From Comamonas granuli NBRC 101663 (GTDB taxonomy: Bacteria > Pseudomonadota > Gammaproteobacteria > Burkholderiales > Burkholderiaceae_C): DNA of 64,000 bases. The stretch spans positions 248,001-312,000 of the forward strand of contig NZ_BBJX01000005.1 in the NCBI RefSeq assembly GCF_000739995.1, in the 5' to 3' direction. The notes under the pieces were generated by a model. It did not search any database, was not told where the DNA came from, and saw only the letters and a program-made list of their open reading frames with translations. Shown piece after piece: positions 1-64,000 of the stretch (positions are counted from its first letter, which is position 1; each line of letters starts with the position of its first letter). The position numbers were made by a program, and so were the translations under genes.

Positions 1-1
1 G

Positions 2-493
2 CGCGACGGGCGCCTGCTGGTCGATGGCGGGCTGGTCAACCCCGTGCCCGTGTCGCTGGCCCGCGCCATGGGCGCCGACATCGTGATCGCCGTGGACCTG
101 AACGCCGACATCCTGGGCCGCCACCTGCGCAAGCCCGGCGCCAACGGCCCGGCCAAGCCGCCCGCCGAGGCACCGGAGGACGATGAGGACACCGCTGGCT
201 GGCTCAGCCGCCTGCAGGGCGGCTTGGCGGCCCTGCGGCCCACCCCCGACCCGGACCGCGTCCCCGCGCCCTCGCTGCTGGAAGTGGTGCTGGCCAGCGT
301 CAACATCATGCAGGTGCGCATCACCCGCAGCCGCATGGCCGGCGACCCGCCCGAGGTGGTGATTGCGCCGCAACTGGCGCACCTGGGGCTGATGGACTTT
401 TACCGCGCCGAAGAGGCCATTGCCGAGGGGCAGCGGGCGGCGGAGAAGACGTTGCCGTTTTTGCAGCAGTTGGGGTTGGGGGCGGCGGCGTAG
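2..493 (+). CDS. patatin-like phospholipase, C-terminal part
   Basis: The gene enters from the left edge, so only its last 163 codons are visible, in frame from base 2 to the TAG at 491-493. The visible part opens with DGGLVNPVPV, the DG[GA] motif that carries the catalytic aspartate of patatin/RssA-type serine hydrolases, here at visible residues 8-10. It is followed by the usual ARAMGADIVIAVDLNAD strand. These enzymes hydrolyse acyl esters with a Ser-Asp dyad; the GxSxG serine lies outside the window. The C-terminal tail is alanine- and glutamate-rich and looks intact. The next gene is 200 bp away and differs in base composition, so no operon is implied. The family call is firm; substrate and cell location are not visible. 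Confidence 0.85.
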   Translation, partial: RDGRLLVDGGLVNPVPVSLARAMGADIVIAVDLNADILGRHLRKPGANGPAKPPAEAPEDDEDTAGWLSRLQGGLAALRPTPDPDRVPAPSLLEVVLASVNIMQVRITRSRMAGDPPEVVIAPQLAHLGLMDFYRAEEAIAEGQRAAEKTLPFLQQLGLGAAA

Positions 494-629
494 CGCCAGT
501 TTCCTTCACCACGTGCGACGGATTGGATCAACCACTATGGCGTATGCAATGTGTTGCGATGCGGTGACAACGCCGCAGACCGCCCGAGTCCGCAGATGCA
601 CACGGCGCGATGATTCGTGCAGAGGCTCC

Positions 630-659
630 TTAGGCTTTGGCCGCAAGTGAGGTATAAAT
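630..659 (+). promoter_or_regulatory. candidate sigma70 promoter for the zinc-ribbon protein
   Basis: TATAAAT at 653-659 is an unusually good -10 box for such G+C-rich DNA. A weak -35 (TTAGGC at 630-635) lies 17 bp upstream. The GTG start of the following gene is 33 nt downstream, preceded by GGGAG at 681-685. Only the -10 is convincing. Confidence 0.3.
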
Positions 660-692
660 CCTCTGTCACAACAAGTTACAGGGAGCCCGCAC

Positions 693-1592
693 GTGCAGTT
701 CATTCCAGCGATTTGTCCACAATGCTCAGGGAAGCTGCAGGTGCCCGAAGGCAAGGATTCCGTGCAGTGCGAGTTCTGCGGTACCGACGTCTTCTTGCGT
801 GAGTCTGAGAAGACCGCTGCTAGCAAAGTTGTTCACCTGCTTGAGCTTGCCCAAGCGGCTGAGACTGCAGGCAACCACACAGAGGCGTTCGGGTACTTCA
901 CAAGCGTGCTTGAGATTGACAGCAAAAACGTTTGGGCATGGGTGGGCAAAGGAACAAGTGCCGGCTATCTCTCGACGCTTGCGCATTCGCGGATACCTGA
1001 AACCATCGAGTGCTACCGCACAGCAGTGCGGCTTGCGGGTGACGACGATGCAATCACGACAGTTGTGAGCATGGACTGCGCTGTCGCAGCTGTTCTCATT
1101 GCGAACGCTTATTTCCAGACCTCGCTGCAGCACACGATGCAGTTCATCTCTGTGCCCGACACGCCGTACGAGCACGCCACACGCTGCGTGGAAGCAGTAA
1201 AACTTTGCGAGTTTGCGCTATCGCTAGACCCGAACGTGCCTGGCGCCGCTTCATTTATCCATGACGTCGCTTCGCGGACGTTGAATGTCGGTAAGCTGTC
1301 TGCAGATGAGAAGGCATTTCTTGAAGGTGAGAGGAGCAAACACGCTAGTGCAGCGCCAAAACCGGCTACTACCGGCCCGGCAGTAGCGGGGACAGATGCG
1401 GGCAGCACGGGCGTTATGGTTGGTGTGTTCGGAGCTGCCTACGTTGCTTCGTACTTCATTCTGAAAGCGATGGGTGTACAGACGACGTTCTGGGCACTTT
1501 TTTGGGCGCTGTGGCTGTGCATCCCTATCGGTGGCGCGGTGGGAATCGGCTGCATCCTGGCAATGGCAAAGTTCGCTCACAAGAAAACCTAA
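693..1592 (+). CDS. zinc-ribbon / TPR-like / membrane-anchored protein of unknown function
   Basis: This 299-residue protein starts at GTG 693, with a GGGAG ribosome-binding site 7 nt upstream. Three parts are visible. An N-terminal zinc ribbon has CPQC at about residues 8-11 and CEFC at about 27-30. A helical middle resembles TPR repeats (AQAAETAGNHTEAFGYF, then alternating helices to about residue 200). A C-terminal hydrophobic hairpin spans about residues 240-295 and is probably two membrane segments. A low-complexity Ala/Thr/Gly linker separates the last two parts. I do not recognise a named family. Its G+C content is clearly lower than that of its neighbours, and it lies beside a transposase remnant and a duplicated gene fragment, which together suggest horizontal acquisition. 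The topology suggests a cytoplasmic sensor or adaptor tethered to the inner membrane, but that is inference. Confidence 0.75.
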   Translation: MQFIPAICPQCSGKLQVPEGKDSVQCEFCGTDVFLRESEKTAASKVVHLLELAQAAETAGNHTEAFGYFTSVLEIDSKNVWAWVGKGTSAGYLSTLAHSRIPETIECYRTAVRLAGDDDAITTVVSMDCAVAAVLIANAYFQTSLQHTMQFISVPDTPYEHATRCVEAVKLCEFALSLDPNVPGAASFIHDVASRTLNVGKLSADEKAFLEGERSKHASAAPKPATTGPAVAGTDAGSTGVMVGVFGAAYVASYFILKAMGVQTTFWALFWALWLCIPIGGAVGIGCILAMAKFAHKKT

Positions 1593-1672
1593 GAGGTCCA
1601 GTCGCTAAGGATACTCTGCACGAATCCCTGCGAGGCGTGACGGGGCGTGCTTGAAACCAAGACAATACCGGT

Positions 1673-1830
1673 ATGAAGCAAAGCAGCCTGGGCCTGAGCA
1701 ACACCGTCAAGCGCCCCCGCAAGCGCGAGTTCCTCGATGCCATGGAGTTGGTGGTACCTTGGGCCGAGCTGGTCGCGCAGATCGAGCCGTATGCCCCCGT
1801 GAAGAGCTTCCCTAACACCAGCGCCATTCT
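1673..1830 (+). pseudogene. IS5-family transposase, N-terminal remnant
   Basis: From ATG 1673 the translation begins MKQSSLGLSNTVKRPRKREF and continues to VPWAELVAQIEPYAP. This is the characteristic start of IS5-type DDE transposases, where KREFLDxMxxVVPW precedes IEPYxP. Homology stops after about 45 codons, and the reading frame then runs through unrelated sequence to a stop at 1900. No DDE catalytic region or right-hand inverted repeat is present. The A+T-richer stretch just upstream (about 1590-1672) could be the left end of the former insertion sequence, but I could not identify its terminal repeat with certainty. Confidence 0.75.
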
Positions 1831-1859
1831 AGGCAATCATCTCGAAGCCGCCTCGGCAG

Positions 1860-2306
1860 CTACAACCCCACACCACAATCCCCGCCGATTGGCGGTATGA
1901 CTGCTCACCTCCCGCCCTCCAAGCGGTGGGGCCTGCAAGCCATCCATCCCGCCTGCAGAACTCCAAATTTGATAGCTGCTAGCGCTTTACTATCAAGCGT
2001 TTGAGCCACTTTTTACCCCAAACCCCATGTCTTTCCCCGCTTTCCTGCGCACGCGCTGGACCGCGCTGCAGCCGGCAATGGCGCGCGTGCTGCGGCGGCC
2101 CGAGAAGCTGCTGTCGCTGCACAGCCTGCTCTGGGCGCTGATGGCGGGCGGGCTGGTGCTGATTCCGTTCACGCCGGGCATTCGCGATAGCCGCAAGGCC
2201 AAGACGGAGCAGCCGGCGCAGTTGGTAGCGGCGGATGGCAAGTTCTTTGCCGAGTACCGCTGGGTGAAACTGGGGCCTGGACTGGCGGCGCACGGCGTCG
2301 GCGCTG
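1860..2306 (+). repeat. left copy of a duplicated segment (pbp1A upstream region and 5' end)
   Basis: This segment repeats 2883-3433 with roughly 85-90 % identity by eye. The shared start is the CTACAACCCCACACC motif, and the repeat continues through the upstream region of the penicillin-binding protein gene and into its coding part. This copy lacks two internal blocks that the right copy has: about 21 bp in the membrane-anchor codons and about 83 bp corresponding to 3313-3395. Homology ends at GCGCTG (2301-2306). Confidence 0.85.
1965..2014 (+). repeat. dispersed ~55-bp repeat, copy 1
   Basis: Contains TTTGATAGCTGCTAGCGCTT followed by ATCAAGCGTTTGAGCC and a T-run. It matches the dispersed family seen at 14 places in this window. 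It is intergenic and was duplicated together with the surrounding segment (see copy 2 at 2989). Confidence 0.8.
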
Positions 2307-2323
2307 CTGATGCGTGTCCGTGA
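2027..2323 (+). pseudogene. truncated, decayed partial copy of the adjacent class A PBP gene
   Basis: The translation begins MSFPAFLRTRW and is nearly collinear with the first 80 residues of the intact gene at 3050. It keeps RPEKLLSLHSLLWALMA, IPFTPGIRD and KAKTEQPAQLVAADGK. Seven codons of the hydrophobic anchor are missing. After EYRWVK an 83-bp deletion shifts the frame, so the rest (LGPGLAAHGVGA) is the out-of-frame reading of the intact gene's coding sequence. No transglycosylase or transpeptidase motif survives. A peptide could still be translated, but it would have no enzymatic function. It probably arose by segmental duplication before the DUF4160/DUF2442 pair came to sit between the copies, or together with that event. 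Confidence 0.85.
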
Positions 2324-2337
2324 CGGTTAACCCGTCA
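2321..2337. repeat. short inverted repeat at the left edge of the DUF2442/DUF4160 insert
   Basis: TGACGG, a 5-nt spacer and CCGTCA form a near-perfect 17-bp palindrome that overlaps the stop codon of the DUF2442 gene. It lies just past the point where homology of the duplicated PBP segment ends (2306), so it may mark the boundary of inserted DNA or act as a weak terminator hairpin. Confidence 0.45.
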
Positions 2338-2592
2338 GCCTGCTGCGCCTGACACCAGTGGAAACGAGGACGGGTTGCGAATGGACTGCACCGACAGGTC
2401 GATGTCCAACATTGGCCAGTAAAGATGGTCAGGGCTCGGCCACTGAACTTCGGAAATCTGTTCGATCGTCCCCTTTCGGAACCAGGGGAATTGATCAAAG
2501 GGGACGAGCAGTTCCTCGTCGGCAAGCAGCAGCCAAAAACCGTGCTTTGAAATATGGGTGACTTCAGCCGCCAAAGTGGTGGGTCCAGGCAT
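2335..2592 (-). CDS. DUF2442 domain protein
   Basis: An 85-residue protein from ATG 2592. The pattern matches DUF2442: an N-terminal strand (AAEVTHISKHGFWLLLADEELLVPF), then FPWFRKGTIEQISEVQWPSPDHLYWPMLDIDLSVQSI. DUF2442 proteins are small, of unknown biochemistry, and very often encoded next to a DUF4160 protein, as here: its start overlaps the 3' end of the DUF4160 gene by 29 nt. The pair has the size and arrangement of a toxin-antitoxin module, but I know of no demonstrated activity. It lies between two copies of a duplicated chromosomal segment, which points to acquisition. Confidence 0.8.
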   Translation of the reverse strand: MPGPTTLAAEVTHISKHGFWLLLADEELLVPFDQFPWFRKGTIEQISEVQWPSPDHLYWPMLDIDLSVQSIRNPSSFPLVSGAAG

Positions 2593-2803
2593 TTTGGATC
2601 TCCTTCAGGTGTGCATTCACAACGGCTTGCGCTTGCCGAAGTTGGGTCTCGGAAAGACCCGTATGGTTGGCCAGAGCCACCTGTGGTGTCAGCCAGAACT
2701 TCGCTTCACCGTCCACGTGTGAGACATGCACATGAATGCGTGTCTCTTCCCGCGAAAAAAAGAAGAGACGAAAGGGGCCGTCACGAACAATGGTGGGTGC
2801 CAT
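2564..2803 (-). CDS. DUF4160 domain protein
   Basis: I place the start at ATG 2803, which gives a 79-residue protein beginning MAPTIVRDGPFRLFFFSREE. This is the hallmark DUF4160 N-terminus, followed by HVHVSHVDGEAKFWL and a C-terminal helix. A longer reading to 2896 adds 31 residues encoded near the duplicated segment without family resemblance, so I rejected it. The gene is translationally linked to the downstream DUF2442 gene (29-nt overlap). Function is unknown; DUF4160/DUF2442 pairs are widespread in accessory regions and are suspected toxin-antitoxin or regulatory pairs. Confidence 0.8.
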   Translation of the reverse strand: MAPTIVRDGPFRLFFFSREETRIHVHVSHVDGEAKFWLTPQVALANHTGLSETQLRQAQAVVNAHLKEIQNAWTHHFGG

Positions 2804-2882
2804 GGCGGTACTGTAACCAACACCGATCGCGGCGTGGATGCGCACCCGTCGCAAATTACGCATCCCGTGGCAGTCTTCGCCG

Positions 2883-3433
2883 CTACAACCCCACACCGCA
2901 ATTCCGGGCGATTGGCGGTATAACTGCGCACCTCCCGCCTGCCATGCGGAGGGGCCTGCAAGCCATTCACTCTGCCTGCAAGACTCCCAATTTGATAGCT
3001 TCTAGCGCTTACCCATCAAGCGTTTGAGCCACTTTTGACTCCAAACCCCATGTCTTTCCCTGACTTCCTGCGCACGCGCTGGGCCGCGCTGCGGCCGGTG
3101 TGGGCGCGTGCGTTGCAGCGGCCCGAGAAGCTGCTCTCGCTGCACAGCCTGCTCTGGGCGCTGATGGCGGCCGGGCTGGCGCTGCTGCTGTATGTGCTGG
3201 TGCTGATTCCCTTCACGCCGGGCATCCGCGACATCCGCAAGGCCAAGACGGAGCAGCCGGCGCAGTTGGTGGCGGCGGATGGCAAGCTGCTGGCCGAATA
3301 CCGCTGGGTGAACCGAGCGTGGGTGCCGCTTGCCGAGATCGCCCCGCCGGTGGTGGACGCGCTGATCGCCACCGAGGACCACCGTTTCTACAAGCACTGG
3401 GGCCTGGACTGGCGGCGCACGGCGTCGGCGCTG
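2883..3433 (+). repeat. right copy of the duplicated segment (intact pbp1A upstream region and 5' end)
   Basis: This is the partner of 1860-2306. It includes the upstream region with a TATAAC box at 2919-2924, a dispersed-repeat copy, and the first ~128 codons of the intact PBP gene. The intact reading frame marks this as the parental copy. Confidence 0.85.
2989..3036 (+). repeat. dispersed ~55-bp repeat, copy 2
   Basis: TTTGATAGCTTCTAGCGCTT, then CATCAAGCGTTTGAGCC and TTTTG. It sits directly in the 5' leader of the PBP gene, ending about 14 nt before ATG 3050. Confidence 0.8.
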
Positions 3434-5548
3434 GTGCGCACGCTGGGGGGCGACAAGCAGGGCGGCTCCACCATCACGCAGCAGTTGGCGCGCAACCTGT
3501 ACCCCGAGGACATTGGCCGGGCGCCCACGCTCACGCGCAAGATCAAGGAGGCGATCACGGCGCTGAAGATCGAGGCGCTGTACTCCAAGGACGAGATTCT
3601 GGAGACCTACCTGAACACCGTGCCCTTCCTCTACAACGCCTACGGCATCGAGATGGCGGCGCGCACCTATTTCGACAAGTCGGCCGACGAGCTCAACGTG
3701 CTGGAGAGCGCCACGCTCATCGGCATGCTCAAGGGCACGGCCTATTACAACCCGGTGCTCAACCCCGAGCGCGCCCAGGCCCGGCGCAACACCGTGCTGG
3801 CGCAGATGAAGAAGCGCGGCAAGCTGGCCGAGGCGGAATACGCCGCGCTCAGCAAGCGCCCGCTGCGCATCCGCTTCGAGCGCCAGGTGGAAACGGCCGG
3901 CCCCGCGCCGCACCTGGCGCAGCAATTGCGCAAGCAGCTCATCGACTGGGCCGACCGCAATGGTTACAGCCTGTATGCCGACGGGCTGGTGATCCGCACC
4001 ACCATCGATTACCGCCTGCAGCAACTGGCCAACCAGGCCGTGGCGCGCCAGGGCCGGGCGCTGCAGGGCGTGGCCGACGGGGCCTGGGCCGCGCGCAACG
4101 CCTGGAACCCCAAGAACCCGCTGGTGCAGCAACTGGTGCGCGAATCGGCGCGCTACGAAGCCGCCGTGGCCAAGGGCGCGGCGCCCGAGGATGTGCTGAA
4201 GGATCTGCTGGGCGACCCCGCCTTCCTGCGCACGCTGCGGCAAGAGAAGACGCGCGTGCAGGCCGGCTTCATGGCCATGGACCCGCGCACGGGCGAGGTG
4301 CGCGCCTGGGTGGGCAGCCGCGACTTCGCGCAAGACCCGTTCGACCACGTCCAGGCCGCGCGCCGCCAGCCGGGTTCCACCTTCAAGCCCTTTGTGTACG
4401 GCGCCGCGTTCGACCAGGGCCTGCTGCCCAGCGACACGCTGATGGACACCGCGGTGGAAATCCCGCTGGGCAACAAGCAGGTGTGGCGCCCCACGGACGG
4501 CAACAGGCCGCCCAGCGACATGCCCATGACGCTGAGCGACGGCCTGGCGTTTTCCAAGAACACCATCACCGCGCAGCTCATGCAGCAGGTGGGCCCCATG
4601 CGCGTGGCGCAACTGGCGCGGGCCATGGGCGTGCGCGAATCCAAGCTGGACGTGGTGCCCTCGCTGGCCCTGGGCACCAGCCCGGTCACGCTCAAGGAAA
4701 TGGTGGCGGCCTACGGCGCCATTGCCAGTGCCGGCAGCTACCGCGCGCCCCGGGTCATCACGCGCATCGAGGACAAGAACGGCAAGGTGCTGGAAGACTT
4801 TGCCCCCGCCGCGCCCGAGCGCGTGCTGGGCCTGACGGCCGCCCAGCAACTGCGCGACGCCATGCGCGGCGTGGTGGACAAGGGCACGGGCGTGGCCATC
4901 CGCGGCCGCTACGGCATCAGCGCCGACGTGGCCGGCAAGACCGGCACCACGCAGGACAACACCGACGGCTGGTTCATCCTGATGCACCCGCAGCTCGTGG
5001 CGGGCGCGTGGGTGGGCTTCAACGACGGGCGCATCACCCTGCGCAGCGACTACTGGGGCCAGGGCGCGCACAGCGCGCTGCCCATGGTGGGCGAGGTGTT
5101 CCAGCAGGCGCTGCGCGCCAAGCTGATCGACACCAACGAACGCTTCATCGACGAGGAGGAAAGCAGTTGGGTGGGCACCGCCGTGGCCGGTGTGCGCAAC
5201 TGGGTGTACGACCTGTTCGGCCGCCGCACGGGCGGGCCCGATGCCCCCGACCGCGCCACCGGCGCCGCGCCGGTGCCGGGCCCGGCACCCGCCGCGCCGG
5301 TCCCCGCCGCAGCGGAGCGGCCCGAGATCACCGAAGCGCCGCTGCTGCCGCTGGAAAATGCCACGCCCCAGGCGCAGCCTTTTCCGCCAGGCTCCTACGG
5401 CAACGTTCCCGAGGCCGCAGACCCCGGCGCACCGCCTGAGCCGCAGCCGGGCACCGTGGTCACGGCGCCGGTGCAGCGCGGCGTGGTGGTGCCCGCGCCG
5501 GCAGCGGTGCAGAGCAATGTGCCGTTCTTTGTGGAATCGCGCCCCTGA
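3050..5548 (+). CDS. class A penicillin-binding protein (glycosyltransferase/transpeptidase), PBP1A type
   Basis: This bifunctional peptidoglycan synthase polymerises lipid II in the periplasm and cross-links the glycan strands. The 832-residue protein from ATG 3050 has a short cytoplasmic tail and one membrane anchor (about residues 33-55). The GT51 domain has EDHRF near residue 109 and GGSTITQQLARNLY near 139. The transpeptidase has the SxxK serine in PGSTFKPF near residue 443, SKN near 502 and KTGTT near 630. A Pro/Ala-rich tail follows from about residue 730. A TTG 15 nt upstream is in frame, but ATG 3050 is at the same place as in the duplicated copy. The gene is monocistronic; its upstream region and 5' end are duplicated at 1860-2306. 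Confidence 0.93.
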   Translation: MSFPDFLRTRWAALRPVWARALQRPEKLLSLHSLLWALMAAGLALLLYVLVLIPFTPGIRDIRKAKTEQPAQLVAADGKLLAEYRWVNRAWVPLAEIAPPVVDALIATEDHRFYKHWGLDWRRTASALVRTLGGDKQGGSTITQQLARNLYPEDIGRAPTLTRKIKEAITALKIEALYSKDEILETYLNTVPFLYNAYGIEMAARTYFDKSADELNVLESATLIGMLKGTAYYNPVLNPERAQARRNTVLAQMKKRGKLAEAEYAALSKRPLRIRFERQVETAGPAPHLAQQLRKQLIDWADRNGYSLYADGLVIRTTIDYRLQQLANQAVARQGRALQGVADGAWAARNAWNPKNPLVQQLVRESARYEAAVAKGAAPEDVLKDLLGDPAFLRTLRQEKTRVQAGFMAMDPRTGEVRAWVGSRDFAQDPFDHVQAARRQPGSTFKPFVYGAAFDQGLLPSDTLMDTAVEIPLGNKQVWRPTDGNRPPSDMPMTLSDGLAFSKNTITAQLMQQVGPMRVAQLARAMGVRESKLDVVPSLALGTSPVTLKEMVAAYGAIASAGSYRAPRVITRIEDKNGKVLEDFAPAAPERVLGLTAAQQLRDAMRGVVDKGTGVAIRGRYGISADVAGKTGTTQDNTDGWFILMHPQLVAGAWVGFNDGRITLRSDYWGQGAHSALPMVGEVFQQALRAKLIDTNERFIDEEESSWVGTAVAGVRNWVYDLFGRRTGGPDAPDRATGAAPVPGPAPAAPVPAAAERPEITEAPLLPLENATPQAQPFPPGSYGNVPEAADPGAPPEPQPGTVVTAPVQRGVVVPAPAAVQSNVPFFVESRP

Positions 5549-5596
5549 ACGGGCGCGCGCGGCGCGGCCTGGCAGTGGCGCCGCCCGGGGGCGCTG

Positions 5597-6148
5597 CTAC
5601 TCGATGTCCACGCAGTGCATGCCGAAGTGGCCCGCGCGCCGGTCGGCGAACCAGCGCCGCAGCGTCTCGCGCACGGTGCGAAAGGCCAGTTCGTCCCAGG
5701 GCACCTCGTCTTCGGTGAACAGGCGCGCCTCGATGGTCTCGTGCCCCGGGTGGAAGGCCTCGCTCAGCAGCGTGGCGCGGTAGAACAGGTGCACCTGGCC
5801 CACCTGGCGCACGTTGAGCAGGGCGAACAGCGGGCCCATTTCGATCTGTGCGCCGGCTTCCTCGTCGGTCTCGCGCGCGGCGCCCTGGGCCGTGGTCTCG
5901 TTCAGCTCCATGAAGCCCGCGGGCAGCGTCCACTTGCCCCAGCGCGGCTCGATGTTGCGCTTGCACAGCAGCACGCGCCCGTCGGCCAGCACGGGGATGG
6001 TGCCCACCACGTTCAGCGGGTTCTCGTAGTGCACCGTGCCGCACTGCGGGCAGATGGCGCGCTCGCGCGTGTCGCCATCGTCGGGCAGGCGGTACACCAT
6101 GGCGGTGCCGCAGGCGCGGCAGTGTCGGATGGGGCTGCGCAGGTACAT
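5597..6148 (-). CDS. NUDIX hydrolase with N-terminal zinc ribbon
   Basis: The 183-residue protein has a four-cysteine zinc ribbon (C10, C13, C33, C36), then CGTVHYENP as in NudC-like proteins. A complete NUDIX box G78-x5-E84-x7-R92-E93-x2-E96-E97-x-G99 follows, flanked by WGKWTLPAGF. Such enzymes hydrolyse nucleoside diphosphates linked to another moiety; the zinc-ribbon subgroup includes NADH pyrophosphatase relatives and ADP-ribose hydrolases. It is shorter than NudC and lacks NudC's extra N-terminal domain, so the substrate is open. It is convergent with the PBP gene and lies 85 bp after the FAA hydrolase on the same strand, possibly co-transcribed across the dispersed repeat between them. 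Confidence 0.9.
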   Translation of the reverse strand: MYLRSPIRHCRACGTAMVYRLPDDGDTRERAICPQCGTVHYENPLNVVGTIPVLADGRVLLCKRNIEPRWGKWTLPAGFMELNETTAQGAARETDEEAGAQIEMGPLFALLNVRQVGQVHLFYRATLLSEAFHPGHETIEARLFTEDEVPWDELAFRTVRETLRRWFADRRAGHFGMHCVDIE

Positions 6149-6160
6149 GCAGGTCTTGAG

Positions 6161-6220
6161 GTCAAATCGGGCTGCAGCGCTTTCGGAATGAGCGCGAGCA
6201 GCTCCTGAAACAATAGCGGC
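6161..6220 (-). repeat. dispersed ~55-bp repeat, copy 3
   Basis: Read on the minus strand: GCTATTGTTTCAGGAGCTGC, TCGCGCTCATTCCGAAAGCG, then CTGCAGCCCGATTTG. It fills the gap between the FAA hydrolase stop and the NUDIX start. Confidence 0.75.
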
Positions 6221-6232
6221 TGGGCGCGCGGC

Positions 6233-6928
6233 TCATACCACCTGCAGCGCGATGGGCTGCAGCCCATCGACCCCGGCCTCGATGCGGTCGCCGCGCACCA
6301 CGGCGCCCACGCCCTCGGGCGTGCCGGTGAAGACCAGGTCGCCCGGTTGCAACTCCCAGGCGGCCGAGAGGTGCTGCAGCGTCTCGGCAATGTTCCAGAT
6401 CAGCTTGTGCACATGGCTGTGCTGGCGCTGCTGGCCGTTCACGCGCAGCCAGAGGGCCGCCTGGTCCACGGCCCCGGCCTCGCTGGCCGGGGTGATGGGG
6501 CCGATGGGCGCGCTGTGGTCGAAGCCCTTGGCAATGCTCCAGGGCCGGCCCTGCTTCTTCATCTCGGCCTGCAGGTCGCGGCGCGTCATGTCCAGGCCCA
6601 CGGCGTAGCCGTACACATGCTCCAGGGCGCGGGCGGCCGGAATGTCGCGCCCGCCCTTGCCTATGGCCACCACCAGCTCCACCTCGTGGTGCAGGTTGTG
6701 CGTCAGGCTGGGGTAGGGCAGGCGGGCGGTCTCGCCGGCCTCCACGGGCAGCAGCGCGTCGGCGGGCTTGAGGAAGAAGAACGGCGCCTCGCGCTCGGCA
6801 AAGCCCATTTCCTTGGCGTGCTCTTCGTAGTTGCGCCCCACGCAGTAGATGCGCCGCACGGGAAAGCGGCTGGCCGTGCCCAGCACGGGCACGGTGGGGA
6901 CGGGCGGCGGAGCGAAGACGGTGGCCAT
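6233..6928 (-). CDS. fumarylacetoacetate hydrolase (FAA) family protein
   Basis: The 231-residue protein starts at ATG 6928; longer in-frame extensions run antisense into pgeF and were rejected. The FAH fold core is clear: RRIYCVGRNYEEHAKEMG, FFFLKPADAL, metal ligands E82 and E84 in HHEVELVVAIGKGG, D113 in GYAVGLDMTRRDLQ, then KGFDHSAPIGP and GDLVFTGTPEGVG near the C-terminus. The family cleaves carbon-carbon bonds of acylpyruvates or decarboxylates and isomerises catabolic diketo acids, using Mg2+. The short single-domain form resembles acylpyruvate hydrolase (YcgM/FAHD1). It is divergent from pgeF with 60 bp between the starts. Confidence 0.9.
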   Translation of the reverse strand: MATVFAPPPVPTVPVLGTASRFPVRRIYCVGRNYEEHAKEMGFAEREAPFFFLKPADALLPVEAGETARLPYPSLTHNLHHEVELVVAIGKGGRDIPAARALEHVYGYAVGLDMTRRDLQAEMKKQGRPWSIAKGFDHSAPIGPITPASEAGAVDQAALWLRVNGQQRQHSHVHKLIWNIAETLQHLSAAWELQPGDLVFTGTPEGVGAVVRGDRIEAGVDGLQPIALQVV

Positions 6929-6988
6929 GGCAGTGCAATGCGAAAGAACAGGGCGCCAGTGTGCCATGGCGCCGATACACTGGCGCGC

Positions 6989-7843
6989 ATGTCCCAGATG
7001 CCCCTTGACTGGCTGCAGCCGGCCTGGCCCGCCCCGGCCCATGTGCATGCGCTGTGCACCACGCGCCATGGCGGCTGCAGCCTGCCGCCCTTCGACAGCA
7101 TGAACCTGGGCGACCACGTGGGCGACGACCCGCGCGCCGTGGCGGCCAACCGAGCGCGCCTGCAGGCCGTGCTCCAGGCGGCCACGCCGGGCGCGCGCGC
7201 GGTGTTCCTGCAGCAGGTGCATGGCACGCAGGTGGCCGTGCTGGCGCCGGGCATGGTCGACGGCGGGCGCTTTGACGCCTGCGTGAGCACGCAGCGCGGC
7301 CTGGCCTGCACCATCATGGTGGCCGACTGCCTGCCGCTGCTGCTGACCGACACCGCAGGCCGCGTGGTGGCCGCCGCCCATGCGGGCTGGCGCGGGCTGG
7401 CGGGGCAGGGCGGCGTGGGGGTGATCGAAGCGGTCTACCAGCAATTTTCGGCCCTGGCGCTCTCCCATGCTGCGCCGGCAGCTACGGAAAATGTAGCGCC
7501 GGAGGGCGTGCACGCTGCGGCCGCACGCACCCTGGCCTGGCTCGGGCCGTGCATCGGGCCGCAGGCCTTCGAGGTCGGGCCCGAGGTGCGCGCGGCCTTT
7601 TGCGCGCACGATGCGGCTGCCGTGCAGCACTTTCGCCCCCAGGGCGCGGGCAAGTACCTGGCCGACCTGGCGGCGCTGGCGCGCCAGCGCCTGCAGGCCC
7701 TGGGCATCACGCAGATTTACGGCAACGACTCGGGCAGCGCCTGGTGCACGGCCACGCAGGCCTCACGGTTCTTCTCGCACCGGCGCGACGGCGCCGCCCT
7801 CGGCGGCAGCGGGCGCATGGCCGCCTGCATCTGGCTGGGCTGA
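6989..7843 (+). CDS. pgeF: peptidoglycan editing factor PgeF (laccase-domain / YfiH family)
   Basis: The 284-residue protein from ATG 6989 has the DUF152/YfiH multicopper-like fold: HALCTTRHGGCSLPPFDSMN at the start, FLQQVHGTQVAVL, TIMVADCLPLLLTD, the signature AAHAGWRGL, then WLGPCIGPQAFEVG and YGNDSGSAWC. YfiH/PgeF proteins bind Zn or Cu; E. coli PgeF is reported to remove mis-incorporated serine from muropeptide precursors, and relatives act on purine nucleosides. Residues about 152-169 (FSALALSHAAPAATENVA) are encoded by a copy of the dispersed repeat and form an extra loop not typical of the family. ATG 6998 is an alternative start. The 3' end overlaps the convergent membrane-protein gene. 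Confidence 0.9.
   Translation: MSQMPLDWLQPAWPAPAHVHALCTTRHGGCSLPPFDSMNLGDHVGDDPRAVAANRARLQAVLQAATPGARAVFLQQVHGTQVAVLAPGMVDGGRFDACVSTQRGLACTIMVADCLPLLLTDTAGRVVAAAHAGWRGLAGQGGVGVIEAVYQQFSALALSHAAPAATENVAPEGVHAAAARTLAWLGPCIGPQAFEVGPEVRAAFCAHDAAAVQHFRPQGAGKYLADLAALARQRLQALGITQIYGNDSGSAWCTATQASRFFSHRRDGAALGGSGRMAACIWLG
7443..7497 (-). repeat. dispersed ~55-bp repeat, copy 4, inside pgeF
   Basis: Minus-strand reading GTAGCTGCCGGCGCAGCATG followed by AGCGCCAGGGCCGAAAATT matches the family. The frame of pgeF is kept, adding an Ala-rich loop. Confidence 0.65.
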
Positions 7844-8071
7844 GGCCGGGCCCGCGGCCTGGCGCACCGCTGCCTCCTCGGCCTGGGCGCGGGCGCGCAG
7901 CGCGCGCTTGCGCGCGGGCGTGCCCAGGATATAGCCCACGATGCCCATGGGCAGCAGCCCGTAGAGCACGAAAGTGACCACGGCGCCGAGCACCGAGCCC
8001 GCGGGGCTGGTGGCCTCGGCCAGGGCCATGAGCAGGGTGACGTAGAACCAGGCGATGAGGACGAGGTACAT
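7763..8071 (-). CDS. small conserved-type membrane protein, function unknown
   Basis: A 102-residue protein from ATG 8071. Two hydrophobic helices are evident (residues about 4-19 and 28-50, MYLVLIAWFYVTLLMALAE and VLGAVVTFVLYGLLPMGIVG), followed by a basic stretch and a long Ala/Pro/Gln-rich tail. The membrane part looks like a genuine protein; the tail overlaps the 3' end of pgeF by 81 nt on the opposite strand and may be less constrained. I recognise no family. It lies between pgeF and phaC without obvious functional linkage. Confidence 0.6.
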   Translation of the reverse strand: MYLVLIAWFYVTLLMALAEATSPAGSVLGAVVTFVLYGLLPMGIVGYILGTPARKRALRARAQAEEAAVRQAAGPASAQPDAGGHAPAAAEGGAVAPVREEP

Positions 8072-8103
8072 GGCTGCGAGCGGTGGAATTCAGGCCGGTG
8101 CAA

Positions 8104-8119
8104 GGTAAGGAGCGTTACC
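8104..8119. promoter_or_regulatory. inverted repeat upstream of phaC
   Basis: GGTAA, a 6-nt spacer and TTACC form a dyad about 83 nt before the phaC start. It could be an operator or chance symmetry; no clear -35/-10 pair is visible near it. Confidence 0.2.
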
Positions 8120-8201
8120 ATACCAGCACCGTCCCGCAGGGGATGCGCAACATGGCTGACGGCGCTGCCCAGGCAGCGTGCGCGGCCGCACAGGAGTCAG
8201 C

Positions 8202-9908
8202 ATGGACCAGGATTCTCTCTGGGCGCAGGGCGCCCAGCAGTGGCAGAAAATGTGGGGCGAGGGCTGGGCGCAGGCCCTGCAGACGCTCCAGGCAGCGCCG
8301 CCCGGCCCGGTGCCGGCCCCGGTGCCGGAAATCCGCTTTGCCCCCGACAAGCTCCAGGCCCTGCACCAGGAATACCTGCAGGAGGCCGCCCGGCTGTGGC
8401 AGCAGGGCCTGCGCGGTGCGCCACAGGCCGCCGCGGCCGACAAGCGCTTCACCGGCGAGGGCTGGGCGTGCAACCCCGTGGCCGCCTACACGGCGGCGGC
8501 CTACCTGCTCAACGCGCGTACCCTCATGGGCCTGGCCGACGCCGTGCAGGCCGACCCCAAGACGCGCGCGCGCATCCGCTTTGCGGTGGAGCAGTGGATC
8601 GCCGCCATGGCGCCGAGCAACTTCCTCGCCTTCAACCCCGATGCGCAGAAGAAAGCCATGGAGACCCAGGGCGAGAGCATTGCCCTGGGCGTGGCCAACC
8701 TGCTGCACGACCTGCGCCAGGGCCATGTGTCGATGACGGATGAAAGTCTGTTCGAGGTGGGCCGCAACGTCGCCACGACCGAGGGCGCGGTGGTGTTCGA
8801 GAACGAGCTGTTCCAGCTCATCGAGTACAAGCCGCTCACCGCCAAGGTGCACGAGCGGCCCTTCCTGCTCATCCCGCCGTGCATCAACAAGTTCTACATC
8901 CTCGACCTGCAGCCGGAGAACTCGCTGATCCGCTACGCGGTCGAGCAGGGCCACCGCACCTTTGTGGTGAGCTGGCGCAACCCCGATGAATCCCTGGCGC
9001 GCAAGACCTGGGACGACTACGTCGAGGACGGCGCCATCCGCGCCATCGAGACGGTGCGCCAGATCGGCGGCGCCGAGCAGATCAACGCGCTGGGCTTTTG
9101 CGTGGGCGGCACCATCCTGGGCACGGCGCTGGCCGTGCTCGCCGCGCGCGGCGCGCAGCCCGTGGCGAGCGGCACCTTCCTGACCACGCTGCTGGACTTC
9201 ACCGACACGGGCATCCTCGATGTGTTCATCGACGAGGCCATGGTGCAGTTCCGCGAAATGCAGATGGGCCAGGGCGGCCTGATGAAGGGCCAGGACATGG
9301 CCTCCACCTTCAGCTTCCTGCGCCCCAACGACCTGGTGTGGAACTACGTGGTGGGCAATTACCTCAAGGGCGAGACGCCGCCGCCCTTCGACCTGCTCTA
9401 CTGGAACAGCGACAGCACCAACCTGCCGGGCCCGTTCTACGCCTGGTACCTGCGCAACACCTACCTGGAGAACAATCTCATCAAGCCCGGCAAGCTCACG
9501 GTGTGCGGGCAGAAGATCGACCTGGGCCGCGTCACGCTGCCCGTGTACATCTACGGCTCGCGCGAGGACCATATCGTGCCGGCGCGTGCGGCCTACGCCT
9601 CCACCCAGGTGTTGCCGGGCGACAAGCGCTTCGTCATGGGCGCCTCGGGCCATATCGCTGGCGTCATCAACCCGCCGGCCAAGGGCAAGCGCAGCCACTG
9701 GATCCGCGCCGACGGCCAGCTCCCCGCCACGCTGGACGCCTGGCTCGAAGGCGCCACCGAGCACAAGGGCAGCTGGTGGCCCGACTGGGCCCAGTGGCTC
9801 CAGGCCCACGCAGGCAAGCTGGTGGCCGCGCCCAAGGCCTATGGCAAGGGCGCCCGATTCAAGGCCATCGAGCCCGCGCCCGGGCGCTACGTCAAGCAAA
9901 AGGCCTGA
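8202..9908 (+). CDS. phaC: class I poly(3-hydroxyalkanoate) synthase PhaC
   Basis: Polymerises (R)-3-hydroxyacyl-CoA into PHA at the granule surface. ATG 8202 is preceded by AGGAG; an in-frame upstream ATG at 8178 has no such site. The 568-residue protein has the N-terminal synthase domain (WQKMWGEGW..., FTGEGWACNPVAAYTAAAYL) and an alpha/beta-hydrolase domain. Its nucleophile is C300 in GFCVGG, the cysteine variant of the lipase box, with D456 in SREDHIVP and H484 in GASGHIAGVINPP, matching the known Cys-Asp-His triad. WWPDW near the C-terminus is also typical. It is the first gene of phaC-phaA-phaB; phaA follows 47 nt downstream. Confidence 0.96.
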   Translation: MDQDSLWAQGAQQWQKMWGEGWAQALQTLQAAPPGPVPAPVPEIRFAPDKLQALHQEYLQEAARLWQQGLRGAPQAAAADKRFTGEGWACNPVAAYTAAAYLLNARTLMGLADAVQADPKTRARIRFAVEQWIAAMAPSNFLAFNPDAQKKAMETQGESIALGVANLLHDLRQGHVSMTDESLFEVGRNVATTEGAVVFENELFQLIEYKPLTAKVHERPFLLIPPCINKFYILDLQPENSLIRYAVEQGHRTFVVSWRNPDESLARKTWDDYVEDGAIRAIETVRQIGGAEQINALGFCVGGTILGTALAVLAARGAQPVASGTFLTTLLDFTDTGILDVFIDEAMVQFREMQMGQGGLMKGQDMASTFSFLRPNDLVWNYVVGNYLKGETPPPFDLLYWNSDSTNLPGPFYAWYLRNTYLENNLIKPGKLTVCGQKIDLGRVTLPVYIYGSREDHIVPARAAYASTQVLPGDKRFVMGASGHIAGVINPPAKGKRSHWIRADGQLPATLDAWLEGATEHKGSWWPDWAQWLQAHAGKLVAAPKAYGKGARFKAIEPAPGRYVKQKA

Positions 9909-9955
9909 GGCCCGGCCGCCCCCATTTTTTCATTTCACTGCACAAAGGACACACC

Positions 9956-11134
9956 ATGGAAGACATCGTCATCGTTTCGGCCGCCCGCACGGCCGTGGGC
10001 AAGTTCGGCGGCGCGCTCGCCAAGACGCCCGCCACCGAGCTCGGCGCCATCGTCATCAAGGAGGCCCTGGCCCGCGCCCGCGTGGGCCTGGACCAGGTGG
10101 GCGAGGTCATCATGGGCCAGGTGCTGGCCGCGGGCGTGGGGCAGAACCCTGCGCGCCAGGCCATGATGAAGGCCGGCATCGCCAAGGAAACCCCGGCCCT
10201 GACCATCAACGCCGTGTGCGGCTCCGGCCTCAAGGCCGTGATGCTGGCCGCCCAGGCCATTGCCACGGGCGACAGCGAGATCGTCGTCGCCGGCGGGCAG
10301 GAGAACATGAGCCTCTCGCCCCACGTGCTCAATGGCTCGCGCGACGGCCAGCGCATGGGCGAGTGGAAGATGCAGGACACCATGATCGTCGATGGCCTGT
10401 GGGACGTGTACCACCAGTACCACATGGGCATCACCGCCGAGAACGTGGCCAAGCAGTACGGCATCACGCGCGAGATGCAGGACGCCCTGGCCCTGGCCAG
10501 CCAGCAAAAGGCCGCCGCCGCGCAGGATGCCGGCCGCTTCGCCGATGAAATCGTGGGCGTGAGCCTGCCGCAGAAAAAGGGCGATCCCCTGCTGTTCAAC
10601 GCCGACGAATACCTCAACCGCAAGACCAGCGCCGAGGCCCTGGCCGGCCTGCGCCCCGCCTTTGACAAGGCGGGCAGCGTGACGGCGGGCAACGCCTCGG
10701 GCATCAACGACGGCGCCGCCGCCGTGGTCGTGATGAGCGCGAAGAAGGCCGCCGCCCTGGGCCTGACGCCCCTGGCGCGCATCGCCGCCTACGCCACCAG
10801 CGGCCTGGACCCGGCGACCATGGGCATGGGCCCGGTGCCGGCCTCGCGCAAGGCGCTGGCGCGTGCGGGCTGGAGTGCCGCGGACGTGGACCTGTTCGAG
10901 CTCAACGAAGCCTTTGCCGCCCAGGCCTGCGCCGTGAACCAGGAGCTGGCCCTGGACCCCGCGCGCGTCAACGTCAACGGCGGTGCCATCGCCATCGGCC
11001 ACCCCATCGGCGCCTCGGGCTGCCGCATCCTCGTCACGCTGCTGCACGAGATGCAGCGCCGCGGCGCGAAGAAGGGCCTGGCGGCGCTGTGCATCGGCGG
11101 CGGCATGGGCGTCTCGATGGCGCTGGAGCGCTGA
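9956..11134 (+). CDS. phaA: acetyl-CoA acetyltransferase (beta-ketothiolase) PhaA
   Basis: Condenses two acetyl-CoA to acetoacetyl-CoA, the entry step of PHB synthesis. The 392 residues from ATG 9956 match the family length. EDIVIVSAARTAVGKFGG opens the N-terminal half. The acyl-accepting cysteine is C88 in NAVCGSGLKAV, and AGGQENMS follows. The C-terminal half carries NVNGGAIAIGHPIGASG (catalytic His) and LCIGGGMGVSMALE (second catalytic Cys). The gene sits between phaC and phaB in one transcription unit. A biosynthetic rather than beta-oxidation role is inferred from this context. Confidence 0.96.
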   Translation: MEDIVIVSAARTAVGKFGGALAKTPATELGAIVIKEALARARVGLDQVGEVIMGQVLAAGVGQNPARQAMMKAGIAKETPALTINAVCGSGLKAVMLAAQAIATGDSEIVVAGGQENMSLSPHVLNGSRDGQRMGEWKMQDTMIVDGLWDVYHQYHMGITAENVAKQYGITREMQDALALASQQKAAAAQDAGRFADEIVGVSLPQKKGDPLLFNADEYLNRKTSAEALAGLRPAFDKAGSVTAGNASGINDGAAAVVVMSAKKAAALGLTPLARIAAYATSGLDPATMGMGPVPASRKALARAGWSAADVDLFELNEAFAAQACAVNQELALDPARVNVNGGAIAIGHPIGASGCRILVTLLHEMQRRGAKKGLAALCIGGGMGVSMALER

Positions 11135-11240
11135 AGCGCCCGCCGCAGCGCGCCTCTCAGTGTTTACCTGGGCGGGCGCCTGCACCAAACTTGGGTAGAG
11201 TGGAAGCGCAATCGTTTGAAACCGTCAAGGAGCACAGGAG

Positions 11241-11978
11241 ATGAGTCAGAAAGTAGCGTATGTCACAGGCGGCATGGGGGGCATAGGCACCGCCATTTGC
11301 CAGCGCCTGCACAAGGACGGGTTCAAGGTGATCGCGGGCTGCGGCCCCACGCGCGACTACCAGAAGTGGCTCGATGAGCAAAAGGCGCTCGGCTACACCT
11401 TCTACGCCTCGGTGGGCAATGTGGGCGACTGGGATTCCACCGTGGAAGCCTTCACCAAGGCCAAGGCCGAGCACGGCAGCATCGACGTGCTGGTGAACAA
11501 CGCCGGCATCACGCGCGACCGCATGTTCGTCAAGATGACGCGCGAGGACTGGGACCAGGTGATCGAGACCAACCTCAACAGCATGTTCAACGTCACCAAG
11601 CAGGTGGTGGCCGACATGGTGGAAAAAGGCTGGGGGCGCATCATCAACATCAGCTCGGTCAACGGCGAGAAGGGCCAGGCCGGGCAGACCAACTACTCGG
11701 CGGCCAAGGCCGGCATGCACGGCTTTTCCATGGCGCTGGCGCAGGAGCTGGCCACCAAGGGCGTGACGGTGAACACCGTGAGCCCGGGCTACATCGGCAC
11801 CGACATGGTCAAGGCCATACGCCCGGACGTGCTGGAGAAGATCGTCGCCACCGTGCCCGTCAAGCGCCTGGGCGAACCCAGCGAGATCGCCTCCATCATC
11901 GCCTGGCTGGCCTCCGACGAGGGCGGCTACGCCACCGGGGCCGATTTCTCGGTCAACGGCGGCCTGCACATGGGCTGA
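11241..11978 (+). CDS. phaB: acetoacetyl-CoA reductase PhaB
   Basis: NADPH-dependent short-chain dehydrogenase that makes (R)-3-hydroxybutyryl-CoA for PhaC. The 245-residue protein has the TGGMGGIG nucleotide-binding motif at residues 9-16, NNAG, catalytic S139, Y152 and K156 (INISSVNG and YSAAK), and the C-terminal ASDEGGYATGADFSVNGGLHMG typical of PhaB. It lies 106 bp after phaA with its own AGGAG site 5 nt before ATG. The gap is large enough for a secondary promoter. A strong terminator follows. Confidence 0.96.
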   Translation: MSQKVAYVTGGMGGIGTAICQRLHKDGFKVIAGCGPTRDYQKWLDEQKALGYTFYASVGNVGDWDSTVEAFTKAKAEHGSIDVLVNNAGITRDRMFVKMTREDWDQVIETNLNSMFNVTKQVVADMVEKGWGRIINISSVNGEKGQAGQTNYSAAKAGMHGFSMALAQELATKGVTVNTVSPGYIGTDMVKAIRPDVLEKIVATVPVKRLGEPSEIASIIAWLASDEGGYATGADFSVNGGLHMG

Positions 11979-11993
11979 TCCGCCCGCCGGCTA

Positions 11994-12023
11994 CAAAAAA
12001 ACCCCGCGGCTGCGGGGTTTTTT
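11994..12023. terminator. bidirectional rho-independent terminator after phaB
   Basis: A-run, CCCCGC, a 4-nt loop GGCT, GCGGGG, then a T-run. The A-run and T-run make it symmetrical, so it can end both the pha operon (plus strand) and the dap/ABC-F unit arriving on the minus strand. Confidence 0.9.
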
Positions 12024-12065
12024 GTGGGGGCTCTTGCCGGCCCCGGGCGTTGGCCGGAACGTGGC

Positions 12066-12140
12066 TCAGAGGCGTGCGGGGGCACGCTTGCGGTCGCGCT
12101 CGTCTTCGGGCCAGGCGTTCAGGGTGAAAAAGGTGTTCAT
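12066..12140 (-). CDS. possible 24-residue small protein
   Basis: ATG 12140 is preceded by GGAG with 9-nt spacing. The peptide begins MNTFFTLNAWPEDERDRKR and ends after five more residues at TGA. A hydrophobic start is followed by a charged tail. It lies between the end of the ABC-F gene and the bidirectional terminator at 11994-12023, so it would be the last ORF of that transcript or an independent short unit. Nothing else coding is visible in this 354-bp gap. Without comparison it is only a candidate; the good ribosome-binding site is the main support. Confidence 0.4.
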   Translation of the reverse strand: MNTFFTLNAWPEDERDRKRAPARL

Positions 12141-12232
12141 GGCAAAAAGCTCCGTTGATGGCTCTACAACGCAGCGCCGTGCGCAGCCGTTGACAGCCCG
12201 GCAGGCTTTTTTTGCACGTCTCGTGCCGCCCA

Positions 12233-12290
12233 TTTTGCTCCTGAAAGCGTAGCTGCCAGCGCTTGCTGCAAAAGCCCTGGAGGCCAAAAA
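12233..12290 (+). repeat. dispersed ~55-bp repeat, copy 5
   Basis: TTTTGCTCCTGAAAGCGTAG, then CTGCCAGCGCTTGCTGC and AAAAGCCCTGGAGGCCAAAAA. It is intergenic, just downstream of the ABC-F gene. Confidence 0.8.
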
Positions 12291-12332
12291 CACCCGAAAT
12301 TCAGCACGGCCGCGGTGCGCGTGCCGGCTTTT

Positions 12333-14353
<2,021 letters not shown>

Positions 14354-14357
<4 letters not shown>

Positions 14358-15289
14358 TCAGGAAGGGAAAAGCAGGAGAGGGCCGCACGCTCCACCAGCA
14401 GCACCTGGTCCTCGCCGGCGCTGGTGTCCAGCCAGAAGACGGGCAGTTGGGGAAACGCAGCCTCGAAGTGCGCGCGCTCGTTGCCGATCTCCAGTACCAG
14501 CACGGCGTGTTCGCTCATGCGGGCCGGGGCGGCGTGCAGCAGGCGGCGGATGAAGTCCATGCCGTCCGTGCCCCCGGCCAGGGCCAGGGTGGGCTCGGCG
14601 CGGTATTCCGGTGGGAGCTGCGCCATGCTGGCGGCGTTGACGTAGGGCGGGTTGCACAGGATCAGGTCGTAGGGGCCGGGGCAGGCGGCCAGCCCGTCGC
14701 TGTGCAGCAGGCGGATGCGGTGCTGCAGGCCGTGGCGCTCGACGTTGATGCGGGCCACGGCGAGGGCGTCGTCGCTGATGTCGGCGGCGTCGATGTGGAT
14801 CTCGGGCCAGGCCATGGCGGCGAGCACGGCAAGGCTGCCGTTGCCCGTGCACAGGTCGAGCACGCGCTGCGTGTGTGCGCCCAGAAAATCGTCGAAGCCG
14901 CCGTCAGCGATCAGCTCGGCGATCAGGCTGCGCGGCACGATGGCGCGCTCGTCCACGTAGAAGGGCACGCCCTGCAGCCAGGCCTCGCGCGTGAGGTAGG
15001 CGGCGGGCTTGCGGCTGCGGATGCGTTCTTCAAAAAGTGTAGCTACCAGCGCTTGATCGGCGGGCGCTACAGGCCTGTCTTCTATGGAGCCGGGGTCTTC
15101 GCCCAGGGGGCTGTCGAGCGGCAGGCCCAGGCGCCAGAGCACCAGCCAGGCGGCTTCGTCGCGGGCGTTGGTGGTGCCGTGGCCGAAGGACACGCCGGCG
15201 GCTTCGAGCAGGCGCGCGCCGGCGGCGACGAGCGCGCCCACGGTGGCGCCTTGCAGCGCCGGCAGGGCGGTGGGGCTGGCGCTGCTCAT
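14354..15289 (-). CDS. prmB: ribosomal protein L3 N5-glutamine methyltransferase PrmB
   Basis: SAM-dependent methyltransferase acting on a glutamine of ribosomal protein L3. The 311-residue protein starts at ATG 15289. [14 protein letters not shown] is the SAM-binding loop and NPPY (N213-Y216) is the glutamine-binding signature of PrmA/PrmB/PrmC. PrmB rather than PrmC is indicated by [16 protein letters not shown] and VLDLCTGNG with a long N-terminal helical domain. Both ends overlap neighbours by ATGA (dapE upstream, ABC-F downstream). Residues around [12 protein letters not shown] are encoded by a dispersed-repeat copy. Confidence 0.93.
15026..15080 (+). repeat. dispersed ~55-bp repeat, copy 7, inside prmB
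   Basis: AAAAAGTGTAGCTACCAGCG, CTTGATCGGCGGGCGCTACA, then GGCCTGTCT. It lies antisense to prmB and is read in frame as [20 protein letters not shown]. Confidence 0.7.
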
Positions 15290-16473
15290 GCCGGGGCGCC
15301 TGTGCGGGCCAGGGTGCTCAGGTGGGCAAGCGTGCGCCGGTAGATGTTCTTGAGCGGCTCGATGTCGGCCAGCGCGATGTGCTCGTCGATCTTGTGGATG
15401 CTGGCGTTGGGCGGGCCCAGTTCGATCACCTGCGGGCACAGCGTGGCGATGAAGCGCCCGTCGCTGGTGCCGCCCGTGGTGGACAGTTCGGTGGCCAGGC
15501 CGGTTTCCTCGGCGATGGCCTGCTGCACGGCCTGCACCAGCTCGCCGGGCGTGGTGAGGAAGGGCTCGCCGCCCAGGGTCCACTGGAGTTCGTATTCGAG
15601 CTCGTGGCGGTCGAGCACCGCCAGCAGGCGCTGCTTGAGGTCTTCGGCCGTGGATTCGGTGCAGAAGCGGAAGTTGAAGTCGATGACCACCGCACCGGGG
15701 ATGATGTTGCTCGCGCCCGTGCCGCCGTGGATATTGCTCACCTGCCAGCTCGTGGGCGGGAAATGGGCGTTGCCTTCGTCCCAGCGCATGGCGACGAGCT
15801 CGGTCAGCGCCGGGGCCACCTGGTGGATGGGGTTGCGCGCCAGGTGCGGGTAGGCGATGTGGCCCTGGATGCCGTGCACGGTGAGCTTGCCGCTCAAGGT
15901 GCCGCGGCGGCCGTTCTTGATCATGTCGCCGGTCTGGCGCACGGAGGTGGGCTCGCCGACGATGCACCAGTCCAGCCGCTCGCCGCGCGCGCGCAGGCGC
16001 TCGACAACGATCTTGGTGCCGTCCACGGAGGGGCCTTCCTCGTCGCTGGTGAGCAGCAGGGCGATGTCCATGCCGGGATCGGGTGTGGCAGCGAGGAATT
16101 CCTCCACCGCGACGATGAAGGCGGCGATGGAGGTCTTCATGTCGCTGGCGCCGCGCCCGTAGAGCTTGTCGCCCCGCACGGTGGGGGTGAAAGGCGGGCT
16201 GCCCCATTGCTCCAGCGGGCCGGTGGGCACCACGTCGGTGTGGCCGGCAAATACTATGGTTTTGATAGCTGCTTGCGCTTGATGGGCAGGCGCTGCACTG
16301 CGTTTTGCCCATAAATTGCTGACGCGGAAACTGTCCGGCCCGCTGTCCATGCGTTCGCAGACAAAGCCCAGGGCCTGCAGGCGTTCGGTGATCAAGTCCA
16401 GGCAACCGGCGTCGCTGGGGGTGGTGGAGGGCCGGGCGATGAGCGCCTGGGCCAGTTGCAGGGTGGAGGACAT
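15286..16473 (-). CDS. dapE: succinyl-diaminopimelate desuccinylase DapE
   Basis: Removes succinate from N-succinyl-L,L-diaminopimelate in the lysine/meso-DAP pathway. The 395 residues contain the M20 peptidase metal-site motifs: [33 protein letters not shown] and the C-terminal [12 protein letters not shown] dimerisation domain runs from about residue 180 to 295. The family is usually about 375-380 residues. Much of the excess is [13 protein letters not shown], encoded by a dispersed-repeat copy just before the first metal-binding histidine. The stop overlaps prmB (ATGA). It shares the unit with dapC and dapD, with pilU between. Confidence 0.95.
16249..16308 (+). repeat. dispersed ~55-bp repeat, copy 8, inside dapE
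   Basis: ACTATGGTTTTGATAGCTGC, TTGCGCTTGATGGGCAGGCG, then CTGCACTGCGTTTTGCCC. It is read on the opposite strand in frame within dapE, close to the active-site HTD motif. Confidence 0.75.
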
Positions 16474-16490
16474 GGAAGAGGGGTGGGGAA

Positions 16491-17660
16491 TCAGGCGCCG
16501 GGCTTGATGTCGAGCACGATTTCGGTGAAGGAGGGAGCGTCGTCCTGCGCCTGCGCCTCGCGCGCTTCCTTGTGCGCCTGCGCGGCCTTGGCGGCGAGCG
16601 AGAAGTCGTTCTGCAGGCGCCACATCAGGTTGGTCGGCGAGTCGGCGTAGGCCAGGCCTTCCTTGCGGTCGATGCGGTTTTCCATGATCAGGCGCGCCAG
16701 GTCTTCCTCGAAGGTCTGCGAGCCCTCGGCCATGGACTTTTCCATGGCTTCGCGCACGCCGGAGAAGTCGCCCTTCTCGATCAGCTCGGCCACGAGCTTG
16801 GTGTTGAGCATGACCTCGACGGCGGGCAGGCGCTCGCCAGCGGCGGTGCGCACCAGGCGCTGCGAGATGATGGCCTTGAGGGCCGAGGACAGGTCGCCCA
16901 GCAGCGTGGGGCGCACCTCGACGGGGTAGAACGACAGGATGCGGTTGAGCGCCTGGTAGCTGTTGTTGGCGTGCAGCGTGGCCAGGCACAGGTGGCCCGA
17001 CTGGGCGTAGGCAATGGCGGCGGACATGGTCTCGCGGTCGCGGATCTCGCCGATCAGGATCACGTCCGGCGCCTGGCGCAGGGCGTTCTTCAGCGCAATC
17101 TGCAGCGACTGGGTGTCGCTGCCGACCTCGCGCTGGTTGACGATGGACTTGCGGTTGCGGAACTGGTATTCCACCGGGTCCTCGATGGTCAGGATGTGCC
17201 CGGACATCAGGCTGTTGCGCTTGTCGATCATCGCCGCCAGCGAGGTGCTCTTGCCCGAGCCCGTGGCGCCCACCACCAGGATCAGGCCGCGCTTTTCCAG
17301 GATCAGGTCACCCAGCACGGGCGGCAGGCTCAGCTCGCTGAGCTCCGGCACCTGCTGGCTGATGAAGCGGATCACCACGGCGTAGCTGCCGCGCTGGCGC
17401 ATGGCGCTGACGCGAAAGCGCCCCACGCCCGTGAGGGGCACGCCCATGTTGAGCTCGCCGGTTTCCTCCAGCTCCTCGATGCGGTCGGGGGGGACGATCT
17501 CGGCGAGCAGGTTCTTGGGCGCTTCGGGCGGCAGGATCTGGCTGTTGATCTGCACGCATTCGCCGTTGATCTTGATGAGCGCCGGTGCGTTGGCCGAGAG
17601 GTACACGTCCGAGGCCTTCTTCTCGGCCATCAGGCGCAGGATGCGTTCCATCGTGCTCAT
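16491..17660 (-). CDS. pilU: type IV pilus retraction ATPase PilU
   Basis: Hexameric AAA-like ATPase of the GspE/PilT family that helps retract type IV pili at the inner membrane. The 389-residue protein starts at ATG 17660. The PAS-like N-domain [19 protein letters not shown] is followed by Walker [10 protein letters not shown] (from residue 131), the Asp box TIEDPVEY, Walker [13 protein letters not shown] and the His box [14 protein letters not shown]. The extended C-terminus after [14 protein letters not shown] is PilU-like rather than PilT-like. Its position between dapD and dapE is unusual for a pilus motor; no other pilus gene is adjacent. It starts 46 nt after the dapD stop. Confidence 0.9.
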
Positions 17661-17706
17661 GCTGTCTCCCTCCGTGGTGGTGCTGCGCTGGCGCGGGTGG
17701 TGCGGC

Positions 17707-18531
17707 TCAATCGCGCAGCAGGTCGTTGATGCTGGTCTTGGCGCGCGTCTGCGCATCGACGCGCTTGACGATGATGGCCGCGTACAGGCTGTAGCGCCCG
17801 CCGTCCTTGGGCAGGCTGCCGCTGATGACCACCGAGCCTGCCGGAATGCGCCCGTAGCTGACCTCGCCCGTGGCACGGTCGTAGATGGGGGTGCTCTGGC
17901 CGATGTACACGCCCATGCTGATGACGGAGTTCTCCTCGACGATCACACCCTCGACGATCTCCGAGCGCGCGCCGATGAAGCAGTTGTCCTCGATGATGGT
18001 CGGGTTGGCCTGCAGGGGTTCGAGCACCCCGCCCAGGCCCACGCCGCCCGAGAGGTGCACATGCTTGCCCACCTGCGCGCACGAGCCCACGGTGGCCCAG
18101 GTGTCCACCATGGTGCCCTCGTCCACGTAGGCGCCGATGTTCACGTAGCTGGGCATGAGGATGGCGCCGCGCCCGATGAAGCTGCCGCGGCGCGCCACCG
18201 CGGGGGGAACGACGCGCACGCCCGTGGCCGCCAGGGCCTCGGCGCCGAGGCCGCCGAACTTGGTCGGCACCTTGTCGTAGAAGCCCAGGTCGCCCGCCTG
18301 GATGGGTACGTTGTCTTGCAGCCGGAAGGACAGCAGCACGGCCTTCTTGATCCACTGGTGCACGCTCCACTGGCCCACGCCCTCGCGCGTGGCCACGCGC
18401 AGGCGGCCGCTGTCGAGTTCGGCGAGCACGTGCTCCACGGCCTCGCGCACGTCGGCAGGGGCGGAGGCGGCGGAGAGGCTGGCGCGCTGCTCCCAGGCGC
18501 TTTCGATGGTGTTCTGGAGTTGTTGGCTCAT
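17707..18531 (-). CDS. dapD: tetrahydrodipicolinate N-succinyltransferase DapD
   Basis: Transfers succinate from succinyl-CoA to tetrahydrodipicolinate in DAP/lysine synthesis. The 274-residue length is exactly typical. An N-terminal helical domain is followed by a left-handed beta-helix of hexapeptide repeats ([55 protein letters not shown]). The C-terminal [10 protein letters not shown] is also typical. Its ATG overlaps the dapC stop (ATGA at 18528-18531). Confidence 0.96.
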
Positions 18532-19742
18532 GATTGCCGGGATGGGTGGGATTGGATGAACTGGGCGATGCGCTCGGCAGCCTGCACGCACTCGGCGGTT
18601 TCGGCCACCAGCGCCATGCGCACGCGGCCCGCGCCCGGGTTGACGCCGCCCGATGTGCGTGCCAGGAAGCTGCCGGGCAGCACCGTGACATTGTATTGAG
18701 CCAGCAGGGCGCGCGCGAATTCGGTGTCGCTCATGCCCAGGTGCGGGGGCACGCCCGCCCAGAGGTAGAAGCCGGCATCGGGCAGGCGCACGTCCATCAG
18801 GGGAGCGAGCAGGGGCGTGACCTGGGCGAACTTGGCGCGGTACAGGGCGCGGTTGTCCACCACATGCTGTTCGTCGTTCCAGGCGGCGATGCTGGCCGCC
18901 TGCACCGCCGGGCCCATGGCGCTGCCGTGGTAGGTGCGGTAGAGCAGAAAGTCCTGGACGAGCCGCGCATCGCCCGCCACGAAGCCGCTGCGCAGGCCTG
19001 GCACGTTGCTGCGCTTGGACAGGCTGGTGAAGGCCAGCAGCCGGCGAAAGTCGCTGCGCCCCAGGCGCGCGGCCGCCTCCAGGCCGCCCAGCGGGGGCTC
19101 GCCCTGGAAGTAGATCTCGCTGTAGCACTCGTCCGAGGCGATCACGAAGCCATGGCGGTCGGACAGGGCGAACAGCTTTTCCCACTCGGCCAGCGGCATC
19201 ACGGCGCCCGTGGGGTTGCCCGGGGAGCAGACGAACAGCAGTTGCGTGCGCTCCCACACGGAGGCCGGAACGCTGTCCCAGTCCACGGCGAAATTGCGCG
19301 CCGGATCGCTGGGGGCGAAGTAGGGCGTGGCCCCGGCCAGCAGCGCCGCGCCCTCGTAGATCTGGTAGAAGGGGTTGGGGCACACGACCGTGGGCTGCGG
19401 GGCGCCGGCGTCGATGACGGTCTGCGCAAAGGCGAACAGGGCCTCGCGCGAGCCGTTGACGGGCAGCATCTGCGTGTCGGGGTCCAGCGCCAGGCCGTAG
19501 CGGCGCTGCAGCCACCCGGCAAAGGCCTGGCGCAGGCGCGGCTCGCCCAGCGTGGAGGGGTAGCGGGCCAGGCCCTCCAGGCCGGCCACCAGGGCGTCCT
19601 GGATGAACGGCGGCGTCGCGTGGCGCGGCTCGCCGATGCCCAGGCTGATCGCACGGTGCTGGGGAGAAGGGGTGACGGAGGCGAAAAGCTGGCGCAGCCG
19701 CTCGAACGGATAGGGCTGCAGCCGGGAGAGCAAGGGATTCAT
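18528..19742 (-). CDS. dapC: succinyldiaminopimelate transaminase DapC
   Basis: PLP-dependent class I/II aminotransferase that makes N-succinyl-diaminopimelate. The 404 residues begin [20 protein letters not shown], characteristic of proteobacterial Dap[36 protein letters not shown] and the PLP-lysine motif [16 protein letters not shown] are present. It is the first gene of a minus-strand unit dapC-dapD-pilU-dapE-prmB-ABC-F. It faces away from the chemotaxis gene at 19907, so the promoter should lie in 19743-19906. Confidence 0.94.
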
Positions 19743-19906
19743 GGTGCGCCATTATGAAAGATGGCGCGGCCCCGGCACGGCGCCGCCCGGGCCGGCGTGT
19801 AAGTTCAATGAAGGCTGGAGTTTCGACAATGGCCCACCCTTGCCGCCAGTGGCCCGCTCCCCGCCCCGCGCCACTGCCCTGCCGACATCACACCAAAGGA
19901 TTGCCC

Positions 19907-21427
19907 ATGGAGACTCATGATGCGCCCGCGCTGCTGCGGCCGGGGCTGTGGCTCATGCGCCGGTTCCGCCTTGCAGGGCAGTTGGCGCTGGTGGGGGTGG
20001 CGGTGCTGGGCCTGCTCGCCTTGCTGGCGCTGCTGGATCTCGCGGGCGCTGGCAGTGCCTGGTTCTGGCTGGTGCGCGGCGGCGGTGCGCTGGTGCTGCT
20101 GTACCTGCTGTGGTCCCTGCACGCCAGCCTGCACGGCGGGCTGCGGCAACTGGCGCAGCACATGGAGCGCTCGGCGCGCGGCGACCTGTCGGTGCACGTG
20201 GCCAGCCAAGGGCAGGACGAGGTGGCCGAGCTCATGCGCCTGCTCGACCGCATGGTGCAGACCCTCTCGGCCATGGTGGCCGACATCCGCAGCAACGCCG
20301 CACTGGTCGCCCAGGCCGGGCAGACCCTGGGGCGCGACAGCCGCGCGCTGTCCGAGCGCACCGAACAGCAGGCCGCCAACCTGGAGCAGACCGCCGCCAG
20401 CGTGGAGCAGATGGTGGGCACGGTGCAGGGCAATGCGCAGAGCGTGCGCGCTGCCGACGAGCGCGCCGCCCGCGTGAGCAAGGACGCCGCCGAGGGCGCG
20501 CGCGCCATGGAGCTCGCCGTGCAGTCGGTGCAGGCCATCCAGCAGAGCGCACGGCGCATGAACGAAATCATCGGCGTGATCGACGGCATCGCCTTCCAGA
20601 CCAATATCCTGGCCCTCAATGCCGCCGTGGAAGCCGCGCGCGCCGGCGAGCAGGGCCGCGGCTTTGCCGTGGTCGCCTCCGAGGTGCGCACCCTGGCAGG
20701 GCGCTCGGCCGAGGCGGCGCGCGAGATCCGCAACCTCATCGGTGCCTCGGTCGGGCAGGTGGAGACCAGCGCCGGCCTGATCGGCTCGGCCGGCCAGGGC
20801 ATGGCCCAGATGAACGACGCCATCCGCTCGCTGGCCGGTACCCTGTCCGAGATCGCCTCGTCCGACACCGAGCAGAGCACGGGCCTGCAGGAAATCGCCA
20901 CGGCGGTGCGCCAGCTCGACCACATCACCCAGCGCAATGCCCAGATGGTCGAGCACGCCGTGGCGCATGCGGCGGCGCTGGAGGGGCGCGCCAGCACCCT
21001 GGCGCGCGCGGTGGAGAGCTTTCGCCTGCAGCAGGGCACGGCCGACGAGGCCATGGCGCTGGTCGCCCAGGCGGCCGACCTGCACCGCCGGGTGGGGCGC
21101 GAGCAGTTCCTGCGCACGCTCACCGACCCCGCCCAGCCCTACCACGACCGCGACATGTACGTCTTCGCGCTCGATACCCAGGGCACCTACCTGGCCTTTG
21201 GCGGCAACCCGGCCAAGGTGGGCACGCGGGTGCGCGACATTCCCGGCATCGAGGGGGACCGGCTGGTGCACGACATCATCGCCCAGGCCGACCGCGAGCC
21301 CGGCTGGGTGGAGTACGGCATCCAGAACCCGGCCACGGGCACGGTGCAGACCAAGATGTCCTACGTCTGCCTGCTGGGCGACCTGTACGTGGGCTGCGGC
21401 GTCTACAAGACCCTGGCCGGCCGCTGA
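19907..21427 (+). CDS. methyl-accepting chemotaxis protein with C-terminal Cache domain
   Basis: The 506-residue transducer starts at ATG 19907. Two membrane helices (about residues 23-45 and 50-66) are joined by only a few residues, so there is no periplasmic sensor. A HAMP-like segment follows ([18 protein letters not shown]), then a signalling helix bundle with the hairpin tip [20 protein letters not shown] near residues 230-249. Unusually, residues about 405-506 form a Cache-like module ([57 protein letters not shown]) of the kind normally found outside the membrane. Here it would be cytoplasmic, after the signalling domain. The ligand is unknown. Confidence 0.9.
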
Positions 21428-21457
21428 ATAAGGCGGACTCTGCTGCGGCGGCCGCGT

Positions 21458-22147
21458 TCAGGCGGCGCCGCGCAAGGCCCGGGCGCGCGCCAGGGCCGCG
21501 GCTATGGCCGCCTGGCGTGCGCCGGCGTCGGTGGCGGGGGCCGGCTGGGGCTCCTGCGGCGTGGGTGGGGCCGGCTCTGCCACGGCGGGCGCCGGCGGCG
21601 GCGGCGGTGGCTCTGGCGCGGCCAGGCGGGCGCTGCGGCGCGCATAGCGCTCGCGCGCTTGTTCGGCCTGGGCGGGCGACCAGGCCGCCCAGCCCGTGGC
21701 CGTGCCGCTGGCGTTGTAGGGAATGATGCAGTCGACCGGACAGGCGGGGATGCACAGCTCGCAGCCCGTGCAGTCCTGGGGCAGCACGGTGTGCATGTAT
21801 TTGCTGGCGCCCACGATGGCGTCGACCGGGCAGGCCTTGATGCACAGCGTGCAGCCTATGCACCAGTCTTCGTCGATGCGCACCAGGCTGCGCGGGCCTT
21901 CGTTGCCGCAGGCCGGGTCCAGGGGTAGCACCGGGCGGCCGGTGAGGGCGGCGAGCTGCTGCACGCCCTGCGCCCCGCCCGGCGGGCAGCGGTTGATGGC
22001 CGCTTCGCCTGCGGCCATGGCCTGGGCGTAGGCCGCGCAGTCGGCATAGCCGCAGCGCTGGCACTGGGTCTGGGGCAGGGCGTCCAGCAGGCGCTCGGCC
22101 AGGGAGGCCGCAGGCGGCCGGCCGGGCGCTGGCGCGCGCGCGCTCAT
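21458..22147 (-). CDS. RnfB-like iron-sulfur electron-transfer protein
   Basis: The 229-residue protein starts at ATG 22147, overlapping the phaZ stop (ATGA). The first part is the RnfB Fe-S domain ([20 protein letters not shown], then INRCPPGG). Next come two classical 4Fe-4S motifs, [16 protein letters not shown] and [16 protein letters not shown]. The C-terminal third is a Pro/Ala-rich tail of unknown use. The N-terminal membrane anchor of true RnfB/RsxB is missing, and no other rnf gene is in the window, so this is probably a soluble ferredoxin-like orphan. Coupling to phaZ suggests co-expression with PHB mobilisation. Confidence 0.88.
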
Positions 22148-23487
22148 GGGGTCTTGGCGGGCCGCTTGCGCGCGGGGGGGGCCGCGGGGGCCTCGGCCGT
22201 GGCGGCCGGTGCCGGGGCGGTGGCCGCCTGGTGTTCGCGGATGAAGTCGCGCACCTGCGGATATACCAGCTCGCGCCAGCGCCGTCCGCTGAAGATGCCG
22301 TAGTGGCCCGCGCCCGGCACCTCGAGGTGGCGCTGCTCCTTGCTGGCCAGGCCGGTGCACAGCTCGTGCGCGGCGCTGGTCTGGCCTATGCCGGCGATGT
22401 CGTCGAGCTCGCCCTCGATGGTGAGCAGGGCGCTGTGCGTGATGTCCTGCGGGCGCACGCGCTCGAGCTGACCCTCGGGCGAGCGCACATCCCAGGTGCC
22501 GTGCATCAGGCGGAATTCCTGGAACACCGTCTTGATGGTTTCCAGGTAGTAGTGGGCGTCCATGTCGAGCACGGCGTTGTATTCGTCGTAGAACTTGCGG
22601 TGCGATTCGGCGCTGCTGTCGTCGCCCTTGATCAGGTTCTTGAAGTAGTCGTAGTGGTTCACCGCGTGGCGGTCCGGGTTCATGGCCACGAAGCCCGCAT
22701 GCTGCAGAAAACCGGGGTACACGCGCCGGCCGGCGCCGGGGTAGTTCTCGGGCACGCGGTAGATCACGTTGTTCTCGAACCACTCGTAGCTGCGCTCGAT
22801 GGCCAGGTTGTTCACGGCGGTGGGGGTTTTGCGCGCGTCGATGGGGCCGCCCATCATGGTCAGCGACAGGGGCGTGGTCTCGCCGCGGCTGGCCATGAGG
22901 GAGACGGCCGCGAGCACCGGCACCGTGGGCTGGCACACGCTCACGACGTGGCAATTGCCGTAGATGCCCTGCAGGTGGCGGATGAAGTCCTGCACATAGT
23001 GCACGTAGTCGTCGAGGTGGAAGTCCCCTTCGGACAGCGGCACCATGCGCGCGTTCTTCCAGTCGGTGATGTAGACCTTGTGGTCGCTGAGCATGGTGCG
23101 CACGGTATCGCGCAAGAGCGTGGCGTAGTGGCCCGACAGCGGCGCCACGACCAGCACCACGGGCTGGGTCTTGAGCAGCTCCAGCGTCTTGGGATCGTCG
23201 GAGAAGCGCTTGAAGCGCCGCAGTTCGCAAAACGGCTTCTCGATCTCCACGCGCTCATGGATGGCCACCTCCACGCCGTTGACCGGCACCGTCTTGATGC
23301 CGAACTCGGGCTTCTCGTAGTCCTTGCCCAGGCGGTAGAGCAGGTCGTAGGCGGCGGAAATGCGCTGCGCCAGCGGCAGTTTCTGGAAGGGCGACAAGGG
23401 GTTGCTGTAGAACTTCGAGGCTGCGCGCGCAAAATCGGCAAAGGGCTCCATGAAGGAGCGCTGGGTTTCGAAAATCTGGTAGAGCAT
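22144..23487 (-). CDS. phaZ: intracellular poly(3-hydroxybutyrate) depolymerase PhaZ
   Basis: Degrades the storage polymer from the granule surface. I take ATG 23487 ([20 protein letters not shown]), the usual PhaZ start; an upstream in-frame ATG adds 9 residues. The 447-residue protein carries the cysteine nucleophile C185 in [17 protein letters not shown], corresponding to the known active-site Cys of Ralstonia-type Pha[19 protein letters not shown] and the C-terminal [17 protein letters not shown] (catalytic His) are also present. The Ala/Pro/Lys-rich tail after residue 420 is longer than usual. It complements phaCAB at 8202-11978, though not in the same operon. Confidence 0.94.
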
Positions 23488-23503
23488 GGAAAAATCTCTT
23501 ATG

Positions 23504-23514
23504 TTGCAGTGCAA
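23504..23514. promoter_or_regulatory. palindrome upstream of phaZ, possible PhaR-type operator
   Basis: TTGCA-G-TGCAA is centred about 22 nt before the phaZ start. Repressors of PHA granule genes (PhaR) are reported to bind TGC/GCA-rich palindromes, so an operator role is plausible. The assignment is by resemblance only. Confidence 0.3.
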
Positions 23515-23613
23515 TATAGCAGCATTTGTTTACGTTTGCAGGCCGTGAAACCCCGGGGATGGCGTCGCCGGCGTGACAGAGGTCAAGATGCACTCTGCGC
23601 TCTCCAACCGGTA

Positions 23614-23672
23614 GTGCTATTGGAATGAGAGCTGCTGGCGCTTGATGGTTAAGCGTTTGAGCCTGTTTTGGC
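23614..23672 (+). repeat. dispersed ~55-bp repeat, copy 9
   Basis: GTGCTATTGGAATGAGAGCT, GCTGGCGCTTGATGGTTAAG, then CGTTTGAGCCTGTTTTGGC. It lies in the phaZ / GGDEF-EAL intergenic region. Confidence 0.8.
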
Positions 23673-23854
23673 ATCAATTTCTCACGGCCAGGCGCCCGCC
23701 GCGGCGCAGCGCGCGCGGCCGGTGGGCGCAGGCGCCAGCGCAGGCTGCGGCGCTCCGACCATAATGGGCTCTGGCGTTTCTCTTTTTCTGTATTTTCCCG
23801 CACCGCTGCGCGGCCCATGGTGGTGCCGCTACCGGCGCGAACCCGCCCTTTTGC

Positions 23855-26578
23855 ATGTCTCCAAGCCCTGCCTCAGCCGCCGAACTGCCGCCCGCCGCCG
23901 CGGGCCGCTGGGGCCGCCCCGGCTGGACGGCGGCCATGCTCACGGCGGTGCTGCTGTGCCTCACCCTGGCCTACTGGTACGCCGAGACCCAGGCCGAGCG
24001 CAGCCGCCGGCAGCAGGCCTTCACCCAGGCCGTGGACCGGATCGCCTTCAGCATCAAGGGCCGCATCGACACCTACCAAATGGTGCTGCGCGGCGTCAAG
24101 GGCTACTACGACGGGTCGGAGCAAATCGACCCGCACGAGTTCCACGCCTACGTGGATGCCCTGAACCTGCAGGACGCCTTGCCAGGCCTGCAGGGCATCG
24201 CCTACATCCGGCGCTTCACACCGGAGCAGGCGCAGGCCCTCACCGACCTGCGCATCCAGCCCGGCGGAGAGCGGGCGCAATACCTGCTCATCACGCACAT
24301 CGAGCCGAACGACGACATCAACCGCCGGGCGCTGGGCTATGACGTCTCCACGGTCCCCGGCGCACTGGAGGCCCTGGAGCGCGCGCGCGACACGGGCGAG
24401 CTGGCGCTGACCGCGCCCATCCCCCTGCGCCAGTACACCGCGGCCAGTGAGCGCCTGGGCATGGTGATGTACCTGCCCCTGTACCAGGGGGGCGTGCTGC
24501 CCGGCTCGGTGCCCGAGCGGCGCGCGCGCATCGTGGGCTGGGTGTCGGCGCCGTTTCGCATGCAAGAACTGTTGCAGGGCATGCGTCCGCAACTGGACCG
24601 CGACATCGACCTGGCCATCTACGAGGGCGACACCCTGGACCCCGCGCGGCGCCTGACCCCGCCGGCCAGCCTGCCCGACACCGATCTGCAGGAGACGCGC
24701 TGGATGGAGCTGGGCGGGCGCCGGTGGACCCTGGTGATGCGCCCGCTGCCCGGCTTCGAGGAGCGCCTGCAGGACAGCTCCGGACCGGGCATGGCCGCCC
24801 TGCTGGGCGCGGTGCTGAGCCTGCTGGTGGGCGGCCTGGCCTGGGTGCTGGCCACCGCGCGCGAGCGCGCCGTGGCGCTGGCGCTGCGCATGACCGACAC
24901 CCTGCGGCGCACGCGCGACGACCTGCAGGGCACGCTCAACGCCATCCCCGACCTGCTGTTCGAGCTCGGCCCCGATGGCCGCATCCACCACTGCCGGCCG
25001 GGCAGCGCGGCGCAGTCCCTGCCGGTCGCCGGCCTGGTCGGCCGGCGGCTGCAGGACGCTGTGGCCGAGGGCGATGCCGCTGCCTGCCGTGCGGCGCTGG
25101 AGGAGGCGGCGCGCAGCGGGCATGCGAGCGGCCAGGCCTTGCGCCTGGAGCTGGCCGGCCAGGCGCACTGGTTCGACCTGTCCGTGGCGCGCAAGGCGGC
25201 CGGGGCGCCGGGCCAGGAGGCGCAGCTCATCGCCCTGGCGCGCGACATCACCGAGCGCAAGCAGGCCGAGGCGCGCACCCACCAATTGGTCTATTTCGAC
25301 ACGCTCACGGGTCTGCCCAACCGGCGCATGCTGCTCGACCGGCTGGCCCACGCCCTGGCGTGGGCGCGCAGCGCGCACGAGGTGGGCGCCCTGCTGTTCA
25401 TCGACCTGGACAACTTCAAGCAGATCAACGACGCGCGCGGCCACCGCTTCGGCGACATGCTGCTGAACCAGGTCGCGCAGCGGCTGGGCGGCCTGCTGCG
25501 GCCCGGCGACACGCTGGCGCGGCTGGGGGGCGACGAATTCGTGCTGCTGCTCAACGACATCGCGCCCGATATGGAGAACGCCGGCCGCGGTGCCCTGCTG
25601 AGCGGGGAGCGCGTGCGCGCCGCGCTGGAGGAGCCCTACAGCATCGAGGCGCACGCCTACAGCAGCACGGCCAGCATAGGCATCACCCTGTTTCCCAAGC
25701 ACGGCGAGGGCGTGGAGGACCTGCTGCGCGAGGCCGACACGGCCATGTACCGTGCCAAGGACCTCGGGCGCAACCGCATCTGCTTCTACGAGGAGGCCAT
25801 GCAGGCCGACGTGCAGGAGCGCCTGGCGCTGGAGCAGGACCTGAAGAAGGCCGTGGGCGCGGGGGAACTGGCGGCCTACATCCAGCCCCAGGTGCGGCCC
25901 GACGGCACGGTGGAGGGCGGCGAACTGCTCATGCGCTGGAGCCACGCAGTGCGCGGCCCGGTGCCGCCTGCGCGCTTCATCCCGGTGGCCGAGTCTTCGG
26001 GCCTGATCCTGCGCATGGGCGACTGGATGCTGCAGCAGGCCTGCGAAACCCTGGCCCGCTTGCAGACCGCCGGGCGCCTGGTGTCGATTTCGGTGAACGT
26101 GAGCCAGCGCCAGTTCCGGCAGGAGGATTTCGTCGAGCGCCTGCGCGCCATGCTGGAGCTGACGGGCGCGCCGCCCGACCACTTGATCCTGGAGGTGACC
26201 GAGAGCCTGCTGATCGACGACCTGGACAACACCATCGCCCGCATGACCGAGCTGGTGCGCATGGGCCTGCGCTTTTCCATCGATGACTTCGGCACCGGCT
26301 ACTCCAGCCTGGCCTATCTCAAGCGCCTGCCGTTGTACGAGCTCAAGATCGACCGCAGCTTCGTGCAGGACGCGCCGGACGACCCCAACGACACGGCCAT
26401 CGTGCAATCCATTCTGTCGGTGGCGCGCCACCTCAAGCTGCGCGTGGTGGCTGAAGGGGTGGAGACGCAGGCGCAGGCCGACTTCCTCACCGCCAGCCAC
26501 TGCGACGGCCTGCAGGGCTACCTGTTCGGCCGGCCCGAACCCCTGGGCGCCTGGCTGCAGCGGCAGCTCGCATCCTGA
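23855..26578 (+). CDS. CHASE-PAS-GGDEF-EAL cyclic-di-GMP signalling protein
   Basis: The 907-residue protein from ATG 23855 has a membrane helix at about 25-42, a periplasmic CHASE domain (about 60-280, with GVKGYYDGSEQIDPHEF and LPGLQGIAYIRRF) and a second helix near 310-330. A PAS domain follows (about 350-460, TLNAIPDLLFELGPDGRIHH, ending in ARDITERKQAE). The GGDEF domain has an intact LGGDEF at 558-562. The EAL domain has ELL in place of EAL (690-692) but keeps EVTES, DDFGTGYSSL, LKIDRSFV and EGVET. Cyclase activity is expected; phosphodiesterase activity is plausible because the catalytic Glu is kept. The CHASE ligand is unknown. Confidence 0.92.
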   Translation: MSPSPASAAELPPAAAGRWGRPGWTAAMLTAVLLCLTLAYWYAETQAERSRRQQAFTQAVDRIAFSIKGRIDTYQMVLRGVKGYYDGSEQIDPHEFHAYVDALNLQDALPGLQGIAYIRRFTPEQAQALTDLRIQPGGERAQYLLITHIEPNDDINRRALGYDVSTVPGALEALERARDTGELALTAPIPLRQYTAASERLGMVMYLPLYQGGVLPGSVPERRARIVGWVSAPFRMQELLQGMRPQLDRDIDLAIYEGDTLDPARRLTPPASLPDTDLQETRWMELGGRRWTLVMRPLPGFEERLQDSSGPGMAALLGAVLSLLVGGLAWVLATARERAVALALRMTDTLRRTRDDLQGTLNAIPDLLFELGPDGRIHHCRPGSAAQSLPVAGLVGRRLQDAVAEGDAAACRAALEEAARSGHASGQALRLELAGQAHWFDLSVARKAAGAPGQEAQLIALARDITERKQAEARTHQLVYFDTLTGLPNRRMLLDRLAHALAWARSAHEVGALLFIDLDNFKQINDARGHRFGDMLLNQVAQRLGGLLRPGDTLARLGGDEFVLLLNDIAPDMENAGRGALLSGERVRAALEEPYSIEAHAYSSTASIGITLFPKHGEGVEDLLREADTAMYRAKDLGRNRICFYEEAMQADVQERLALEQDLKKAVGAGELAAYIQPQVRPDGTVEGGELLMRWSHAVRGPVPPARFIPVAESSGLILRMGDWMLQQACETLARLQTAGRLVSISVNVSQRQFRQEDFVERLRAMLELTGAPPDHLILEVTESLLIDDLDNTIARMTELVRMGLRFSIDDFGTGYSSLAYLKRLPLYELKIDRSFVQDAPDDPNDTAIVQSILSVARHLKLRVVAEGVETQAQADFLTASHCDGLQGYLFGRPEPLGAWLQRQLAS

Positions 26579-26626
26579 GGATCACCGCGCGCTGTGCCGG
26601 GGGCGGTGCGCACGTGCCGTGCGCCC

Positions 26627-27628
26627 TCAGGCGCGCAGGGTGCAGGCGGCGCGCGCCTGGGCAGCCACTTCGCGCGCCGGCAGGTCCTTGAGGCGGTGGT
26701 CGCTCCACACCTGGCGCCAGCGCCGGGCGCCGCTCAATCCGTGGCGCAGGCCCAGCATGTGGCGCGCGATGGCGTACCAGGGCGTGCCGTACTGCGCGGC
26801 TTCGCGCTCCATGTAGTCCACCATGGCGTCTTCCACGGCTTCCACGCTGAGCTGGCGCTCGGGTGCGCCAAAGTACAGAGTGTCCCAGCGCGCCAGCCAC
26901 CACGGGTTGTGGTAGGCCTCGCGGCCCACCATCACGCCATCGACCTGTTGCAGTTGCGCCTGCACGGCCTCATCGGTGCAGATGCCGCCGTTGACGGCAA
27001 TGGTCAGGTGCGGGAAGTCCTGCTTGAGCCGGTGCACCACCGCGTAGCGCAGCGGCGGGATGTCGCGGTTTTCCTTGGGCGAGAGACCCTGCAGCCAGGC
27101 ATTGCGCGCATGCACGATGAACACCTGGCAACCGGCGTCCTGTACGGTGCCGATGAAGTCGCGCACGAAAGCGTAGCTCTCCTCCTTGTCGAGCCCGATG
27201 CGGTGCTTGACCGTCACGGGCACCTGCACCACGTCCACCATGGCCTTCACGCAGTCGGCCACCAGGGAGGGCGCTTTCATCAGGCTGGCGCCAAAGGCGC
27301 CGCGCTGCACCCGGTCGCTGGGGCAGCCGCAGTTGAGGTTGATCTCGTCGTAGCCCCATTGCTCGCCCAGGCGCGCGGCCTGGGCCAGTTTGCCGGGCTC
27401 GTTGCCGCCCAATTGCAGGGCCACGGGGTGTTCTTCGGCGTTGTAGCGCAGGTGCCGCTCGGTACCGCCAAACAGGATGCCGCCCACATTGACCATCTCG
27501 GTGTACAGCAAGGTGTGGCGCGTGAGCAGACGATGCAGGTAGCGGCAGTGGCGGTCGGTCCAGTCCATCATGGGCGCGACGGACATGCGCCAGGGGCTGG
27601 CGCCCGGCGCGGTGGTAGGTGGCTGCAT
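26627..27628 (-). CDS. dusA: tRNA-dihydrouridine(20/20a) synthase DusA
   Basis: FMN enzyme that reduces uridines in the tRNA D-loop. The 333 residues start WRMSVAPMMDWTDRHCRY, the DusA signature. LQLGGNEPGKLAQAA, INLNCGCPSDRVQRGAFGAS with the catalytic Cys of GCPS, VKHRIGLD and HARNAWLQGLSPKENRDIPP are all present, as is VMVGREAYHNPW. The start overlaps the ygfZ stop (TGATG at 27626-27630), so ygfZ and dusA form a translationally coupled pair. Confidence 0.95.
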   Translation of the reverse strand: MQPPTTAPGASPWRMSVAPMMDWTDRHCRYLHRLLTRHTLLYTEMVNVGGILFGGTERHLRYNAEEHPVALQLGGNEPGKLAQAARLGEQWGYDEINLNCGCPSDRVQRGAFGASLMKAPSLVADCVKAMVDVVQVPVTVKHRIGLDKEESYAFVRDFIGTVQDAGCQVFIVHARNAWLQGLSPKENRDIPPLRYAVVHRLKQDFPHLTIAVNGGICTDEAVQAQLQQVDGVMVGREAYHNPWWLARWDTLYFGAPERQLSVEAVEDAMVDYMEREAAQYGTPWYAIARHMLGLRHGLSGARRWRQVWSDHRLKDLPAREVAAQARAACTLRA

Positions 27629-28545
27629 CAGAGGTCGTCGCGCAAGGGATAGGGCAGGGTGCCCAGGGTCAGTGCGGGGCCGGCGGGTGCGCCCGCATGC
27701 AGGTCACCCGCCTCGGCCGCGGCGATCTGCAGCGCAACGATGGCGTCCCAACCGCCGCCGGGCGCTGCGGCCGCCTGCACCACGGTGCCGCAGGCCTGCT
27801 CGGCGTCCTGCGCGCTGAACACCTCGGCGCCCACGGCCAGCGGCGCATCGGCATGGGCGATATAGGCGCGGCGCTTGATGGCGCCGCGGAACTGGCTGCG
27901 CGCCACGACCTCCTGGCCCGGGTAGCAGCCCTTCTTGAAGCTCACGCCATCGACCGATTCGTAATTGAGCATCTGCGGCACGAAGGCGTCGATCAGCGGC
28001 GCGCTCAGCGTGGCCACGCCGCTCTGCACCTCGCCCCAGGCCCACAGCGCCGGGTCGAGCGCGGCGCCGGCGGGCAGGGGCTCGTTGGCCGGGCCCACCC
28101 ACAGCGCGCGCGCCTGGCCCGCCGCCGCGGGCAGGTGCACCAGGCTGGCAGGGCCCAAATCGGCCTTGGCCCACATGGGCTGTACGCCACCAGCTATCGA
28201 TTGAATAGCATCACCGGCCAGGCCGGCAACGCGCAGCTCGGCGCTGGCGTCGCTCAGGCGCAGCTTGGCGCGCAGCACGAACATGGACAGGCGCTTGAGT
28301 GTGGCGGCCAGCAGGTCGCGGCTGCAGACCAGCCACACCTCGGTGGGGCTGCGCTTGAAGCCGATGAAGCTCGCCTGCATGCGACCCTTGGCCGAGAGGA
28401 AGGCGCACAGGCGCGCATGCGCCAGGTCGAGCAGGGCAAAGTCGTGGGTGAGCTGGCCGTGGAGGAATTTGGCGGCGTCTTCGCCTTCGGCACGGATGAC
28501 GCCCAGGTTTTCGAGGGGGGCTACGCCCTGGAGCATGGCTGACAT
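27628..28545 (-). CDS. ygfZ: YgfZ-type folate-dependent protein (Fe-S cluster repair / tRNA modification)
   Basis: The 305-residue protein contains the universal YgfZ motif KGCYPGQE starting at K205 (redox Cys207). The glycine-cleavage T-protein-like fold is also visible (FLHGQLTHDF, AFLSAKGRMQASF). YgfZ binds tetrahydrofolate and supports Fe-S enzymes, including tRNA-modifying MiaB; pairing with dusA fits tRNA modification. Residues around DAIQSIAGGVQPMWAKADLG are encoded by a dispersed-repeat copy. It is divergent from mltG. Confidence 0.92.
   Translation of the reverse strand: MSAMLQGVAPLENLGVIRAEGEDAAKFLHGQLTHDFALLDLAHARLCAFLSAKGRMQASFIGFKRSPTEVWLVCSRDLLAATLKRLSMFVLRAKLRLSDASAELRVAGLAGDAIQSIAGGVQPMWAKADLGPASLVHLPAAAGQARALWVGPANEPLPAGAALDPALWAWGEVQSGVATLSAPLIDAFVPQMLNYESVDGVSFKKGCYPGQEVVARSQFRGAIKRRAYIAHADAPLAVGAEVFSAQDAEQACGTVVQAAAAPGGGWDAIVALQIAAAEAGDLHAGAPAGPALTLGTLPYPLRDDL
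28154..28211 (-). repeat. dispersed ~55-bp repeat, copy 10, inside ygfZ
   Basis: Minus-strand reading GCTATTCAATCGATAGCTGG, TGGCGTACAGCCCATGTGGG, then CCAAGGCCGATTTGGG. It is in frame with ygfZ. Confidence 0.65.
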
Positions 28546-28592
28546 GGCTCCATTATGATGCCCGGTTCCTCACTCCTACTCGCATCAGGGTT

Positions 28593-29576
28593 GTGCGCCG
28601 ATTCCTTCTTCTGGCACTGATGGTGGCCGTCGGGCTGGGCGCCGTGGCCTGGGGCTGGCTGCACGCGCCGCTGCCCATGGGCAGCGAACCGCTGGAGCTC
28701 GCCATCGAGCCTGGCACGCCGCCGCGCAGCATCGCGCGCGACCTCGAGCGCGCGGGCGTGCGCGTGGATGCGCGGCTCTTGTTCGCCTGGTTCCGCCTCT
28801 CGGGCAAGGTGCGCGAGATCCGCGCGGGCAACTACGAAATCCCGCCGGGCACCACGCCCCTCACCCTGCTCGACAAGCTGGTGCGCGGGGAGGAGTCGCT
28901 GCGCAGCCTCACGCTGGTGGAGGGCTGGACCTTCCGCCAGGTGCGCGCCGCGCTGGCGCGCGAGGAGCTGCGGCGCGACACTGCCGACCTGGACGACGCC
29001 GCCATCATGCAGCAGCTCGGGCGCCCGGGCGTGCCCCCGGAGGGGCGCTTCTTCCCCGACACCTACGCCTACGCCAAGGGCTCCAGCGACCTGGCCGTGC
29101 TGCGCCGCGCCCTGCACGCCATGGACCGCCACCTGGAGGCCGCCTGGGCGCAGCGCAGCGCCGACACGCCGCTCAAGAGCGCCGACGAGGCGCTCATCCT
29201 GGCCAGCATCGTCGAGAAGGAGACCGGCCAGGCGGCCGACCGCGGGCAGATCGCCGGCGTCTTCGTCAACCGGCTGCGCGCCGGCATGCTGCTGCAGACC
29301 GACCCTACCGTGATCTACGGCCTGGGCGAGAAGTTCGACGGCAACCTGCGCAAGCGCGACCTGCAGGCCGACACGCCCTGGAACACCTATACCCGCGCGG
29401 GCCTGCCGCCCACGCCCATCGCCATGCCGGGCAAGGCCGCGCTCATGGCGGCGGTGCAGCCGCAGGCGACGCGCGCCCTGTACTTCGTGGCGCGCGGCGA
29501 CGGCAGCAGCCATTTCAGCGCCACGCTCGACGAGCACAACCGCGCCGTCCAGCGCTACCAACTGCAAAAGAAATGA
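28593..29576 (+). CDS. mltG: endolytic murein transglycosylase MltG
   Basis: Inner-membrane YceG-fold enzyme that cleaves nascent glycan strands and sets their length. The start is GTG 28593; 327 residues. An N-terminal membrane anchor ([19 protein letters not shown]) precedes a LysM-like domain ([20 protein letters not shown]). The catalytic domain has [12 protein letters not shown] (E208-T211), [37 protein letters not shown] and [20 protein letters not shown]. The stop overlaps tmk (ATGA). This begins a plus-strand unit mltG-tmk-holB-pilZ. Confidence 0.95.
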
Positions 29577-30244
29577 CCCCAGGCCTGTTCATCACCTTCG
29601 AGGGCATCGACGGCGCGGGCAAGTCCTCGCACATCGAGGCGCTGGCCGCGGCCCTGCGCGGCGCGGGGCGCAGCGTCACCGTCACGCGCGAGCCCGGCGG
29701 CACCCCGCTGGCCGAGAAGCTGCGCGCCCTGCTGCTGGGCGAGCCCATGGACGCGCTCACCGAGGCGCTGCTGGTGTTTGCCGCCCGGCGCGACCACCTG
29801 CGCCAGGTCATCGAGCCCGCGCTGGCACGGGGCGACGTGGTGCTGTGCGACCGCTACACCGACGCCACTTTCGCCTACCAGGGCGGCGGGCGCGGCTTCG
29901 ATTGGGATTTGCTATCAATATTGGAGCGCATGGCGCAGACTGGGCTTGCCCTGCAGCCCGATTTGATGCGTGAACCCGATCTCACCTTGTGGTTCGATCT
30001 GCCCCCGGCCATGGCCGCGCAGCGCCTGGCCACGGCGCGCGCGCCCGATCGCTTCGAGTCGCAGGACGAGGCCTTTTTCACGCGCGTGGCCCAGGCCTAT
30101 GCCCGGCGCGCCCAGGCCGCGCCGCAGCGCTTCGCGCGGCTGGACGCCGCCCAGCCGCGCGAAGCGGTGTGGGCCGAGCTGCGGCAGGTGCTGGCGCAGC
30201 GCGGCTGGCTGCCAGCCGCAGTAGCCCAGGGAGGCGGCGCGTGA
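29573..30244 (+). CDS. tmk: thymidylate kinase Tmk
   Basis: Phosphorylates dTMP to dTDP. The 223 residues have P-loop GIDGAGKS (11-18), the DR(Y/H) motif in [17 protein letters not shown], and an Arg-containing lid (RAPDRFESQ). An extra segment, roughly [18 protein letters not shown], repeats the LxPDL idea twice before LTLWFDLP and is encoded by a dispersed-repeat copy. Typical Tmk is about 205-212 residues. It overlaps mltG (ATGA) and holB (GTGA). Confidence 0.94.
29906..29965 (+). repeat. dispersed ~55-bp repeat, copy 11, inside tmk
   Basis: TTTGCTATCAATATTGGAGC, GCATGGCGCAGACTGGGCTT, then GCCCTGCAGCCCGATTTG. Divergent in its centre but with both ends of the consensus; read in frame within tmk. 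Confidence 0.6.
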
Positions 30245-31272
30245 GCGCGCACGCTGCAGCGCCGGCCCCCTGGATTGCGGCGCAGCGCACGCAACTGCTC
30301 GCCCAGCGCGGCCATGCCTGGCTGCTGCACGGGCCCTCGGGTCTGGGGCAGTTCGCGCTGGCGCTGGAGCTGGTGCGCGCCTGGCTGTGCGAGGCGCCCG
30401 CCGGGGACGGCGCGGCCTGCGGGCAGTGCGCCAGTTGCCACGCCATCGACGTGCACACCCATGCCGACCTGTGCGTGCTCATGCCCGAGCAGGACATGCT
30501 CGCCCAGGGCTGGCCCCTGCCCGAGAAGGCGCAGACCGAGATCGACGAGAAAAAGCGCAAGCCCAGCGCCGAGATCCGCGTGGAGGCCATGCGCGACGCC
30601 GTGGAGTTTGCCCAGCGCACCAGTGCGCGCGGCCGGGGCAAGGCCGTGCTGGTGTACCCGGCCGAACAGATGAACCACGTCACCGCCAACGCCCTGCTCA
30701 AGACCCTGGAGGAGCCGCCCGGCGACGTGCGCTTCGTGCTGGCCAGCGAGGCGGCGCACCAGTTGCTGCCCACCATCCGCAGCCGCTGCCTGGGCCATGC
30801 CATGGACTGGCCCGGCGCGCAGCCCATGCAGGCCTGGCTGGCCGCGCAGGGCGTGCCCGGCCCGGCGGCCGAGGCCTGGCTGCGCGCCGCCGGGGGGCGG
30901 CCCCATGATGCGCTGCACCTGGCGCGCAGCGGCCTGGCGCCCCAGGCCTGGGCGCAGTTCCCCAAGGCCTTGCTGCAGGGCACGCCGGCCATGCTGGCCG
31001 AGGCCCGCCCGGCGCAGGCCATCACCGCGCTGCAAAAGCTCTGCCATGACCTCATGGCCTGCAGCGTGGGCGCCGCGCCGCGCTACTTTGCCGCGGCCGA
31101 CTTGCCGCCCGCGCCACCGCTGGCCGCCCTGGCGCGCTGGTCGCGCGCGCTCATGCAGGCCGCGCGCACGGCCGAGCACCCGTACAACACCGGCCTGCTG
31201 CTCGAGGCGCTTGTCGCGCAGGCGCGAAACGTCCTACACTCGGCCACTGCCATACCGCCCGCACGATCATGA
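30241..31272 (+). CDS. holB: DNA polymerase III delta-prime subunit HolB
   Basis: Clamp-loader subunit. The start is GTG 30241, overlapping the tmk stop; 343 residues. [19 protein letters not shown] is the degenerate Walker A, with Lys replaced, as expected for the non-ATPase delta-prime. The zinc module [18 protein letters not shown] follows, then [20 protein letters not shown] and the SRC-like IRSRCL. The gene order tmk-holB-pilZ-tatD is common in proteobacteria. The stop overlaps pilZ (ATGA). Confidence 0.93.
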
Positions 31273-31628
31273 GCTCCCCGTCCACTGCACCCCGTCCCAG
31301 CGTCATGCAGCTGGCGATCAAGGAAAAAGGCGCCCTGCATGCCGCCTACATTCCGTTCTTCGTCGAAGGCGGCATCTTCGTGCCCACCACGCGCGAGTAC
31401 CGCCTGGGCGACGACGTGTACGTGCTCCTGACCCTGCCCGAGGACACCCAGCGCTACCCCGTGGCGGGCCGGGTGGCCTGGGTGACGCCCGCGCGCGCGG
31501 GCGGCAACCGCACGCAGGGCGTGGGCATCCAGTTCCCCAAGGACGAGAAGTCGGCCCAGCTCAAGGTCAAGATCGAGCAGATCCTGGGCGCTGCCCTGGG
31601 TTCGGACCGCCCCACGCAGACGATTTGA
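31269..31628 (+). CDS. pilZ: PilZ-domain protein (type IV pilus assembly PilZ)
   Basis: The 119-residue single-domain protein has the PilZ barrel: IKEKGALHAAYIPFFVEGG, FVPTTREYRLGDDVYVLLTL, VAGRVAWVTPARAGGNRTQG and VGIQFP. It lacks the N-terminal RxxxR motif needed for cyclic-di-GMP binding, as does canonical type IV pilus PilZ, which works by protein-protein contact with FimX/PilB. Position after holB is the conserved location of true pilZ. A strong terminator follows 17 nt after the stop. Confidence 0.9.
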   Translation: MSSPSTAPRPSVMQLAIKEKGALHAAYIPFFVEGGIFVPTTREYRLGDDVYVLLTLPEDTQRYPVAGRVAWVTPARAGGNRTQGVGIQFPKDEKSAQLKVKIEQILGAALGSDRPTQTI

Positions 31629-31645
31629 CGCGCCCGCCGCGCCGC

Positions 31646-31678
31646 TGCCGGTCCGCGCCCGTGCGGATCGGCATTTTT
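31646..31678 (+). terminator. rho-independent terminator between pilZ and tatD
   Basis: An 11-bp stem (TGCCGGTCCGC with GCGGATCGGCA, one G-U pair) with a 6-nt loop, followed by TTTTT. It ends only 11 nt before the tatD ATG, so it either separates the two units or attenuates read-through. Confidence 0.85.
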
Positions 31679-31689
31679 CTTGGTTCGCC

Positions 31690-32499
31690 ATGTTCACCGA
31701 TTCGCACTGCCACCTGTCCTTTCCGCCGTTGTCGGAGCAACTGCCTGCCATCCGCGCCGCCATGCAGGCCGCCCAGGTGGGGCGCGCCCTGTGCATTTGC
31801 ACGACCATGGAGGAATTCCCCGCGGTGCACGCGCTGGCCCTGCGCTACGACAACTTCTGGTGCTCCGTGGGCGTGCACCCGGACAACGAGGGCGTCGCCG
31901 AACCCACGGTGCAGGAGCTCGTCGAGCGCGCCGCCTTGCCGCGCGTGGTCGCCATCGGCGAGACCGGCCTGGACTACTACGGCATGGAAGACCGCAAGGG
32001 CGGGCGCAGCATCGCCGACCTGGAATGGCAGCGCGAGCGCTTTCGCACCCATATCCGCGCGGCGCGCGCGGCCGCCAGGCCGCTGGTGATCCACACGCGC
32101 AGCGCCTCGGCCGACACCCTGGCCATCCTGCGCGAGGAGGGCGAGGACGGCGGCAGCGCGAGCGCCGGCGGCGTGTTCCACTGCTTCACCGAGACGGCCG
32201 CGGTGGCGCGTGCCGCGCTCGACCTGGGGTATTACATCTCCTTCTCCGGCATCATCACCTTCAAGAACGCGCAGGACCTGCGCGACATTGCCGCCTTCGT
32301 GCCCCTGGAGCGCATGCTCATCGAGACGGACAGCCCCTACCTGGCCCCCGTGCCCTACCGCGGCAAGACCAATACCCCCGCCTATGTGCCCGAGGTCGCG
32401 CGCCAGATCGCCGCTGTGCGCGGCCTGGCCGTCGAGGCGGTGGCCGAGGCCACGGAGCGCAACTTCGAGCGCCTGTTCCCGCAGGTGGTGGCCGCATGA
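31690..32499 (+). CDS. TatD-family metal-dependent hydrolase (YcfH-like)
   Basis: The 269-residue protein has the TatD signature metal ligands: [44 protein letters not shown] and [11 protein letters not shown]. TatD proteins are DNases or D-aminoacyl-tRNA-processing relatives; YcfH-like members sit next to holB in many proteobacteria, as here. The ATG has no clear ribosome-binding site and follows closely on a terminator hairpin. The stop overlaps the ankyrin gene (ATGA). Confidence 0.92.
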
Positions 32500-33173
32500 G
32501 GGGCGCGCCCCTGGCCCGCCGCGCCCTGCTGCTGCTGGCCCTGGCAGGCAGCCTGCCGGCCCGCGCGGGCTCGTACGAGGATTTTTTCGCGGCCATCGCG
32601 CGCGACGATGCGGGCACCATCGCCGCGCTGCTGCAGCGCGGCTTCGACCCGAACACGCGCGACCCCAAGGGTCAGCCTGGCCTGATCCTGGCGCTGCAGG
32701 CGGGCGCGCTCAAGGCGTTCGACGCCCTCATGCAGGCGCGCGATCTGCAGGTCGAGGCGCGCAACGCCCAGGGCGAGAGCGCGCTCATGATGGCGGCGCT
32801 GCGCGGCCATGTGCAGGCGGTGCGCGCGCTGATCGCGCGCGATGCCGACGTGAACAAGCCCGGCTGGACGCCGCTGCACTACGCGGCGACCGGAACCACA
32901 CCGCAGCAGGCCGAGATCATTGCGCTGCTGCTGGAGCACCATGCCTATATCGACGCCGCCTCGCCCAATGGCACCACGCCGCTCATGATGGCGGTGCACT
33001 ACGGCACGCGCGAGGCGGCCGAGCTGCTGCTGCGCGAGGGCGCCGACCCGGCGCTGCGCAACCAGTTGCGCCTGAGCGCCGCCGATTTCGCGCTGCGCGC
33101 GGGGCGCCAGGACATGGTGGAGCTGGTCGCCGCGGCCATCCGCCGGCGCCAACCCCAGCGCGGCCGCTGGTAG
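32496..33173 (+). CDS. exported ankyrin-repeat protein
   Basis: The 225-residue protein has a probable signal peptide ([19 protein letters not shown], cleavage near residue 25). About five ankyrin repeats follow, visible as [71 protein letters not shown] and an imperfect last one. It is presumably periplasmic and mediates protein contacts; the partner is unknown. ATGA overlap with the TatD-family gene shows translational coupling. Convergent with the MsbA-like exporter. Confidence 0.88.
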
Positions 33174-33188
33174 GCCGCAGGAGAGCGC

Positions 33189-35000
33189 TCAAGCAGGTTC
33201 CCCGGCGTCTGCCGGGCGCGCCTGCAGGCGTGCGTACAGGCCGCCGCGGGCCAGCAAGGCGGCGTGCGTGCCCTGTTCCACGATGCGCCCGCGCTCCATC
33301 ACGACCACGCGGTCCGCGTGCTCGATGGTCGAGAGCCGGTGCGCCACCACCAGCGTGGTGCGCCCCTGCATGAGCCGCTGCAGCGCGTCCTGCACCAGGC
33401 GCTCGGACTCGGTGTCCAGCGCCGAGGTGGCCTCGTCGAGGATCAGGATGGGGGCGTCCTTGTAGAGCGCGCGCGCAATCGCCAGGCGCTGGCGCTGCCC
33501 GCCCGAGAGCTGCATGGCGTTGTGCCCCACCACGGTGTCCATGCCCTGGGGCAGGGCCGCCACGTGGTCCGCGAGGTTGGCCGCCGCCAGGCAGGCCTGC
33601 ACGCGCTGGCGGTCCACGGCCTGGCCCAGGGCCACGTTGGCGGCGATGCTGTCGTTGAACATCACCACGTCCTGGCTCACCAGCGCAAACTGCGCGCGCA
33701 GGGCTGCCAGGTCCCAGTCCTCGATGGCGTGGCCGTCGAGCAGCACCTCGCCCGCACTGTGCGCCACGAAGCGCGGCAGCAGGTTCACCAGCGTGGTCTT
33801 GCCCGCCCCCGAGGGGCCCACCAGGGCCACGACCTCGCCGGGGCGCACGTCCAGGTCCACGCCCGCCAGGGCCGGCGCCTGGTCGGCGGCGAAGGCCACG
33901 CGCACCCCGCGCAGCGCGATCGCGCCGCGTGCGCGCCCCGGCGCATGGCGGCCGCCTTGCTCGGCGGGCGTGTGTCCCAGCAGGTGCAGTCCGCGTTCGA
34001 GCGCCGCCACACCGCGCGTGATGGGGTTGGCCACGTCGGCCAGGCGGCGGATGGGGGCAATGAGCATCAGCATGGCGGTGATGAAGGCCACGAAGCCGCC
34101 CACGGTCACGTCGTGCGCGCTGCCCGCGGTGCTGCGGCCCTGCCACAGCGCCACGCAGATCACCGCCGAGAGCGCCGCCGCGGCGAGCAATTGCGTCAGC
34201 GGGGTCATGGCCGACGAGGCGATGGTCGACTTGATGGCCAGGCTGCGCAGCCTGCGGCTGAGGGTCTCGAAGCGGCTGGCCTGTGCCGCCTGGGCCGCAT
34301 GCAGGCGCACCATGCGGTGCGCGAGCACGTTTTCCTCCACCACGTAGGCGAGTTCGTCGGTGGCCTGCTGCCCGCTCTTGGTCAGGCGGTAGAGGCGGCG
34401 CGAGAGCGTCTTCATGATCCAGGCCACGCCGGGCACCACCACGGCCACGATCAGCGTGAGCTGCCAGTTCAGGTACAGCAGGTAGGCCAGCAGGGCCACG
34501 AGGGTGAAGCCGTCGCGCGAGATGCCCAGCAGCGCCTGCACGAGCAGCGTGGCGCCGGTCTGCACCTCGTAGACCACGGTGTTGGACAGGGTGCTGGCCG
34601 ACTGGCGCGCAAACAGGCCCATGTCCGCCGCCAGCAGGCGCTCGAACAGGCGGCTGCGCAGCAGCAGCATGCCTTCGTTGGCGATGCGTGCGAGCGCGTA
34701 CTGCCCGACGAACTGCGCCAGCCCACGCACGAGGAACACGCCCATGATGGCCAGCGGCACCATCCACAGCTGCAGCGAACCCTCGGAAAACCCCTGATCG
34801 AGCAAGGGCTTGAGCAGGGCCGGGATCAAGGGTTCGGTGATGGCGCCCACCAGCGTGGCCAGAATCGCACCCGCCCAGGCCAGGCGGTGCTGCAGGCCGA
34901 AGTACACCGCCAGGCGGGACAGGCGCGCGCGCAGGGGCTGTGCGGGTGGTTCGGCAGGGGAGGGGGGGGCGCCGGGCGGGCCGTTGTCGGGGGCTTGCAT
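33189..35000 (-). CDS. MsbA-like lipid A/ABC exporter (fused TMD-NBD)
   Basis: The 603-residue half-transporter has six membrane helices (about residues 35-330) and a C-terminal ATPase with Walker A GPSGAGKTT, Q-loop FALVSQDVVMFNDSI, signature QLSGGQRQRLAIARAL, Walker B ILILDEATSALD and H-loop AHRLS. Length and the motif ATLVGAITEPLIPALLKPLL fit MsbA, which flips lipid A-core across the inner membrane. Other type IV exporters are possible, since no lpxK neighbour is present. It starts at ATG 35000 and is divergent from tolB. Confidence 0.88.
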   Translation of the reverse strand: MQAPDNGPPGAPPSPAEPPAQPLRARLSRLAVYFGLQHRLAWAGAILATLVGAITEPLIPALLKPLLDQGFSEGSLQLWMVPLAIMGVFLVRGLAQFVGQYALARIANEGMLLLRSRLFERLLAADMGLFARQSASTLSNTVVYEVQTGATLLVQALLGISRDGFTLVALLAYLLYLNWQLTLIVAVVVPGVAWIMKTLSRRLYRLTKSGQQATDELAYVVEENVLAHRMVRLHAAQAAQASRFETLSRRLRSLAIKSTIASSAMTPLTQLLAAAALSAVICVALWQGRSTAGSAHDVTVGGFVAFITAMLMLIAPIRRLADVANPITRGVAALERGLHLLGHTPAEQGGRHAPGRARGAIALRGVRVAFAADQAPALAGVDLDVRPGEVVALVGPSGAGKTTLVNLLPRFVAHSAGEVLLDGHAIEDWDLAALRAQFALVSQDVVMFNDSIAANVALGQAVDRQRVQACLAAANLADHVAALPQGMDTVVGHNAMQLSGGQRQRLAIARALYKDAPILILDEATSALDTESERLVQDALQRLMQGRTTLVVAHRLSTIEHADRVVVMERGRIVEQGTHAALLARGGLYARLQARPADAGEPA

Positions 35001-35118
35001 GCGGTCGCGATTCTACTTTTCCGGCCGAGTCCAACAGTTTGTGACAGGGAGGGCGCTCCCGAGTGTGTAACATTCTCACCCTGACAAGCGGCTATCGCCC
35101 GTTTGCTGCCCATCGCGC

Positions 35119-36438
35119 ATGACGACACAACGCCTACCCGCATCCTCCTCCCCCGTCCCCACGTCCCCCTTCACGCGCCGCCAGTGCCTGGCGGCATTGG
35201 GCGCGCTGGCCAGCCTGCCGGCCGCGGCGCAGTTCCGCGTCGAAGTCACGGGCGTGGGCATGACGCAATTGCCCATTGCCATCGCGCCCTTCCGCGATGA
35301 GGCGCAGTCGCCGCAGAAGATCTCCGCTATCGTGCAGGCGGACCTGGAGCGCAGCGGCCAGTTCCGCGGCGTCGATACCGCCGGCATGCGCCTGGACGAG
35401 ACCACCCGCCCGGACCTGGCCCTGTGGCGCCAGAAGAGTGCGGATTCGCTGGTCTCGGGCAGCGTCGTGCGCCTGGCCGATGGCCGCTACGACGTGCGCT
35501 TTCGCCTGTGGGACGTGGTGCGTGGCCAGGACCTCGGCGGCCAGAGCTACGTGGTGGTGCAGGCCGACCTGCGCCTGGTGGCGCACCGCATCGCCGATTT
35601 CGTGTACGAAAAGCTCACGGGCGTGCGCGGCGTGTTCTCCACGCGCATCGCCTACGTCACCAAGGCGGGCAATCGCTACAGCCTGTGGGTCGCCGACTCC
35701 GACGGCGAGAACGCCCAGGCGGCGCTCGCCAGTCCCGAACCCATCATTTCCCCGGCATGGTCGCCTTCGGGCGGGCAGTTGGCCTATGTGTCCTTCGAGT
35801 CGCGCAAGCCCGTGGTGTACGTGCACGACGTGGCCAGCGGCCGGCGCCGCCTGGTGGCCAATTTCAAGGGCTCGAACAGCGCCCCCGCATGGTCGCCCGA
35901 CGGGCGCACCCTGGCCATCACCCTGAGCCGCGACGGCAACTCGCAGCTCTACACCATCGACGCCAATGGCGGTGAGCCGCGCCGCCTCATGCAAAGCAGC
36001 GGCATCGATACCGAACCGGCCTTCTCGCCCGATGGGCGCTTCATCTACTTCGTGAGCGACCGCGGCGGGGCACCGCAGATCTACAAGGTGGCGAGCAGCG
36101 GCGGCAATGCCGAGCGCGTGACCTTCAGCGGCAGCTACAACATTTCGCCCGCCATCAGCCCGGACGGCCGCTGGCTCGCCTATGTCTCGCGCGTGAACGG
36201 CGCCTTCAGGCTGCACGCCATGGAGCTGGCGACCGGCGCCGCCACGGCCTTGACCGACACCAGCGCCGACGAGCGCCCGAGCTTTGCGCCCAACAGCCGC
36301 CTCATCGTCTACGCCACCCAGCAGCAGGGCCGCGAGGCGCTGATGACCACCACGCTGGACGGCAAGATCAAGGCCCGGCTGGCGGGGCAGGGCGGCGACA
36401 TCCGCGAGCCCGATTGGGGCCCCTACCAGTTCCAGTGA
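35119..36438 (+). CDS. tolB: Tol-Pal system beta-propeller protein TolB
   Basis: Periplasmic component of the Tol-Pal envelope-constriction complex; it binds Pal. The 439 residues comprise a signal sequence with a twin-arginine-like start (FTRRQCLAALGALASLPAAA), an N-terminal alpha/beta domain (IAIAPFRDEAQSPQKISAIV...) and a six-bladed propeller with repeated SPDGR/SPSG motifs (ISPAWSPSGGQLAYVS, APAWSPDGRTLA, EPAFSPDGRFIYFVSD, SPAISPDGRWLAYVS). The C-terminal REPDWGPYQ is typical. Pal and CpoB follow in order; tolQRA are outside the window or elsewhere. Confidence 0.95.
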   Translation: MTTQRLPASSSPVPTSPFTRRQCLAALGALASLPAAAQFRVEVTGVGMTQLPIAIAPFRDEAQSPQKISAIVQADLERSGQFRGVDTAGMRLDETTRPDLALWRQKSADSLVSGSVVRLADGRYDVRFRLWDVVRGQDLGGQSYVVVQADLRLVAHRIADFVYEKLTGVRGVFSTRIAYVTKAGNRYSLWVADSDGENAQAALASPEPIISPAWSPSGGQLAYVSFESRKPVVYVHDVASGRRRLVANFKGSNSAPAWSPDGRTLAITLSRDGNSQLYTIDANGGEPRRLMQSSGIDTEPAFSPDGRFIYFVSDRGGAPQIYKVASSGGNAERVTFSGSYNISPAISPDGRWLAYVSRVNGAFRLHAMELATGAATALTDTSADERPSFAPNSRLIVYATQQQGREALMTTTLDGKIKARLAGQGGDIREPDWGPYQFQ

Positions 36439-36479
36439 ACTTTTTCCATCTTTTGGTTTCAGCCATGCAGGAGCTTTTC

Positions 36480-37013
36480 ATGATCAAACGTATTGCCTAT
36501 GTCGTTGCCGCTGCCGCCCTGGTCGCGGGTTGCAGTTCGGGGGTGGATCTCGACAACGTTCCCGTCGAGGACAAGAGCGGAGCCCCGCTCTCCAGCCAGG
36601 GCTCGCAGTCGGGCAACGCCGGGCAGAGCGGCGTGCAAGGGGTGGATTTGTCGCAATCGGCGGCCGACAAGGCCGGCCCGGTGGGCGTGAGCCGCGTGGT
36701 GTACTTCGATTTCGACAGCTACGTCATCAAGCCCGAGTTCCAGGCCGTCATCGAGGCGCATGCGCGTTTCATCAAGGCCAGCCCCGCACGCCGTGCCGTC
36801 ATCGAAGGCCACACCGACGAGCGTGGCGGCCGGGAATACAACCTGGCCCTGGGCCAGCGCCGCGCCGAGGCCGTGCGCCGCGCCCTGGGCTTGCTGGGCG
36901 TGTCGGACAACCAGATCGAGGCCGTGAGCTTCGGCAAGGAAAAGCCGGCCATGCAGGGCTTCAGTGAAGAGGCCTACGCCAAGAACCGCCGCGCCGAGAT
37001 CTCCTACCGTTGA
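36480..37013 (+). CDS. pal: peptidoglycan-associated lipoprotein Pal
   Basis: Outer-membrane lipoprotein that anchors Tol-Pal to peptidoglycan. ATG 36480 gives 177 residues. The lipobox LVAG-C18 follows a short signal peptide (MIKRIAYVVAAAALVAGC). The OmpA-like domain has VVYFDFDSYVIKPEFQAVI, IEGHTDERGGREYNLALGQR and RRAEISYR, carrying the DAP-binding Asp/Arg residues. An upstream in-frame ATG reading would add non-signal residues and was rejected. AGGAG precedes the start by 8 nt. Confidence 0.95.
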   Translation: MIKRIAYVVAAAALVAGCSSGVDLDNVPVEDKSGAPLSSQGSQSGNAGQSGVQGVDLSQSAADKAGPVGVSRVVYFDFDSYVIKPEFQAVIEAHARFIKASPARRAVIEGHTDERGGREYNLALGQRRAEAVRRALGLLGVSDNQIEAVSFGKEKPAMQGFSEEAYAKNRRAEISYR

Positions 37014-37024
37014 GCGGCCAGCCC

Positions 37025-37798
37025 ATGCGCAGCTTGATGCCCCCCCTGCGCCGCGCGCCCCTGCTGCTGGCCCTGGCGCTGGCGTGTGCCTACGTGCCGC
37101 AGGGCCGCGCCGCGCTGTTCGAGGACAGCGAAGCGCGCCGTGCGATCCTGGAGATGCGCCAGCGTGTCGATGCGCTGCAGCAATCCGGTCAGCGCGCCGG
37201 CGAGGACAACGCACAATTGCGCCGCAGCCTGCTGGATCTGCAATCGCAGATCGATGCCCTCAAGGCCGAGGTCGCCGGCCTGCGCGGCCAGAACGAACAG
37301 CTCGGGCGCGAAGTGGCCGAGCTGCAGCGCCGCCAGAAAGACATCGCCCAGGGGGTGGACGAGCGCCTGCGCCAGTTCGAACCCGTGCAGGTCAGCATCG
37401 ACGGCCAGCAGTTCCAGGCCGACCCGGGCGAGAAGCGCGATTTCGAGGCCGCGCTGGCGCGTTTCCGCGAAGGCCGCTACGCCGATGCGCAGGGTCTGTT
37501 TGCCACTTTCCTCAAGCAGTACCCGGGCAGCGGCTACCTGCCTTCGGCCCGCTTCTGGCTGGGCAATGCGCAGTACGCCACGCGCGACTACAAGGAAGCG
37601 GTCCAGACCTTCCGCGCCCTGCTGGCGGCAGCGCCCCAGCATGCGCGTGCGCCCGAGGCCATGCTGTCCATCGCCAACTGCCAGATCGAACTCAAGGAAG
37701 TGCGCGGCGCGCGCAAGACCCTGGAGGACTTGCTGCACGCCTATCCGCAGTCCGAAGCTGCACCGGCAGCCAAGGAACGCCTGGCACGGCTCAAGTGA
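37025..37798 (+). CDS. cpoB: cell division coordinator CpoB (YbgF)
   Basis: Periplasmic TPR protein that links Tol-Pal and PBP1B function. I use ATG 37025 (MRSLMPPLRRAPLLLALALA signal peptide; 257 residues); an in-frame TTG at 37010 is possible and would overlap the pal stop. An N-terminal trimerising coiled coil (RQRVDALQQSG... to ELQRRQKDIAQG) is followed by a linker and three TPR-like repeats (FEAALARFREGRYADAQGLF, ARFWLGNAQYATRDYKEAVQ, LSIANCQIELKEVRGARKTL). Its position after pal is the conserved one. Confidence 0.92.
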   Translation: MRSLMPPLRRAPLLLALALACAYVPQGRAALFEDSEARRAILEMRQRVDALQQSGQRAGEDNAQLRRSLLDLQSQIDALKAEVAGLRGQNEQLGREVAELQRRQKDIAQGVDERLRQFEPVQVSIDGQQFQADPGEKRDFEAALARFREGRYADAQGLFATFLKQYPGSGYLPSARFWLGNAQYATRDYKEAVQTFRALLAAAPQHARAPEAMLSIANCQIELKEVRGARKTLEDLLHAYPQSEAAPAAKERLARLK

Positions 37799-37814
37799 GG
37801 CCGGGCGCTCATAC

Positions 37815-38618
37815 GTGGTCCCGCAAGTCCTTCCGCCTCCCGGTCCCTCCGAATCTGCTGCGCTGGAGCGCCGCTTCGGCGGGCTCGACCGTCTCTATGG
37901 CAAGCCCGGCGCAGCGCGCATCCGCGCTGCGCATGTGGTGGTGGTGGGCGTGGGCGGCGTAGGCTCCTGGGCCGCTGAGACCTTGGCGCGCAGCGGCGTA
38001 GCGCGCCTGACGCTCATCGACCTGGACCACGTGGCCGAGTCCAACATCAACCGCCAGATCCACGCGCTCGACGGCACCCTGGGTCAGGCCAAGGTCCAGG
38101 CCATGCGCGAGCGCATTGCCCAGATCCACCCCGGCTGCGGGGTGCAGGCCATCGAAGAATTCGTGGAGCCCGGCAATTGGCCGCATATCCTCCCGCCCGG
38201 CGTCGATGCCGTCATCGATGCCTGCGACCAGATGCCCGCCAAGACCGCCATGGCTGCGTGGGCGCGTGACCGGCGGACGCAGGCGCTGTTCATCACCGTC
38301 GGTGCGGCCGGCGGCAAGCGCCTGGCCCACAAGGTCGATGTCGATGATTTGTCGCAGGTGACCCACGACCCGCTGCTGGCGCAATTGCGTTACCGCCTGC
38401 GCAAGCACCACGGTGCGCCGCGGGACGGCAAGAAAATGGGCGTGCAGTGCGTGTTCAGCCGCGAGGCCGTGGCCCCGCCGGACGCCTCCTGCGCCGTGCA
38501 GGGGGACGGCAGCCTCAATTGCCATGGCTACGGCTCGGTGGCGGCTGTCACGGCCACCTTCGGCCAATGCGCGGCCGGCTGGGTGCTCGATGCATTGGCC
38601 CGGCAAGCCCGAGGTTGA
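37815..38618 (+). CDS. tcdA: tRNA threonylcarbamoyladenosine dehydratase TcdA
   Basis: ATP-dependent E1-like enzyme that cyclises t6A37 in tRNA. I take GTG 37815, shortly before the conserved core; 267 residues. ERRFGGLDRLYGKPGAARI, VVVVGVGGVGSWAAETLARS (nucleotide-binding GxGGxGS), LIDLDHVAESNINRQIHA, VIDACDQMPAKTAM and the C-terminal NCHGYGSVAAVTATFGQCAA identify the CsdL/TcdA family. Start assignment is uncertain by a few codons. The tRNA-Lys gene lies 90 bp downstream. Confidence 0.92.
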   Translation: MVPQVLPPPGPSESAALERRFGGLDRLYGKPGAARIRAAHVVVVGVGGVGSWAAETLARSGVARLTLIDLDHVAESNINRQIHALDGTLGQAKVQAMRERIAQIHPGCGVQAIEEFVEPGNWPHILPPGVDAVIDACDQMPAKTAMAAWARDRRTQALFITVGAAGGKRLAHKVDVDDLSQVTHDPLLAQLRYRLRKHHGAPRDGKKMGVQCVFSREAVAPPDASCAVQGDGSLNCHGYGSVAAVTATFGQCAAGWVLDALARQARG

Positions 38619-38708
38619 TGCGGCACTGCATCCGCCGGATGGCGATTTTTTCATGCTAGAATCCAAGGCTTCACGGCGTTTCGCACTGCGGTGTGGCCGT
38701 CGCGTGAT

Positions 38709-38784
38709 GGGTCGTTAGCTCAGTCGGTAGAGCAGCGGACTTTTAATCCGTTGGTCGCAGGTTCGAATCCTGCACGACCCACCA
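38709..38784 (+). tRNA. tRNA-Lys (anticodon UUU)
   Basis: A 76-nt cloverleaf including encoded CCA. Acceptor stem GGGTCGT/ACGACCC, D-loop AGCTCAGTCGGTAGAGC, anticodon arm CGGACTTTTAATCCG with TTT anticodon, and T-arm GCAGGTTCGAATCCTGC. Its last 45 bases serve as the integration site of the element that follows, and the gene remains complete at the left boundary. Confidence 0.98.
38740..38784 (+). repeat. left attachment-site core (attL) within tRNA-Lys
   Basis: 45 bp from CTTTTAATCC to CCCACCA, identical to 41672-41716. It covers the anticodon loop through the 3' CCA, the usual crossover target of tyrosine integrases. Confidence 0.93.
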
Positions 38785-38793
38785 AAGATACAG

Positions 38794-38823
38794 AGGGACT
38801 GGCTGTCATGGTCAGTCCCTTTT
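38794..38823 (+). terminator. rho-independent terminator after tRNA-Lys, inside the element
   Basis: AGGGACTG and CAGTCCCT form an 8-bp stem with an 11-nt loop, followed by TTTT. It lies 10 nt past the tRNA and overlaps the 3' end of the integrase gene. It apparently replaces the original tRNA terminator, now displaced to 41738. Confidence 0.75.
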
Positions 38824-39846
38824 CTCATTTGGCGTAGCCAAAGCGTAGCCAAGCACATTATCGAGCCGACTTGCAGCGACCTGCAAGCCTTCTGGCGCTA
38901 CGTGTGCGTACCGCTCCACCATTGAGATCGTTTTCCATCCGCCCAGTCTTTGAAGCTCATGCGTCGGCGTGCCCGCCAGCCGATGCCAGGTCGCGAAGGT
39001 GTGCCGTAGGTCGTGCCATCGAAAGTTTTCGATCCCAGCCAGTTCCAAGCCCTTCCACCAAGCCTTGGTCGATACGTTGGCGATAGGGTGACCACGGTAC
39101 GAGAAAACGTGCGTTGGGTGTTTTCCGATCTGCTTTTGCAGCACGGCCATGGCCATGTCGTTTAGCGGCACCGCGTGTGCTCTGCCGTTCTTGTACTGCT
39201 CGGGGGCGATCCAGGCGTGGCGCAGTTCCAGATTGATCTGGCTCCATGTCAGCCCACGCACATTGCCTTGCCGCAGGCCAGTAGCGACCGAGAAGATCGC
39301 CATGTCGGCCAAGTGGGGTGGGAGGTGCTGCAGCAGCCTCGCGAATTCAGCGGGTGTGAGTGAGCGGATGCGCCCTTCTCTTTCGCGATAGAGCGACACC
39401 TTCGGAACGCGCTCGATCCATTCCCATTCATGGTAAGCCTTGCGCAGAATGGTACGGATCAATGCCAGGTAGCGATTGGCCGTGCTTTGCGTCGCAATCT
39501 TCGCTCGCGTTGCCTTGATGTGGTCAATCGTTGCGCGGTCGATTTCATCGAGGTATCGGCCGCCGAGGTAGTCATCCAGCCAGCGCAGGATCGACTTATC
39601 GCGTTCGTGCGTACGCTTGTGGGCGGTTTCTTCCAAGAACTTCAGCACGGCTTCCTCCCACGTACGACGTGGTTTGGCGCCGAGCTTGTCTTGCTCCCAT
39701 CGTTCGACTTTCAGCCGATCATGGAATTCTTGGGCCTTCCGTTTGTCGGCAGTCCCAGTGCTGACCTGTAGAGGGCCAGATTCGCCCCGGATTGCCGGGA
39801 GTTTGACCCACCAAAAGGACGAGTCTTTTCTTCTGTAGAGCGACAT
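38812..39846 (-). CDS. int: tyrosine recombinase (phage-type integrase)
   Basis: The 344-residue site-specific recombinase has an N-terminal arm-binding region (MSLYRRKDSSFWWVKLP...), a SAM-like core-binding domain (RTWEEAVLKFLEETAHKRTH...) and a catalytic domain. R192 lies in ATGLRQGNVRGLTW; HDLRH is at 278-282 and the nucleophile Y313 in MVERYAHV. All catalytic residues are present. It lies next to the tRNA with its 3' end at attL, the normal orientation for tRNA-targeting integrases. Its start overlaps the HTH gene by 136 nt. Confidence 0.95.
   Translation of the reverse strand: MSLYRRKDSSFWWVKLPAIRGESGPLQVSTGTADKRKAQEFHDRLKVERWEQDKLGAKPRRTWEEAVLKFLEETAHKRTHERDKSILRWLDDYLGGRYLDEIDRATIDHIKATRAKIATQSTANRYLALIRTILRKAYHEWEWIERVPKVSLYREREGRIRSLTPAEFARLLQHLPPHLADMAIFSVATGLRQGNVRGLTWSQINLELRHAWIAPEQYKNGRAHAVPLNDMAMAVLQKQIGKHPTHVFSYRGHPIANVSTKAWWKGLELAGIENFRWHDLRHTFATWHRLAGTPTHELQRLGGWKTISMVERYAHVAPEGLQVAASRLDNVLGYALATPNEKRD
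38833..38853 (+). promoter_or_regulatory. candidate integrase arm-type sites, left end
   Basis: CGTAGCCAAA at 38833-38842 and CGTAGCCAAG at 38844-38853, spaced by one helical turn and 49 bp from the attL core. The same word recurs inverted at the right end (41589-41608). They lie inside the integrase coding sequence. Confidence 0.5.
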
Positions 39847-40052
39847 TCAGTTTCTTCCTGAGTACCGGCTACAGACACACGCAACGTCGATTGTGTCACC
39901 AAGTACTCGATCAGCAAAGATTCAACGAACACCCAGGCGCGACCGACCTTGCATCCAGGTATGACGCCCGAGCGAGCGCGGGTCATGAGCGTTTGCGGGT
40001 GGATGTGCAGTAGAGACGCTGCCTCGTCCACATTCAGGGTGCGCAATGTCAT
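39711..40052 (-). CDS. small helix-turn-helix protein, probable excisionase/regulator
   Basis: ATG 40052 overlaps the Rep stop (ATGA). The first ~50 of 113 residues are a MerR/excisionase-like HTH (LNVDEAASLLHIHPQTLMTR, then SGVIPGCKVGRAWVFVESLL). The remaining half is polar and without recognisable structure, and it overlaps the integrase start on the same strand by 136 nt. In such elements a protein of this type directs excision (Xis) or controls rep/int transcription. The role is inferred from the HTH type and position. Confidence 0.8.
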   Translation of the reverse strand: MTLRTLNVDEAASLLHIHPQTLMTRARSGVIPGCKVGRAWVFVESLLIEYLVTQSTLRVSVAGTQEETECRSTEEKTRPFGGSNSRQSGANLALYRSALGLPTNGRPKNSMIG

Positions 40053-40918
40053 GACGAGCCAGCATGAAGCGCTGCGCAATCTATGGACGAATAGGGGCCG
40101 TCAGACCATCGCGCAGGTAGTGGGCCATTGGGGTACAAGCGCATACCGGAAGGGTGGAAAACGCGTCGGTACATGGCTTCAAGAATTTCCCCCGTTGCGC
40201 GCACCACACGACGACCCGCCATGGTTTGGAGCTCTCCCACACCGAATCGCTGTTTGCACCAGCTGGGCAAATTAAGCCAACTGCAAATGCTGCGGGCCTG
40301 CTGGGTGAGTCCTCCGAGGCCATAGAGTCGTACTCCCTTGGGAAACTGGTGGAAAGGAGAAATCTTGGACAGGTACTTCATGAGGTACCCGACGGCGTTC
40401 TTTGCAATGACACGCTGGGTCATCCCATGGGGCCACCACCCTTGTTTGTCGAACATGGGCAGCTGTAGGCGCTTGGGCAGCCAGATTGCCAGGTGGTAGT
40501 GCAGGGCGCCACGCTGCTGCAGCTCGGCAACCCAGAGGTACCTGAAAGGAACCCCGCGCAGGTGACACCAGCGGCGTGCGGCCTTGAGGCATTTGGAAAT
40601 GTGGCGCGGTTGCCAGTCATGCACCCCGCGATAGGTCAGGGTGACGAACCAGACGTTTTCACGCACGCCGTTTGGTGCACCGAAGCGCTGGAGATGACCA
40701 CCCGCCCAGACTTGGCGACGCAGGCGCTTGACGCGCCGCTCCATGACGAGTTTTTGTGAAAACCCAACATCCAGAAATGAAGGGCCACTTGTTTTAGATG
40801 AGACAAGCCCGGCGGCTTCGCCGCCCGCGGGCGCGCAGCTCGCCGCTTGCCCACCCACGGGCAGCAAATCCGCTGCCTGGACTGCATAGGAAAAAGAAAG
40901 TGATGCAGGTAACCGCAT
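40049..40918 (-). CDS. HUH-endonuclease replication initiator (filamentous-phage/rolling-circle type)
   Basis: The 289-residue reading from ATG 40918 contains the HUH metal motif as LHYHLAIWLP (H140, H142) and the nicking-tyrosine motif YLMKY (Y178, Y182). It is preceded by FVTLTYRGVHDW, the usual first motif of this superfamily. Two tyrosines four apart recall phiX174-A/G2P-type initiators. Such proteins nick the double-strand origin and start rolling-circle replication. The first ~55 residues are low-complexity, contain a GGCGGC-TTC-GCCGCC hairpin in their DNA, and may be upstream of the true start. It is translationally coupled to the HTH gene. Confidence 0.85.
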   Translation of the reverse strand: MRLPASLSFSYAVQAADLLPVGGQAASCAPAGGEAAGLVSSKTSGPSFLDVGFSQKLVMERRVKRLRRQVWAGGHLQRFGAPNGVRENVWFVTLTYRGVHDWQPRHISKCLKAARRWCHLRGVPFRYLWVAELQQRGALHYHLAIWLPKRLQLPMFDKQGWWPHGMTQRVIAKNAVGYLMKYLSKISPFHQFPKGVRLYGLGGLTQQARSICSWLNLPSWCKQRFGVGELQTMAGRRVVRATGEILEAMYRRVFHPSGMRLYPNGPLPARWSDGPYSSIDCAALHAGSS

Positions 40919-41055
40919 GCGAACTCCAGAAGTTGGAAATTCGCGACAGGCGCGGTATGTATGTGAACGGGAAATTGGCTCCTACGGTAGCTCCTGCTTT
41001 CTACCGCAACCCCGATGCTCGGGGCGACCCAGTGTCGGTGTCAGAAATAGCCTGA
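40903..41055 (+). CDS. possible 50-residue ORF of unknown function
   Basis: From ATG 40903 the peptide starts MQVTACELQKLEIRDRRGMY and continues VNGKLAPTVAPAFYRNPDARGDPVSVSEIA. Codon use looks protein-like and an A/G-rich stretch (AAAGAAAG) precedes the ATG. Its start overlaps the annotated Rep start on the other strand by 16 nt, so if both are used Rep must start further in. The position between rep and the noncoding region is where filamentous phages often encode a small ssDNA-binding protein, but I see no sequence resemblance. Confidence 0.45.
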   Translation: MQVTACELQKLEIRDRRGMYVNGKLAPTVAPAFYRNPDARGDPVSVSEIA

Positions 41056-41241
41056 AATCAAGCTGTCGCAGCCAAAAGTCTAATGTGGATTGGCGTAGAC
41101 CTCAAGTGGCGAAGCTGACATGACGAGCGCCGCTTGACCACAAGCCCCCACAGGTTCCCCGGCTCCCACCCCCTGTTCGTCGCAAGCGACGGGGGGTCGC
41201 CGGGCCTTCGGCCTGTGGGTTTTGTGGACAAGCTCAGTGGT
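41056..41241. other. noncoding hairpin-rich region of the element, candidate replication origin
   Basis: CCCCC-tgtt-CGTCGC-aa-GCGACG-GGGGG at 41169-41196 forms a strong stem-loop, followed by GGCC-TTC-GGCC and GTGGGTTTT (about 41203-41223). No ORF crosses it convincingly. Rolling-circle elements carry a nick site in such a hairpin; the second hairpin with its T-run could also be a terminator on the plus strand. Confidence 0.45.
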
Positions 41242-41553
41242 CTATGCGGAGCGTGGTTGCGTACACCGTTCCAGCATTTTTGCCTCAGGTGCGTAGTCGC
41301 CAACGCCGATTGAATGAGCCTCGGCCTTGACACGCAGATCAAAGAAGTGCGTCATGCAATCAGCAAAGGTTTCCCGGTCAGCGTAGGGCCGCCCATCAGC
41401 GCCGAGAAATTTCTCCCCCTTGGGGGCCTTGACATTGTTGCAGGCCCAATAGAACGCGGCGAGTGCATGTCTCACCACGTCCTCGGGCCTGATCCAGTCC
41501 CAACAATCAGAGGCCTTGACTGGCGCGGCAAAGGTGTATTTTTGGTTGCTCAT
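41242..41553 (-). CDS. 103-residue protein of unknown function carried by the element
   Basis: ATG 41553 has GGAG 9 nt upstream, so I prefer it to the longer in-frame start at 41616. The protein starts MSNQKYTFAAPVKASDCWDW and continues with IRPEDVVRHALAAFYWACNN and a Lys/Glu-rich second half. No membrane segment, signal peptide or known motif is seen; two Trp and three Cys in a small soluble protein are notable. Its promoter region contains the AACGTAGCT iterons and lies next to attR. It could be a regulator, a cargo gene or a phage-interaction factor; I cannot tell. Confidence 0.65.
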   Translation of the reverse strand: MSNQKYTFAAPVKASDCWDWIRPEDVVRHALAAFYWACNNVKAPKGEKFLGADGRPYADRETFADCMTHFFDLRVKAEAHSIGVGDYAPEAKMLERCTQPRSA

Positions 41554-41555
41554 AA

Positions 41556-41608
41556 AACGTAGCTCCAACGTAGCTGCAGACAGCAAAATTTGGCTACGTT
41601 TGGCACCC
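41556..41608. promoter_or_regulatory. candidate arm-type sites / iterons, right end
   Basis: AACGTAGCT at 41556-41564 and 41567-41575, then the inverted word TTTGGCTACG at 41589-41598 and TTTGGCACCC at 41599-41608. The inverted pair matches the CGTAGCCAAA pair at the left end and lies 64 bp from the attR core. These may be Int/Xis binding sites that also overlap the promoter of the 103-residue ORF. Confidence 0.5.
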
Positions 41609-41671
41609 GGTGACATGGTGCGTGCGTCTGAAAGCCGTGGTTTTGGAATCGAAAAAAAGGCCAGACAGCCT

Positions 41672-41716
41672 CTTTTAATCCGTTGGTCGCAGGTTCGAAT
41701 CCTGCACGACCCACCA
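41672..41716 (+). repeat. right attachment-site core (attR), tRNA-Lys 3' fragment
   Basis: Exact 45-bp copy of 38740-38784. It is not a second tRNA gene because the 5' half is absent. Confidence 0.93.
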
Positions 41717-41737
41717 CAAATACCGCGTTATCGCTCG

Positions 41738-41769
41738 AAAGCCCGCTATATCCACCGTAGCGGGCTTTT
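41738..41769. terminator. strong bidirectional terminator, original tRNA-Lys terminator
   Basis: AAAGCCCGCTA, a 9-nt loop and TAGCGGGCTTT form a perfect 11-bp stem with flanking A and T. Before integration it would have followed the tRNA by about 20 nt. It can also end the MATE-gene transcript from the other side. Confidence 0.9.
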
Positions 41770-41862
41770 CTGTTTTGCGGCGCGCCAGGGCGCCGTTTTC
41801 GTGCGGGGCTTGCGGTGATGCCCAAGCCGCAGTGCCATGCTCGGAGCGGGCGCGGCAGCCGG

Positions 41863-43236
41863 TCAGGGGCTGTGCGGCGCTGGGCCGGAGGGGGCCGGGC
41901 CCAGGGCCTGTGCCAAGGCGCGGCGCAGCATCCACACCAGGAACAGGGCGGTACACGCCAGCGCTGCGGCGCTTGCGCCCCAGAAGGGCGTGGGTGACGG
42001 TGTGGGCGCGATGGGGCCGAGGCCCTGGTAGGCCAGCAGATAGCCGCCGCCCAGGCCTGCGCCCCACAGCAGAATGCCGTAGACGGCCAGGGGCGCGAGC
42101 GTGATGCGGTAGCAGCGCAGCAGGAAAATGCTCAGGGTCTGCATGGCATCGGGCAGGTGGTAGAGCGCCACCCAGGGCAGCAGGCGGGCGGCGGCGGCCA
42201 CCACCTCCGGGTCGCGCGAATAGACCGCGGCCATGCTGTCTTTCGCTATGAATAGTAGAGCTGCCAGCGTACAACTGGCAAGCCCTAGAAGCCAAAAACC
42301 TATATGGGCGGCGTGCTGGGCGCGGTGTTCCTGGCCGGCGCCGCGCCAATAGCTCACCCGGGCGCTGGTGGCAATGGCCAGCGACAGCGGCAGCATGTAG
42401 AGCACCGCGGCCATGTTGGCGGCAATCTGGTGCGCGGCAGCGGCCAGGCTGCCCTGGCGCGCGATGAACAAGGCCATCAGGGTGAACGAGGTCACCTCGA
42501 CCGTGACGGCCAGCGCCGATGGCACACCCAGCCGGGCGAAGGCGGCGAGCTGGCGGCGGTCCGGTGGCTCGATGCGGCGCCACAGCTGCAGGGGGGTGTA
42601 CAGATCCTGCGTGCGCAGCAGCCACAGGGCCAGTACGAGCATGCTGTAGTTGACGGCCAGGGTGGCCCAGCCGCAGCCCTCCAGGCCCAGCGCGGGCAGG
42701 CCGGCGCCGCCGAAGGTCCACCAGATCGAGAGCGGGATCTTCACCAGCAGCGATGCCAATTGCAGCCAGGTCACGAGCTGCGGATGGCCCAGCGCCTGGT
42801 TCAGGGTGCTGAACACGCGAAACAGCAGGGCGGGCGGCAGCGCCCAGGCCAGCACGCCGAGGTAGCCTTGCACGGTGGGGCGCAGCTCCAGGGGCACGTC
42901 CGTCCAGGCCAGCACCGGCCCGGGGTTGAGCAGCAGGGCCATGCCCAGCAGGGCAGCCAGGGCGCAGAGGTAGAGCGACTGGCGCAGGGATGCGCCAATG
43001 GCCTGCGGTGCGCGTGCGCCGCGCTGCTCGGACCAGATCGGCAGCAGGGCCTGCAGCATGCCCAGCAAGGCGACGTAGACGCTGATGTAGATGGCCGAGC
43101 CGATGGAGAGCGCGGCCAGCGAAGCCTGGCCATGGCGGCCTGCGACGATGGTGTCGGTCACGCCAAAGGCCATCACCGCCAATTGGCCGACGAGCACAGT
43201 GCCCGCGTGGCGCGCGATCAGGGAGATGTCGCTCAT
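41863..43236 (-). CDS. MATE family multidrug/Na+ efflux transporter
   Basis: The 457-residue protein from ATG 43236 has 12 membrane helices in two similar halves. The MATE opening is visible (SLIARHAGTVLVGQLAVMAF, then GVTDTIVAGRHGQASLAALS), as is the corresponding second-half motif (LGVPSALAVTVEVTSFTLMA). It exports cationic drugs or metabolites using Na+ or H+; the substrate is unknown. The ATG overlaps the stop of the upstream GT39-like gene (ATGA). The segment GFWLLGLASCTLAALLFIAK is encoded by a dispersed-repeat copy, here folded into a membrane helix. Confidence 0.9.
   Translation of the reverse strand: MSDISLIARHAGTVLVGQLAVMAFGVTDTIVAGRHGQASLAALSIGSAIYISVYVALLGMLQALLPIWSEQRGARAPQAIGASLRQSLYLCALAALLGMALLLNPGPVLAWTDVPLELRPTVQGYLGVLAWALPPALLFRVFSTLNQALGHPQLVTWLQLASLLVKIPLSIWWTFGGAGLPALGLEGCGWATLAVNYSMLVLALWLLRTQDLYTPLQLWRRIEPPDRRQLAAFARLGVPSALAVTVEVTSFTLMALFIARQGSLAAAAHQIAANMAAVLYMLPLSLAIATSARVSYWRGAGQEHRAQHAAHIGFWLLGLASCTLAALLFIAKDSMAAVYSRDPEVVAAAARLLPWVALYHLPDAMQTLSIFLLRCYRITLAPLAVYGILLWGAGLGGGYLLAYQGLGPIAPTPSPTPFWGASAAALACTALFLVWMLRRALAQALGPAPSGPAPHSP
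42242..42300 (+). repeat. dispersed ~55-bp repeat, copy 12, inside the MATE gene
   Basis: TTCGCTATGAATAGTAGAGC, TGCCAGCGTACAACTGGCAA, then GCCCTAGAAGCCAAAAACC. It is antisense to the gene and in frame with it. Confidence 0.75.
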
Positions 43237-44966
43237 TCGCGCTGCGCGTCGCGCTGGTAGAGCTCCAGCACGTCGTTGCGGCCCGTGGGGCGGTCTACGG
43301 TGTGGCGCAGGGTCCAGCCGCTCAGGTCCGGTGCGGGCAGGGGCGCCGGCGCATTGGGTGCAGGCGCGGGGTCGGGCGGGGCCAGCACCAGCCAGCCGCA
43401 GGAGGCGTCCGCCTGCAGCGGCATCAGGCGCAGCTTGCCGTGCCATTGCAGGGCAGCGATCTGGTTGCGGTCCAGCCCATGCATGTGCATGCAGGCGGGC
43501 TCACCGGCCAGGCGTGCCACGGCGCGCATCTGCGGCGCATCGCTGCGCGCATAGTCGAGCATGGGCAGCCACAGGCTCATGAGCAGCAGCCAGCAGAGCG
43601 TGGCCCCGGCGGCGGGCAGCACCAGGCTTTTCCAGATGGCGCTGCGGTGGCGGCCGGCGCGCCACGCCACCAGCGCGCACCACGCCAGCGTGGCGGCCAG
43701 GGCGATGGCCAGTGCGGCCAGGGAAAACTCGGGGACGAAACCGCGCGCCAATTTGGCCACGTTCGCCGCCGGTTTGGCGGGAACGCCGGTCTGGGTGGAG
43801 AGCCAGATCACCCAGATCGCGATGGCCGAGATGCTGAAGAACAGCAGCGTGAACCAGTCGATCAGCGCGGCCATGCTGCGGCGCAGGGTGGGCAGGGCAA
43901 ATGCCGCCAGGGCCGCCAGGGCCGGCAGGCTGAGCAGCAGGGCCCGGTCGGCCGGCTGGGTGGCGGCGGTGGTCACCAGGGAAATCAGCACGAACCACAG
44001 GGGCAGCAGCAGGTGGCGCTGCGGCCGGCGGTGCAGGATGTGCCGGCGCCAGCGCCACAGCGTCCAGAGCGCCAGCGGCCAGGCGGGCCAGGTGAACCAG
44101 GCCAACAGGCGGGCCAGGGCGAGCCATTCCTTGTCCTGGTCCTGCGGCCACGCCAGGCGCCAGCGCCACATGTCCAGCCACCATGCCAGCAGTGCGGCGA
44201 CCAGGGCCACGGCGAGCGCCAGCACGGGCCAGGGCCTTGTTGCGCGCGAAGTGTTGTCGTCGGCCTCGTGCGCATCGGCGCAGACCAGCGACAGCACGGC
44301 AGCGCCCAGGGGGTAGAGAACGGCCAGTGCCGGGGCGCCGCTGAGCACCAGCCCCACCGACCCCGCAGCCAGTGTGGCTCCGGCGCTGGCGCCCTGCAGG
44401 GGCGCGGCCGCCAGGCCGTGGAACACCAGGGCGGTACAGCACAGCTGCACCAGGTAGGAGGTGGTTTCGTGCGAGGGCTGGGCCAGGCCCAGGCAGGCCA
44501 GCAGGGCCAGCAGGCCGCCGTCGGCCATGGCGCGCGCATAGTCGGCCGGCTGGGCCTCACCGCCGAAGGCAAAGGCCACCGGCTGCGCGCCCGGGTTGCG
44601 TGCCAGGGCGTAGATGCCGTACCAGGTGGCCACCAGGGTCAGCACCAGCAGCAGCACGAAGGGGATGCGCGCAGCCTGTTCCATGGGCAGGGCGGGTGAC
44701 AGCAGGCCCATGGCCCAGGCGCCCAGCCAGTAGGGGAGCAGGCCGTCGGTCTCGGGGGGCATGCCGCCCAGCAAGGGCGCCATCCATGGGGTATGGCCCT
44801 GGGCCAGTTCCAGCATGTAGCCCAGGGCCGTCATATCGGCCCCGCGCCAGGGGGTGCGGCCCACGAAGCCGGGCACCATGTACGCCGTGCACAGCAGCAG
44901 CAGCGCCCACCGGGGCAGTCTTTGCACGGCGTTCTGGGCAACGATGGCGGGGCTGGGCTGGTTCAC
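43233..44966 (-). CDS. polytopic membrane protein, GT39/ArnT-like glycosyltransferase
   Basis: I take GTG 44966 as the start because the longer in-frame reading to 45047 runs through the rpmE2 terminator hairpin. The 577 residues show about 11-12 membrane helices and a C-terminal soluble domain. The first periplasmic loop has PGFVGRTPWRGADMTALGYM, with an Asp/Glu-rich loop after the first helix, as in ArnT/PMT-type lipid-linked-sugar transferases. A further DxD-like motif is not obvious. It would use a polyprenyl-phosphate sugar to modify lipid A or proteins; the acceptor is unknown. Coupled to the MATE gene by ATGA overlap. Confidence 0.7.
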   Translation of the reverse strand: MNQPSPAIVAQNAVQRLPRWALLLLCTAYMVPGFVGRTPWRGADMTALGYMLELAQGHTPWMAPLLGGMPPETDGLLPYWLGAWAMGLLSPALPMEQAARIPFVLLLVLTLVATWYGIYALARNPGAQPVAFAFGGEAQPADYARAMADGGLLALLACLGLAQPSHETTSYLVQLCCTALVFHGLAAAPLQGASAGATLAAGSVGLVLSGAPALAVLYPLGAAVLSLVCADAHEADDNTSRATRPWPVLALAVALVAALLAWWLDMWRWRLAWPQDQDKEWLALARLLAWFTWPAWPLALWTLWRWRRHILHRRPQRHLLLPLWFVLISLVTTAATQPADRALLLSLPALAALAAFALPTLRRSMAALIDWFTLLFFSISAIAIWVIWLSTQTGVPAKPAANVAKLARGFVPEFSLAALAIALAATLAWCALVAWRAGRHRSAIWKSLVLPAAGATLCWLLLMSLWLPMLDYARSDAPQMRAVARLAGEPACMHMHGLDRNQIAALQWHGKLRLMPLQADASCGWLVLAPPDPAPAPNAPAPLPAPDLSGWTLRHTVDRPTGRNDVLELYQRDAQRE

Positions 44967-45011
44967 GCGGAGGTCTCGCGGCAGGCAGGGTGGGGGTGTC
45001 CGGGAGCAAAC

Positions 45012-45041
45012 AAAAAGGCAGCGCGGTCTCCCGGGCTGCCT
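45012..45041 (-). terminator. rho-independent terminator after rpmE2
   Basis: Minus-strand reading: AGGCAGC, a 12-nt loop, GCTGCCT, TTTT. It follows the rpmE2 stop by 21 nt and closes the trxA-rho-rpmE2 segment. Confidence 0.85.
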
Positions 45042-45062
45042 TGGCAAGCAAAAAACGCTGGT

Positions 45063-45317
45063 TTACTTGGCAGCCGTCTTGCCGAAGCGGTTGCGGAAGC
45101 GCTCCACGCGGCCACCCATGTTGTCCACCGACTTCTGCGTGCCGGTGTAGAAGGGGTGCGACTCGCTCGAGGTGTCGAGCTTGAACAGCGGGTATTCCTT
45201 GCCCTCGAAGGTGTCGGTTTCCTTCGTGTTCACGCAGGAGCGGGTCACGAACTTGAAACCGTTGGACAGGTCCACGAACAGCACTTCGCGGTAGTTGGGG
45301 TGGATGCCTTCTTTCAT
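45063..45317 (-). CDS. rpmE2: 50S ribosomal protein L31 type B
   Basis: The 84-residue protein from ATG 45317 starts [20 protein letters not shown] and contains [20 protein letters not shown] and [26 protein letters not shown]. This is the type B (YkgM) form without the CxxC zinc motif of type A L31. Zinc-independent L31 can replace the zinc form under zinc limitation in some bacteria; in beta-proteobacteria it is often the main copy beside rho. An upstream in-frame ATG (45377) was rejected for lack of similarity. Confidence 0.95.
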
Positions 45318-45406
45318 GGTGTCTTCTTTCCTGGTCAGCGGGAGCCGCACCGGCCTATTCCAGTGTACTTTCCGCAAAAAGCCCTCAATTATCGCACAAC
45401 AACGGC

Positions 45407-46669
45407 TTATCCGCCGCGGCGCATGGCCTCGAAGAATTCCACGTTGGTCTTGGTTTCCTTCATCTTCTTGATCATGAGCTCCATGGACTCGATCTCGTCC
45501 ATGTTGTACATGAACTGGCGCAGGATGCGCGTCTTCTGCAGGATCTCGGGCGCCAGCAGCAGCTCTTCGCGGCGCGTACCGCTCTTGTTGAGCTCGATGG
45601 CGGGGAACACGCGCTTTTCATAGAGGCGGCGGCTCAGGTGGATTTCGCAGTTGCCCGTGCCCTTGAATTCTTCAAAGATCACTTCGTCCATGCGGCTGCC
45701 GGTATCGACCAGGGCCGTGGCGATGATGGTCAGCGAGCCGCCTTCCTCGACCTTGCGCGCCGCGCCGAAGAAGCGCTTGGGGCGCTGCAGCGCGTTGGAG
45801 TCCACGCCGCCCGAGAGCACCTTGCCGCTGGAGGGCACCACATTGTTGTAGGCACGCGCCAGGCGCGTGATGGAGTCCAGCAGGATCACCACGTCCTTCT
45901 TCAGCTCCACGAGGCGCTTGGCACGCTCGATCACCATCTCGGCCACGTGCACGTGGCGCGCGGCGGGCTCATCGAAGGTGGAGGCGATGATCTCGCCCTT
46001 GACCGAGCGCTGCATCTCCGTCACTTCCTCGGGGCGCTCGTCCACCAACAGCACCATCAGGTGCACGTCGGGGTTGTTGGCCGTGATGGCGTGGGCGATG
46101 TGCTGCATCATCACCGTCTTGCCGCTCTTGGGGGGCGCGACGATGAGCGCGCGCTGGCCGCGACCGATGGGCGCGATGATGTCGATGATGCGGCCGGTGA
46201 TGTTTTCCTCGGACTTGATGTCGCGTTCCAGGCGCATCTGTTCCTTGGGGAACAGCGGCGTGAGGTTCTCGAACATCACCTTGTGCTTGTTCTGCTCGGG
46301 TGCCAGGCCGTTGACCGTGTCGAGCTTGGTCAGTGCGAAATAGCGCTCGCCGTCCTTGGGGATGCGCACCTCGCCCTCGATCATGTCGCCGGTGTGCAGG
46401 TTGAAGCGCCGCACCTGGCTGGGGCTGATGTAGATGTCGTCGGTGCTGGCGGTGTAGCTGGTGTCGGGGCTGCGCAGGAAGCCGAAGCCATCGGGCAGGA
46501 TTTCGAGCACGCCGTCGGCAAACACCTGTTCACCGGCCTTGGCGCGCTTCTTGATGATGGCGAACATCAGCTCCTGCTTGCGCATGCGGCTGCCGTTCTC
46601 GATTTCCAGGGCTTCGGCCTGCTTCAGGACTTCAGACACGTGCAGTGCCTTGAGCTCGTTAAGGTGCAT
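45407..46669 (-). CDS. rho: transcription termination factor Rho
   Basis: Hexameric RNA-dependent ATPase. The 420-residue length is canonical. The N-terminal helical domain [20 protein letters not shown] precedes the RNA-binding OSB domain with [20 protein letters not shown]. Walker A is [28 protein letters not shown] and [19 protein letters not shown] follow, as does [15 protein letters not shown]-type C-terminal sequence. Co-directional with trxA upstream and rpmE2 downstream, the common beta-proteobacterial order. Confidence 0.98.
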
Positions 46670-46870
46670 GAATGACTCCTCAGGCGGAGTGGATTGTCTT
46701 GGTGTGAGGGGATGGGCCGCGGACCGTGCAGGCCACGGGTGGTGGCGGACGGAGCGTGCCTGGGATCGGCTGCCTGCCGCTGCAGGATGGATGCGGCGCG
46801 GCGATCAGGGAGTGATTATGACAGGAAAAAAAGGAGCGCCAGGCGGGCTTTGGGCGCGGCGCGTGCCCGG

Positions 46871-46893
46871 CCGGCCGCATGGGGCGCGGCCGG
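46871..46893 (-). terminator. hairpin downstream of trxA
   Basis: CCGGCCGC, a 7-nt loop and GCGGCCGG form a perfect 8-bp G+C stem 11 nt past the trxA stop. There is no adjacent T-run, though a run of seven T on the minus strand follows about 40 nt later. It may be a partial terminator or a stabilising hairpin before rho. Confidence 0.4.
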
Positions 46894-46904
46894 TGGGACG
46901 GGGC

Positions 46905-47237
46905 TCAGGCCAGTTGCTGGTCGATGAAGGCGGTGAGCTGGGCCTTGCTCATGGCGCCGACCTTGGTGGCGGTGAGCTCGCCGTTCTTGAACAGCATGAG
47001 CGTGGGGATGCCGCGGATGCCGAACTTGGCCGGAACCTCGCGGTTGTCGTCCACGTTCATCTTGGCCACGGTGAGCTTGCCCTGGTAGGCGGTGGCGACC
47101 TCGTCGAGGATGGGGGCGATCATCTTGCAGGGGCCGCACCACTCGGCCCAGTAGTCCACCAGCACCGGGGTGCTGGCCTTGAGCACGTCGGCTTCGAAAC
47201 TGGCGTCAGAGAGTTGTTTGATCAGATCGCTGGCCAT
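46905..47237 (-). CDS. trxA: thioredoxin TrxA
   Basis: The 110-residue cytoplasmic disulfide reductase has the active site WCGPC in [16 protein letters not shown], the cis-proline loop [15 protein letters not shown] and the usual C-terminal helix ([12 protein letters not shown]). Its start at ATG 47237 is preceded by AAGGAAA. It is divergent from the AddB-like gene, with about 50-100 bp between starts. Confidence 0.97.
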
Positions 47238-47289
47238 GGGGATTTCCTTGCGTATTGGCAGATGGGAGTGCGGTTAAATTGGGGCCATT

Positions 47290-49962
47290 GTGACAGAAAC
47301 CGAACTCCCATCCGGCGGTGTGCCCACTCTGCCAGATGCTATGACAGTCATAGCGAAAACCGATATGCGCCGGCCGGCGCAGCCCGCTCCCATGCCCCTG
47401 TGGCAGCAGGTGTTCCAGGCCGTGCAGGCCCACGCGCAGCACTGCGGCGCCCACCTGGCGCGCACCGTGGTGCTCGTGCCCTACGCCCAGCTCATGGCCG
47501 AGGCCCAGCAGCAGTGGGCGCTGCATGCGCCCGATGGCTTCGTTCCGCGCCTGGAGACCACGCGCAACTGGGCGCAGCAGCTGGGCGGCTTTGTGCCGCA
47601 GGGCCTGGACCTGGCGCTGGATGTGGCGCGCGACAGCTTCACCGCGGCGGCGCTGCTCGAGCGTGCGGGGCTGGGTGCACAGGCCGCCATGCTCACCGCT
47701 CCGCTGCTGGAGGCGGCCACGCAGCTCGCGCCGGTGGTGGCCGCGCTGGCGCCTGCCGCGCGCCCGGCCTGGGCCGGGCAGCAGCGTGCGGCGCTGGGCC
47801 TGGCGGGTGAGGGCGGCGCTCTGCGCTACGAGGCGGCCCTGGCGCGCATCGCGCTGGAGTGGGTGGTGGCCTCGCGCCACGCCAGCGATGTGCTGTTCGA
47901 GCCCGGCGTGCGCCAGGCCGTCGATGCCCTGGTGGTGCTCGAAGGCTTCCAGGCAGACCCGCTGGCGGCTGCGCTGTGCGCTGCCTGGGGCGCGCGCGCC
48001 TTGCGCTTGCCGCTATGGCAGGAGGCGCAGGACCAGGGGGCGTTGCATGCGGCCAGCGGCCCGCCTGTGCGCCTGCACCCCGCGCTGGACGCCGAGGACG
48101 AAGCCCAGCGCGCCGCCGCCTGCGTGCTTGCGCAGGTGCAGGCGGGCCGCGTGCCCGTGGCCCTGGCCAGCACCGACCGCGCCCTGGTGCGCCGCATCAG
48201 TGCTTTGCTCGAAGGCTGCGGCCAGAGCGTGCGCGACGAAAACGGCTGGACGCTCTCGACCACGCGCGCTGCCGCCCAGGTCATGGCGGCCCTGCGCGCC
48301 TGCGCCTGGAATGCCAGCACCGATGCCGTGCTCGCCTGGCTCAAGCACCTGCCCGTGCTGCCCGAGGGCGCGCTGCGCGCGCTCGAGCGCTGGCTGCGCC
48401 GCAGCGCCCTGGGGCAGTGGTCGGCCGCGCTGGCCGCGCCGCCGCAGCCCGCCCGCCCGGAACTTGCCGGCACGCGCGACCAGGTCGAGGCCCTGCGCCG
48501 CCTGCTGCGCGGCGACCGCCCGCTGGCGGCCTGGCGCGCGGCCTTGCGCGAATTGCTGCAGGCCAGCGGCCAGTGGCCGCTGCTCGAAGCCGACCCGGCC
48601 GGGGCGCGCGTGCTGCTGGAGCTGCACCTGCTTGATGCGCAAGACGCCTTCCTCGATGCTGCCGAGGGCGCGGGCCGGCGCCTGTCGCTGGCCGAGTTCA
48701 CGCGCTGGGCCGACGACGTGCTCGAAGCCGCGCGCTACAAGCCGGCCACGCAGGCCGGGCGGGCGGCCGAGGTGGTGGTGCTGCCGCTGCCGCAGTTGCT
48801 TGCGCGCCCCTTTGCCGCGCTGGTGCTGCCCGGCTGCGACGAAAAGCGCCTGCAGGCCGCCCCCGAGCCCGCCGGCATCTGGACACCCGCGCAGCGCCAG
48901 GCCCTGGGCCTGCCCACGCGCGCGGCGCTGGAGGCCGCGCAGCGCGCCGCATGGGCCTGCGCGCTGCGCCAGCCCTCGGTGGACCTGCTGTGGCGCGGCA
49001 GCGACGAGGGCGGTGAGCCCCTGCTGGCCAGCCCGCTGGTGCAGGCCCTGCCGGCAGCCCGGTGCGCGCCGGCAGCGACCGACCCGCGCGTGCCGCGCAG
49101 CGTGGCGCCCGCCCCCGTGGCGCGCCCGCAGCCGCAGGCTGCGGCGCTGCTGCCGACGCAGCTCTCGGCCTCGGCCTATGCCGATCTGCGCCACTGCCCC
49201 TACCGCTTCTATGCGCTGCGCCTGCTGGGCCTGCAGGAGGTGGAGGAACTCGAGACCGAAGTGGACAAGCGCGACTTCGGCACCTGGCTGCACGCCGTGC
49301 TGCAGCAGTTCCATGACGCGCTGCAGGCCGCGCCCACGCCCGACCTGGCGCAGCGCCGCCGCCTGCTCGATGCGGCCGCCCAGCAGGCGCAACAGGCGCT
49401 GGCGCTGGCCGAGGCCGATTTCCTGCCCTTTGCCGCCGGCTGGCCGCAGGTGCGCGAGGGCTACCTGGCCTGGCTTGCGGCGCACGAGGCCGCGGGCGCG
49501 CAGTTCGCCCAGGCCGAGGTGCCGGCACGCCAGCCGCTGGCGCTGGCGCACGGCGCGCTGGAGCTGGTCGGCCGGATCGACCGCATCGACACCGCCACCA
49601 CCGCGCAGGGCCGCAGCGCCACGCTGCTGCTCGACTACAAGACCGAGGGCAGCAGCAAGACCCGGGAGCGCGTGAAAGACGGCACCGAGGACACCCAGCT
49701 CGCCTTCTACGCCGCCCTGGTGCAGGGCGGCGGCCCAGACAGCGCGCTGCGCGCCGCCTATGTCAACGTGGGCGAACGCGGCGAGACGCAGATGCACGAG
49801 GCGCCGGACGTGGCTGCGCTGCGCGCGGCGCTGCTCGCCGGCATCCGCGAGGATTTCGACCGCCTGGCGCAGGGCGCGCACCTGCCGGCGCTGGGCGAGG
49901 GCAGCGTCTGTGACTGGTGCGCCGCACGCGGCCTGTGCCGCAAGGATTTCTGGAATGCCTAG
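47290..49962 (+). CDS. AddB-like PD-(D/E)XK nuclease (double-strand break repair)
   Basis: The 890-residue protein has an inactivated helicase-like N-terminal region and a C-terminal nuclease: LSASAYADLRHCPYRFYALR, KRDFGTWLHAVLQQF, ELVGRIDRID...LLLDYKTE (catalytic Asp and Lys) and GEGSVCDWCAARGLCRKDFW. The Cys of CPYRFY plus the three C-terminal Cys are arranged as the Fe-S cluster of AddB-type nucleases. With the next gene it forms a RecBCD-equivalent complex that resects broken DNA ends. The start is uncertain: GTG 47290 gives the longest frame, but ATG 47341 and 47365 are also possible; the N-terminus contains a 17-bp palindrome in its DNA. Confidence 0.87.
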   Translation: MTETELPSGGVPTLPDAMTVIAKTDMRRPAQPAPMPLWQQVFQAVQAHAQHCGAHLARTVVLVPYAQLMAEAQQQWALHAPDGFVPRLETTRNWAQQLGGFVPQGLDLALDVARDSFTAAALLERAGLGAQAAMLTAPLLEAATQLAPVVAALAPAARPAWAGQQRAALGLAGEGGALRYEAALARIALEWVVASRHASDVLFEPGVRQAVDALVVLEGFQADPLAAALCAAWGARALRLPLWQEAQDQGALHAASGPPVRLHPALDAEDEAQRAAACVLAQVQAGRVPVALASTDRALVRRISALLEGCGQSVRDENGWTLSTTRAAAQVMAALRACAWNASTDAVLAWLKHLPVLPEGALRALERWLRRSALGQWSAALAAPPQPARPELAGTRDQVEALRRLLRGDRPLAAWRAALRELLQASGQWPLLEADPAGARVLLELHLLDAQDAFLDAAEGAGRRLSLAEFTRWADDVLEAARYKPATQAGRAAEVVVLPLPQLLARPFAALVLPGCDEKRLQAAPEPAGIWTPAQRQALGLPTRAALEAAQRAAWACALRQPSVDLLWRGSDEGGEPLLASPLVQALPAARCAPAATDPRVPRSVAPAPVARPQPQAAALLPTQLSASAYADLRHCPYRFYALRLLGLQEVEELETEVDKRDFGTWLHAVLQQFHDALQAAPTPDLAQRRRLLDAAAQQAQQALALAEADFLPFAAGWPQVREGYLAWLAAHEAAGAQFAQAEVPARQPLALAHGALELVGRIDRIDTATTAQGRSATLLLDYKTEGSSKTRERVKDGTEDTQLAFYAALVQGGGPDSALRAAYVNVGERGETQMHEAPDVAALRAALLAGIREDFDRLAQGAHLPALGEGSVCDWCAARGLCRKDFWNA
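47338..47354. promoter_or_regulatory. 17-bp perfect palindrome between trxA and the addB-like gene
   Basis: GCTATGAC-A-GTCATAGC. It lies in or just before the 5' end of the AddB-like reading frame and 100 bp upstream of the trxA start, so it could be an operator for either gene. Confidence 0.35.
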
Positions 49963-50016
49963 GAACACTGCCTGGAGCGGCCGCACGGCATCCCGCACCT
50001 GGGTGAGGGACGGGAA

Positions 50017-53000
50017 ATGACGCAGCAAGCTGCCTACGAATGGAATGGCCGGCCGGTGTCGCGCGCGGCCTTCTACGCCATCGCCTGCGACCCGCAGCGC
50101 AGCGTGGCCGTGGAGGCCTGTGCGGGCGCGGGCAAGACCTGGATGCTGGTCTCGCGCATGCTGCGCGCGCTGCTCGAGGGCTGCGCGCCGCACGAGATCC
50201 TGGCCATTACCTTCACCAAGAAAGCCGCGGGCGAGATGCGCCAGCGCCTGCAGGAATGGCTGGCGCAGTTCGCCCAGGCCGCGCCCGAGGATCTGGACAA
50301 GGAGCTGATTGCACGCGGAATCGACCCGCAGCGCGCTCTGGAGCTGCGCGAGCCGCTACAACAATTGCAGCAAAAGCTGTTTGCCAGCGGCCGGCCGCTG
50401 CAGATCCGCACCTTCCACAGCTGGTTTGCCGCGCTGCTCTCCACGGCCCCGCTGGCCTTGCTGCAGGACAGCGGCCTGCCCGCGCACTACGATCTGCTCG
50501 AAGACGACGCGCAGGCCAAGGCCGAGGTCTGGCGCCCCTTCCTGCAGGCCGTGGCCCAGGATGCGCCGCTGCGCGCCGACTACGAGGCCTGCATCGCCGC
50601 GCATGGCCGCAGCAATACGCACAAGGCGCTGGAGGCGGCGCTGGACAAGCGCGTGGAATTCCTGCTGGCGGACGCGGCCGGTACCGTCGATGCGTCGGTG
50701 CCGCCGTTCGGCGCGGTCTACCCGCGCCTGGCCGGGCTCGATTCCCCCGTGCAGGCCCTGGCCGGTGCGGCCGCCGCCGAGCGCTGGCAGGCGTGGGCGC
50801 GGCTGCTGGACGCCGAAAGCAACAAGACGCCGCAAAAGGCCGCGGCCGCCATCGTCGATGCCTTCGCCCAGGACGGCCTGGAGCAGCGCCTGGCCCTGCT
50901 GCGCAAAGCGCTCTTCGTCGCCACGGCCGACCGGCTGAGCAAGAACCTCGAGAAATACCCGGCCGCCCAGGAGGCCGAGGCCGAACTGCAGCCGCTCCTG
51001 GCCGCGTGCGCGCAGCACCAGGCCTGGCTGCACCAGCAGCGCATGGCGCGGCTGGCACGCGCGCTGTGCGCGCAGTACGCGCAGCTCAAGCGCGCGCGTG
51101 GCTGGGTGGACATGAACGACGTCGAGCGCATGGCCCTGACCATGCTGGCCGACCCCGTGCTCGGCGGCTGGGTGCAGGAGCGGCTGGACGCGCGCGTGCG
51201 CCACCTGCTGGTCGACGAATTCCAGGACACCAACCCGCTGCAATGGCAGGCCCTGCAGGCCTGGCTGGCGGGTTACGCGGGCGCGGGCGGCGGCCTGCAG
51301 GCCCCCAGCGTGTTCATCGTGGGCGATCCCAAGCAGAGCATCTACCGTTTCCGCCGCGCCGAGCCGCAGGTGTTCCTGGCGGCGCAGGACTTCGTGCGCA
51401 CGGCCCTGGGCGGCGACCTGCTGGCCTGCGACCACACGCGGCGCAATGCACGGGCCATCATCGCCACCGTCAACGCCGCCATGCAGGCCGCGCAGTCCGA
51501 CGGCGCATACCGCGGCTACCGCAGGCACACCACCGAGTCGCAGTCCGCCGGCGCGCTCTTGCGCCTGCCGCCCATCGTGCCGGAGCCGGCCGCCCCCGGT
51601 GCGGACGCGGACGATGCGGCTCTGCCGGCGTGGCGCGACAGCCTCGCCACGCCGCGCCATGAGGCCGAGGAAACCCTGCGCATGCGCGAATGCGCCCAGG
51701 CGGCGCGCTGGGTGGCGGCGCAGATGGCGCAGGGCGTGCCGGCGCAGGACATCATGGTGCTGGCGCGCAAGCGCGAGCGCCTGGCCCAGATGCAGGAGGC
51801 GCTGCGCGCCCTGCACATCCCCTGCGTGCAGCCCGAGAAGACCGACCTGGCCGAAGCCCCCGAGGTGCAGGACCTGGCCGCCCTGCTCGATGCGCTGGTC
51901 TCGCCCGGGCACGACCTGGCGCTCGCGCGTGCCTTGCGCTCGCCGCTGTTCCATGCGCCCGACGCCTTGCTCACCCACCTGGCCCTGCTGCGCCGCCAGC
52001 CCGGGCATGAGCACCTGGGCTGGTTTGATTTGCTACAAAAAACAGAGCTGCTCGCGCCCGAATACCAAGCGCTAGGGGCCGATTTGGCACTTTACCGCTC
52101 CTGGGTGGAGCAACTGCCGCCGCACGATGCGCTGCAGGCCATTTACCAGCACGCCGACGTGCCCGCGCGCTTTGCCGCGGCCGCGCCGGCGCCGCAGCGC
52201 GCCAGCGTGCTGGCCAACCTGCGCGCGCTGCTGGCTTGCGCGCTGCAGCAGGACGGCGGGCGCTACCTCACCCCCTACGCCTTCGTGCGTGCCCTGAAGA
52301 AAGGCGGCCTGCGCGCGCCCAGCCGCGCCGACGCCCAGGCCGTGCGCCTGCTCACCGTGCACGGCGCCAAGGGCCTGGAGGCGCACAGCGTGCTGCTGCT
52401 CGATACCGATGCGCGCGGCAAGCGGGCCGAGACCATGGCCGTGCTCGTGGACTGGCCGGGCGAGCAGGCCGCGCCGCGGCGCTTCATCTTCCTGGCCAGC
52501 GAAGCGAACCCGCCGCCCAGCGCCGAGGACACCCTGGCCGCCGAGCTGGCCGAGCGCCAGCGCGAGGAGCTCAACACCCTCTACGTCGCCGCCACGCGCG
52601 CCAAGCAGTGCCTGGTGCTGTCCTGCGTGCAGTCCAGCAGCGCCAACCCGGGGAGTTGGTGGGCGCGCCTGGCGCCGCTGATGGAGCACGACGCCGACCC
52701 GCAGGCCCTGGCTGCCCTGGCCCCGGGCCCGGCCCTGCAGGACGCCGCTTTCACCCTGTGGGAGCTGCCCGCGCCGCGTCCCGCCGCCCCGCCGGCCACA
52801 CCGCCTGCGCCCCCCGAGGACGACCTGCCCGCGCGCCAGGGCCGCGCCATGCACGCGCTGCTCGAGCAGGTGGGCGTGGCCGGCCTGCCGCTGGAGCAGG
52901 CGCGCGACCAGGGCTGGAGCGATCTGCAACTGGCGCAACTGGCGCGCGAATACGCCTTGCCCCGGGCGGCGGCCGAGGCCGCTGCCGCCTTGGCCCGCAG

Positions 53001-53301
53001 CATCCTGCAAGGCGAGGGCGCCTGGGCCTGGGACCAGGCCGCCGTGGCGCTGGCCGTGAACGAGGCGCCGCTGCTGCACCAGGGCCAAAGCCTGCGCCTG
53101 GACCGCCTGGTGTGCCTACACCAGCCGCGTGCGGGCGCGCGCTGGTGGGTGCTGGACTACAAAAGCGCGCTGCAGCCCGAGCGCCAGCCCGAGCTGCTGG
53201 CGCAATTGCAGCGCTACCGCGCCGCCGTGCAGGCCCAGGTGCCGGGCGAAGCGGTGCACGCGGCCTTTCTGAGTGGCGACGGGCGGCTGGTGCGGCTGTA
53301 G
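50017..53301 (+). CDS. AddA-like UvrD-family helicase/nuclease (double-strand break repair)
   Basis: The 1094-residue protein starts at ATG 50017. SF1 helicase motifs: EACAGAGKTWMLVSRM (Walker A), ILAITFTKKAAGEMRQR, HLLVDEFQDTNPLQW (Walker B), FIVGDPKQSIYRFRRAEP, LLTVHGAKGLEAHSVLLLD and LYVAATRAKQCLVL. A C-terminal RecB-like nuclease has LRLDRLVCL, WWVLDYKSA and LLAQLQRYRAAVQ. The 54-nt spacing after the AddB-like gene supports one operon. A dispersed repeat encodes DLLQKTELLAPEYQALGADL inside the helicase 1B/2B region. No RecC/RecD-type protein is nearby, consistent with an AddAB system. Confidence 0.9.
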   Translation: MTQQAAYEWNGRPVSRAAFYAIACDPQRSVAVEACAGAGKTWMLVSRMLRALLEGCAPHEILAITFTKKAAGEMRQRLQEWLAQFAQAAPEDLDKELIARGIDPQRALELREPLQQLQQKLFASGRPLQIRTFHSWFAALLSTAPLALLQDSGLPAHYDLLEDDAQAKAEVWRPFLQAVAQDAPLRADYEACIAAHGRSNTHKALEAALDKRVEFLLADAAGTVDASVPPFGAVYPRLAGLDSPVQALAGAAAAERWQAWARLLDAESNKTPQKAAAAIVDAFAQDGLEQRLALLRKALFVATADRLSKNLEKYPAAQEAEAELQPLLAACAQHQAWLHQQRMARLARALCAQYAQLKRARGWVDMNDVERMALTMLADPVLGGWVQERLDARVRHLLVDEFQDTNPLQWQALQAWLAGYAGAGGGLQAPSVFIVGDPKQSIYRFRRAEPQVFLAAQDFVRTALGGDLLACDHTRRNARAIIATVNAAMQAAQSDGAYRGYRRHTTESQSAGALLRLPPIVPEPAAPGADADDAALPAWRDSLATPRHEAEETLRMRECAQAARWVAAQMAQGVPAQDIMVLARKRERLAQMQEALRALHIPCVQPEKTDLAEAPEVQDLAALLDALVSPGHDLALARALRSPLFHAPDALLTHLALLRRQPGHEHLGWFDLLQKTELLAPEYQALGADLALYRSWVEQLPPHDALQAIYQHADVPARFAAAAPAPQRASVLANLRALLACALQQDGGRYLTPYAFVRALKKGGLRAPSRADAQAVRLLTVHGAKGLEAHSVLLLDTDARGKRAETMAVLVDWPGEQAAPRRFIFLASEANPPPSAEDTLAAELAERQREELNTLYVAATRAKQCLVLSCVQSSSANPGSWWARLAPLMEHDADPQALAALAPGPALQDAAFTLWELPAPRPAAPPATPPAPPEDDLPARQGRAMHALLEQVGVAGLPLEQARDQGWSDLQLAQLAREYALPRAAAEAAAALARSILQGEGAWAWDQAAVALAVNEAPLLHQGQSLRLDRLVCLHQPRAGARWWVLDYKSALQPERQPELLAQLQRYRAAVQAQVPGEAVHAAFLSGDGRLVRL
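52027..52088 (+). repeat. dispersed ~55-bp repeat, copy 13, inside the addA-like gene
   Basis: GATTTGCTACAAAAAACAGA, GCTGCTCGCGCCCGAATACC, then AAGCGCTAGGGGCCGATTTGG. One of the longest and best copies; in frame. Confidence 0.85.
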
Positions 53302-53338
53302 GCGGGCATGCAGCGGCGCCCGGTGGCATGATTGCTCC

Positions 53339-54754
53339 ATGCCTGTCGCTTCTGCCGCCTCCCCCGCCGCTTCCACCGCCGCCTCCGTCTCCCCTGCCGC
53401 TTGCGCCCCCTCCCTGCATTGCGACGCGGCCCTCATCGGCGCCGGCCCGGCCGGCCTCATGGCCGCCGAGGTGCTCGCCCAGGCGGGCCATGCCGTGCAT
53501 GTGTTCGACGCCATGCCGTCCGCGGGGCGCAAGTTTCTGCTGGCAGGCAAGGGCGGGCTCAACCTCACGCACTCCGAGCCTTTCGCCGCCTTTGCCGCGC
53601 GCTTTGGCACGCGCCGCGCGCAGCTCACACCGCTGCTGGAGCGCTTTGGCGCCGAGTCCCTGCGCGCCTGGGCGCTGGGTCTGGGGGTGGAGACCTTCGT
53701 GGGCAGCTCCGGCCGCGTGTTTCCCACCGGCATGAAGGCAGCGCCGCTGCTGCGCGCCTGGATGCACCGGCTGCGCGGCATGGGCGTGCAGTTCCACATG
53801 CGCCACCGCTGGCTCGGATGGGCGCCGGACGGGGCCTTGCGCTTTGCTGCGCCGCAGGGCGAATGCCTGGTGCACGCGCGCGCCACGGTGCTGTCCCTGG
53901 GCGGCGCGAGCTGGCCGCGCCTGGGCTCCGATGCCGCCTGGGTGCCGCTGCTGGCCGCACGCGGCGTGCCCATCGCGCCGCTGCAGCCGGCCAACTGCGG
54001 CTTTGACGTGGCGCGCGTGGACGCGCCGCTGGGGGAGACGCGGCGCGCCTTCCTGCGCGAGCTCATCGGCCGTGGCAGCGCGCCCGCCGTGGGGTGGACG
54101 CCGCATTTCACCGAGCGCTTCGCGGGCCAGCCGTTCAAGTCCGTGGCCCTGTCGTTCACCGACAGCCAGGGCCGCCATTTCGCGCGCCGCGGCGAGTTCG
54201 TGGCCACGGCCACGGGGGTGGAGGGCAGCCTGATCTACGCCGTCTCCAGCCTGCTGCGCGACGAGATCGCCGCCCATGGGCACGCGACCTTCCTGCTCGA
54301 CCTGCTGCCCGACCACACGCCCGAGCGCGTGCTGGCCGAGGTGCGCCACCCGCGCGGCGCGCGCAGCCTCTCCAGCCACCTCAAGGGGCGTTTGGGGCTC
54401 GAAGGCATCAAGGCCGCCATCCTCTATGAGCAATTGGGCAAGGACGGCATGCAGGATGCGGCGCGCCTGGCGCAGGCCATCAAGCAGCTGCCCGTCACCG
54501 TGCTGGCGCCGCGGCCGCTGGCGGAGGCGATCAGCACGGCCGGCGGCGTGGCCTTCGAGGCGCTGGATGCGCAGCTCATGCTCCAGGCCCTGCCCGGCGT
54601 GTTCTGCGCGGGCGAGATGCTCGACTGGGAAGCACCCACCGGGGGCTACCTGCTCACTGCCTGCTGCGCCACCGGACGCGCCGCCGGGCAGGGCGCTGCG
54701 CGCTGGCTGCAATCCGCATCGGGCGGGCATGCCCCGCCGCGGGTTGCAGGTTGA
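53339..54754 (+). CDS. NAD(P)/FAD-dependent oxidoreductase, HI0933/BaiN-like family
   Basis: ATG 53339 starts a 471-residue flavoprotein. After an Ala/Ser-rich leader (residues 1-28), the dinucleotide fold has AALIGAGPAGLMAAEVLAQA. The family signatures AGRKFLLAGKGGLNLTHSEP and GRVFPTGMKAAPLLRAWM follow, with LSLGGASWPRLGSDAAW and the C-terminal FAD motif VFCAGEMLDWEAPTGGYLLT. These enzymes belong to the YhiN/HI0933 group (TIGR03862-like), whose physiological substrate is mostly unknown. The Ala-rich leader is not a convincing signal peptide. Confidence 0.87.
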   Translation: MPVASAASPAASTAASVSPAACAPSLHCDAALIGAGPAGLMAAEVLAQAGHAVHVFDAMPSAGRKFLLAGKGGLNLTHSEPFAAFAARFGTRRAQLTPLLERFGAESLRAWALGLGVETFVGSSGRVFPTGMKAAPLLRAWMHRLRGMGVQFHMRHRWLGWAPDGALRFAAPQGECLVHARATVLSLGGASWPRLGSDAAWVPLLAARGVPIAPLQPANCGFDVARVDAPLGETRRAFLRELIGRGSAPAVGWTPHFTERFAGQPFKSVALSFTDSQGRHFARRGEFVATATGVEGSLIYAVSSLLRDEIAAHGHATFLLDLLPDHTPERVLAEVRHPRGARSLSSHLKGRLGLEGIKAAILYEQLGKDGMQDAARLAQAIKQLPVTVLAPRPLAEAISTAGGVAFEALDAQLMLQALPGVFCAGEMLDWEAPTGGYLLTACCATGRAAGQGAARWLQSASGGHAPPRVAG

Positions 54755-54797
54755 TACACTGCAAGCCACCCCATCCGCAAACCGGCGCATTGTTCCC

Positions 54798-55730
54798 ATG
54801 AGCTCCATCTCGACGGTGATCTTTGCTGACCTCACAGGCAGCACCGGACTCTACGAGTCCCTTGGCAATGAACGTGCGGCGGCCATTGTTCTGCGCATGA
54901 CGCAGTGGATCGGCGATGCCATCCAGTCCCATGAGGGGCGTGTGGTGAAAAACCTCGGCGATGGCGTGCTGGGCGTGTTTGCCAGCGCCCATGAGGCCGT
55001 GTCCATGGCGGGGGAACTGCAGCGTGCGCACCAGGTGAACCTGCAGCGCTGGCCCGGCCCCATGCACACGGAGATCCGCATCGGCGTGGCCTGCGGCGAG
55101 GTTCTGGAGGTCGAGGGCGATACCTATGGCGATGCCGTGAACGTGGCCTCGCGCCTGTGCGAGAAAGCCGGCCCCAGCGAGGTCTGGGTGAACGACGTCG
55201 CCGCCGTGGACGCCGGGATCGTGCCCGGCGTGCGCTTTCGCAAGCTCGGCATGTTCGAGATCCGCGGCAAGTCCGAATCGCAGATGGTGTTTCTCGCCGA
55301 GTGGCGCGACGGCGAGGACGCCGGCGATATGCTGACCATGCAGGCCGGGCTGCCGAGCACGGTGACGCCGCTCGATTCCCTGCTGGGCAGCATCCGCATC
55401 CACTGGCCTGGGGGCGAGCGGGAGTTTTCCTCCAGCCAGATGCCGGTGCAGATCGGTCGCTCCAGCGAGATGCCGCTGTGCGTGCCCGATCCGCGCGTCT
55501 CGCGCGTGCACGCGCGCATCGAGTGGCACCATGGCCGTTTCGCCCTCACCGACCAGAGCAGCTACGGCACCTGGGTGTGGTTCGAGGGCAGCGAGACGGC
55601 CGTGCCGCTGCGCCGCGACACCTGCCTGTTGCACGGCACGGGGCGCATTGCCCTGGGCATGCCCTTCGAGGACGGCGCGCCCGTGCTGCACTTCGAGGTC
55701 TCGGGAAGCAGCATGCGCCTGTCGCGCTAG
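54798..55730 (+). CDS. class III adenylate/guanylate cyclase fused to an FHA domain
   Basis: The 310-residue soluble protein begins at ATG 54798. The cyclase homology domain (about 1-165) has the metal Asp in TVIFADLTGSTGLYE, VVKNLGDGVLGVFASA with the second Asp, and GDTYGDAVNVASRLCEKAGP with the transition-state Asn/Arg. An FHA domain (about 215-300) has MPVQIGRSSEMPLCVPDPRV, SRVHARIEWH and DQSSYGTWVWF, the residues that contact phosphothreonine. A cyclase controlled by Ser/Thr phosphorylation is suggested; no kinase gene is in the window. The next gene is 67 bp downstream in the same direction. Confidence 0.9.
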   Translation: MSSISTVIFADLTGSTGLYESLGNERAAAIVLRMTQWIGDAIQSHEGRVVKNLGDGVLGVFASAHEAVSMAGELQRAHQVNLQRWPGPMHTEIRIGVACGEVLEVEGDTYGDAVNVASRLCEKAGPSEVWVNDVAAVDAGIVPGVRFRKLGMFEIRGKSESQMVFLAEWRDGEDAGDMLTMQAGLPSTVTPLDSLLGSIRIHWPGGEREFSSSQMPVQIGRSSEMPLCVPDPRVSRVHARIEWHHGRFALTDQSSYGTWVWFEGSETAVPLRRDTCLLHGTGRIALGMPFEDGAPVLHFEVSGSSMRLSR

Positions 55731-55797
55731 CCGCCTTCCGTGCGCGGCCTGCGGCGGGTGCCTGTGGTTGTTATTCCATCTCTGTGAAAGGAGCGCC

Positions 55798-56520
55798 ATG
55801 CTCGACGGTTTGCGCAAAGCCCTGGGCCTGGGCCCCCACCCGGCGGCGGTGCCCCCGGGCGTTGTCACGCCGGCCCAGCTGGCACACTGGGCCGCGGCGC
55901 GTGGCTGGCGCTATGCCGCAGCAGACGGCGAGGGCGGCTACACGCTGGAAGGGCGTCTGGGCGAACACGCCTGGCAGCTCGAGAGCGGCACGCCCACGCG
56001 CGACTACATGCAGGGCGCAGAGCTGCGTCTGCGCGCCGAGCTGCCCATAGACCCCGGCGCCAGCGTGATGCTGATGAACCGCGCGCTCAAGGAAGAGCTG
56101 GAGGTGCGGGCCTACGGTGCCATCACCCAGGATGTGCAGACCACGGTGACCGAGAGCCTGCCGCAGGAGCTGCGCTGGCTGTCCATTCTCGAAGAAGTGA
56201 GCGTGCCGCACTGGCCGGCCTCGTTCCGCCAGGCCTTTGCCGTGCTCGGCAGCCGCGCGCGCGATGCACGCCAGTGCGTGCACGCGGCGGTCGTGGCCCA
56301 GGCCATGCACGAAGGCCAGGCGGCTGCGCCCGGCCAGGTGCCGCTGGTGCTCATGCTGGACGAAGGTGGCCTGCTGCTGCGCATGCAGACCCTGCCCAGC
56401 CACCTGCCGGACCTGGAGTACGCGCTGGCGCTGTTCCTCATGGTGGCCCAGGTGGCCATGCACCATCTGCCGCCGCCTGCGCCGGAGGCGGCCGCCCCGG
56501 CAGCGCCGCCGGCCGCCTGA
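55798..56520 (+). CDS. conserved-type hypothetical protein next to the cyclase-FHA gene
   Basis: The 240-residue soluble protein from ATG 55798 has a good AAAGGAG site 6 nt upstream. It begins MLDGLRKALGLG, has a possible alpha/beta domain (WAAARGWRYAAADGEGGYTL, AWQLESGTPTRDYMQGAELR) and ends in a Pro/Ala tail. No known motif is visible. Because it is co-directional and close to the cyclase-FHA gene, it may belong to the same signalling unit. It is convergent with the acyl-CoA dehydrogenase. Confidence 0.7.
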   Translation: MLDGLRKALGLGPHPAAVPPGVVTPAQLAHWAAARGWRYAAADGEGGYTLEGRLGEHAWQLESGTPTRDYMQGAELRLRAELPIDPGASVMLMNRALKEELEVRAYGAITQDVQTTVTESLPQELRWLSILEEVSVPHWPASFRQAFAVLGSRARDARQCVHAAVVAQAMHEGQAAAPGQVPLVLMLDEGGLLLRMQTLPSHLPDLEYALALFLMVAQVAMHHLPPPAPEAAAPAAPPAA

Positions 56521-56551
56521 GGGCGCGCGCGGCGCTGCCGGGTGTGCCCGC

Positions 56552-57802
<1,251 letters not shown>

Positions 57803-57841
57803 GGGTTCTCCTAGATGAACAGTGGGAAAGTGGGAGCGGGT

Positions 57842-58927
57842 TCAGCCGCGCTGCGCGAACGACCAGGCGAGCTGCGCGAGGGGCCGCGCGCCTTCGCCCG
57901 AGGCCTTGGCCTGGGCGCTGGACGCCGTACCCATCTCGACGCGCTTGGCGATGCCCTGCAGGATGGCGGCCAGGCGGAACAGGTTGTAGGCGAGGTAGAA
58001 GTTCCAGTCGGCGGCCAGCTCCTCGGGCGTGGCCAGGCCGGTGCGCTCGCAGTACTTGCGGATGTAGTCCTGCTCGGACGGAATGCCCAGCGCTGGCAGA
58101 TCCAGTCCGCCGATGCCGCGGAAATGCCCGGGCGGTATGTGCCAGGCCATGCAGTGGTAGCTGAAGTCGGCCAGCGGGTGGCCCAGCGTGGACAGCTCCC
58201 AGTCCAGCACGGCGATGACGCGCGGCTCGGTGGGGTGGAACATCAGGTTGTCCAGGCGGTAGTCGCCATGCACGATGGAGACGCGGCCCTCGTCGCGTGC
58301 GCTCGCCGGCATGTGGGCGGGCAGCCAGGCCATGAGCTGGTCCATCTCGGGGATGGGCTGCGTGATCGAGGCGACGTACTGCTTGCTCCAGCGGCCGATC
58401 TGGCGCTCGAAGTAATTGCCCGGCTTGCCGTAGCCCGCCAGGCCCTGCTCGGCGAACTTCACCGTGTGCAGGGCGGAGATGACGCGGTTGGTCTCGTCGT
58501 AGATGGCGGCGCGCTCGGCGGGCGTCATGCCGGGCAGGGATTGGTCCCACAGCACGCGGCCCTGCATGAACTCCATCACGTAGAAGGCGCGGCCGATGAC
58601 GGACTCGTCCTCGCACAGTGCGTACATGCGCGGCACGGGCACGGAGGTAGCAGCCAGGCCGCTCATCACGGCGAACTCGCGCTCGATGGCGTGGGCCGAA
58701 GGCAGCAGCTTGGCCACCGGGCCGGGCTTGGCGCGCATCACGTAGCTCTGGCCCGGCGTGATGAGCTTGTAGGTGGGGTTGGACTGGCCGCCCTTGAACA
58801 TCTCCACGCTCAGGGGGCCCTGGAAGCCGTCGAGGTGCTTTTCCAGCCAGGCGCTCAAGGCGGCGGTGTCGAAGGCGTGCTGTTCGGAGACGGCGCGGGT
58901 GCCGATGAAGTGATCGAAGTTGCTCAT
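57842..58927 (-). CDS. APH-family phosphotransferase (ACAD10/11 kinase-like)
   Basis: The 361-residue protein has the aminoglycoside-phosphotransferase/choline-kinase fold: FKGGQSNPTYKL (ATP loop), YVMRAKPGP (ATP lysine), YVMEFMQGRVLWD, the catalytic loop IVHGDYRLDNLMFHP and the metal Asp in VLDWELSTLGHPLADF. This subgroup (MdsC/LvaA-like) is regularly paired with acyl-CoA dehydrogenases, as here, and probably phosphorylates a 4-hydroxyacyl-CoA. Antibiotic resistance is unlikely. The Crp/Fnr gene lies 12 bp upstream on the same strand, so the three genes probably form an operon. Confidence 0.87.
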   Translation of the reverse strand: MSNFDHFIGTRAVSEQHAFDTAALSAWLEKHLDGFQGPLSVEMFKGGQSNPTYKLITPGQSYVMRAKPGPVAKLLPSAHAIEREFAVMSGLAATSVPVPRMYALCEDESVIGRAFYVMEFMQGRVLWDQSLPGMTPAERAAIYDETNRVISALHTVKFAEQGLAGYGKPGNYFERQIGRWSKQYVASITQPIPEMDQLMAWLPAHMPASARDEGRVSIVHGDYRLDNLMFHPTEPRVIAVLDWELSTLGHPLADFSYHCMAWHIPPGHFRGIGGLDLPALGIPSEQDYIRKYCERTGLATPEELAADWNFYLAYNLFRLAAILQGIAKRVEMGTASSAQAKASGEGARPLAQLAWSFAQRG

Positions 58928-58939
58928 GGAGGGGCGGGT

Positions 58940-59659
58940 TCAGTGGTCGGTGTCTACGATGTGCATGAGGGCGTCGCGGTCGCGCACGACCAGGCCGCCC
59001 GGCTCGATGCGGATGATGTCCTCACGCTCCATGGCCTTGAGCTCCTGGTTCACGCGCTGGCGCGAAGCACCCAGCAGTTGCGCCAGCTCTTCCTGCGCCA
59101 GTTGCAGGCCGATGCGGATCTCGTCGCCATGCGCCAGGCTGGGAATGCCGTAGCTGCGCATCAGGTGCAGCAACTGCTTGGCCAGGCGCGCGCGCAGCGG
59201 CAGGGTGTTGAGGTCTTCCACCAGGCCGTAGAGCTGGCGGATGCGCCGTGCGTGCAGGCGCAGCATGGCTTCGTACAGCTCCACGTGCTGGGCGAGGATC
59301 TTGCGGAAGTCGGCCTTGGCCACGCCCAGCACGGTGGTGTCGCCATGGGCATAGGCATCGTGCGTGCGCCGGTCGCCGTCGAAGATGGCCACGTCGCCGA
59401 ACCAGATGCCCGGCTCCACGTAGGTCAGCGTGATCTGCTTGCCCGAGATCGAGGTCGAGCTCACGCGCACCGCGCCCTTGGCGCAGGCGATCCACTCCTC
59501 GGGCGGATCGCCGCGTGCGGCGATCAGGTCGCCGTCCTTGTAGCGTTTGACGTAGGCGCATCGCAGGATGTCGTGCCGCAGCGAAGGTGAAAGGGATGAA
59601 AACCAGCGACCGGAGTTGATTGCTGAGCGTTCATCGATGGTAAGAATCGGATCGTCCAT
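58940..59659 (-). CDS. Crp/Fnr family transcriptional regulator
   Basis: ATG 59659 gives 239 residues. The cyclic-nucleotide-binding beta-roll (KRYKDGDLIAARGDPPEEWI, GIWFGDVAIFDGDRRTHDAY) is followed by a dimerisation helix and a C-terminal winged HTH (LQLAQEELAQLLGASRQRVN, QELKAMEREDIIRIEPGGLVV). The Fnr-type Cys cluster is absent, so it is not an oxygen sensor of that kind. The typical cAMP phosphate-cassette is not fully conserved; the ligand may differ. As first gene of the regulator-kinase-ACAD group it probably controls acyl-CoA metabolism, which is inference. Confidence 0.9.
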   Translation of the reverse strand: MDDPILTIDERSAINSGRWFSSLSPSLRHDILRCAYVKRYKDGDLIAARGDPPEEWIACAKGAVRVSSTSISGKQITLTYVEPGIWFGDVAIFDGDRRTHDAYAHGDTTVLGVAKADFRKILAQHVELYEAMLRLHARRIRQLYGLVEDLNTLPLRARLAKQLLHLMRSYGIPSLAHGDEIRIGLQLAQEELAQLLGASRQRVNQELKAMEREDIIRIEPGGLVVRDRDALMHIVDTDH

Positions 59660-59786
59660 GGTCTGTCTTTTGGGTGACTGGCAACGCGGACATTGTCGCG
59701 TGCGGGACCGCTGGGGGGGAGGGGGGTTGTCACCTGCGCGTCTGCGCGCTGCCCGGGCACGGCGGGCAGAGGGGTTTTCTAGATTG

Positions 59787-59844
59787 GAAATGGCTGTAGC
59801 GCGCGCACCTGTTGCGCGAGCAGCTATCAGAAAAATAGCTGACC
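59787..59844 (-). repeat. dispersed ~55-bp repeat, copy 14
   Basis: Minus-strand reading GCTATTTTTCTGATAGCTGC, TCGCGCAACAGGTGCGCGCG, then CTACAGCCATTTCC. It is intergenic between the enoyl-CoA hydratase and Crp/Fnr genes. Confidence 0.8.
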
Positions 59845-59886
59845 GGCGTCCGCAGCGTGCCCGGTGCGAACGGCGCGGCGCGCGCC

Positions 59887-60666
59887 TCAGCGGTACTGCG
59901 GCGGGCGCTTCTGCAGGAAGGCGGCCATGCCCTCGCCCGCGTTGGCGTGCAGCAGGTTGCGCAGGAAGTGCGCGCGCTCGAGGTCGAGCTGGGCGCTGAG
60001 CGGCTGCTGCTCGGCCTCGGCCAGCAGCTCCTTGGTGCTGGCCAGCGCATTCGGTGCGCCCGCGGCCAGGGTGTCGGCCAGGGCGAGCGCGGCCTCCAGG
60101 GCGCTGCCCGGGTCGGCCAGGCGGTTGACCACGCCGAGCGCGTGCAGGCGCTCGGCCGCCACGCTCTCGCCGCACAGCAGCAGCTCGGCGGCCAGCGTGC
60201 GGGGCAGGGCGCGCGCCAGGGACCAGCTCGCACCGCCGTCGGGCGAGAGGCCCACGCGCGTGTAGGCCATGGCAAAGCGCGCGTTGCGTGCGGCCACGAT
60301 CAGGTCGCAGGCGAGCGCGAGCGAAAACCCCGCGCCCGCGGCCGCGCCCTCCACGGCGGCAATCACCGGTTTGGGCCAGGTGCGTATGGCCTCGATCCAG
60401 TGGTGCAGCGCGCGGATGCTTTCCTCCGGCGCCTGCAGGCCTTGCGCGCGCTGGGCCTGCAGGCGCTGCAGGTTGCCACCGGCGCTGAACGTGCCCTGTG
60501 CGCCGGTGATGACGGCGCAGCGCACGTCCGGGTTGCGCTCGGCGCTGCCCAGGGCCTCGATGCCCGCGGCGTAGATGGACGGCTCCAGCGCGTTGCGCAG
60601 TTCGGGGTGGCTGATGGTCAGGACCAGGGTGGTGCCGTGGCTGGTGCTGCGGAGTTCTGCGGGCAT
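59887..60666 (-). CDS. enoyl-CoA hydratase/isomerase family protein, oxepin-CoA-hydrolase-like
   Basis: The 259-residue crotonase-fold protein has the oxyanion-hole motifs FSAGGNLQRLQ and EGAAAGAGFSLALACDLIVA, then YTRVGLSPDGGASWSLARAL. PELRNALEPSIYAAGIEAL near the N-terminus resembles the group annotated as alternative oxepin-CoA hydrolase in phenylacetate catabolism. The SPDGG region keeps the hydratase-type second acidic position as Asp instead of Glu, which may alter the reaction. The gene follows the 3-hydroxyacyl-CoA dehydrogenase gene by 45 bp, fitting a shared beta-oxidation-like route. The precise reaction is uncertain. Confidence 0.85.
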   Translation of the reverse strand: MPAELRSTSHGTTLVLTISHPELRNALEPSIYAAGIEALGSAERNPDVRCAVITGAQGTFSAGGNLQRLQAQRAQGLQAPEESIRALHHWIEAIRTWPKPVIAAVEGAAAGAGFSLALACDLIVAARNARFAMAYTRVGLSPDGGASWSLARALPRTLAAELLLCGESVAAERLHALGVVNRLADPGSALEAALALADTLAAGAPNALASTKELLAEAEQQPLSAQLDLERAHFLRNLLHANAGEGMAAFLQKRPPQYR

Positions 60667-60711
60667 GGTGGCGGGGGGGGAGGGGGGCTCAGGGCCGGGG
60701 CGGCGAAGGCG

Positions 60712-62244
60712 TCATTCTTCCACGTGCAGCAGGCTCAGGCCGATGGCGCCGCGCCGGCGCAGCCAGGGGCTGGGGCGGTAGCGCGGGTCGCCGTACACGG
60801 TTTGCAGGTTGAACAGCACCTCCAGCACGTTCGTCGGGCCCCAGCGGTCGCCCAGGGCCAGCGGGCCCAGCGGGTAGCCCAGGCCCAGGGTGACGGCGGT
60901 CTCCAGGTCGGCCGGGGTGCAGATGCGCCGCTGGCACATGTCGGCCGCGATGTTGACGATGTGCGCCACCACGCGCTGCGTGACGAAGCCCCCGCCGTCG
61001 CGCAGCACGCTCACGGCCTTGCCGTCGCGCGCCAGCAGCGCATGGGCGGCGTCACGCATGTCGCGGCGCGTGGCGGGGTTGGTGGCGAGCACGCGGCGCC
61101 GGGTGCTGGCGTCGTCCACGAACATGTCGATGCCCAGGGTGCGCGACGGGTCCAGGCGCTCGACCACGGCGACCGTGGTGACATCGAAGCCCAGCGGTGC
61201 CACGAGGATCAGCGCCCCGGCCGAGGGCGTCGCGCCGGTCTCGATGTCGGCGCCCAGGCGCTTGAGCAGTTGGTAGATCTCGGGCCTGCGCGCGGCGCGC
61301 GGCGAGACCCACACCGGCGGAACGCGCTCGACCTGCGGCACCGGGGCGTCGGCCGGCATCTGGGCCACGCCTTCGGCATAGCGGTAAAAGCCTTCGCCGC
61401 TCTTGCGCCCCAGCAGGCCGCCGGCCAGGCGCTGCGCCGTGGTCACGCTGGGGCGAAAGCGCGGCTCCTCGTAGAACTGGTGGTAGATCGACTCCATCAC
61501 CGGGTGCGAGACATCGAGCCCCGTGAGGTCGAGCAGCTCGAACGGCCCGAGCCGGAAGCCCGCCTGCTCGCGCAGGATGCGGTCCACGGTGGCGTAGTCG
61601 GCCACGCCTTCCTCGACGATGCGCAGCGCCTCGGTCGTGTAGCCGCGGCCGGCGTGGTTGACGATGAAGCCCGGCGTGTCCTGCGCGCGCACGGGCGTAT
61701 GGCCCATGGCGCGCACCAGGGCCGCCAGCCGCTCGCACACGCTCGCTTCGGTGCGCAGGCCGGGGACGATCTCCACGAGCTTCATCACCGGCGCCGGGTT
61801 GAAGAAGTGCAGGCCCGCAAACCGCCCGGGGCGCTGCATGCGTGCGGCCAGCGCCGTGACCGACAGCGAGGAGGTGTTGGTGGCGAGCACGGCGTCGGGA
61901 CCGAGCAGGGCCTCGAGTTCGGCCAGCAGGGCCTGCTTGGCGTCCAGCCGCTCGACGATGGCCTCCACCACCAGCGTGCAGCCGGCCAGGGCCTGCAGCT
62001 CCTGCACGGCCTGCAGTCGCGCGGACCAGGCCGCGGCCTGGTCGGCGCTGATGCGCTCCTTGGCCGCCATGTGTTGCCACTGTGCGACAACGGCCGCCTG
62101 CGCCGCCGTGGCCGCTCCGGCCTGGGCGTCGAGCAGCCGCACCTGGCAACCCGCCTGCACGGCCAGTTGCGCGATGCCGCGGCCCATGGCGCCGGCACCT
62201 ACCACGCCCACGGTGGCAAATGGGGAATCTGTCGAGTATGTCAT
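60712..62244 (-). CDS. 3-hydroxyacyl-CoA dehydrogenase, PaaH/PaaC-like
   Basis: ATG 62244 gives 510 residues. VGVVGAGAMGRGIAQLAVQA is the NAD-binding loop (G16-G21), with VVEAIVERLDAKQALLAELE, ATNTSSLSVTALA, GLHFFNPAPVMKLVEIV and TPGFIVNHAGRGYTTEALR following. The C-terminal helical domain is duplicated (GPFELLDLTGLDVSHPVMES and LGYPLGPLALGDRWGPTNVL), as in the ~500-residue PaaH/PaaC-type enzymes that oxidise 3-hydroxyadipyl-CoA. A general beta-oxidation role is the alternative. In-frame upstream extensions on this strand run antisense to the FimV-like gene and were rejected. Confidence 0.92.
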   Translation of the reverse strand: MTYSTDSPFATVGVVGAGAMGRGIAQLAVQAGCQVRLLDAQAGAATAAQAAVVAQWQHMAAKERISADQAAAWSARLQAVQELQALAGCTLVVEAIVERLDAKQALLAELEALLGPDAVLATNTSSLSVTALAARMQRPGRFAGLHFFNPAPVMKLVEIVPGLRTEASVCERLAALVRAMGHTPVRAQDTPGFIVNHAGRGYTTEALRIVEEGVADYATVDRILREQAGFRLGPFELLDLTGLDVSHPVMESIYHQFYEEPRFRPSVTTAQRLAGGLLGRKSGEGFYRYAEGVAQMPADAPVPQVERVPPVWVSPRAARRPEIYQLLKRLGADIETGATPSAGALILVAPLGFDVTTVAVVERLDPSRTLGIDMFVDDASTRRRVLATNPATRRDMRDAAHALLARDGKAVSVLRDGGGFVTQRVVAHIVNIAADMCQRRICTPADLETAVTLGLGYPLGPLALGDRWGPTNVLEVLFNLQTVYGDPRYRPSPWLRRRGAIGLSLLHVEE

Positions 62245-62298
62245 GTGGTAATCGTGATCACCATTCCGATAGATGTTGTGCAAGAATCCGGAACTGGC

Positions 62299-64000
62299 TT
62301 GAAAAAGAATGTAAACGTGATTGTCCGCCATGTCCTGATCGCTTTTTGCCTCGGAGCCGGCGCCGGTTCGGCGGCGGCGCTCACGCTCGGTGCCGCCCGC
62401 GGGCAGGTGGTGCTGGGGCGCCCGGTCGATGTGTCGTTCGAGGTGATCGCCGATCCGGGCAAGACCCTGGAAGACTCCTGCCTCAGCGCCGAGGTGGTCT
62501 CCGGCGAGCGGCCGCTGACGCGCGTGCGCGTGCTGCCCTTGCCCGCGCTGGCGGGTCGGCCGGGCATGGTGCGCGTGCTGAGCGCCGAGGCGGCCGACGA
62601 ACCCGTGCTCGGCGTCACGCTCTCGGCGGGTTGCACGGGCAAGATCACGCGCAGCTACACCTTTCTGGTCGATCCCCCGGCCCCCGGCGCGCTCGAGCGC
62701 GCCGCCGCACCGGCGCTGCCGGCGCCCGCGCGGCCTGGGGCCTCCGGGGCGGGCAGCGCAACCACCGGCCTGCCCGCGCAGGCAGGCCCGCTGCCCAGCG
62801 CCGCCGCCACGCCCCCGCGCCGCGCCGCCGCCGCCCCGCTGCCGCGCCCCGAGCCAACGCCGCCCCAGGCGCGGCCCGAGCGCGTGGCACGCGCCAAGCC
62901 CAAGGCGGTGCGTCCGCAGCCCGCACCGGCCCAGCCCGCGCCGGCTGCGCGCCTGGTCATGGAACCGCTGGAAGACTGGCTGGACGACACCGCCCCTTTG
63001 CCCCTGCGCCTGAGCACGCAGATGCAGGCCACCCAGGAGGACGCCGCGACGCCCGAGCGCCGCGCCCAGTGGCAGGCGCAGTGGAAGGCGCTGAACATGG
63101 ACGCGCAGGAGCTGCTGCAGGAGGGCGCGCGCAGCGCCGCGCAGCAGCAGGAGCTGGCCCTGGCGCGCGGCCAGGCCGAGCAGGAGCGCCGCCTGGCCCA
63201 GGATCTGCAGCGCGAAGTGCAGGAGCGCTTTCCCGCCAGCGTGGTCTATGCCCTGGGCGCTTTGGCGCTGGCAGCCCTGGCGGCCATGGGCTGGCTGCTC
63301 TGGCGCATGCGCCTGCAGGCGGACCAGGCCCGCCGGGACTGGCACCAGGCCGTGGCAGCCCAGGCGCCCGCCGGTGGCACCACCGCCCCGGCACCGCTGC
63401 AGCCGCCCGCGCCTGCGGAAGACCAAGAGCCGGTCGTGGCGCCGCCGCCGCCCGCCGCCGCACCGGCGCCCATTTCCGTGCCCGAGCCCGAGCACCTGGA
63501 GCCCACCGATTCGCTGCTGGTCGCGCTGGGGCATGCGCCCCAGCCGCCCGCCGCGCCGGCGGCGCTGCAGGCCGCGCCCCAGCCGGCGCTGCTCATCAAC
63601 CCCGAGGAGCTGTTCGACCTGCAGCAGCAGGCCGAATTCTTCGTTTCCGTGGGCGAGCACAGCCAGGCCATCGAGGTGATGAAGAAATACATCGCCGCCA
63701 ACGCCACCACGGCGCCAGCGGCCTACCTGGACCTGCTGCGCCTGTACCGTTCGCTCAGCCGGGTGGACGACTTCAACCAGTTGCGCGCGCAGTTCCACGA
63801 GCACTTCAACGCCCAGGTGCCCGAGTTCGGCGCGTTCAACCAGCCGGGCCGCACCCTGTTCGCCCACCCGGAGGCCCTGGCGCGCATCGAGGCCGTGTGG
63901 AGCGACGAATCCGTTCTGCCCCTGCTCGAGGGCCTGCTGTTTCGCCGCGACGCCACGGCGCATGCGCGTTTCGAGCTCGAAGCCTACGACGACCTGCTGC
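62299..64000 (+). CDS. FimV-like pilus/polar-landmark protein, N-terminal part
   Basis: The frame is open from before 62299 to the window edge. TTG 62299 gives a clear signal peptide (MKKNVNVIVRHVLIAFCLGA, then GAGSAAA); GTG 62317 and GTG 62278 are alternatives. A FimV-type N-terminal domain follows (LTLGAARGQVVLGRPVDVSF, EVIADPGKTLEDSC). Then come a long Pro/Ala-rich linker, a coiled coil (ARGQAEQERRLAQDLQREVQ), one membrane helix (VVYALGALALAALAAMGWLL, near 63240-63310) and a TPR-like cytoplasmic part (FDLQQQAEFFVSVGEHSQAI). I see no LysM domain in the linker. FimV organises type IV pili and polar proteins in other bacteria. The C-terminus is outside the window. Confidence 0.82.
   Translation, partial: MKKNVNVIVRHVLIAFCLGAGAGSAAALTLGAARGQVVLGRPVDVSFEVIADPGKTLEDSCLSAEVVSGERPLTRVRVLPLPALAGRPGMVRVLSAEAADEPVLGVTLSAGCTGKITRSYTFLVDPPAPGALERAAAPALPAPARPGASGAGSATTGLPAQAGPLPSAAATPPRRAAAAPLPRPEPTPPQARPERVARAKPKAVRPQPAPAQPAPAARLVMEPLEDWLDDTAPLPLRLSTQMQATQEDAATPERRAQWQAQWKALNMDAQELLQEGARSAAQQQELALARGQAEQERRLAQDLQREVQERFPASVVYALGALALAALAAMGWLLWRMRLQADQARRDWHQAVAAQAPAGGTTAPAPLQPPAPAEDQEPVVAPPPPAAAPAPISVPEPEHLEPTDSLLVALGHAPQPPAAPAALQAAPQPALLINPEELFDLQQQAEFFVSVGEHSQAIEVMKKYIAANATTAPAAYLDLLRLYRSLSRVDDFNQLRAQFHEHFNAQVPEFGAFNQPGRTLFAHPEALARIEAVWSDESVLPLLEGLLFRRDATAHARFELEAYDDLL

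Follow-up and report, generated by a model that had tools for sequence, protein, structure and literature searches.

A chemoreceptor with a predicted cytoplasmic, C-terminal single Cache domain recurs in Comamonas and related bacteria

The window analysed here, a stretch of 64,000 nucleotides from Comamonas granuli NBRC 101663, encodes a methyl-accepting chemotaxis protein with a membrane anchor, a HAMP domain, and an MCP signalling domain. This receptor is predicted to be membrane-anchored and to carry a cytoplasmic single Cache domain (sCache_2) fused to the end of its second signalling helix. Our confidence in the architecture and in the location of the parts is high. Many related bacteria have the same arrangement and so probably steer by something in their own cytoplasm. 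A sequence-only reading of this DNA had noticed a chemotaxis transducer with a Cache domain after the signalling domain, and Pfam, AlphaFold2, and fold comparison confirmed this observation as a whole. The receptor offers a compact natural system for studying how a PAS-like domain could drive a chemoreceptor from the other end, and such a conserved and widespread clade bears on whether bacteria steer by intracellular metabolites.

The receptor frame is open over 506 residues in the window (Table 1). Starting from the in-frame ATG at 19754 would lengthen the protein by 51 residues, but in most aligned relatives the start lies near 19907. The HAMP, MCPsignal, and sCache_2 matches are all above their own curated Pfam cut-offs, with 152.3 bits against 34.6 for MCPsignal (PF00015, residues 186-341) and 42.4 bits against 25 for sCache_2 (PF17200, residues 391-500); dCache_2 also matches, at residues 415-501. 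All 50 aligned relatives match MCPsignal and sCache_2 at E 0.001, and 37 of them match HAMP. The N-terminus ahead of TM1 is rich in Arg ([12 protein letters not shown]), and the hydropathy of TM1 itself is strong (2.62). TM2 is weak in the window receptor (best 19-residue mean 1.58), and its median over 140 receptor frames, duplicates included, is 2.19. The full-length AlphaFold2 model, a monomer built with 50 sequences (mean pLDDT 85.4, pTM 0.56), has membrane helices at residues 22-45 and 50-90, the latter being TM2 running into HAMP, hairpin helices at 105-245 and 247-369, and Cache elements at 379-500. Just residues 46-49 separate the membrane helices, too few to accommodate a periplasmic sensor. 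The earlier description of two adjacent membrane helices followed by HAMP and a signalling bundle, with the periplasmic sensor absent, thus agrees with Pfam and the structure model. The tip motif region of the hairpin covers residues 233-254, tip residues are largely invariant in the alignments, and Glu/Gln pairs are visible in both signalling helices ([26 protein letters not shown]). The genome itself has 8 CheW-domain matches, all above the cut-off; one lies in a CheA-sized frame of 817 residues adjoining another CheW-domain protein, and we infer from its size and position that this frame encodes CheA.

Table 1. Coordinates in the window of the receptor, its predicted parts, and two neighbouring genes
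Feature	Position	Strand	Basis or remark
Chemoreceptor gene, 506 aa	19907..21427	+	open reading frame
TM1, residues 22-45	19970..20041	+	hydropathy, AlphaFold2
TM2, about residues 50-72 (end estimated, helix continues into HAMP); Arg57 inside	20054..20122	+	hydropathy, AlphaFold2
HAMP domain, residues 77-121	20135..20269	+	Pfam, 36.5 bits
Cytoplasmic signalling hairpin, residues 122-369	20270..21013	+	Pfam, AlphaFold2, alignments
Predicted C-terminal single Cache (sCache_2), residues 379-500	21041..21406	+	Pfam, AlphaFold2, fold comparison
Pocket Tyr418 (PscD Tyr90), Phe420 (Trp92), Leu422 (Asn94), Phe431 (His103)	21158..21199	+	alignment
Pocket Tyr470 (PscD Tyr143), Ile472 (Trp145), Lys483 (Lys156)	21314..21355	+	alignment
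Cys497, last strand (GCGVYK); Cys in 101/103 C-terminal Caches	21395..21397	+	alignment
rnfB/rsxB-like gene, convergent	21458..22102	-	upper end approximate, chosen by us
phaZ, polyhydroxyalkanoate depolymerase	22144..23514	-	NCBIfam TIGR01849, 569.6 bits

In descriptions of prokaryotic sensing, Cache domains figure as the main extracellular sensors. The families are principally extracellular in the passages cited here, the exceptions being Diacid_rec and YkuI_C (PMC4822843). The C-terminal module of our receptor is predicted to have a Cache fold. AlphaFold2 modelled residues 344-506 from 67 sequences with a mean pLDDT of 88.3, the Cache blocks being mostly at 93-98. The top Foldseek entries were sCache_2 domains (4exo/2qhk, TlpB, 5g4y, and Adeh_3718, i.e., 4k08), and VIA-align 2, with candidates taken from Foldseek's own list, gave Z scores of 13.9 for 2qhk (122 residues, rmsd 3.0), 13.4 for 4k08, 13.1 for 4exo, and 12.9 for 5g4y. 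Going by its structure title, we take 5g4y to be PscD. A search of PDB sequences with the module returned weak matches alone, the best being 4exo at E 0.054, and a viral fold search had one match under E 0.001, to an uncharacterised Pandoravirus protein, which provided no lead. The Cache assignment made from the sequence is therefore backed by the profile match over its cut-off, by structure prediction, and by fold comparison. The module had been placed at residues 400-506; it is indeed there, with a start some 20 residues earlier, at about 379.

PscD belongs to the same family and has the fold predicted here, as do McpP, Adeh_3718, and 2qhk, and its pocket provides a reference. According to the passage cited, the PscD residues holding the carboxylate are Tyr90, His103, Tyr143, and Lys156, with Trp92 and Trp145 forming a sandwich around it (PMC5062169). 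We carried this numbering over by motif via the two periplasmic sCache_2 receptors of the same genome, not via the PscD sequence; these two receptors, which are stronger matches, keep Y/W/N/H/Y/W/K. The equivalents of Tyr143 and Lys156 fall within [12 protein letters not shown] and KMSYV, the motifs that the first reading had singled out as Cache features. We counted pocket residues in 103 unique modules, having dropped the three with spacing 147-158 from a set of 106. Tyr418 and Lys483 are present in all of them and Tyr470 in 102, and the replaced sites have Phe431 in 102, Phe420 in 101, and Ile472 in 88. Hence, three of the four carboxylate-holding residues are kept and His103 has become Phe; both Trp92 and, in most modules, Trp145 are replaced too, by Phe and Ile, respectively. 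Five divergent C-terminal Caches have the Lys in 5/5, the equivalent of Tyr90 in 4/5, that of Tyr143 in 3/5, and Phe for His103 in 1/5. Judging from these alignments, the main-clade pocket is uniformly remodelled toward hydrophobic residues, not lost. We infer that the ligand would be a small anion with a body larger or more hydrophobic than acetate; the change from His103 to Phe may also mean that carboxylate binding was lost. Six genomes of the genus have a paralogous clade of receptors with a C-terminal Cache (L035-L040); in the five that were counted, Val occupies the Trp145 site and Phe the Asn94 site.

A search with the C-terminal module matched 35 of 60 related genomes at E 0.001. The module is found in 21 of 25 genomes of the same genus (E 3.3e-51 or better, 20 in a receptor frame) and in 6 of the 10 other genomes of the family (E 3.2e-48 or better), and this recurrence led us to reject chance or a local fusion artefact. 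Among these 27 matches, 26 lie in a frame that also has the tip motif; the frame is split in G023 (L007). One same-genus genome (G005) has a stand-alone Cache only, and three others (G019, G020, and G025, which are 64, 61, and 84% complete) lack a match to the module. Relatives are encoded by 397 stretches in named genomes, and the best 80 of these stretches were kept. These come from Acidovorax, Paracidovorax, Simplicispira, Giesbergeria, Diaphorobacter, Alicycliphilus, Comamonas, Extensimonas, Oryzisolibacter, Curvibacter, Hylemonella, Hydrogenophaga, and Rhodoferax, the remainder being loosely named metagenome genomes. Partly on the basis of tree labels, we take all of these genera to be Comamonadaceae. 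Isolates having the receptor belong to Acidovorax, Simplicispira, Paracidovorax, Hydrogenophaga, Comamonas, and Curvibacter. Across the phylum, 67 of 398 genomes surveyed match at 1e-10, and among the loci fetched the receptor form was present in seven same-family genomes besides the original one and in G043 (L032) and G200 (L172); loci L162-L171 and L173-L182 are not of the receptor form. Among the ten plasmid relatives listed, out of 1774 matching records, the match stops before or within the Cache, and the furthest-reaching one (H8, on a Rhizobium plasmid, to residue 492) has no Cache by profile.

The spacing between the tip and the Cache is nearly constant: across 106 unique modules it is 138 in 77, 139 in 25, and 140 in one, with single outliers at 147, 155, and 158. 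Mean pairwise identity was computed on 44 of the 50 aligned receptors, leaving out L034 and five paralogues. It is 34.9% for the N-terminus and membrane helices, 43.4% for HAMP, 70.0 and 65.0% for the outer signalling helices, 89.6% for the tip, 62.4% for the Cache helix, and 76.8% for the Cache core. Conservation among the 80 named loci is inflated, since these were the highest-scoring of 397. In nine genomes, hand-picked among those with a periplasmic identity of 60% or more (paralogues may mix in below that value), the periplasmic sCache_2 receptor is about as conserved as the C-terminal-Cache one. The identities to the window's copies, C-terminal/periplasmic, are 88/76 in G003, 78/65 in G007, 72/64 in G006, 73/62 in G010, 63/60 in G011, 74/76 in G015, 72/75 in G004, 68/69 in G012, and 70/67 in G017. 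Conservation thus does not single out the C-terminal-Cache receptor, and the level seen in its Cache appears to be that of a working sensor, not an exceptional one. Seven loci encode receptors that apparently have two sensors, with membrane peaks some 260-290 residues apart and a C-terminal Cache (L071 at 9980-12343, minus strand; L072 at 8401-10716, plus strand; L042, L136, L143, L151, and L153); Pfam names no periplasmic domain in the three scanned, L042, L071, and L153. In a Giesbergeria metagenome genome (L076, 4893-6411), receptor and Cache lie in two overlapping frames, a split that is due to a frameshift or an assembly error.

We built a quick tree of 84 rows and 136 columns, with SH-aLRT support only and a midpoint root, in which two receptor-type periplasmic Caches were included; its limits are long branches and few columns. 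A set of 43 C-terminal modules makes up one side of a branch with 96% support (91% with L046), nested among stand-alone Cache proteins, and the two receptor Caches of the same genome sit on a long branch. This grouping does not favour the relocation of a periplasmic Cache within a receptor, and the likeliest origin, as far as such a tree can tell, would be the capture of an exported single-Cache protein. Three loci encode receptors with a C-terminal sCache_2 at the other spacings of 147, 155, and 158 (L045 at 1850-3409, plus strand; L073 at 10678-12267, minus strand; L172 at 1489-3039, minus strand). Their Caches are outside the main clade, and they may represent independent captures, giving several captures overall. 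The closest non-receptor Cache sequences are the stand-alone proteins (L033, L041, L043, and L162-L165), which are not fused to a receptor, have about 150 aa and apparent signal peptides, and occur in several groups of the phylum. Two nearby cysteines in each of L041, L033, and L043 could form a disulphide. The pocket His is kept in 7/7 stand-alone modules checked and absent in both modules of the tandem protein L047 (2901-3785, plus strand). Like L047, the proteins encoded at L167, L175, L176, and L179-L181 are about 280-330 aa long, carry single Caches in tandem pairs, and lack a receptor domain; several of this tandem set have an apparent signal peptide.

The N-terminal 21 residues contain four Arg, the loop at 46-49 carries no charge, and there is no membrane segment beyond HAMP; both termini are therefore predicted to be inside, which places the C-terminal module in the cytoplasm, as initially proposed. 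The opposite topology, with the Cache facing the periplasm like other Cache domains, would fit the 78% of Cache domains that are confidently predicted to be extracellular in the passages cited (PMC4822843), the N-termini of the closest non-receptor relatives, which by eye resemble signal peptides, and the position of Arg57 near the outer end of TM2. The Arg residues at the N-terminus and their absence from the loop speak against it, as do the HAMP and MCP domains that directly precede the Cache, the need of the signalling domain to contact CheA/CheW in the cytoplasm, and the presence of Cys497 in nearly all relatives. A reversed topology is thus very unlikely. The proposal that the Cache stands at the distal end is not supported: the second hairpin helix returns toward HAMP and equals the first in length, with about 124 residues leading from HAMP to the tip (122-245) and about 123 leading back to where the second helix ends (247-369). 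Since the arms of this antiparallel hairpin are of equal length, the Cache is predicted to lie beside HAMP, near the membrane, a placement drawn from helix lengths in a monomer model of modest pTM. The signalling helix is joined to the first Cache helix by about 4-9 residues (375-378 in the shorter model, 370-378 in the full-length one). At the corresponding place in Tar and Tsr, the passages cited describe about 35 residues of unstructured linker and a pentapeptide that binds CheR (PMC7390727). The NCBIfam citrate-transducer model aligns over positions 204-526 of 553 with receptor residues 63-384, which puts the Cache at the point where such a tail would start. The pentapeptide pattern occurs at the C-terminal end of 0/103 relatives, and no CheR tether was thus seen there.

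We consider it reasonably probable, from the sequence evidence above, that the receptor is a membrane-anchored sensor of a cytoplasmic small organic acid acting through sCache_2. The Cache, beside HAMP and in the place of the flexible tail of Tar/Tsr, would bind a small organic acid, or a similar cytoplasmic anion tolerating a pocket more hydrophobic than that of PscD. Binding would repack the helix bundle at its membrane-proximal end and thereby change CheA activity, in a way similar to that suggested for sensors with a C-terminal CZB, and the outcome would be taxis guided by internal metabolism. The sensing of an internal metabolite, suggested in the sequence-only reading, is therefore plausible. 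In an unlikely alternative, the Cache would be not a ligand sensor but a structural or protein-docking cap in place of the flexible CheR tether; it might form dimers, hold the hairpin together at its open end, or serve as a docking site for an adaptation enzyme or partner. The near-fixed junction without a flexible tail, the missing pentapeptide, and the loss of the canonical pocket His are what such a cap would lead one to expect, but Tyr418, Tyr470, and Lys483 are not obviously needed by a mere cap, and the replacements at 431 and 420 are themselves uniform. It is less likely still that the stimulus (membrane state, proton-motive force, pH, temperature, or redox) is sensed by the membrane helices and HAMP, with the Cache tuning the signal. 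Two bare helices with a four-residue loop are as an energy-taxis receptor might have them, and the conserved Cys497 could respond to redox. However, the N-terminus and membrane region are the least conserved part of the protein, far below the Cache core, and L071 and L072 have a long stretch between their membrane helices and yet keep the Cache.

C-terminal ligand domains are already known in chemoreceptors. In the passages cited, receptors with a C-terminal ligand-binding domain form a subfamily that is poorly characterised and comprises at least 17 domain types, CZB being the most populated (Ortega & Krell 2020, PMC7390727). Our receptor resembles them in that a single chain carries the sensor domain behind the signalling domain, with ligand binding predicted here, and differs in its missing pentapeptide. 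Membrane-bound chemoreceptors with a C-terminal CZB dominate one cluster in a second source, in the part cited, and these and TlpD share the C-terminal position of the sensor (PMC8262984). The difference is that CZB binds zinc, whereas our receptor carries a PAS-like Cache, and CZB is absent among the nine Pfam families listed for it up to E 1. Unlike the periplasmic Caches of PscD, McpP, Adeh_3718, and 2qhk, the domain is predicted to be cytoplasmic and C-terminal here. Among the titles and abstract openings listed from openly licensed literature, we found no description of a chemoreceptor with a C-terminal sCache_2, and this clade may be undescribed.

Downstream of the receptor gene, and tail to tail with it, are the rnfB-like gene and phaZ. 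Among the best 80 of the 397 loci, phaZ is present in 70 and rnfB in 70 of the 77 with at least 2.3 kb downstream, and dapC is upstream in 55 of 73. The 71 loci with both flanks include 51 with both phaZ and dapC, 14 with phaZ without dapC, 3 with dapC without phaZ, and 3 with neither. Around paralogue L038, neither phaZ nor any other PHA gene was seen by eye among the listed ORFs. As the genes are convergent, they have no shared promoter, and an operon of the receptor with phaZ/rnfB was rejected. The proximity of phaZ hints at a link, and inherited gene order would give the same pattern; the storage link raised by the sequence-only reading is positional only, and we regard a connection to PHB storage as doubtful. 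In its boldest form, a lineage-wide receptor class would have captured an exported single Cache, internalised it, and rebuilt its pocket, and Comamonadaceae would steer by an internal metabolite, with phaZ suggesting a product of PHB mobilisation (3-hydroxybutyrate or acetoacetate). This full scenario is a long shot, and the choice of these two ligands from storage breakdown is a guess from gene position. If true, the sensing of PHB products would couple carbon storage to motility. Near the receptor, the window also encodes a CHASE-PAS-GGDEF-EAL protein of 907 aa (23855-26578, plus strand), likely a cyclic-di-GMP enzyme with an outside sensor.
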